Below, piece after piece: positions 1 through 23,152 of a DNA stretch of 23,152 nt. The notes under the pieces were generated by a model. It saw nothing but the letters and a program-made list of their open reading frames with translations, was not told the DNA's origin and ran no database searches. How positions within the stretch are numbered: the first letter of the stretch is position 1; every line of letters starts with the position of its first letter. A program made the translations under genes and the position numbers. The stretch is from a virus, in the IMG/VR virus record IMGVR_UViG_3300009481_000106, positions 1-23,152 of that record. The stretch is one strand, 5' to 3'.

Positions 1-198
1 CATATTAATGGTGTAAATAACGATAATAGATTACAGAATTTACGATTCTTATGTCCGAACTGTAATTCACAAACAAAAACTTTTAGTTTAGGGCATAGAA
101 GAATGAAGAACAAACGAAACACGAAACACGAAGCACGGCCAGGTAGTTTAACAATTAAAATAGGGGTCGTATATGTCAAAACATACAGAAACAGATAA
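1..198 (+). CDS. HNH endonuclease, C-terminal part (5' end outside window)
   Basis: The reading frame is open from the first base and ends in TAA at 196-198, so only the last 65 residues are present. They begin HINGVNNDNRLQNLRFLCPN and continue with C-N-S-Q-T. This is the second half of an HNH nuclease: the central His-x-Asn-Gly, the D-N-R-L-x-N-L helix start, and a C-P-N-C zinc-knuckle half. HNH proteins cut DNA using one metal ion, and phage copies next to terminase genes often assist packaging or act as homing nucleases. The tail after the motif is Lys/Arg-rich. The gene overlaps the next one by 26 nt. The family is clear from the motif. The role (packaging or homing) is inferred from position only. 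Confidence 0.75.
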   Translation, partial: HINGVNNDNRLQNLRFLCPNCNSQTKTFSLGHRRMKNKRNTKHEARPGSLTIKIGVVYVKTYRNR

Positions 199-430
199 AA
201 TATTAAAAATTTTATCAAATAATTTAAACAAAAAAGATTATAAAATCGTAATGGATTATATATATGCTATGTCGAATGGTGTAAATTTTAACGAAGATGG
301 TACACTGCATAAAAAAATGATTGATGTTTGGTACAGAATGGGCACAAAAGATAGAGCTAGAGTATCAAGTGACGATGTCAATACTAAAAATAATATTTAT
401 AAATTTAATGTAATAAAAGGTAGAAAATAA
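173..430 (+). CDS. Small hypothetical phage protein (85 aa)
   Basis: I do not recognise a family. The protein starts MSKHTETDKILKILSNNLNK and is Lys- and Asn-rich with a predicted helical first half; there is no signal peptide or membrane segment. The ATG at 173 has a TAGGGG ribosome binding site at 161-166 with 6 nt spacing, which supports the start even though it lies inside the end of the HNH frame. The next gene begins one base after its stop, so the two are probably co-transcribed. AT-rich codon use matches its neighbours. Confidence 0.7.
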   Translation: MSKHTETDKILKILSNNLNKKDYKIVMDYIYAMSNGVNFNEDGTLHKKMIDVWYRMGTKDRARVSSDDVNTKNNIYKFNVIKGRK

Positions 431-431
431 A

Positions 432-677
432 ATGTCGAAAACATATGATAATAGAATGACGGATGATAAGACATTTTGGGATGATTTTTTCGATGATGAC
501 GATGTTGAAATTATAGACCCAGCAAAAATGACTCACGAAGAAAGAAATGAGTTTATTGATGGTATATATGAGGATTACAAAGTATTTGAAAAAGCTCACG
601 ATATACCACAAATGTCTAACTTCTCAAAAAAATATGGTCAGTTATTATCGGGGTTGATTAAAAAATTTGGTCATTAA
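432..677 (+). CDS. Small acidic hypothetical protein (81 aa)
   Basis: No family recognised. The N-terminal third is strongly acidic: a run with three consecutive D/E-rich segments around residues 11-29 (F-W-D-D-F-F-D-D-D-D-V-E), followed by a helical, mixed-charge remainder ending K-K-F-G-H. Small acidic phage proteins sometimes mimic DNA and block host nucleases, but nothing here goes beyond composition. A weak AAGG lies upstream. The stop at 675-677 is followed directly by the ATG of the next gene, which suggests translational coupling. Confidence 0.65.
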   Translation: MSKTYDNRMTDDKTFWDDFFDDDDVEIIDPAKMTHEERNEFIDGIYEDYKVFEKAHDIPQMSNFSKKYGQLLSGLIKKFGH

Positions 678-1151
678 ATGAGTATCTCTCCAGAATTTCT
701 TAGAAAAATGGGTTATAAGTTTGCAAGAGCTGTTTTAAGTTATGACAGTTTGCAGCCAGAAGAAAGATTATGGAGAGCAGTAGTAGTTAATGCAGTTGAA
801 GATTGTCTTATAGTGCATTCTGATAGAAAATCTAGTTTAATAAAATGTAGATCACATAACTGGATTATGGATCACGATGCTTTTGAAACAGTTTGTGATT
901 ATGGTAAGCTAGACTGCGATACAATGAAAAGTTGTTATGTAGAGGCTGTAAAAAATAGAGTAGTCAAATTCTCTATGAAACAAATTGCCTGGTACAAATA
1001 TGATAGATTGTACAAAAAAATGTTAGCTAGTGAAAGAACAAAAAAAAAATTATATAGAATAGAACTTAATAAAATGAGACCTGCTGTGGTTCAAAGTTCT
1101 ACAGATTTTATAACCACTTTGTTTACTCAGGCTTTATCGAAAATTGTGTAG
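678..1151 (+). CDS. Conserved phage hypothetical protein of the 'RLWRAV...FETVC' type (157 aa)
   Basis: Residues around 28-45 read E-E-R-L-W-R-A-V-V-V-N-A-V-E-D, and further on there is H-N-W-I-M-D-H-D-A-F-E-T-V-C-D-Y-G-K-L-D. From memory, many phages carry a small protein with RLW-x-AV-x-x-QA-x-x-DA followed by WL-x-S-x-DF-x-x-VC-x-x-AGLD, function unknown; this looks like a divergent member with an added basic C-terminal region. The ATG at 678 directly follows the previous stop and has no clear ribosome binding site, so translation is probably coupled. The last gene of the leftmost operon; its stop falls at the start of an 11-bp inverted repeat. Confidence 0.7.
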   Translation: MSISPEFLRKMGYKFARAVLSYDSLQPEERLWRAVVVNAVEDCLIVHSDRKSSLIKCRSHNWIMDHDAFETVCDYGKLDCDTMKSCYVEAVKNRVVKFSMKQIAWYKYDRLYKKMLASERTKKKLYRIELNKMRPAVVQSSTDFITTLFTQALSKIV

Positions 1152-1200
1152 TAGGGTAAAGGGGAAAGGTAGAATGGTGTGTTAAACAACTTTACCCTAC
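1151..1200. repeat. 11-bp perfect inverted repeat enclosing a GTGTTAAAC site
   Basis: GTAGGGTAAAG at 1151-1161 is matched exactly by CTTTACCCTAC at 1190-1200, leaving a 28-nt loop. The loop contains GTGTTAAAC (1179-1187), the same nonamer found at three cassette promoters downstream. There is no T-run after the right arm, so it is not a standard intrinsic terminator. It could be an operator or an RNA structure closing the upstream operon. Confidence 0.5.
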
Positions 1201-1487
1201 ACCACACTTGTATCCTAAAAACTATCATAATACAACATCTTTTTTCCATTTTCCCAAAATTTTCATATACCCAGCCCTTACAACTTTTTTTTAAAAATAC
1301 ACAGAACATAGCAAAAGTTTTAGGAAACTAGGAAAAATAGCAGAAAACATAGTATTACAGAGAAAAAGTTTTAGGAAAAAACTAGGAATTTTTCCCAAAA
1401 AGTAGGAAAAATAACAATAAACCTTAGTCCTTATGGGCAAAAAATACAATTTTTTTTTAAAAAAAAAGTTCTAAGTAAGAGGTATGT
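1201..1487. repeat. Non-coding AT-rich stretch with TAGGAA iterons, ahead of the small terminase
   Basis: I see no gene between 1152 and 1487. The stretch holds five copies of TAGGAA, at 1321, 1329, 1372, 1383 and 1403, arranged as two pairs about 51 nt apart plus a single. The longer unit AAAAGTTTTAGGAAA occurs at 1313 and again at 1364. TTTTCCCAAAA also occurs twice (1249-1259 and 1390-1400). Direct repeats immediately upstream of a small-terminase gene are a reasonable candidate for the site the small terminase binds to start packaging, but this is inference from position and repetition only. Confidence 0.45.
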
Positions 1488-1502
1488 GTGTATAATAATA
1501 AT
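1469..1502 (+). promoter_or_regulatory. Possible -10 box directly before the terS ATG
   Basis: TATAAT at 1491-1496 is followed by 6 nt and then ATG 1503. This is the same -10-to-start spacing seen at the three cassette promoters, which would put transcription start at the A of the ATG. The -35 region (TTCTAA at 1469) is poor and the local sequence is AT-rich, so chance is a real alternative. Confidence 0.25.
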
Positions 1503-2012
1503 ATGCCAGCTAAAAAAAATACATTAAAGACTATTGATGACTTGACAGACAAGCAAAAAAAGTTTGTTGAAATACTTGTCAGTCAATGGGGTCAAATATC
1601 ACAAGTGGAAGCTGCAATAAAAGCAGGTTATGGCTCAGAGGAAAAAAAAGATGCCACTATGGTTATGGCAAGTAAATTATTGAACCCAAATAGAAATCCA
1701 CATGTTGCTAGATATTTAGAAATGAAACTTGCAGAGGAGACAGCGAAGTACGAAAAGGATAAATTAAGAAGATATAAAATATTTGATAGATTACGAGATG
1801 GAGCAGAGCAAAAAGGACAATACACAGGAGCTATAAATGCAGAATTTAGATCAGGTCAATTGGCAGGTCAGTTCGTTGATAAAAAAGAAATATCTCACAC
1901 TACTTTAGAAGGAATGAGTAGAGAAAAATTAGAACAAAGACTAAAAGAATTAGAAAATAAAATTAGTGACTCAAAAAATATTATAGATATTACACCAGAA
2001 AAAGTAGAATGA
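1488..2012 (+). CDS. terS: Terminase small subunit (Terminase_2-like)
   Basis: The small terminase binds the packaging site on phage DNA and hands it to the large subunit. The sequence has the classic opening T-D-K-Q-K-K-F-V-E (about residues 20-28), followed by an N-terminal helix-turn-helix region with A-A-I-K-A-G-Y, and a C-terminal helical part (R-E-K-L-E-Q-R-L-K-E-L-E) suited to ring assembly. Length, 174 aa, is normal. Two starts are possible. GTG at 1488 has AAGAGG at 1477-1482 with 5 nt spacing. ATG at 1503 (protein starting M-P-A-K-K-N) lies exactly 6 nt after a TATAAT at 1491-1496 and would then be leaderless. The stop overlaps the next ATG (ATGA at 2009-2012). Confidence 0.88.
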   Translation: MYNNNMPAKKNTLKTIDDLTDKQKKFVEILVSQWGQISQVEAAIKAGYGSEEKKDATMVMASKLLNPNRNPHVARYLEMKLAEETAKYEKDKLRRYKIFDRLRDGAEQKGQYTGAINAEFRSGQLAGQFVDKKEISHTTLEGMSREKLEQRLKELENKISDSKNIIDITPEKVE

Positions 2013-2401
2013 AAGAATCACAATTGTGGTCTTACCTTAACCAAGTTCAAAAGAAAGAAAAACATTGGCATTTCATTAGGATTGAATCTGCTACAGTCAA
2101 CGGAATCCCTGATGTTAACTGTGTTATGCACGGAATAGAATTTTGGTTAGAATTAAAATGTAATGATGCTAAGAATTATGGGTTATCAAAGTTCCAAATT
2201 AATTGGCATCTTAAAAGACATAAGGCTGGTGGTAAAAGTTTTATTCTGCATCTGGCACCTAAGCAGAGAGAGCTCAAACTTCTCGTGATCCGTGAGCCAA
2301 ATTCCGTAATTCCCGTTTCCCGTTTAAAGATTAATGGCTCTATGTCCTCTATAGTTAAAGAGATCCTGGTCCTGGCTGGCGCGCGCTGCACGGAAGCCTG
2401 A
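2009..2401 (+). CDS. VRR-NUC / PD-(D/E)XK-type nuclease with a repeat-derived C-terminus
   Basis: Residues 23-50 carry the PD-(D/E)XK nuclease core: E27, then G-I-P-D (D35), then E48-L-K50, followed by K-F-Q-I-N-W (Q63, W66) and a Gly-containing strand A-G-G-K-S-F-I-L. This fits small VRR-NUC-like or Holliday-junction-resolvase-like phage nucleases, which cut structured or branched DNA using metal ions. The core ends near residue 95. Residues from about 100 to 130 are encoded by a copy of the GC-rich repeat described below (starting near 2307), so the native end of the protein was probably replaced or lengthened. The start overlaps the terS stop by 4 nt, which implies coupling and a role near packaging. 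Confidence 0.8.
   Translation: MKESQLWSYLNQVQKKEKHWHFIRIESATVNGIPDVNCVMHGIEFWLELKCNDAKNYGLSKFQINWHLKRHKAGGKSFILHLAPKQRELKLLVIREPNSVIPVSRLKINGSMSSIVKEILVLAGARCTEA
2307..2395. repeat. GC-rich palindromic repeat, copy A (inside the nuclease gene)
   Basis: The copy begins with the tandem TTCCCGTTTCCCGTTT and ends with ATAGTTAAAGAG (2351 on) ... CTGGCTGGCGCGCGC (to about 2387). It shares both ends with copies at 2404, 3043, 3226 and 4066. It lies wholly inside the 3' end of the nuclease reading frame and codes for its last 31 residues. Confidence 0.65.
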
Positions 2402-2403
2402 TT

Positions 2404-2490
2404 TTCCAGTTTCCCGTTTCCCGTTTTAACCTATGTTTCTGGGTTTTTTTAATAGTCTTTAGACAGGATGGCCAGGGCGCGTGCGGGAAA
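2404..2490. repeat. GC-rich palindromic repeat, copy A2 (plus a decayed copy to 2576)
   Basis: The left end TTTCCCGTTTCCCGTTTT (2410-2427) and the right marker AATAGTCTTTAGACAGG (2450-2466) followed by GGCCAGGGCGCGTGCGGG place this in the same family, starting about 101 nt after copy A. A more decayed copy follows at about 2522-2576 (TTTCCGTG ... GACAGCTGCGCGTGCTG) and merges into the first cassette promoter. The interval 2402-2614 holds no gene. Confidence 0.55.
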
Positions 2491-2554
2491 TTACCCCCGG
2501 GCAAATCGTCACAAAGCCTTGATTTCCGTGCTTTTTGGTTCCCATCTTTTTTTG

Positions 2555-2598
2555 TTGACAGCTGCGCGTGCTGCCGTTATCCTGAACCTGTGTTAAAC
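2555..2598 (+). promoter_or_regulatory. Cassette 1 promoter: TTGACA-17-TATCCT-6-GTGTTAAAC
   Basis: TTGACA at 2555-2560 (perfect -35), a 17-nt spacer, TATCCT at 2578-2583 (-10), 6 nt, then GTGTTAAAC at 2590-2598. The expected transcription start is the G of the nonamer. AAGGAG follows before ATG 2615. The same -10/6 nt/nonamer geometry recurs at 3364-3384 and 4339-4359. Confidence 0.8.
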
Positions 2599-2614
2599 AA
2601 AAAGGAGAAAGAAT

Positions 2615-2938
2615 ATGGAGAAAACAAAGAAAACAGGGCAACAGTTGTTGCTGGAGATCTGCCAGCAGGAGGCAGCGTGGGTTGAAGCCGGGGGCTCTAC
2701 CTGGGAAGAACTATTAGAACGCATTCTAGATGTCAACTATATAGTGGATTATAAAGGAGATTATCTTGGTGCACGTCTGTGTGTAACAACAGGAGGTCCA
2801 GGCATTTGGATCAATACCAGAACTCAGCAAGTTGAGGGGTACTGGTGGAATGATCGTGCTACCTGTGATTACAGAGAAGATAGTCAAGGTTTAGATGACT
2901 ATTACGAAGAGTTATGGTATAATATAAAATGTAGGTAG
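2615..2938 (+). CDS. Cargo protein 1: acidic protein with a GGPGIWI...YWWNDRA motif (107 aa)
   Basis: The gene has its own promoter and a strong AAAGGAG site. After a helical N-terminus (residues 1-36) comes G-A-R-L-C-V-T-T-G-G-P-G-I-W-I-N-T (about 52-68), then G-Y-W-W-N-D-R-A (about 75-82), and a helical end L-D-D-Y-Y-E-E-L-W. From memory, small mobile-element proteins of unknown function share this 'GGP-x-I-W ... YWW-x-D ... EEL' layout; I cannot name the family firmly. I count 19 Asp/Glu against 11 Lys/Arg, so the protein is clearly acidic. The first 30 or so codons are noticeably richer in GC than the rest. Position in a moron-like cassette suggests a host-interaction or anti-defence role, which is speculation. 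Confidence 0.8.
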   Translation: MEKTKKTGQQLLLEICQQEAAWVEAGGSTWEELLERILDVNYIVDYKGDYLGARLCVTTGGPGIWINTRTQQVEGYWWNDRATCDYREDSQGLDDYYEELWYNIKCR

Positions 2939-2940
2939 AG

Positions 2941-3045
2941 ATGGGATTTTATATTTTTTTAGCATTCATTGTTTTGTTCTGCCCTCGATTGCTTGTGTGG
3001 TTGGGGGTAGTACTTTTATGTGTGGTGGTTTCTATGGTCTTCTAA
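2941..3045 (+). CDS. Small hydrophobic membrane peptide (34 aa)
   Basis: ATG 2941 opens a frame of 34 codons ending in TAA at 3043-3045, two bases after the previous stop. The product starts MGFYIFLAFIVLF, has C-P-R in the middle, then L-L-V-W-L-G-V-V-L-L-C-V-V-V-S. It is almost entirely hydrophobic, enough for one or two short membrane segments split by the Pro-Arg. A GTAGGTAGAG purine-rich stretch precedes the ATG. Its stop codon lies in the first bases of repeat copy B. It is too short to be certain, but spacing and composition argue that it is real. Confidence 0.5.
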   Translation: MGFYIFLAFIVLFCPRLLVWLGVVLLCVVVSMVF

Positions 3046-3125
3046 TTCCCGTTTCCCGTTTTTTACGGAAACGCACACTTTTATAATTATAGTCTAATGA
3101 GCTGGCGCGCGCCGCGTGGCGAGTG
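3043..3125. repeat. GC-rich palindromic repeat, copy B
   Basis: This is the clearest copy. It has TTCCCGTTTCCCGTTTTTTA then CGGAAACG, which folds as a hairpin (CGTTTCC-C-GT against ACGGAAACG with one bulged C). Then comes ATAGTCTAATGAGCTGGC (3090-3107) and the palindromic GGCGCGCGCC. A degraded copy may follow at 3143-3224. The interval 3046-3401 contains repeats B and C and the cassette 2 promoter; I see no convincing gene in it. Confidence 0.7.
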
Positions 3126-3225
3126 GAAATCACGGAATGGTATTTCCCAAACCCCCGTTTTCTAAGGGTTTTGGTCTCCATCTTTTTCAGGTCCTGGATC
3201 TGGCTGCCTGGCCGATCCCCGGGAC

Positions 3226-3310
3226 CTAATTTGCCGTTTGCCGTTTTTTACGGAAAAGCTGGAGTTCCTGACTTTAGTCTAAGGAGCTGGCAGCGCGCGC
3301 ACCGGGTGTG
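3226..3310. repeat. GC-rich palindromic repeat, copy C
   Basis: TAATTTGCCGTTTGCCGTTT opens the copy, then TTTTACGGAAAAGCTGG, then TTTAGTCTAAGGAGCTGG (3274-3291) and CAGCGCGCGCACCGGG. Compared with copy B, both 7-mer units change CCC to GCC together, while the ACGGAAA partner is kept, so the hairpin with one bulge survives. It ends about 30 nt before the -35 of the cassette 2 promoter. Confidence 0.7.
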
Positions 3311-3341
3311 TTCTGTCTAGGAACTGATATTATTTTTTTTC

Positions 3342-3384
3342 TTGCATTGTATATATAATAGTGTACAATAATATTGTGTTAAAC
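3342..3384 (+). promoter_or_regulatory. Cassette 2 promoter: TTGCAT-16-TACAAT-6-GTGTTAAAC
   Basis: TTGCAT at 3342-3347, a 16-nt spacer, TACAAT at 3364-3369, 6 nt, and GTGTTAAAC at 3376-3384. An alternative -10 (TATAAT, 3354-3359) overlaps the spacer. The AAAGGAG ribosome binding site and ATG 3402 follow. Confidence 0.7.
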
Positions 3385-3401
3385 TTAAAAAGGAGAATAA
3401 A

Positions 3402-3998
3402 ATGGGATTCGATTTATACGGATTAAATCCAAAATTAAAAAGTAAAGAACCTTCTATTAATTGGGAGGACAAACCTTCAGACAAAGAAAAAAGACAATAC
3501 TTTAAAAATAGAGAAAAATTTTTAGAGGAAAATGTTGGGCATTATTTTAGAAATAATGTTTGGTGGTGGAGACCATTAGCAGATTATGTATTAAATTTAA
3601 TGGGAGGCATTATACCAAAGGAAGACCATAGTGCTTGGCATCACAATGACGGATATAGAGTTGAAGAAGATATTGCCTTGAAAATTGCTGATAGGTTAGA
3701 GCAAGAGCTCAAGACATCAAGAGTTAGACAAATTCAAAAGCATTATGATGAAGTTAATAAAAAAGCGATTGACCATAATAATAAGTTAAGAATAAAAATG
3801 AAAGAACTTCATCAGATAGTTATAGATAAGACAGGTGATGAAAATATTGCACCTGTCAGTTATCCAGAACCATTCAAAAGCCAATGGGACGATATTTATA
3901 AAATGCTAGACCATATGGCAAGCTATCCTTTTTCAGAGGAGAACGTAGTAGACTTTATGCGTTTCTGTAGAGCGAGTGGTGGTTTTAAGATATGCTAG
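3402..3998 (+). CDS. Cargo protein 2: conserved 'MGFDLYG' family protein (198 aa)
   Basis: The protein begins MGFDLYGLNPK and contains Y-F-R-N-N-V-W-W-W-R-P-L (about residues 48-59), a His/Asn-rich stretch W-H-H-N-D-G-Y-R-V (about 79-87), a charged coiled-coil-like segment (about 95-140), and ends in F-M-R-F-C-R-A-S-G-G-F-K-I-C. From memory this is a widespread family in phages and some bacteria with the same invariant start, FRNN-x-WWWRPLW block and FCR-x-SGGF end; its function is unknown. Length is typical and all hallmark blocks are present, so the gene looks intact. It has its own promoter and AAAGGAG site, and a terminator lies 18 nt after the stop. Confidence 0.88.
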   Translation: MGFDLYGLNPKLKSKEPSINWEDKPSDKEKRQYFKNREKFLEENVGHYFRNNVWWWRPLADYVLNLMGGIIPKEDHSAWHHNDGYRVEEDIALKIADRLEQELKTSRVRQIQKHYDEVNKKAIDHNNKLRIKMKELHQIVIDKTGDENIAPVSYPEPFKSQWDDIYKMLDHMASYPFSEENVVDFMRFCRASGGFKIC

Positions 3999-4069
3999 TT
4001 CTAGTTGAATTTATGGAGTTGCTCTTATATTTAGGAGCAACTCTTTTAATTGTATTTCTATTTAATTAA
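3992..4069 (+). CDS. Possible hydrophobic micropeptide (25 aa)
   Basis: ATG 3992 overlaps the preceding stop and opens 25 codons, starting MLVLVEFMELLLYLGA and ending L-F-N before TAA 4067-4069. The product is one hydrophobic segment. It parallels the 34-aa membrane peptide behind cargo gene 1, and both run up to the start of a repeat copy. However, an intrinsic terminator hairpin (4016-4047) lies within it, and AT-rich DNA often gives Leu/Phe/Ile-rich frames by chance, so this is a weak call. Confidence 0.25.
   Translation: MLVLVEFMELLLYLGATLLIVFLFN
4016..4047 (+). terminator. Intrinsic terminator of cassette 2
   Basis: GAGTTGCTC (4016-4024) pairs perfectly with GAGCAACTC (4035-4043) around a 10-nt loop and is followed by TTTT (4044-4047). 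It lies 18 nt after the stop of cargo gene 2. Confidence 0.75.
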
Positions 4070-4160
4070 TTTGCCGTTTGCCGTTTTTAAGCAAAAAGAA
4101 CTTCTTTATTATAGTTAGTTAAGAAGCTGGCTGGCGCGCGCCTCGGGGACAACACGGAGG
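4066..4160. repeat. GC-rich palindromic repeat, copy D
   Basis: TTAATTTGCCGTTTGCCGTT opens the copy; then TTATAGTTAGTTAAGAAGC (4108 on) and CTGGCTGGCGCGCGCCTCGG. The ACGGAAA partner of the first hairpin is lost here (AAGCAAAAAG instead). Confidence 0.65.
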
Positions 4161-4338
4161 TGTGCGTCTGCCATTTTCCCATTTCCCATAGTTTCCCACA
4201 TTTCCCATTTCCCTTCTCATAGAAAAGCGCCAGCAGCAGCTGTACCAGGGAAAGCAAAAAGCAGCAACACCAGGAACAACCATATAAAAAAATATAAAAA
4301 AATATAAATTAATGCTTTTAATTTGTTAAAAAATTTTA
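4161..4338. repeat. Non-coding remainder with TTTCCCA tandem tract
   Basis: From about 4174 to 4213 the motif TTTCCCA/TTTCCCAT repeats five times with short interruptions. CCAGCAGCAGCTG follows at 4230-4242, and then AT-rich DNA with two AAAAAATATA units leads into the cassette 3 promoter. It may be a decayed further copy of the repeat (about 105 nt after copy D starts). No gene seen between 4070 and 4383. Confidence 0.4.
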
Positions 4339-4359
4339 TATAATTTACTTGTGTTAAAC
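4339..4359 (+). promoter_or_regulatory. Cassette 3 promoter: TATAAT-6-GTGTTAAAC
   Basis: A perfect TATAAT at 4339-4344 is followed by 6 nt and GTGTTAAAC at 4351-4359. The -35 is weak (T-rich around 4316-4321). The AAGGAAAGGAAA ribosome binding region precedes ATG 4384. The geometry equals that of the other two cassette promoters. Confidence 0.72.
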
Positions 4360-4383
4360 ATTTTACAAGGAAAGGAAAAAATT

Positions 4384-4764
4384 ATGACACTAAAAAAACT
4401 AACTATAAAAGACCTTAACTTTCATAAAGAGTTAAGTGAAGAACAAGAAAAACTCTTTCTTGATTATGCAACCACTAAACAAAAAAGACTAGATGAAGAA
4501 AAGGTTGAAGGTTATCTGAAACCACAAGTCCTAAAATTATTTGAAGATAAAAAATCAAATACTATATTTTTTACTTCAGATAAATATATGGGTAGTGTTG
4601 CAACCTTAATTATTAGGGAAAGTAAAAGAGATGAAAACGGCGAATTATTAAATGGTCGTATTGATAGTAAACTCTTGAAAGAAAAATATCCTAATATATG
4701 GAAAGAGTGTCTAGTTCCTAGTAAGTCTAAAGAAATTAAATTAGACATTAAGGTTAATGACTAA
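4384..4764 (+). CDS. Cargo protein 3a: hypothetical protein (126 aa)
   Basis: No family recognised. The protein starts MTLKKLTIKDLNFHKELSEE, is helical and charged in its first half, has a beta-like T-I-F-F-T-S-D-K-Y-M-G-S-V-A-T-L-I-I block near residues 58-76, and a Lys-rich end. A longer frame opens at GTG 4351, but that GTG is the first triplet of the promoter nonamer and has no ribosome binding site. ATG 4384 has AAGGAAAGG just upstream and is the sensible start. The stop overlaps the next ATG by one base (TAATG), so genes 3a and 3b are coupled. Confidence 0.72.
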   Translation: MTLKKLTIKDLNFHKELSEEQEKLFLDYATTKQKRLDEEKVEGYLKPQVLKLFEDKKSNTIFFTSDKYMGSVATLIIRESKRDENGELLNGRIDSKLLKEKYPNIWKECLVPSKSKEIKLDIKVND

Positions 4765-5018
4765 TGAGTTTACTAGACAACATTAGGAACACTAATCTCA
4801 CTACTATATCTAGTAGTGAGATTAACAATAGGGATTTTACTCAACCTACTAATAATACTAATCCACAAATAAAACTTAATAATGCATTAGTAGCAAAAGT
4901 TTTAGAAGATATTATTGTAGAACATTGTAGTAAATTTAATAATCAACAATCTAATGAATTAATGAGTGAAGTAAGTAATGCATTAAATCAAGTTAGATTA
5001 TATATATTGAAAGGTTAA
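4764..5018 (+). CDS. Cargo protein 3b: hypothetical protein (84 aa)
   Basis: Not recognised. The N-terminal 35 residues are Asn/Thr/Ser-rich and probably disordered (N-T-N-L-T-T-I-S-S-S-E-I-N-N). The C-terminal half is a predicted helical pair (L-V-A-K-V-L-E-D-I-I-V-E and N-E-L-M-S-E-V-S-N-A-L-N-Q-V). Very AT-rich codon use, stronger than in the structural genes. Coupled to gene 3a by TAATG and followed 4 nt later by gene 3c. Confidence 0.62.
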   Translation: MSLLDNIRNTNLTTISSSEINNRDFTQPTNNTNPQIKLNNALVAKVLEDIIVEHCSKFNNQQSNELMSEVSNALNQVRLYILKG

Positions 5019-5022
5019 GGTT

Positions 5023-5211
5023 ATGGATATTTTTAACGATATACTAAAAAAAGATAAACACTTTATACAAGCAATTAAAGACTTCGAAAAAATGGGCTTT
5101 GTAAAGTTAACAAGTGAAGGCATAAAAATATTAGATAGAGAAGGAATTGCAAAGTATTTAGAAGACTTTGGTAACGTTCCTAATCATTATCCTAAAGAAT
5201 TAAAAGAATAA
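5023..5211 (+). CDS. Cargo protein 3c: hypothetical protein (62 aa)
   Basis: Not recognised. The 62 residues alternate short helices with a small turn (M-G-F-V-K-L-T-S-E-G-I-K-I-L), which is vaguely like half of a small winged helix, but this is only an impression. An AAGG motif lies a few bases before ATG 5023. It is the last gene of cassette 3 and is followed by a strong terminator 22 nt after the stop. Confidence 0.6.
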   Translation: MDIFNDILKKDKHFIQAIKDFEKMGFVKLTSEGIKILDREGIAKYLEDFGNVPNHYPKELKE

Positions 5212-5233
5212 GTTTACATAGTTAATTCTTTTT

Positions 5234-5269
5234 AATGCCTAGTTATTAATTTAACTAGGCATTTTTTTT
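5234..5269 (+). terminator. Strong intrinsic terminator closing the cargo island
   Basis: ATGCCTAGTT (5235-5244) pairs perfectly with AACTAGGCAT (5253-5262) around an 8-nt loop, and an eight-T run follows (5262-5269). It separates the cargo cassettes from the large terminase gene. The remaining 5270-5434 holds small imperfect palindromes but no gene or tRNA that I can support. Confidence 0.88.
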
Positions 5270-5399
5270 GTTTCCCATCTAAAAAAAAGGCTCATTATCT
5301 ATTCTAAAATCGATAATTAAAAACGTAGATTTTCCCAACCTACGGCTACTAGGTTCTTGCACGAACGCAAGCGTTAGACAAGAGATATACGTGTACTTC

Positions 5400-5434
5400 T
5401 TGCTCTTTTCTTACGGCTATTGTAGTATGCGATT
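5400..5434 (+). promoter_or_regulatory. Possible promoter giving a leaderless terL transcript
   Basis: TTGCTC at 5400-5405, a 17-nt spacer, TAGTAT at 5423-5428, 6 nt, then ATG 5435. There is no ribosome binding site before the ATG, and a stop codon at 5423-5425 blocks any upstream in-frame start. Because a strong terminator lies just upstream, a promoter is needed in this interval; this is the best candidate. Confidence 0.4.
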
Positions 5435-6907
5435 ATGACACTACAAAACCTACCTACTGATAAACTAAGGCTCGAAGTAGAGAGGCTCATGATAAAAAGC
5501 ATTCAGCTGGCTCAAGATAATTTTTTATTTTTTGTAAAAGAAATGTGGCCAGACTTCATTTATCGTAATACACCTAATAAAGACCAATGGGGACATCATC
5601 AAATAATAGCAAATGAGTTTACAAATATTGCTAAAGAAAAAAAAGGGAGGCTCATAATAAATATGCCTCCTAGGCATACGAAGTCTGAATTTGCATCAAT
5701 TTATTTTCCCGCTTGGATCATAGGGAAGTTTCCAAAAATGAAAATTATGCAAGTGTCACATAACACAGAACTTGCAGTAAGGTTCGGTAGTAAGGTTCGT
5801 AATATTGTGGGTTCACCAGAATACAAACAAATATTTGGAGATGTGAAACTTCGTGAGGACTCCAAAGCAAAAGGTAGATGGGAAACAAATCATGGTGGAG
5901 AATATTATGCAGCTGGCGTCGGCGCAAGTATCACGGGTCGTGGTGCAGACTTACTGATTATTGATGACCCACACACGGAACAAGATGCTATGTCTGATAT
6001 TGCTATGGAACGTGCGTATGAGTGGTACACAGCTGGACCAAGACAAAGATTGCAACCGGGAGGCTCGATACTTTTAGTAATGACAAGATGGGCAGAGGAT
6101 GACTTGACTGGCAGATTATTGAAGGCTCAAACAGAACCGAAAGCTGATACGTGGAGACAGATATCATTCTCAGCGATTCTCGAATCAGGGAACCCAGTAT
6201 GGCCTGAGTATTGGAGTTTAGAAGAATTAGAAAAAATAAAAGCATCTTTACCCATTAGAAACTGGTCTGCTCAGTATATGCAAAACCCTACATCTGAAGA
6301 GGGTGCTATTTTAAAAAGAGAATGGTGGATTCCGTGGAAGGGTCATATTCCAAATCTTATGCACGTAATACAAAGTTATGATACAGCTTTTAGTAAAAAA
6401 GAAACTGCTGATTATTCTGCAATTACAACTTGGGGTATATTTTATCCAGAAGAGGGTGGAGCTCCTGCTATGATTTTACTAGATGCGATACGAGGTAAAT
6501 ATGATTTTCCAGAACTCAAAGCTGTAGCCTTAGATGCTAATAAATATTGGGAACCTGAGACAATTATCATAGAACAAAAAGCAAGTGGTGAGCCATTGAC
6601 TCAAGAGTTCAGAAGAATGGGTATACCTGTAGTACCATTTGTACCAACTAAAGGTAATGATAAACACACAAGAGTAAATGCTTGTGCACCTGTATTTGAA
6701 AGTGGTCAAGTGTTCTTTCCTTATGGTGAAAAGTTTGCTGAAGATGTGATTGACGAATGTGCAGCTTTTCCTAATGGTGCTAATGATGACTATGTAGACA
6801 GCACCACACAAGCAGTGTTAAGATATAGACAAGGTAATTTTGTTTCTTTATATTCTGATTATGTGGATAATGAGGATCTACCACCTAAAGAGTATAATTA
6901 TTATTAG
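5435..6907 (+). CDS. terL: Terminase large subunit (packaging ATPase and nuclease)
   Basis: TerL cuts concatemeric phage DNA and pumps it through the portal into the head. The N-terminal ATPase part has a variant Walker A at residues 77-85 (M-P-P-R-H-T-K-S-E), a Walker B at 173-179 (L-L-I-I-D-D-P), and the R-W-A-E-D-D-L coupling region near 215-225. The C-terminal RNase H-like nuclease has its first Asp in S-Y-D-T-A-F, then I-I-I-E-Q-K-A-S-G, and a third acidic site in N-D-D-Y-V-D-S. Length (490 aa) is normal. The MPPRHTKSE form is typical of terminases of this type in Proteobacterial podoviruses. Unusually, it is separated from terS by about 3.4 kb. There is no ribosome binding site before the ATG. 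Confidence 0.95.
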   Translation: MTLQNLPTDKLRLEVERLMIKSIQLAQDNFLFFVKEMWPDFIYRNTPNKDQWGHHQIIANEFTNIAKEKKGRLIINMPPRHTKSEFASIYFPAWIIGKFPKMKIMQVSHNTELAVRFGSKVRNIVGSPEYKQIFGDVKLREDSKAKGRWETNHGGEYYAAGVGASITGRGADLLIIDDPHTEQDAMSDIAMERAYEWYTAGPRQRLQPGGSILLVMTRWAEDDLTGRLLKAQTEPKADTWRQISFSAILESGNPVWPEYWSLEELEKIKASLPIRNWSAQYMQNPTSEEGAILKREWWIPWKGHIPNLMHVIQSYDTAFSKKETADYSAITTWGIFYPEEGGAPAMILLDAIRGKYDFPELKAVALDANKYWEPETIIIEQKASGEPLTQEFRRMGIPVVPFVPTKGNDKHTRVNACAPVFESGQVFFPYGEKFAEDVIDECAAFPNGANDDYVDSTTQAVLRYRQGNFVSLYSDYVDNEDLPPKEYNYY

Positions 6908-6914
6908 GGATTAG

Positions 6915-9119
6915 ATGGAAGAGAACGAAACACAAACAGATTCTACTGGTATAGGCACGATCGCTACAGGAGTTGGACTTGGTGTAGCTGGCCTCCTTGT
7001 ACCAGGATTAAGGAAGAGAGGAATCAAGGCAGTCTCATCACTGTTCAAGAAGCCAGAACCTTCTCCTAAATTGATGAATGTAGAAGAAGCTTTAGAGACA
7101 GCACCATCACAACAGTTGACTGTAGTTCCTACCAAAGCATTAGATAAGATAAAAAAAATTACAGCAAAAGAAGAAGAAGAGCTTCAAGATATTATGAAAG
7201 CTGTCAAAAAGAACCCATTGACATTTGGTGGACAAAGTCCTGCTTTTAAAGAAGGCTTACAAAAGACTGGGTTTAATTTAAATATGGGATCAGCATTATA
7301 TGATTATGTGGCTTTGTATCCTACAAATAAATTATTAAAAGCAAAAGAATGGGTAAATGCTTTTAAGAATGAAGGCAAAATGAATACGCTACGTATACCC
7401 ACACCAGGATATGCAGATATAACAAACAACGTTACAAGAAGAGAGTTAGAAGATTTAAATATCGCAGTGTTTGATGATAAGAATAAAATCGTTGGTGGTT
7501 TTTTAAAATATGCACTAGATGCTGACCTTGATGTTGGTAAGTATGATTTACTTCAAATTATTAAAAGTAATCCTATGGCACAAGCTAGAGTTATGGAGTT
7601 TGGACCAACAAGAAAAATGGTAGATGCTATGGATAACTATGCTGATACAAGAGATAAGTATGCATCAGAACTTATAGAGTTTATGAAGCCAAAATTAAAA
7701 AGACTTGGGTATAATGCGTCAGATGTACAAAAGTTTGAAAGAGGTGTGCAAGGTTATGTAAAAGACGCTAGTGATATAAACGCACAAAACGAATTTTTTG
7801 TAAAACAAGGTTTATCAAGTCAGAATACAACAAGAGCTTATCGACCAGAACATATGCAACAATCTAATGATTTAAAAAATTTCCAAGAAAATTTTATCAA
7901 AAACTTTAAGGGACAGTTACTACCCTCTTCTGGTGCAGATAAAATGAGAAAAGCAGAACAGACTATGGCTATATTTGATAACACAGCTGGCAAAAGACTT
8001 GTGCAAGAATTAAATAAACATCAACGCACCATGAGTAATGAAATAGATACGTATAAAAGATTACCAAGTGTGTATGGTAGAGAAGGTTCGTATAGATTAC
8101 ATGGTCCAGAAAATTACAATGAACTTGTCGTGTATATAGATCCGAAAGCTAAAACATCAGGATACAAAGTACATATTCCAGAAGGAGGACAACATTACAA
8201 GAGTGCATCTGAAGGAGCACCTAGACATTCAGACCAATTATATTTTATGCGTTTTGGTATGCGTTCAGATATTGAAAACCCTAATATAAAAAATTATGCA
8301 ATAGACGAAATACAAGCTGACATCAATCAATCTGTGGGTAAATCTATGAGAGCAGCAAGAGATAGAAACGATCCTAACTTTCGTAGGTTCAATCCTTACA
8401 ACTTAGATTTTATTAAAAATATGGGATTAATGAGAGCAAAACAATTAACACCTAGGGCTAGAGAACTTGCAGATAAAGGAGTAGCTACTACGAAAGCAGA
8501 AAGAGCAGAATTACAAGAAATAAATTCTAAAGTAGATAATCTATTAAGATCAAACCAAAAGGTTCCTTCACCAGAAGCTTACGCTCGTGGACAACCTTAT
8601 CTTCCGATGGTTGATAGAAAAGATTATGGAGAACACGCTCTAAAAACTTTAGTAAGAAAAGCTATAATGGATGATGTTGATTTTGTATCTGTAAACTCTG
8701 TTGCAGTACAACACGGAAAAAGAACAACAGCTACAGGATTAAAAGAGTTTTACGGAGCTAGTGCAGATAATCCAAAAAGTGTTATGTATGATGCTATGCT
8801 AAGACTAGCCAAACAATATAATTCTAAGGTAGAAAAAAGAACAATATCAAAAAGTGATCCTAAGAAAGAATTTAAAGTTTTAAATGAAACTAATGAACAC
8901 GTTGCTGCTTTTAAATCAGAAGTAGAGGCTAGACAATTTGTGGATAGAGCTATGCGAGAAAATTATGGCAGTGATTTAAGAATGTTAAAAATTAAATCTA
9001 CTGACCCACGTATGTATTATGATACAATGTCTCTAAGGATAACACCTGAGATGAAAGAAAAACCTTTTAAGTTATATAAAAAGACAGGTGGTCTAGTCGT
9101 AAACCTTTTTAAATGGTAG
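6915..9119 (+). CDS. 734-aa protein with a region like large polyvalent protein domains (LPD)
   Basis: Starts 7 nt after terL with AGGGA just upstream. Residues 12-30 are Gly-rich and hydrophobic (G-V-G-L-G-V-A-G-L-L-V-P) and could touch a membrane. Residues about 393-690 recall a domain common in large polyvalent proteins of phages and mobile elements: Y-R-L-H-G-P-E-N-Y-N-E-L (393-404), I-D-E-I-Q-A-D-I-N-Q (463-472, usual form EEIQSDW), E-H-A-L-K-T-L-V-R-K-A (573-583), V-D-F-V-S-V-N-S (588-595) and G-L-K-E-F-Y-G (608-614). Such proteins are thought to be injected with the DNA or to act early in infection; that role is inferred. It sits between terL and portal, a position often used for ejected proteins. 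The tail ends G-G-L-V-V-N-L-F-K-W. Confidence 0.75.
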   Translation: MEENETQTDSTGIGTIATGVGLGVAGLLVPGLRKRGIKAVSSLFKKPEPSPKLMNVEEALETAPSQQLTVVPTKALDKIKKITAKEEEELQDIMKAVKKNPLTFGGQSPAFKEGLQKTGFNLNMGSALYDYVALYPTNKLLKAKEWVNAFKNEGKMNTLRIPTPGYADITNNVTRRELEDLNIAVFDDKNKIVGGFLKYALDADLDVGKYDLLQIIKSNPMAQARVMEFGPTRKMVDAMDNYADTRDKYASELIEFMKPKLKRLGYNASDVQKFERGVQGYVKDASDINAQNEFFVKQGLSSQNTTRAYRPEHMQQSNDLKNFQENFIKNFKGQLLPSSGADKMRKAEQTMAIFDNTAGKRLVQELNKHQRTMSNEIDTYKRLPSVYGREGSYRLHGPENYNELVVYIDPKAKTSGYKVHIPEGGQHYKSASEGAPRHSDQLYFMRFGMRSDIENPNIKNYAIDEIQADINQSVGKSMRAARDRNDPNFRRFNPYNLDFIKNMGLMRAKQLTPRARELADKGVATTKAERAELQEINSKVDNLLRSNQKVPSPEAYARGQPYLPMVDRKDYGEHALKTLVRKAIMDDVDFVSVNSVAVQHGKRTTATGLKEFYGASADNPKSVMYDAMLRLAKQYNSKVEKRTISKSDPKKEFKVLNETNEHVAAFKSEVEARQFVDRAMRENYGSDLRMLKIKSTDPRMYYDTMSLRITPEMKEKPFKLYKKTGGLVVNLFKW

Positions 9120-9127
9120 GATAAAAT

Positions 9128-9502
9128 ATGGCAAAAAAAAATAAAGATATAGATTTTACAGAAGTAGATGAAGCAAGAGCAAAAGAAAAAAGTTATTTTG
9201 AGAAAAATTTTGGGGTCGGAGGTTTTGACAAAGATTCTCTTATGGACGCTTTTTTTAAGCCTGCAGCTGGGGCTAAGCTAGATACTGACGCAGAAGGTAT
9301 AGACTTCATAAAAAAGAAAAAAGAGGCTTTGCAAGATGCTTATAAGGGAGTAAAATTTTATCCCTTACCAGTATCCGACATCTCATCAGATTTACAACAA
9401 ATTATGCAGAGAAATGTGGTGCCAGAACTTGGTGCAAAAAAAGGAAAATTCGTTAGAGTAAAAACAAAATTAGGTAGAACAAAAAAAACTAGGATAACTT
9501 AA
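9128..9502 (+). CDS. Hypothetical protein between the 734-aa protein and portal (124 aa)
   Basis: No family recognised. It is charged, starts MAKKNKDIDFTEVDEARAKE, has a Gly/Phe stretch F-G-V-G-G-F-D-K-D-S near 29-38, and ends in a very basic tail (K-L-G-R-T-K-K-T-R). AGGA lies a few bases before the ATG. The stop overlaps the portal ATG by one base (TAATG), so the two are translated together; a role as a portal-associated or internal virion protein is possible but unproven. Confidence 0.7.
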   Translation: MAKKNKDIDFTEVDEARAKEKSYFEKNFGVGGFDKDSLMDAFFKPAAGAKLDTDAEGIDFIKKKKEALQDAYKGVKFYPLPVSDISSDLQQIMQRNVVPELGAKKGKFVRVKTKLGRTKKTRIT

Positions 9503-11838
9503 TGGCAATAGAAGAAAATTTAGATGAACAAGAATCTGTGCAATTTGAAATATCAGATGAAGGTGTAGATGAGGTAGTAGAAGAGCAAGTAGAAGAAGAA
9601 CAGGATTTTTTTGCAAATCTTGCAGAGACTTTAGATGAGAGAACACTTGGGTCTTTAGCATCAACACTCATAACTGATTATAAAAAAGACAGAGAATCAA
9701 GAAGCGATTGGGAAAAAGCTTACACAGGTGGTTTAGACTTGCTAGGATTTAAGTACGATGGTGAGGGTCAACCTTTTAGAGGAGCCTCTAGTGTTACACA
9801 CCCTTTATTATCTGAGGCAGTAACACAATTTCAATCACAAGCTTACAAAGAATTGTTACCAGCTGATGGTCCTGTTAAAACAATGGTGGTTGGTGATAGT
9901 AATCCTGCAAAAGAAGCACAAGCTCAACGTGTAAGTGACTTTATGAATTATATGATTACTGAAGTTATGGAAGAATATACACCAGAATTTGATCAATTGC
10001 TGTTTTATCTACCCTTAGCTGGCTCTTCTTTCAAAAAAGTTTACTACGATGACCTTATGAATCGTGCAGTTAGTAAATTTGTACCAGCTGAAGACTTAGT
10101 TGTGCCGTATTATGCATCAGATTTAAAAGATTGTGAAAGAATTACACACGTTATTAAGATGAGTGAGAACGATTTACTAAAAAAAATGACAACTGGGTTC
10201 TACAGAAACGTTGAAATTACACCAACTCAGGCAGAAGACAACGAAATACAAGATAAATACGATGAAATGGAAGGTGTAACTCCTTCAGGAGACCAAGATT
10301 ACCAATTTAACGTTTTGGAAATGCATGTAGACATAGATTTAGACCAATATCGTTTAGAAGATGCAGAAAAAAAGGTAAAAGTTCCTTATATTGTGACAAT
10401 AGATGAGGGATCACAAGAAATTTTGTCTATATATAGAAATTATTCTCCAGATGACCCTTTATTTCAAAGAAAAGAGTACTTTGTACATTACAAATTTCTA
10501 CCGGGGCTAGGTTTTTATGGCTTTGGTTTAATACATATGATTGGTGGACTGTCAAAAACTGCAACTGCAGCTTTGAGACAGTTACTTGATGCAGGAACTT
10601 TGGCTAATTTACCAGCAGGTTTTAAATCTAGAGGCTTGAGAATACGAGACGATGAACAACCCTTTCAACCAGGAGAATTTAGAGATGTTGATGCTCCTGG
10701 AGGCAACATAAAAGATCAATTCCAAATACTGCCCTTCAAAGAACCTTCAAGTGTTTTGTTTCAATTGTTAGGTTTTGTTGTACAGGCAGGTCAACGATTT
10801 GCTGCAATAGCTGATATGAATGTTGGAGAAGATAAGCAAAATCGTGCCGTTGGTACCACCTTGGCGTTACTAGAACGTGGCTCTAGAGTTATGAGTGCAA
10901 TTCACAAAAGATGCTACTATTCTATGCGACAAGAATTTAGACTTATGTCTGATGTGTTTGCAACCTACCTCCCTCCCTTCTACCCATACGCTGTGTATGG
11001 GGCAAACCGACAGATAAAAGCTCTAGATTTTTCTGCTGAAGTTGATGTTATTCCTGTAGCCGATCCAAATACGTTCTCATTAGCTCAAAGGGTAACATTA
11101 GCTTCTCAGCAGTTACAAATAGCACAATCAAACCCACAGATACATAATATAAGAGAAGCTTATTATAGAGTTTATGAAGCTTTAGGCACAAAAAAAATAG
11201 AAACTTTATTGCCTCCACCAAAACAAAATACCCCAATAGATCCAGGTGTAGAAAATGCTGGTGCACTTCGTATGGAAATACCCAAAGCTTTTTATTTTCA
11301 AAACCACGATGCTCACATAGAAGCTCATGGTGCTTTTTTAAGATCAAGGATGGTACAGATAAATCCAAAAGTTTATGCTCTGTTACAAGCTCACATATCG
11401 GAACATTTATCTTTCAAAGCTAGGGCACAAGTTTTTTTACATTTACAGCAAGAAAGACCTGAACTTTTAAAATTACAAGAAACTGACCCAGAGGCATTTC
11501 AAGCTGAGACAGAAAGTATGATAGCTAGACAAATAGCAGACCTTACAAGTGTTCTTATATCTCAAGAAGCTGGTTCATCAAAACCTGACCCTGTTGTAGC
11601 TTTAAAACAAAGAGAGCTTGATTTAAGAGCTATGGATATGCAACGTAAAACAGAAGAGTTTAAACTTGATCAAGTTAGAAAGAATTATGAGTTTGATGAA
11701 AAGATTGATTTAGATAGAATGAAACGTGAAGATGCCGAAGTAGCTGGTCAAGAAAGAATTAGAGTTGCAGATGAAAAACTTGATCTTGTTGAGAGAAAAA
11801 TAGAAAATGAGGAGAATCGTGATGAACCAAAAGGGTAA
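9502..11838 (+). CDS. Portal protein (778 aa)
   Basis: The portal forms the dodecameric ring at one head vertex through which DNA enters and leaves, and which nucleates head assembly. An acidic N-terminal tail (residues 1-50) precedes the block S-D-W-E-K-A-Y-T-G-G-L-D-L-L-G (about 72-86), F-R-G-A-S-S-V-T-H-P-L-L-S-E-A (93-107) and Y-K-E-L-L-P-A-D-G-P-V-K (about 115-126), which I recall as hallmarks of podovirus portals. The C-terminal 100 residues are helical and highly charged, as expected for a barrel or coiled-coil end. Length fits large podovirus portals (about 700-800 aa). It follows the 124-aa gene by TAATG, and its 3' end overlaps the next small gene by 17 nt. Confidence 0.92.
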   Translation: MAIEENLDEQESVQFEISDEGVDEVVEEQVEEEQDFFANLAETLDERTLGSLASTLITDYKKDRESRSDWEKAYTGGLDLLGFKYDGEGQPFRGASSVTHPLLSEAVTQFQSQAYKELLPADGPVKTMVVGDSNPAKEAQAQRVSDFMNYMITEVMEEYTPEFDQLLFYLPLAGSSFKKVYYDDLMNRAVSKFVPAEDLVVPYYASDLKDCERITHVIKMSENDLLKKMTTGFYRNVEITPTQAEDNEIQDKYDEMEGVTPSGDQDYQFNVLEMHVDIDLDQYRLEDAEKKVKVPYIVTIDEGSQEILSIYRNYSPDDPLFQRKEYFVHYKFLPGLGFYGFGLIHMIGGLSKTATAALRQLLDAGTLANLPAGFKSRGLRIRDDEQPFQPGEFRDVDAPGGNIKDQFQILPFKEPSSVLFQLLGFVVQAGQRFAAIADMNVGEDKQNRAVGTTLALLERGSRVMSAIHKRCYYSMRQEFRLMSDVFATYLPPFYPYAVYGANRQIKALDFSAEVDVIPVADPNTFSLAQRVTLASQQLQIAQSNPQIHNIREAYYRVYEALGTKKIETLLPPPKQNTPIDPGVENAGALRMEIPKAFYFQNHDAHIEAHGAFLRSRMVQINPKVYALLQAHISEHLSFKARAQVFLHLQQERPELLKLQETDPEAFQAETESMIARQIADLTSVLISQEAGSSKPDPVVALKQRELDLRAMDMQRKTEEFKLDQVRKNYEFDEKIDLDRMKREDAEVAGQERIRVADEKLDLVERKIENEENRDEPKG

Positions 11839-12001
11839 AAAATCAGGACCACCACCTAAAAGTGGACCTTTACCACAAGGAATGAAGATCGGTTCTTTGT
11901 CAAATTTAGGTTGTCCTTATCGTGAAAATGGTGTAAAAAGTGATATTCAAGGTATTAAAGATATACAAGTAAAAGGCAAAAAATTTATTGGTGTAAAGTG
12001 A
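11822..12001 (+). CDS. Small conserved protein ending in KGKKFIGVK (59 aa)
   Basis: The ATG at 11822 has GAGGAG at 11809-11814 with a 7-nt spacer; an earlier ATG at 11807 has no ribosome binding site and is less likely. The product is Lys/Gly/Pro-rich at the start (G-K-K-S-G-P-P-P-K-S-G-P) and ends D-I-Q-V-K-G-K-K-F-I-G-V-K. I recall similar tiny proteins in marine phages, with no function known. The tail resembles that of the 295-aa protein at 20761 (R-G-T-G-F-S-G-V-K). It overlaps both the portal end and the next GTG start. Confidence 0.7.
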   Translation: MNQKGKKSGPPPKSGPLPQGMKIGSLSNLGCPYRENGVKSDIQGIKDIQVKGKKFIGVK

Positions 12002-12603
12002 TAGCTGGTGATTCAACAGAATACGAATTCATAACAGAGGAAATACAAAAGTTAAATTTACCTCCAGTAGTTTTAACTTGTGAGATAGGATTGCGTAGAG
12101 GATTAGGTTCTAAAACAATAATGGATGCTGTTATTGCTAAAGGTCCAGAATACTATAGACACATAGCAGTCGATCCTTATGGTAATTTAAATTATCAACA
12201 CTATGATGACAGACCTCCCTACACAGCAGATTACACAGACAATATGAAAGTAGAAACACTGTATGATTTAGTAAAATATAAAGAATTTGCTTTCTTTGAA
12301 TTTCCAGATACTTATTTTTTTGAAACGATGAAAAATGGTTATCCCATAAGTATTGATGGACAAGTGTATATGAAAGATACATATTCAGTTGTGCACTTAG
12401 ATGGACCTCACACTACTGACGCAGTAAATCACGAAATAAATTTTTTTATGAGATGTATGGAAGATGAAAGCATTATAATATTAGATGATCACAAAACATA
12501 TAATACAAAGACAATTGATTGGTCTTTAAGTAAATTAGGTTTTTATAAAATACGAGAGGGTGAACGCAAACTTATTTACAAGAGAAATAATGAGAACCTT
12601 TGA
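11998..12603 (+). CDS. Methyltransf_24-type SAM-dependent methyltransferase (201 aa)
   Basis: Class I methyltransferase fold: a motif-I-like loop C-E-I-G-L-R-R-G-L-G-S (28-38), an acidic end of strand 2 in I-A-V-D-P-Y-G (57-62), then V-V-H-L-D-G-P-H (131-138) and I-I-L-D-D-H (160-165). The DGxH and LDDH pair is typical of the Methyltransf_24 family, whose known members modify small molecules, sugars or glycan chains. The target here is unknown; capsule or surface-sugar modification, or a phage-borne metabolic gene, are both possible. The start is GTG 11998, overlapping the previous stop by 4 nt (GTGA), with only a weak ribosome binding site. It sits oddly within the head gene block, which suggests it was acquired. 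Confidence 0.78.
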   Translation: MIAGDSTEYEFITEEIQKLNLPPVVLTCEIGLRRGLGSKTIMDAVIAKGPEYYRHIAVDPYGNLNYQHYDDRPPYTADYTDNMKVETLYDLVKYKEFAFFEFPDTYFFETMKNGYPISIDGQVYMKDTYSVVHLDGPHTTDAVNHEINFFMRCMEDESIIILDDHKTYNTKTIDWSLSKLGFYKIREGERKLIYKRNNENL

Positions 12604-12763
12604 TAAAGCATGGAAACTAGCGATATCTCACAAAAAATGTAGCTTTTGTGAAAACCCTGCCGTAGATTATGAAAAGTTCAAATTTTATTGTCAACTATGT
12701 TGGGACAGAAAGGAAAAGGATAAAAAAAATGGCATTAACAGCACTAATAGGTCCAGCAACTAA
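12590..12763 (+). CDS. Small zinc-ribbon-like protein (57 aa)
   Basis: ATG 12590 lies inside the end of the methyltransferase gene and follows AAGAGAAATA. The product contains C-S-F-C at residues 22-25 and C-Q-L-C about 13 residues after it, a CxxC-x13-CxxC zinc-knuckle spacing, followed by a Lys-rich tail (D-R-K-E-K-D-K-K-N). It overlaps the holin start by 35 nt, so the three genes are packed tightly. Function unknown; nucleic-acid or protein binding is the usual role of such knuckles. A frame starting farther upstream exists, but this ATG is the better match. Confidence 0.65.
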   Translation: MRTFDKAWKLAISHKKCSFCENPAVDYEKFKFYCQLCWDRKEKDKKNGINSTNRSSN

Positions 12764-13139
12764 ACTGCTTGGAAAATTTATTGAAGACAAGGATAAAAAA
12801 AATGAGATTGCTTACAAGCTTTCTACTTTAGCAGAAAAGCATGCTCAAGAATTATCTAAAGGTCAAATAGAAGTAAACAAAGAACAAGCTAAACATCCTA
12901 GTTTGTTTGTTTCTGGCGCCCGTCCCGCAATAATGTGGGTTTGCTGCTTGGGGCTACTATGGCAGTTTTTCATAGGACCAATTTTAACTTGGTTCACAGG
13001 TATATGGATGCCTGATGTAATACCACCTGAGCTGGAAGTTGAAGGGCTTGTCACGTTGGTTATGAGCCTTCTAGGACTCGGAGCGATGAGATCCTTCGAG
13101 AAGTCAAAAGGTATTGCTAGAGAAAATATGAAAAAATGA
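12729..13139 (+). CDS. Holin, GTA_holin_3TM-like (136 aa)
   Basis: The holin punctures the inner membrane at the end of infection and lets the endolysin reach the wall. Start chosen at ATG 12729 (M-A-L-T-A-L-I-G-P), with AAAGGAAAAGGA just upstream; an in-frame ATG at 12669 lies within the zinc-knuckle gene and has no site. The charged N-terminal half is followed by A-R-P-A-I-M-W-V-C-C-L-G-L-L-W-Q-F-F-I-G-P (64-84) and a second membrane stretch L-V-T-L-V-M-S-L-L-G-L-G-A-M-R-S-F-E-K (107-125). The ARP start of the first segment and the LGLGxMRxFEK end are hallmarks of the 3TM holins of gene transfer agents and many phages. The stop overlaps the next ATG (ATGA). Confidence 0.85.
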   Translation: MALTALIGPATKLLGKFIEDKDKKNEIAYKLSTLAEKHAQELSKGQIEVNKEQAKHPSLFVSGARPAIMWVCCLGLLWQFFIGPILTWFTGIWMPDVIPPELEVEGLVTLVMSLLGLGAMRSFEKSKGIARENMKK

Positions 13140-13342
13140 AGAAGGACATTATACATAGCATAATAGATGTAGGTAGTGGTTTTATATTAGCTATTGCGAT
13201 ACAAATATTAATCTTTCCAATCTTTGATTTATATCCATCTTTTACAGACAGCTTAGGCATTGCTTTAGCTTTTACTGTAGTATCTATAGTAAGGTCTGCT
13301 ATATGGAGATGGGTATTTAGAAATTTTACTTTCAGATTTTAA
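13136..13342 (+). CDS. Small two-helix membrane protein, DUF7220-like (68 aa)
   Basis: Two membrane segments: about residues 11-30 (V-G-S-G-F-I-L-A-I-A-I-Q-I-L-I-F-P) and 38-55 (L-G-I-A-L-A-F-T-V-V-S-I-V-R-S). It ends with R-S-A-I-W-R-W-V-F-R-N-F. The layout 'A-x-Q-x-x-x-F-P ... FTVVSI-x-RS-x-x-x-R-x-x-F' is one I recall from phage DUF7220 proteins. Directly behind the holin and overlapping it by 4 nt, it may be a second membrane lysis factor; this is inferred from position. Its stop overlaps the next ATG by one base. Confidence 0.72.
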   Translation: MKKDIIHSIIDVGSGFILAIAIQILIFPIFDLYPSFTDSLGIALAFTVVSIVRSAIWRWVFRNFTFRF

Positions 13343-13464
13343 TGGTTAAGAGATTTGTTAAGACTGAAAAAGCGCTTGTAAAAAAAACAAAAAGAAGATA
13401 TCATCCTGTAGGTAAAAGACATAGGAAAAAGTTAGGTCCTAAGTCTTGTTTAAGAGTAAGATAA
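13342..13464 (+). CDS. Very basic 40-aa protein
   Basis: ATG 13342 overlaps the previous stop (TAATG) and opens 40 codons ending at TAA 13462-13464. About half the residues are Lys, Arg or His (for example K-K-T-K-R-R-Y-H-P-V-G-K-R-H-R-K-K), with a single Cys near the end. No family recognised. It is tightly coupled to the membrane gene before it and ends 11 nt before the methyltransferase start, so it is probably translated; nucleic-acid or membrane binding is plausible from charge alone. Confidence 0.55.
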   Translation: MVKRFVKTEKALVKKTKRRYHPVGKRHRKKLGPKSCLRVR

Positions 13465-13475
13465 GGGGATGGGTA

Positions 13476-14585
13476 GTGTTAAAAGTTTTAGATTTATTTT
13501 CAGGTATAGGTGGTTTTAGCCTAGGGTTAGAGTCAACAGGTTTTTTTGAAACAATAGCTTTTTGTGAAAAGGATGATTTTTGCAGACAAGTTTTAAAAAA
13601 GAATTGGCCTAATATTTCAATATATAATGATGTAAGGAGTTTACATGACACAAGAATACAAGCAGACGTCGTTTCTGGAGGCTTTCCCTGCCAAGCGTTT
13701 AGTCAAGCAGGATTACAAAAAGGCAGAAGTGACGACCGATGGCTCTGGAATGAAATGTTTGATGTTATTAAAAGAGTCAAACCAAGATGGGTTATTGGAG
13801 AAAATGTGCAAGGAATTATTAACATCGAAAACGGCATGGTACTCAGACAGGTGCAAGACGACTTGGAAGGTGAAGGTTTCAAAGTCCAATGTTTCGTTAT
13901 TCCAGCTTCAGGCATCGGTGCTTGGCATCAAAGAAAAAGAGTCTGGATCTTGGCTTCAAACTCCAACAACACAAGATGCAAGGATAGGACCGAACAATAT
14001 AGGAGGCAACCAGCACAGAGTCAAGAGAGGCTCAATAGCACTAGCAGACCAAATTTTATTTCCAACTCCAACAACTATGGATCACATAGATCGAAAGGGA
14101 ATGAGACCATCGAGAGCAGCGACCAACAGAAAGACAGGGTATTTGTCAGAGATGATAAAGATGTATCCGACACCAAGAGCAGCCGACGTGGAGGGAGGAG
14201 CAGTCAAGGATGTGAAAATAAAGAATGGTCATTTTTATCGAGAGAACAAGAAAGGCGAGAGATGGGGAGTGAAGTTGAGGGACGCAGTACAAACTTATCC
14301 AACTCCGAGGTCCAGGGATTACAAAGATTCAGTGATGTCAGTTCCTCCTTCAGTTCAGAAGGGGAGACAACCAACTTTAGGGGAGAAGATTGCGATAGAG
14401 AAAAAACAAATAGAGCCAGAGAAACTTGGTGGCAAACTCAATCCAGAGTTTGTGGAGTTCCTCATGGGGTATCCTATGGGGTGGACAAAGATAGAGCCAA
14501 GCGAATAAAAGCTTTAGGTAATTCTATTGTCCCACAAATTGTAAGGCAGATAGGGTTAGCAATTAAGGAAGCAGAAAATGAATGA
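13476..14585 (+). CDS. dcm: DNA cytosine-5 methyltransferase (369 aa)
   Basis: Transfers a methyl group from SAM to C5 of cytosine at a specific site. Motifs in order: I D-L-F-S-G-I-G-G (6-13), IV G-G-F-P-C-Q (68-73, catalytic C72), VI G-E-N-V (108-111), VIII H-Q-R-K-R-V-W-I (151-158), and IX/X K-A-L-G-N-S-I-V-P-Q-I (345-355). The target-recognition region (160-320) has repeated Asn-Ser steps (S-N-S-N-N at 161 and 196, V-S-D-T-K at 230, L-S-N-S-E at 274). Start chosen at GTG 13476, with AAGGGG 7 nt upstream; an upstream TTG has no site. No restriction endonuclease is seen nearby, so it probably acts alone to shield phage DNA. Most of the gene from 13645 is also open in the +1 frame (next entry). 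Confidence 0.93.
   Translation: MLKVLDLFSGIGGFSLGLESTGFFETIAFCEKDDFCRQVLKKNWPNISIYNDVRSLHDTRIQADVVSGGFPCQAFSQAGLQKGRSDDRWLWNEMFDVIKRVKPRWVIGENVQGIINIENGMVLRQVQDDLEGEGFKVQCFVIPASGIGAWHQRKRVWILASNSNNTRCKDRTEQYRRQPAQSQERLNSTSRPNFISNSNNYGSHRSKGNETIESSDQQKDRVFVRDDKDVSDTKSSRRGGRSSQGCENKEWSFLSREQERREMGSEVEGRSTNLSNSEVQGLQRFSDVSSSFSSEGETTNFRGEDCDREKTNRARETWWQTQSRVCGVPHGVSYGVDKDRAKRIKALGNSIVPQIVRQIGLAIKEAENE
13633..13639 (+). promoter_or_regulatory. Ribosome binding site inside dcm, for the nested gene
   Basis: TAAGGAG at 13633-13639, with a 5-nt spacer before ATG 13645. This near-perfect site falls within the dcm frame and is placed exactly for the nested +1 frame, strong evidence that the nested frame is translated. 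Confidence 0.8.
13645..14508 (+). CDS. Nested +1-frame gene within dcm, with PTP-repeat / GGxLNPxFVExLMGxPxGW domain (287 aa)
   Basis: A second complete frame lies wholly inside dcm, shifted by +1. It has its own TAAGGAG site and carries features I recognise from phage proteins usually found beside or within cytosine methyltransferases: K-T-T-W-K-V-K-V-S-K-S-N-V-S-L-F-Q-L (71-88), four 'PTP' steps (L-Q-T-P-T-T-Q-D at 104, F-P-T-P-T-T-M-D at 139, Y-P-T-P-R-A-A-D at 174, Y-P-T-P-R-S-R-D at 218), and the C-terminal L-G-G-K-L-N-P-E-F-V-E-F-L-M-G-Y-P-M-G-W-T (261-281). Each PTP step is the same DNA that gives the Asn-Ser step in dcm. The function is unknown; the protein may be a specificity or accessory partner of the methyltransferase. 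Not a sequencing frameshift: dcm keeps its own motifs to its C-terminus. Confidence 0.85.
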   Translation: MTQEYKQTSFLEAFPAKRLVKQDYKKAEVTTDGSGMKCLMLLKESNQDGLLEKMCKELLTSKTAWYSDRCKTTWKVKVSKSNVSLFQLQASVLGIKEKESGSWLQTPTTQDARIGPNNIGGNQHRVKRGSIALADQILFPTPTTMDHIDRKGMRPSRAATNRKTGYLSEMIKMYPTPRAADVEGGAVKDVKIKNGHFYRENKKGERWGVKLRDAVQTYPTPRSRDYKDSVMSVPPSVQKGRQPTLGEKIAIEKKQIEPEKLGGKLNPEFVEFLMGYPMGWTKIEPSE

Positions 14586-14802
14586 TATTGATACAATACA
14601 AGTTATACGTAAACACATAAAAAAAGAAATAGATAGTGTTAAAGAACATCTCTGTTATGGTATAGACAGCCAGGAACAATTGCTCTATGCTAGAGGTAAG
14701 CTCAACGCATTGGAAGCGTTGCTTCAGGATCTGAAAGACCTGCAAAATAGAGAGGAAGTATATGACGACTTTAATCAAGCCAAAACGTTATCAAAAAAAT
14801 GA
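14578..14802 (+). CDS. Small coiled-coil protein (74 aa)
   Basis: Predicted almost entirely helical: I-R-K-H-I-K-K-E-I-D-S-V-K-E-H-L, then Q-L-L-Y-A-R-G-K-L-N-A-L-E-A-L-L-Q-D-L-K-D-L. Many phages carry a short helical protein of this layout ('I-x-x-x-L-A-x-G-x-x-x-x-Y-x-x-x-x-G-x-L-x-G-L') near head or packaging genes, function unknown. The start overlaps the end of dcm by 8 nt, and its last 41 nt overlap the co-chaperonin gene, whose ribosome binding site lies inside it. Confidence 0.72.
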   Translation: MNDIDTIQVIRKHIKKEIDSVKEHLCYGIDSQEQLLYARGKLNALEALLQDLKDLQNREEVYDDFNQAKTLSKK

Positions 14803-15178
14803 CGTTCAAGTTCCGAAGGGACCAAAAGAAACTGAGGAATATCTAAAAATAATACCAAAACCAGTTGGATACAGACTTTTAGTAAGGCCTTATGAAGGTA
14901 AAGAAAAAACTGAAGGTGGTGTATATATATCTGATACAACAAGAGACAACATACAAATGACTACTGTAGTTGGTTTAGTTATTAAAATGGGTGATCTGTG
15001 TTACAAAGATAAAGATAAGTTTCCAACAGGACCTTGGTGTAAAGAGGGACAGTTTGTTGTCTATGGACGCTATTCTGGAGCTCGATTTAAAACTAAGTAC
15101 GGAGAGCATCGTATATTAAATGACGATGAAATCATCGGTACTATTGCTAAACCCGAGGACATCCTCGCATTATTCTAA
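14762..15178 (+). CDS. GroES-like co-chaperonin (Cpn10 family, 138 aa)
   Basis: Caps the host GroEL chamber while phage proteins fold, as T4 gp31 does for its capsid protein. The Cpn10 core spans about 32-130: P-V-G-Y-R-L-L-V-R-P (34-43), a mobile-loop segment E-K-T-E-G-G-V-Y-I-S (48-57) that matches the GroES contact pattern of Gly-Gly plus three hydrophobic residues, V-V-G-L-V-I-K-M-G (69-77), and a GroES-like C-terminal strand E-H-R-I-L-N-D-D-E-I-I-G-T-I (115-128). About 30 residues are added at the N-terminus, and there is an insert D-K-F-P-T-G-P-W-C-K. AGAGGA precedes the ATG. Directly upstream of scaffold and capsid genes, it very likely serves capsid folding. Confidence 0.88.
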   Translation: MTTLIKPKRYQKNDVQVPKGPKETEEYLKIIPKPVGYRLLVRPYEGKEKTEGGVYISDTTRDNIQMTTVVGLVIKMGDLCYKDKDKFPTGPWCKEGQFVVYGRYSGARFKTKYGEHRILNDDEIIGTIAKPEDILALF

Positions 15179-15187
15179 GGAGTAATT

Positions 15188-16090
15188 ATGTCAGTAAATG
15201 AAAATGTAGAGTTAGACACTGATGGTTTACAAGATCAAAAACTAGCAGTGCCAGAACAACCTAAAGAAGAAAAATTAGAACAAGTTGAAGTAGATTTAGG
15301 TTACACTGATCACAGTAAAAACGAAACAAAAACAAAAGTAGTTGAAAAAGAAGAAAGCGAAAAAGACAATCTATCTGATGTATCAGATAATGTGCAAAAA
15401 AGAATTGATAAACTTACTAGAAAATTTAGGGAAGCTGAGAGAAGAGAAAAAGCTGCTTTAGATTATGCAAAAGGTTTACAAAATAAATATGCTGGTCTTG
15501 AAAAAAATTCAAAAGTACAAGAAAAAACTTACATTGATGAGTTTGACGCAAGAGTAGATGCACAAAGAGAACAAGTAAAAGCAAAATTAAAAACAGCGAT
15601 TGAAGACAATAACACTGATAAAATTATGGAAGCTAATGATGAGCTTACTCGTTTAGCAGTAGAAAAAGAAAAAGCAAGAATCAAAAAAACAGAGATTGAA
15701 GCAGAAACAAAACAAGAGCCTCAACAACAAACTCAGCAGGTACAGCAACCTGTCCCTAGACCTTCAGCTACTGCTGAAGCTTGGGCACAAAAAAATGAAT
15801 GGTTTGGTAATGATAGAGTTATGACATCAGCAGCTTATGCCATACATGAAGATTTAGTGTCACAGGGGTTTGACCCAGAGTCATCTGAGTACTATAATGA
15901 AATTGACAAAAGTATGCAGGAAAATTTTCCTCATAAATTTGCTAGTGAAAAGAAGCCCGTTCAAACTGTTGCTTCAGCTGGAAGAAAACAAGAAGGACGC
16001 AGAACAGTGACTCTCACCAAGTCACAGCAAGCAATTGCAAAAAAATTAGGGGTGCCACTAGAAGAATACGCTAAATACGTGAAGGAGTAA
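15188..16090 (+). CDS. Capsid scaffolding protein (300 aa)
   Basis: Helps capsid subunits form a shell of the right size and then leaves. The sequence is highly charged and helical: an acidic N-terminus (1-65), a coiled coil K-L-T-R-K-F-R-E-A-E-R-R-E-K-A (about 75-175), a Gln/Pro-rich linker (about 178-195), then N-E-W-F-G-N-D-R-V-M-T-S-A-A-Y-A-I-H-E-D-L (about 202-223), and a basic C-terminus ending T-L-T-K-S-Q-Q-A-I-A-K-K-L-G-V-P-L-E-E-Y-A. I recall the NxWFG and T-K-x-Q-x-x-x-A-x-K-L-G-V blocks from scaffold proteins of marine podoviruses. AAGGAG precedes the ATG, and its position before the head proteins and capsid is typical. Confidence 0.85.
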   Translation: MSVNENVELDTDGLQDQKLAVPEQPKEEKLEQVEVDLGYTDHSKNETKTKVVEKEESEKDNLSDVSDNVQKRIDKLTRKFREAERREKAALDYAKGLQNKYAGLEKNSKVQEKTYIDEFDARVDAQREQVKAKLKTAIEDNNTDKIMEANDELTRLAVEKEKARIKKTEIEAETKQEPQQQTQQVQQPVPRPSATAEAWAQKNEWFGNDRVMTSAAYAIHEDLVSQGFDPESSEYYNEIDKSMQENFPHKFASEKKPVQTVASAGRKQEGRRTVTLTKSQQAIAKKLGVPLEEYAKYVKE

Positions 16091-16094
16091 AAAT

Positions 16095-16565
16095 ATGATA
16101 AAAGCAGAAAATAATAGAACCTCACGCGCGTCGCAAGAAAGAAAAGAAAGAACGAAAACTTGGACGCCTCCATCAAGTCTGGACGCACCTCCTGCACCGA
16201 AAGGATTTGTACACAGATGGATTAGAACCGAAGTAATGGGTCAAGAGGATACAGGTAATGTATCTAAAAAACTCAGAGAAGGTTGGGATTTCGTAAGAGC
16301 CGAAGAAATAAAAAATACTTTAGGTGATCACGATTATCCAGTAATTCATAAGGGACAATATCAGGGGTTAATAGGGGTTGGTGGCCTTGTGTTGGCAAGG
16401 ATACCTGAAGAAATGGTCGAGCAACGCAAGAAGTATTTTCAAAATATTACTTCTGACCAAGTTAAAGCCGTTGATAACGATATTCTAAGGGAACAACGAC
16501 CAGAGATGCCTGTCAATATTGATAGACAATCTCGTGTAACTTTTGGTGGTGGTCGTAAGTCCTAG
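16095..16565 (+). CDS. Probable virion-associated protein upstream of capsid (156 aa)
   Basis: Strong GAAGGAG at 16081-16087 and only 4 nt after the scaffold stop. It has a basic, disordered start (residues 1-28), then P-K-G-F-V-H-R-W-I-R (about 35-44), W-D-F-V-R-A-E-E (about 64-71), and a compact part G-L-I-G-V-G-G-L-V-L-A-R-I-P (about 91-104) followed by E-Q-R-K-K-Y-F. I recall proteins with this RWxR...GVGGLxLxRxPxE...QRxxYF pattern between scaffold and capsid in many podoviruses; they are called structural, but the exact role is not known. Confidence 0.75.
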   Translation: MIKAENNRTSRASQERKERTKTWTPPSSLDAPPAPKGFVHRWIRTEVMGQEDTGNVSKKLREGWDFVRAEEIKNTLGDHDYPVIHKGQYQGLIGVGGLVLARIPEEMVEQRKKYFQNITSDQVKAVDNDILREQRPEMPVNIDRQSRVTFGGGRKS

Positions 16566-16623
16566 ACTAAAGACAACTGCCGTATTTGTTTAACAAGCCT
16601 ATTTTTTTACAAGGAGGTAAAAC

Positions 16624-17211
16624 ATGGCAAACGTAAGTGAAAAATTTGGTCTCAGACCATACAAGACACTTGGAGGACATGCATGGAATAACCAACAGAA
16701 TAGGTACACTATATCAAACAACTACGGAACAGCAATTTTCCAAGGCGATTTAGTGATACCTGCAACTGATGGTGACATCGAAAGACATACTGCTGGAAAC
16801 GGACAAGCTGTTTTAGGTGTATTCAACGGATGTTTCTATACTGATCCTACAACAAAAAAACCAACATTTAGTAATTTTTATCCTGGTAGCATTGCTGCTG
16901 ATGATATTGTTGCTAATGTTATTGACGATCCACAAACTTTATTTTTAATTGATGCTGATGCAGCTTTTACTAGAGCTGGTTTGTTTACTAATTATTCTGT
17001 AACAAACGTGACTGGTAATACTGACACTGGTATCTCAAAAGTACAGTTAGATGTATCAGAGGTGAGCACATCATTTAGTTTTGCATTACAAGCAGTAGAT
17101 ATTTCACAAGATGTGAATAATGAAGACACTGCAAATGCTAATGCTAATGTTGTTGTTCGTATTAATAACCACTTCTATCAGCAAAATAATAATGCTGATA
17201 CTGGCGTATAA
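16624..17211 (+). CDS. Probable head/structural protein before major capsid (195 aa)
   Basis: Starts behind a full AAGGAGGT site, a sign of high expression. The protein opens F-G-L-R-P-Y-K-T-L-G-G and contains I-F-Q-G-D-L-V (about 40-46), L-G-V-F-N-G-C-F-Y-T-D-P-T-T (about 64-77) and F-S-N-F-Y-P-G. It is beta-rich with no membrane segment. I recall this 'GxRPxxxLxG ... GVFxGCxYTDPTTxxxxFSxYYPG' family beside podovirus capsid genes, where it is seen as a virion protein, perhaps a decoration or head-completion factor. Its stop lies 11 nt before the capsid ATG, so the two are co-expressed. Confidence 0.78.
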   Translation: MANVSEKFGLRPYKTLGGHAWNNQQNRYTISNNYGTAIFQGDLVIPATDGDIERHTAGNGQAVLGVFNGCFYTDPTTKKPTFSNFYPGSIAADDIVANVIDDPQTLFLIDADAAFTRAGLFTNYSVTNVTGNTDTGISKVQLDVSEVSTSFSFALQAVDISQDVNNEDTANANANVVVRINNHFYQQNNNADTGV

Positions 17212-17222
17212 GGGGGTAAATT

Positions 17223-18134
17223 ATGGCTATATCAAGATCACAACTCGTCAAAGAATTAGAGCCAGGTTTAAACGCTCTCTTTGGCTTAGAATACAATAGA
17301 TACGAAAATGAGCATGTTGAAATATTTGCATCTGAAGCATCTGACAGAGCTTTTGAAGAAGAAGTAATGTTATCAGGTTTCGGAAGTGCTCCTGTTAAAG
17401 AAGAAGGTTCTGGTGTAACATTTGACCAAGCAACAGAATCTTTTACAGCAAGGTACACTCACGAAACTATTGCAATGGCATTTGCTATAACTGAAGAAGC
17501 AATTGAAGATAATCTATATGATAGATTAGCTGCAAGATATACAAGAGCTTTAGCAAGATCAATGTCAAATACTAAGCAAGTAAAAGCTGCTAACGTTTTA
17601 AACAATGCTTTTAACTCAAGTTTCGCAGGTGGTGATGGTAAGGAGCTTTGTGCAACTGATCATCCTTTAGCTAATGGTGGTACTTTCAGAAATGAATTAT
17701 CAACTGCAGCTGATTTAAGTGAAACTTCTTTAGAGCAATCATTAATTGATATTGCAGCTTTCGTAGATGAAAGAGGACTTAAAATTGCAATGCAAGGTAT
17801 TAAATTAGTAATTCCAAAAGAATTACAATTTACTGCTGAGAGAATTTTAAGATCTCCACAAAGAGTCGGCACAGCTGATAATGATATCAACGCTATGGCA
17901 TCTATGGGTATGATCCCACAAGGTTATAGAGTAAATCATTATTTAACTGATACTGATGCTTTTTTCATAATGACTGATGCACCTAACGGCATGAAAATGT
18001 TTGTTAGAAGCCCAATCAAAACTGCTATTGAAGGTGACTTCGATACTGGTAATGTAAGGTTCAAGGCAAGAGAAAGATATTCTTTTGGATTTTCTGATCC
18101 AAGAGGTATATTTGGCTCACCTGGTGCAGCATAA
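17223..18134 (+). CDS. Major capsid protein, Mu gpT-like (303 aa)
   Basis: Builds the icosahedral head. The sequence has the character of HK97-fold major head proteins of the Mu gpT type: an N-terminal helix (L-E-P-G-L-N-A-L-F-G-L-E-Y), a glycine-containing beta region with F-T-A-R-Y-T-H-E-T-I-A-M-A-F-A-I-T-E-E-A (about 73-92), L-C-A-T-D-H-P-L-A-N-G-G-T (about 141-153), and I-P-K-E-L-Q-F-T-A-E-R-I-L (about 195-207). It ends F-S-D-P-R-G-I-F-G-S. Length is normal. AAGGGGGT precedes the ATG, and a strong terminator follows the stop, fitting a highly expressed structural gene. Confidence 0.92.
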   Translation: MAISRSQLVKELEPGLNALFGLEYNRYENEHVEIFASEASDRAFEEEVMLSGFGSAPVKEEGSGVTFDQATESFTARYTHETIAMAFAITEEAIEDNLYDRLAARYTRALARSMSNTKQVKAANVLNNAFNSSFAGGDGKELCATDHPLANGGTFRNELSTAADLSETSLEQSLIDIAAFVDERGLKIAMQGIKLVIPKELQFTAERILRSPQRVGTADNDINAMASMGMIPQGYRVNHYLTDTDAFFIMTDAPNGMKMFVRSPIKTAIEGDFDTGNVRFKARERYSFGFSDPRGIFGSPGAA

Positions 18135-18162
18135 GTTTATTTCTCCAATGTAAACTGAAAGA

Positions 18163-18189
18163 GGGGGACTTACATAGTCCCCTTTTTTT
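18163..18189 (+). terminator. Strong intrinsic terminator after the capsid gene
   Basis: GGGGAC (18164-18169) pairs with GTCCCC (18177-18182) around a 7-nt loop, followed by seven T. It closes the head operon and probably sets the capsid mRNA apart from the following unit. Confidence 0.9.
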
Positions 18190-18192
18190 ATG

Positions 18193-18283
18193 TATAATAT
18201 AATTACCAAGAATAATATTCACTGATATAGACAGGCTTGGCTGACTTCCCTAGAGGACTATATCTTTTAACTAGGAGATTAAG
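18193..18283 (+). promoter_or_regulatory. Probable promoter and structured 5' leader for the 18284 gene
   Basis: TATAAT at 18193-18198 lies just after the terminator, without a convincing -35. Downstream, GATATAG (18224-18230) pairs with CTATATC (18258-18264), a stem of 7 bp enclosing 27 nt that can fold further, and then TAGGAG precedes ATG 18284. The strong terminator before it makes a promoter here likely; the leader structure may control translation. Confidence 0.5.
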
Positions 18284-18904
18284 ATGGCGAATACAACTTT
18301 TTCAGGTCCAGTCAGATCAGAAAATGGATTTCAAACTATAACAAAAAATGCAACCACTGGTGCGATTACTGTTACAAGTGGAGATAAAATGGCAGTTGAG
18401 GCTACTGGAGGTGCTGGTATTGAAGGCACAGCATCAGTTTATGTAACTCAAGTAAATAGACTTAAAAGTGATGTAACTACAAATGTTAACATTGTTAAAA
18501 CAACTATTATGATTGATTTAACTGGTCTTAAAGATGGTGGAACTGCTGGTGATATTATTGGTAAAGATGGTGCTGGTGTTGCTTTTATTGGTCAAGTAAC
18601 TACTGCTAACCAAGGAACTGTTTTTGGTGTAACAATGACTTGTGTTGAAACACCTGCTGGTGGAAGTACAGATATTGATCTGTTTTCTGCAACTGAAGGC
18701 ACAGGTGTTAATGACACTGCAATCGGTGACTTAACAGAAACTCAAATTATAAACGCTGGTGCAGCATCAGCTGGTACTGTGGTTGCTGGTGGCGATATTG
18801 CAGCAGATCAATTTTTGTATCTGGTCAGTCAAGGCACAGGTGATGCAACTTACACAGCTGGTCGTTTTCTTATAGAAATTACTGGTTTTGATGCAGCTAG
18901 TTAA
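18284..18904 (+). CDS. Probable virion protein, beta-rich (206 aa)
   Basis: The sequence starts MANTTFSGPVRSENGFQTI, continues K-N-A-T-T-G-A-I-T, and is rich in Gly, Thr, Ala and Val with very few charged helices, typical of surface beta-structure. I recall proteins beginning MANT-x-F-x-G-PVRS-x-x-GF beside the capsid genes of marine cyanophages and pelagiphages, described as structural; a decoration or fibre-like role is likely, but the function is unproven. First gene of a new transcription unit, with TAGGAG before the ATG. Confidence 0.75.
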   Translation: MANTTFSGPVRSENGFQTITKNATTGAITVTSGDKMAVEATGGAGIEGTASVYVTQVNRLKSDVTTNVNIVKTTIMIDLTGLKDGGTAGDIIGKDGAGVAFIGQVTTANQGTVFGVTMTCVETPAGGSTDIDLFSATEGTGVNDTAIGDLTETQIINAGAASAGTVVAGGDIAADQFLYLVSQGTGDATYTAGRFLIEITGFDAAS

Positions 18905-18916
18905 TAGGGGATTATT

Positions 18917-19225
18917 ATGAACTCAGATATAGGTGCAAAAACTCTTACCTCGACTAATACTGTTCAGTCAGGTAGAACAAGATTGCTATCTATTTATTAT
19001 GTTGGTCACGCATCAGCAGGAACTTTAACTTTTAAAGATGGTGGAGGTAGTGGTACACAGAAACTTGTAATCACTACACCTGCTGGAAGTGCAGCTGACC
19101 AATACCAAGTGGATATGCCTTTAGATGGTATTTTATTTAAAACAGATATGCACTTGACTATTAGTAACGTAACCTCTGTTACAGTTTTTGTAACACCGAT
19201 TACGGCTGATACTGATAATGGATAG
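18917..19225 (+). CDS. Small beta-rich probable virion protein (102 aa)
   Basis: It lies 12 nt after the previous gene with a GGGGATTATT region before its ATG. Composition is Thr/Gly/Ser/Val-rich: T-L-T-F-K-D-G-G-G-S-G-T-Q-K-L-V-I-T-T-P-A-G-S-A-A (about 37-61) and D-G-I-L-F-K-T-D. This small all-beta layout ('L-x-F-K-D-G-x-x-G-x ... T-P') is common among phage decoration-like proteins. Family not named; placed among structural genes by context. Its end overlaps the next ATG. Confidence 0.68.
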   Translation: MNSDIGAKTLTSTNTVQSGRTRLLSIYYVGHASAGTLTFKDGGGSGTQKLVITTPAGSAADQYQVDMPLDGILFKTDMHLTISNVTSVTVFVTPITADTDNG

Positions 19226-19526
19226 TTATACAGCAGAACTTCTTGGTTTCAAAGAAGGTGGTATGCCACCAAAAACTAAGAAATATTTTAGGTCTACAGA
19301 GTCTGGAGCGGGGATGACTAAAGCTGGTGTTGCAAAATACCGAAGAGACAATCCTGGTTCCAAACTCAAGACTGCTGTGACTGAGAAAAAACCAAGTAAG
19401 TCTAGACAAAAAAGAAGAAAGTCTTATTGTTCTAGAAGTAAAGGACAAATGAAAATGCACAATATTAATTGTCAGAAAACACCAAAGAAAAGAATATGTG
19501 CAGCTAGAAGGAGATGGAGATGTTAG
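19218..19526 (+). CDS. Basic Cys-containing protein, DUF6321-like (102 aa)
   Basis: After a short acidic start the product is strongly basic. It contains M-T-K-A-G-V-A-K-Y-R-R-D-N-P-G-S-K-L-K-T-A-V-T (about 33-55) and then R-K-S-Y-C-S-R-S-K-G-Q-M-K (about 67-79) and R-I-C-A-A-R-R-R-W-R-C. I recall this 'G-x-x-x-Y-R-R-x-N-P-G-S-x-L-x-x-x-V ... FC-x-R-S-x-G-x-M ... AxRxRWxC' pattern as DUF6321, frequent in phages, function unknown. Two starts are possible: ATG 19218, coupled to the previous stop, and ATG 19263 behind GAAGG. It overlaps the endolysin start. Confidence 0.72.
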   Translation: MDSYTAELLGFKEGGMPPKTKKYFRSTESGAGMTKAGVAKYRRDNPGSKLKTAVTEKKPSKSRQKRRKSYCSRSKGQMKMHNINCQKTPKKRICAARRRWRC

Positions 19527-19984
19527 AAGATTTATCAGATAATTTTAATTTAAGTGAATTTATAAAATCACAAACAGCATTAAGAAATGGTATAGACAAT
19601 ACACCAAGTGAAGAAGTGATAGAAAATTTAAGAGCTTTATGTGAAAATGTTTTACAACCTTTAAGAGATTATTTTTTGATGCCAGTTAATATATCCTCTG
19701 GCTACAGATCAGTTGCTTTGAATCACAAACTTGGTTCGAGTACCAGTTCGCAACATATACTTGGTCAAGCTGCTGACATAGAAATTTATGGAATAGGTAA
19801 TAAAGAATTAGCAGATTGGATTGCAGATAATTGTGAATATGATCAATTAATATTAGAGTTTCATAATGAAGATGACCTTAATTCAGGTTGGGTTCACGTA
19901 TCTTATAATAAAGAAAAAAACAGAAAACAATATAAGAGAGCAGATAGAAACGATGATGGTATGGTAGAGTATACTTTTGTATGA
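19520..19984 (+). CDS. Endolysin-type Zn peptidase, Peptidase_M15_3 family (154 aa)
   Basis: Cuts peptide cross-links of peptidoglycan so that progeny can leave, after the holin opens the inner membrane. It starts F-N-L-S-E-F-I-K-S-Q-T-A-L-R-N-G-I-D (9-26), then L-C-E-N-V-L-Q-P-L-R-D (40-50), S-S-G-Y-R-S (59-64), and the metal-binding S-Q-H-I-L-G-Q-A-A-D (77-86: H79, D86) and W-V-H-V (124-127: H126). This is the M15_3 pattern. Start chosen at ATG 19520: AAGGAG at 19508-19513 gives a 6-nt spacer, whereas the ATG at 19514 touches the site. No signal peptide, so export depends on the holin. The lysis genes are not adjacent. Confidence 0.9.
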   Translation: MLEDLSDNFNLSEFIKSQTALRNGIDNTPSEEVIENLRALCENVLQPLRDYFLMPVNISSGYRSVALNHKLGSSTSSQHILGQAADIEIYGIGNKELADWIADNCEYDQLILEFHNEDDLNSGWVHVSYNKEKNRKQYKRADRNDDGMVEYTFV

Positions 19985-20136
19985 CTATAGGTAGAAGTCA
20001 GATGAGACAACAAGTCTCTAAACCACCACAAAAAAGAAAGTGGTCTAAAAAAAGAAAAAGTAAAATAAATTGTAAAAGACCAAAAGGATTTAGTGAGAAA
20101 GCACATTGTGCAGGAAGAAGAAAGCGTAGAGTATAG
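19981..20136 (+). CDS. Very basic 51-aa protein with a 'INCKRPKGFSEKAHC' motif
   Basis: ATG 19981 overlaps the endolysin stop by 4 nt and opens 51 codons ending at TAG 20134-20136. Most of the product is Lys/Arg (R-K-W-S-K-K-R-K-S-K), with I-N-C-K-R-P-K-G-F-S-E-K-A-H-C-A-G-R-R-K-R near the end. I recall near-identical small proteins (INC-x-x-PKGFS-x-KAHCAGRKKR) in marine phage genomes. Function unknown; two Cys and strong charge suggest nucleic-acid binding. Too short for many gene finders, but the conserved motif supports it. Confidence 0.75.
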   Translation: MTIGRSQMRQQVSKPPQKRKWSKKRKSKINCKRPKGFSEKAHCAGRRKRRV

Positions 20137-20141
20137 ACATA

Positions 20142-20159
20142 TTAAACGTGAAGGTTTAA
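20142..20159. repeat. Small hairpin before the 20179 gene
   Basis: TTAAAC (20142-20147) pairs with GTTTAA (20154-20159) around a 6-nt loop. There is no T-run, so it is not a terminator; it may be an RNA processing site or chance in AT-rich DNA. Confidence 0.3.
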
Positions 20160-20178
20160 AATAAAATTAGGAGTTATT

Positions 20179-20478
20179 ATGACAAAATTATGTCCCAGAG
20201 GTAAAGCAGCAGCAAAGAGAAAATTTAAAGTTTATCCCAGTGCTTATGCTAACGCTTATGCTTCAAAAATATGTGCAGGAAAAATTAAAGACCCTAGTGG
20301 TAAAAAAAGAAAAGATTGGGGTCCTAAAAGAAAAACAAAAAGAAAAACAAAAAAAGCTAACACTGGTGCTTTAATAAGTAAATATGAAAACTTTGATGTT
20401 ATGGGTAGCTCATTAAAAGGAGAGCACGGAGTTAATCAAAGTACTGTAAATTATTATAAGGACTTAGGCATTGGCTAA
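20179..20478 (+). CDS. Basic protein with 'CPRGKAAAKRKFKVYPSAYANAYA' type motif (99 aa)
   Basis: AGGAG lies a few bases before ATG 20179. The N-terminal half is L-C-P-R-G-K-A-A-A-K-R-K-F-K-V followed by Y-P-S-A-Y-A-N-A-Y-A-S-K-I-C, a motif I recall from many small phage proteins of unknown function. A Lys/Arg-rich linker (K-R-K-T-K-R-K-T-K-K) follows, and the acidic, less basic end covers residues 62-99. It overlaps the next frame by 8 nt. Nucleic-acid binding is possible from charge; nothing more can be said. Confidence 0.78.
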   Translation: MTKLCPRGKAAAKRKFKVYPSAYANAYASKICAGKIKDPSGKKRKDWGPKRKTKRKTKKANTGALISKYENFDVMGSSLKGEHGVNQSTVNYYKDLGIG

Positions 20479-20761
20479 GAAAGGATTAAAAGAATGGTTT
20501 TCAGAAAAATGGGTAGACATTGGTGCAAAGAAAAAAGACGGCAAGTTTCAAGAGTGTGGAAGAAAATCTGCAAAATCTGGCAGCAGAAAGTATCCAAAGT
20601 GCGTGCCACTTGCAAAAGCCACACGGATGACAAAGTCCGAAAGGGCGAGTGCTGTCAAGAGAAAAAGAGCAAAGGCACAAGGCGTAGGAGGAAAACCAAC
20701 AAACGTTAAAACATTCGCTGTTGAGGGTGGATTAGCAGATTACTATAAAGGAGTAGTGTAA
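20471..20761 (+). CDS. Basic protein, DUF5872-like (96 aa)
   Basis: Start is TTG 20471, within the end of the previous gene, which gives M-A-K-K-G-L-K-E-W-F. It carries W-F-S-E-K-W-V-D-I-G-A-K-K-K-D-G-K-F (about 9-26), C-G-R-K-S-A-K-S-G-S-R-K-Y-P-K-C-V-P (about 29-46), and R-M-T-K-S-E-R-A-S-A-V-K-R-K-R-A-K-A-Q-G-V-G-G-K-P-T-N-V. I recall this as DUF5872, common in phages, function unknown; the two Cys flanking the basic loop look like a zinc or disulfide clamp. The rarer TTG start is supported by the conserved opening. Its stop overlaps the next ATG by one base. Confidence 0.8.
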   Translation: MAKKGLKEWFSEKWVDIGAKKKDGKFQECGRKSAKSGSRKYPKCVPLAKATRMTKSERASAVKRKRAKAQGVGGKPTNVKTFAVEGGLADYYKGVV

Positions 20762-21648
20762 TGGACAAATTTGATAAACAAGTAAGAAAAGATGCGATGG
20801 CTGGCTTTAGTAATACTAAAGTAACTAAGAATAAAAAAAAGATAGATAGAACTACAAAAAAAATTAATAAAAATTTAATTGATGATGTTATTAAACCATT
20901 TGCTGGTAAAACACCTCCAGGTAGATTAGTAAAAACATTAAGTAAAATAGGTAAAAATATTAAAAGCAAAATAGATAAATTTGATGAAAAAGATGCTGGA
21001 CTTTATGCAATAGCTGGATTGCCTGTTGTGGCTGGTGCTATTGAAACTTTTAAAAGTTTAAAAAATAGAAAATCAAAGAGACAACAAGAACTTGGTACTA
21101 TAGAATATGGTTTTGATACAAAAGGTGTAGATCCAGTAAAGGAAGATAATATAGGAAGATATATGGATAAAAATTTTGAAAGCGCAAAAAAAGCAAGAAT
21201 AAAAAGACGACAAGGTGGAGGTAGTAGTTTTAGTATACAGGGTAAAGATGCTGCTTTAGATATGTATGGTTCTATCGTTGGTCCTGATGCTGATAAGATA
21301 TCAAAAGCAGAAAAAGCAGCACTTATAGGATCAAAAGCTAGAAGAGAAATAATCAATAAAGATAAAAGCAGAAGGCAACGTTTAACTGATATTAAACAAA
21401 GAAAGTTTAGAATGAAACGTATGGAACAACAACCAGAACCATTCACACCATACGCTGAAGATTTTAACAAAGGTGGCTTTGGTGCTTTATCTGTGAAGGC
21501 TGGTATTGATAATAATTATGACCCTACTCATGCTGATAGAATTGCAGCAGGTAAATTAAAAGAAAAAGGTAAGGGAATGAAAACTGGTGGTATTTGTAGA
21601 GGTATAGGTAAAGCTATTAGAGGCACTGGTTTTAGTGGTGTAAAGTAG
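20761..21648 (+). CDS. Basic protein of unknown function with GGICRGxGKAxRGxxFxGVK tail (295 aa)
   Basis: TAATG coupling with the previous gene. It is strongly Lys/Arg-rich in the first 110 residues, with a short hydrophobic patch L-Y-A-I-A-G-L-P-V-V-A-G-A-I (about 81-94) that could be one membrane-contact helix. Residues about 150-235 are helical and charged. It ends M-K-T-G-G-I-C-R-G-I-G-K-A-I-R-G-T-G-F-S-G-V-K; I recall tails of the kind 'GG-x-x-RG-x-G-x-A-x-RG-x-x-F-x-G-x-K' on several unrelated-looking marine phage proteins. Possibly an internal virion or DNA-ejection protein by position before the neck genes; that is a guess. Confidence 0.75.
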   Translation: MDKFDKQVRKDAMAGFSNTKVTKNKKKIDRTTKKINKNLIDDVIKPFAGKTPPGRLVKTLSKIGKNIKSKIDKFDEKDAGLYAIAGLPVVAGAIETFKSLKNRKSKRQQELGTIEYGFDTKGVDPVKEDNIGRYMDKNFESAKKARIKRRQGGGSSFSIQGKDAALDMYGSIVGPDADKISKAEKAALIGSKARREIINKDKSRRQRLTDIKQRKFRMKRMEQQPEPFTPYAEDFNKGGFGALSVKAGIDNNYDPTHADRIAAGKLKEKGKGMKTGGICRGIGKAIRGTGFSGVK

Positions 21649-21656
21649 GTTGATTT

Positions 21657-22346
21657 ATGGCAACTTCAGGAACAACAACATTCGATTTAAGTATAGACGA
21701 CATCATAGAAGAAGCTTATGAGCGCTGTGCTATTCGAACAAACTCTGGGATGGATTTAAAATCGGCAAGGCGAAGTTTAAATATTCTTTTCAGCGAATGG
21801 GGAAACCGAGGCATTCATTTATGGAAGGTAGGCCTCCAAGAGCAACTACTGACAGCCGGGACAGCGACGTACAACGCCCCAAGCAACGCAAACGACATAC
21901 TAGAAGCTTACATTTCAACAACAACTGGAACTACCTCGTCTACAAACGATATCTCGCTTACAAAGATATCAAGGAGTGAATATGCTGCATTACCTAATAA
22001 AGGTTCAACTGGTCAACCTAGTCAGTATTATGTAGATAGACAAACTACTCCTACTATTACTTTGTATCAAACACCTGATGCAGTAACATATACATATTTA
22101 AAATACTATTATTTGAAAAGGATTGAAGATGCAGGTAACTATACTAATGAAGCTGATGTGGTCTTTCGATTCATTCCATGTATGGTGGCTGGTCTTGCCT
22201 ATTATTTAAGTATGAAAAAAAACCCACAGCTTACACAGCAAAGTAAACTTATATATGAAGATGAATTATCAAGAGCGTTAAATGAAGATGGTCAAAGAAC
22301 TTCTGTATATATAACTCCACAAACTTATTATCCACAAGGTGCATAA
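21657..22346 (+). CDS. Head-to-tail adaptor, P22 gp4-like (229 aa)
   Basis: Binds under the portal ring and links it to the tail. The sequence shows I-D-D-I-I-E-E-A-Y-E-R-C (about 13-24), D-L-K-S-A-R-R-S-L-N-I-L-F-S-E-W-G-N-R-G-I-H-L-W (about 33-56), and F-I-P-C-M-V-A-G-L-A-Y-Y-L-S-M-K (about 168-183), typical of the gp4-like tail accessory factors of podoviruses. The segment at about 21790-21960 is richer in GC than the rest of the gene, which may reflect recombination. The stop overlaps the next ATG by one base. Confident in family, with the exact counterpart inferred. Confidence 0.85.
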   Translation: MATSGTTTFDLSIDDIIEEAYERCAIRTNSGMDLKSARRSLNILFSEWGNRGIHLWKVGLQEQLLTAGTATYNAPSNANDILEAYISTTTGTTSSTNDISLTKISRSEYAALPNKGSTGQPSQYYVDRQTTPTITLYQTPDAVTYTYLKYYYLKRIEDAGNYTNEADVVFRFIPCMVAGLAYYLSMKKNPQLTQQSKLIYEDELSRALNEDGQRTSVYITPQTYYPQGA

Positions 22347-22723
22347 TGGCTTACGCAAGAGGTAAATATGCAAAAGCAATATCAGACAGATCAGGTATGG
22401 CATTCAAATACAATGAGATGGTAAAAGAATGGAATGGTTCTTTTGTTCATAAATCTGAGTTTGAGCCTAAACATCCACAAATAAGAAGAAAACATATTAA
22501 GGCTGATGCTATAGCTTTAGCAAATGCAAGGCCTAGACCAAAAGATGATAACAAAGAATTTATTTTATATATCACAAGTGGTTTTTTTGTGAAGAATGGG
22601 GACACTGGCATTAATAGTGGTGCAAGTATGAGAGTTTCAGATAGTGATAATATTTTAGGCACAAAACTTACAGCAGTTGATATAACAACATCTATAGGTT
22701 CTGTTGATGTGGTGATATCATGA
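22346..22723 (+). CDS. Conserved structural-module protein (125 aa)
   Basis: Begins MAYARGKYAKAISDRSGMAF and continues Y-N-E-M-V-K-E-W-N-G-S-F-V-H-K-S-E-F-E-P-K-H-P-Q (about 22-45). I recall this exact opening ('MAYARGKYA-x-AISDRSG-x-x-FPYxEMVxEWNGxxVHxSEFEPKxPQ') from many marine phage genomes, where the protein lies among neck and tail genes; its role is unknown. The later part is Ser/Gly/Asp-rich and beta-like. Coupled at both ends (TAATG before, ATGA after). Confidence 0.82.
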   Translation: MAYARGKYAKAISDRSGMAFKYNEMVKEWNGSFVHKSEFEPKHPQIRRKHIKADAIALANARPRPKDDNKEFILYITSGFFVKNGDTGINSGASMRVSDSDNILGTKLTAVDITTSIGSVDVVIS

Positions 22724-23152
22724 GTATAACACATTCTGAATTTTTAACACAAATTCGTAATTATACAGAAGTAGACTCAAATGTTTTATCAGATACTTTG
22801 TTAGATCAATTCATTAGAAACATTGAATTAGATATTGCGGGAAAAGTTGATTATGATGATATTAGAAAATATGTATTAGCAAGCACCACTGCAAGCCAAA
22901 GATATTTAAATACTCCTGACGATATTTTAATTATAAGATCCATACAAATTATTAATTCAGGCACTAGAGACTTTTTACAAAAAAGAGATACATCTTTCAT
23001 AGCTGAATTTAATCCCACTGATGCAACAGGACAACCAAAATATTATGCTAACTGGAATGAAAATGTTTTTTTATTAGCACCTGTGCCAGATCAATCCTAT
23101 GATATACAATTAAATTATATAAAAGACCCACCTCATTTTAGTTCTTCAAATC
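22720..23152 (+). CDS. Neck/tail adaptor protein, N-terminal part (3' end outside window)
   Basis: ATG 22720 overlaps the previous stop by 4 nt, and the frame stays open to the window edge (144 codons). It contains I-R-N-Y-T-E-V-D-S-N-V (about 10-20), D-Q-F-I-R-N-I-E-L-D-I (about 28-38), D-D-I-R-K-Y-V-L-A (about 45-53), L-N-T-P-D-D-I-L-I-I-R-S-I-Q (about 63-76), F-L-Q-K-R-D-T-S-F-I-A-E-F (about 84-96) and P-K-Y-Y-A-N-W-N-E-N. I recall this pattern in the phage adaptor/tail-tube-linked proteins that follow gp4-type adaptors in podoviruses. Most likely the next ring of the neck or tail; the specific counterpart is inferred. Confidence 0.82.
   Translation, partial: MSITHSEFLTQIRNYTEVDSNVLSDTLLDQFIRNIELDIAGKVDYDDIRKYVLASTTASQRYLNTPDDILIIRSIQIINSGTRDFLQKRDTSFIAEFNPTDATGQPKYYANWNENVFLLAPVPDQSYDIQLNYIKDPPHFSSSN

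Follow-up and report, generated by a model that had tools for sequence, protein, structure and literature searches.

A phage locus encoding a probable split C5-cytosine DNA methyltransferase in two overlapping reading frames

In the C5-cytosine (m5C) methyltransferase M.EcoHK31I, the gene of the large subunit also contains, in a different frame, the coding sequence of the small one; in the multispecific m5C methyltransferases of the Bacillus phages SPbeta and phi3T, several target-recognition modules are arranged in a row in a single chain and a single frame. The two polypeptides of M.EcoHK31I (YGGCCR) share out the conserved motifs, I–VIII and X being located on the large subunit and IX alone on the small one, and the target-recognition domain (TRD) has been assigned to the large subunit, not to the small one (PMC3404938). 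The alpha/beta m5C methyltransferase M.AquI (CYCGRG) is split after motif VIII, with part of the TRD and motif IX on the second chain (PMC3404938).

The locus analysed here lies in an IMG/VR virus record of 23,152 bases (the window, i.e., the whole stretch of DNA under investigation), where it is flanked by genes for terminase, portal, holin, GroES, and the major head protein. Its features are the following:

13446–14585, + strand: outer gene, C5-cytosine DNA methyltransferase with motifs I–VIII and X (PF00145, phrog_363, TIGR00675).
13491–13946, + strand: catalytic motifs I–VIII, outer frame (motif positions and M.HhaI alignment).
13633–13647, + strand: Shine–Dalgarno (SD) site TAAGGAG (13633–13639) and ATG of the nested gene (sequence and conserved placement).
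13645–14508, + strand: nested gene, +1 frame, 287 aa, proposed specificity subunit (phrog_1008 family).
13645–13956, + strand: constant N-part of the nested protein, residues 1–104, over outer motifs IV–VIII (alignments).
13957–14061, + strand: cassette 1 (QTPTTQDARIGPNNIGG...), nested frame; cluster 9, 8 proteins, positions 1 and 4.
14062–14166, + strand: cassette 2 (PTPTTMDHIDRKGMRPSRAATNRKTGYLSEMIKMY), nested frame; cluster 3, 19 proteins, positions 1, 2, and 4.
14167–14298, + strand: cassette 3 (PTPRAADVEGGAVKDVKIKNGHFYRENKKGERWGVKLRDAV...), nested frame; cluster 2, 19 proteins, positions 1–4.
14299–14433, + strand: cassette 4 (PTPRSRDYKDSVMSVPPSVQKGRQPTLGEKIA...), nested frame; cluster 7, 12 proteins, positions 2–4.
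13962–14435, + strand: outer frame across the cassettes, S/R/E/N-rich, probable read-through linker (composition, identity, and stop counts).
14434–14487, + strand: motif IX candidate KLNPEFVEFLMGYPMGWT, nested frame; near-invariant in the family (actinophage fusion comparison).
14511–14534, + strand: motif X ALGNSIVP, outer frame (motif position).

As judged from its description, M.EcoHK31I is the closest known enzyme to this locus, in which motifs I–VIII and X are likewise on the large chain and a candidate motif IX is on the small one. The first of two corrections to the original prediction is that the arrangement is not restricted to this phage and has a biochemical precedent in M.EcoHK31I (PMC3404938). 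The two differ in that M.EcoHK31I belongs to a bacterial restriction-modification system with a single site, whereas the family of the window locus sits in phages and prophages, and in that the TRD of the former belongs to the large subunit, whereas the variable region of the latter is a cassette array in the nested frame. Unlike M.AquI, whose small chain bears motif X and the distal TRD, the window locus keeps motif X on the large chain, with an overlap of 864 nt.

The outer open reading frame (ORF) comprises 379 aa when counted from TTG 13446, although GTG 13476, which is in frame and preceded by AAGGGG, is the likelier start. The protein matches PF00145 (2.5e-49), phrog_363 (1.3e-71), and TIGR00675 (9.9e-43), and its residues 9–171 align to residues 9–171 of M.HhaI. 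Motifs I, IV (PCQ), VI (ENV), and VIII occur in this order, with DLFSGIGG at 13491–13514, GFPCQ with the catalytic Cys at 13680–13694, GENV at 13797–13808, and QRKRVW at 13929–13946; the GNS/GNA signature of motif X is found as ALGNS at 14511. The claim that the methyltransferase frame keeps its catalytic motifs up to ALGNS is therefore confirmed from 13491 to 14511. A pattern scan of four double-coding loci did not detect the canonical motif IX (R-x-L-T-P-x-E...L-Q-G-F-P) in the outer frame, whereas in the methyltransferase frame of two canonical enzymes it was found, by pattern scan in Klebsiella phage P-KP2 and by eye, as RKLTPRECWRLQGFPDW, in Streptococcus phage IPP14. The stretch RVxGxP(H)GV near motif X in the outer frame of the window could be a degenerate motif IX.

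The coordinates predicted for a 287-aa ORF in the +1 frame, with its own SD site and ATG, hold, the stop codon being at 14506–14508. The nested protein is related to phrog_1008, annotated as "DNA methyltransferase" (residues 8–283 against profile positions 39–281, 1.6e-31), as are 12/12 of its relatives; the name suggests a whole methyltransferase, whereas the members examined correspond to the nested half and contain no catalytic motifs. A search for relatives gave 95 candidate IMG/VR stretches, 80 of which were kept, and the nested gene is also present in Klebsiella Soft, E. coli ZCEC5, a Leptospira plasmid, and a Paenibacillus polymyxa plasmid.

The N-part is common to the nested proteins, as is the C-terminal block (G)GxLNPxFVExLMGxPxxWT; between the two, a variable number of units (cassettes) of about 30–45 residues is embedded, each starting with PTPxxxD; the nested protein of the window has four. 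The 334 cassettes cut from 122 proteins fell into 91 groups, and the large groups recur in varied positions and combinations, so that similar backbones carry different sets, e.g., [9,2,0,7,8] in L010, [2,7,8] in L060, [2,8] in L062, and [2] in L026. The difference rates at nested codon positions 1/2/3 of the cassettes (0.243/0.201/0.505) follow the classic coding pattern. Repeated exchangeable cassettes are seen, which might correspond to the modules in a row of multispecific m5C methyltransferases; unlike those of the SPbeta and phi3T enzymes, the cassettes are widely shuffled and are encoded by the nested frame, not in the frame or chain of the catalytic core. This is the anatomy that would be expected of a modular target-recognition region, and the cassettes may accordingly serve in site recognition.

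The outer frame across the window's cassettes contains 27 Ser and 21 Arg among 158 residues; within cassettes, its identity is 0.39 against 0.28 expected, and it shows 3 stops against 739 expected. Over the variable region, it appears to be mostly an open linker, the conserved frame there being the nested one; this is the second correction to the original prediction. The original prediction had also described four places where the same bases give an Asn-Ser/Asp-Thr step in the outer protein and a PTP step in the nested one; the coincidence stands, nested TPT/PTP steps 105/140/175/219 falling on SNSNN/SNSNN/SDTKSS/LSNSEV (outer residues 171/206/241/284 counted from 13446), except that the first is QTP and not PTP. 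The outer residue numbers given previously are about 10 lower because another start was used.

The anticipated suppression of synonymous change in the overlap was also observed. The difference rates at outer codon positions 1/2/3, computed from 895 pairs that are not independent of each other, are 0.161/0.097/0.341 upstream of the overlap, 0.127/0.064/0.193 in its first 100 codons, 0.325/0.197/0.254 in its remainder, and 0.182/0.131/0.424 downstream; that is, third-position change passes from 0.34 to 0.19–0.25 and then to 0.42. It follows that the outer protein dominates over motifs IV–VIII, where synonymous change is reduced, and the nested protein over the variable region. Both frames are under selection, in different places.

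The function of the C-terminal block can be approached through the mycobacteriophages and other actinophages, where such cassettes and the block are found in one chain behind motif VIII and running into motif X (...PRLAAAFPEWMMGWPAGWVTEVPGISRNDQLRIIGNGVVPQQA...). In the split forms (Wile gp75/gp74, Streptomyces phage Samy 49/50, and the loci L200, L203, and L204), the catalytic frame terminates behind motif VIII, and cassettes, IX, and X follow in the +1 frame, which makes these forms look like M.AquI. The fused locus L187 and the split locus L203 are 99.5% identical across 598 bases of catalytic coding, and a 1-nt indel switches one form into the other; this could be a sequencing error in one of the two. 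Fused and split forms make up one clade (98/98) in a catalytic-part tree that was rooted by eye using the canonical rows; the clade lies inside the double-coding family and the canonical enzymes fall outside, which suggests that double coding came first in the family and that fused forms are derived. For the fused protein L185, the AF2 model (pTM 0.63; core mostly 80–92, C-terminal block ~61–82) aligns over residues 1–366 to M.HhaI 12–324 (Z 21.8, 205 residues, 2.4 Å); as such ranges mark no more than the two ends of the alignment, the IX block is taken to fit on account of its C-terminal placement. Sequence and model together suggest that the actinophage fusions put a nested-type module where TRD and motif IX belong. 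Against known m5C methyltransferases, the block matches in the right place but weakly (PF00145, E 0.055–0.2; DRM2, E 0.2–1.6), and the nested GYP is separated from the outer GN by a median of 16.7 codons in the family. On the basis of the fused relatives and of these weak profile matches, the nested C-terminal block is a candidate motif IX.

Taken together, two conserved frames, the coding of the variable region by the nested one, the cassette mosaic, and the natural occurrence of fused and split forms make it quite probable that the locus specifies a naturally split C5-cytosine DNA methyltransferase: the same DNA would encode its two subunits in two frames, and the nested subunit would recognise the targets. 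The outer protein would supply the catalytic core I–VIII (SAM binding, catalytic Cys, and ENV), an open low-complexity linker, and then motif X; the nested protein, translated from its own ribosome-binding site, would supply motif IX and a target-recognition region consisting of the conserved N-part followed by the array of exchangeable PTPxxxD cassettes. The two chains would assemble into a single enzyme with methylation activity, and the gain or loss of cassettes would change or add target sites, so that a phage might mark its own DNA against varied host restriction enzymes. Several points speak against this reading: the AF2 model of the nested protein alone (73 relatives) is of low confidence (pLDDT 58, pTM 0.28) and does not show a TRD fold, the C-terminal block gives weak matches to known m5C methyltransferases when these are taken singly, the outer frame has its own possible degenerate motif IX, the TRD of M.EcoHK31I is assigned to the large subunit, and the L187/L203 switch may be a sequencing error. 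The earlier suggestion of an enzyme and a specificity/accessory subunit evolving as a unit is supported, given that both frames are kept, synonymous change is suppressed, and fusions exist.

It is unlikely that the nested frame yields a genuine protein with another function (e.g., in regulation, anti-restriction, or DNA binding) which merely shares DNA with the methyltransferase. Such a function would agree with the fact that the nested protein alone belongs to no recognisable enzyme or DNA-binding family and has no solved relative: it matched no Pfam or NCBIfam family, and a PDB sequence search with the nested profile gave nothing meaningful. It would also agree with the nested ORFs of six loci (L019, L020, L023, L034, L061, and L071), which extend about 150 aa past the outer methyltransferase stop and thus code beyond the overlap, their tails consisting of one extra PTP-like unit and an HTH-like end (Homeodomain, E 0.011). 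However, actinophages fuse the same module to the catalytic core in a chain ending in IX and X, the nested C-terminal motif matches motif IX in place, and the scanned double-coding outer proteins have no canonical motif IX pattern of their own. Moreover, the nested gene was never found without the outer one among the genome loci examined. The family is carried by 13/369 genomes drawn from the class of an Acinetobacter locus, and the same overlap occurs in 16/16 loci examined from this class-level draw and from the search preceding it; in the first scan of genome contigs, no relatives of Samy gene 50 were found.

A decidedly improbable alternative is that one full-length enzyme is produced by ribosomal frameshifting, passing from outer I–VIII to the nested cassettes and IX and back to outer X. 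Fused one-frame versions do exist, and a single slip would yield a full enzyme in the split actinophage loci; the window and most relatives, however, would need two opposite slips, because motif X is in the outer frame. In addition, the SD site and ATG of the nested gene (AAGGAGtttacATG or GAGGAGGatataaaaATG), which are far upstream of any slip point, are conserved in position across nearly all loci that include an upstream region, and in most cases follow immediately on a stop in the nested frame. The nested N-part is itself under constraint: within subgroups its conservation exceeds what the outer protein would force (Z ~4–8, against a mean Z of 0.9 in canonical enzymes), although not between the two main subgroups, and this evidence is supportive rather than decisive because the +2 frame is also above zero there in the family.

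It is scarcely credible that the nested frame is untranslated and open through base composition or through methyltransferase motifs that forbid stops. Five canonical single-frame phage methyltransferases were used as controls (Streptococcus IPP14 and Javan25, Lactococcus D7138, Klebsiella P-KP2, and Vibrio 1.239.O), and in four of the five the +1 frame over the catalytic motifs is open for 86–168 codons, as this explanation would have it. Since conserved motifs force openness, the +1 frame of canonical m5C methyltransferases is often open over its first ~85–170 codons, and openness of this N-part alone proves little. In the same way, the nested-profile HMM matches the +1 frame of canonical enzymes (IPP14, 1.5e-15; D7138, 2.8e-13), i.e., similarity in the N-part can be forced by the outer protein; the E-values of the survey based on the outer N-terminus were therefore not used alone, and the case rests on the cassettes and the IX region. 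The decisive region is the overlap beyond the N-part, where canonical enzymes carry many stops, the +1 frame of the controls being broken by 11–28 of them. In the window, the third frame of the overlap contains 25 stops, and synonymous shuffling of the outer codons introduces a mean of 6.8 stops into the nested frame, which remained open in 0/500 shuffles. Over the loci derived from the nested protein, the outer synonymous shuffles predict 428 nested-frame stops, and 0 were seen. One zero-stop count built from open stretches was circular and was left out of the case. The conservation of the SD site points in the same direction, and an artefactual nested frame is rejected by the canonical controls and the codon-position rates.

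Double coding is also the rule across the loci surveyed. Wherever both proteins were detectable, both frames were open and in the same register, with the only exception of one actinophage; homologues with a broken nested frame were sought and not found, both frames being kept in every intact homologue. As the first loci had been found via the nested protein, the survey was repeated from the outer side, picking 80 loci solely by a 55-residue outer stretch upstream of the overlap. For the 70 complete viral genes among them, the median length of the longest run without a stop is 255 codons in the +1 frame and 45 in the other frame, and no true exception to double coding was found; the apparent exception L101 is due to a frame slip near the start, both coding parts still being there. 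Screening bacterial genomes with a profile built from distant relatives yielded a further 80 loci from many phyla, with the methyltransferase in the −1 frame relative to the nested gene in 80/80. Over their 15,371 codons, the third frame has 604 stops, against 7 in the nested frame (5 of which come from a single decayed locus) and 2 in the methyltransferase frame. The bacterial loci L247 and L278, whose nested frame is broken by several stops, are probably decaying prophage copies.

Finally, a methyltransferase frame dead past motif VIII, with the nested frame alone giving the C-terminal half, would suit Wile gp75/gp74, Samy 49/50, L200, L203, and L204, whose outer frame terminates behind VIII, leaving the C-terminal part and X to the +1 frame, but it is barely tenable elsewhere, where the outer frame stays open (949 stops expected in the reverse shuffle over the nested-derived loci, 0 seen) and ends in a conserved GNxxxP motif X.

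Beyond the window, it is on balance likely that a major family of phage m5C methyltransferases, spread over the phages and prophages of many bacterial phyla, is an obligate two-frame enzyme with its specificity in shuffled cassettes of the alternative frame. With these cassettes placed in the catalytic gene, the linker and the specificity protein would be forced to evolve together. If so, few long same-strand gene overlaps in double-stranded DNA phages would be as widespread or as old, and half of the enzyme would be absent from most annotations of this family; the "orphan" cytosine methyltransferases of phages, common in databases and usually annotated in one frame, would in many cases be incomplete. 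Such enzymes would look inactive when cloned from a recoded (codon-optimised) gene, because the nested frame is lost on recoding. Provided that specificity is set by the cassettes, how many there are and in what order they stand would represent a readable code for the anti-restriction range of a phage. In addition, the evolution of long overlapping genes can be studied in this family on a large natural data set, which includes switches by a single base between two-chain overlapping and one-chain fused forms.

The overlap has already been seen by annotators, since both frames are annotated as DNA-cytosine methyltransferase in Paenibacillus phage records. No paper interpreting it in phage methyltransferases was found in the open-access literature, in which the breadth of the family and the cassette array appear undescribed; the available passages of a P. 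larvae phage paper list two DNA-cytosine methyltransferases, and a comment on the overlap was not found in them. Another overlapping frame inside a phage methylase is known from the ShiLan-domain mycobacteriophage methylases, where, according to the passages available, the methylase gene contains a homing HNH endonuclease insertion that is read out of frame (PMC11855218); these methylases come from actinophages like those with the fusions, and the passages describe no nested specificity subunit. The HNH endonuclease gene gp5 annotated inside the DNA methylase gp4 of Gordonia phage Sitar (L317:1793–2260) is possibly an out-of-frame homing insertion of the ShiLan type (PMC11855218).

Some further observations concern single loci. 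In the marine phage L001 (KT997847), the outer gene is split by a frame slip, and the record annotates only the outer N-terminus and the nested frame, the latter as "putative cytosine-specific methyltransferase". In the window, a GroES-like co-chaperonin gene (phrog_3188, 5.8e-16) lies at 14762–15178, two genes downstream of the methyltransferase locus, and overlaps the preceding ORF (14578–14802) by about 41 nt. A methyltransferase of the family from a human-gut phage (L006:294–2369) harbours an intein-like insertion (Hint_2, 1.5e-6; Intein_splicing, 1.7e-5) whose end coincides with the catalytic Cys of motif IV (..VVHN|CQPFSVAG), the frame being interrupted between 767 and 804.
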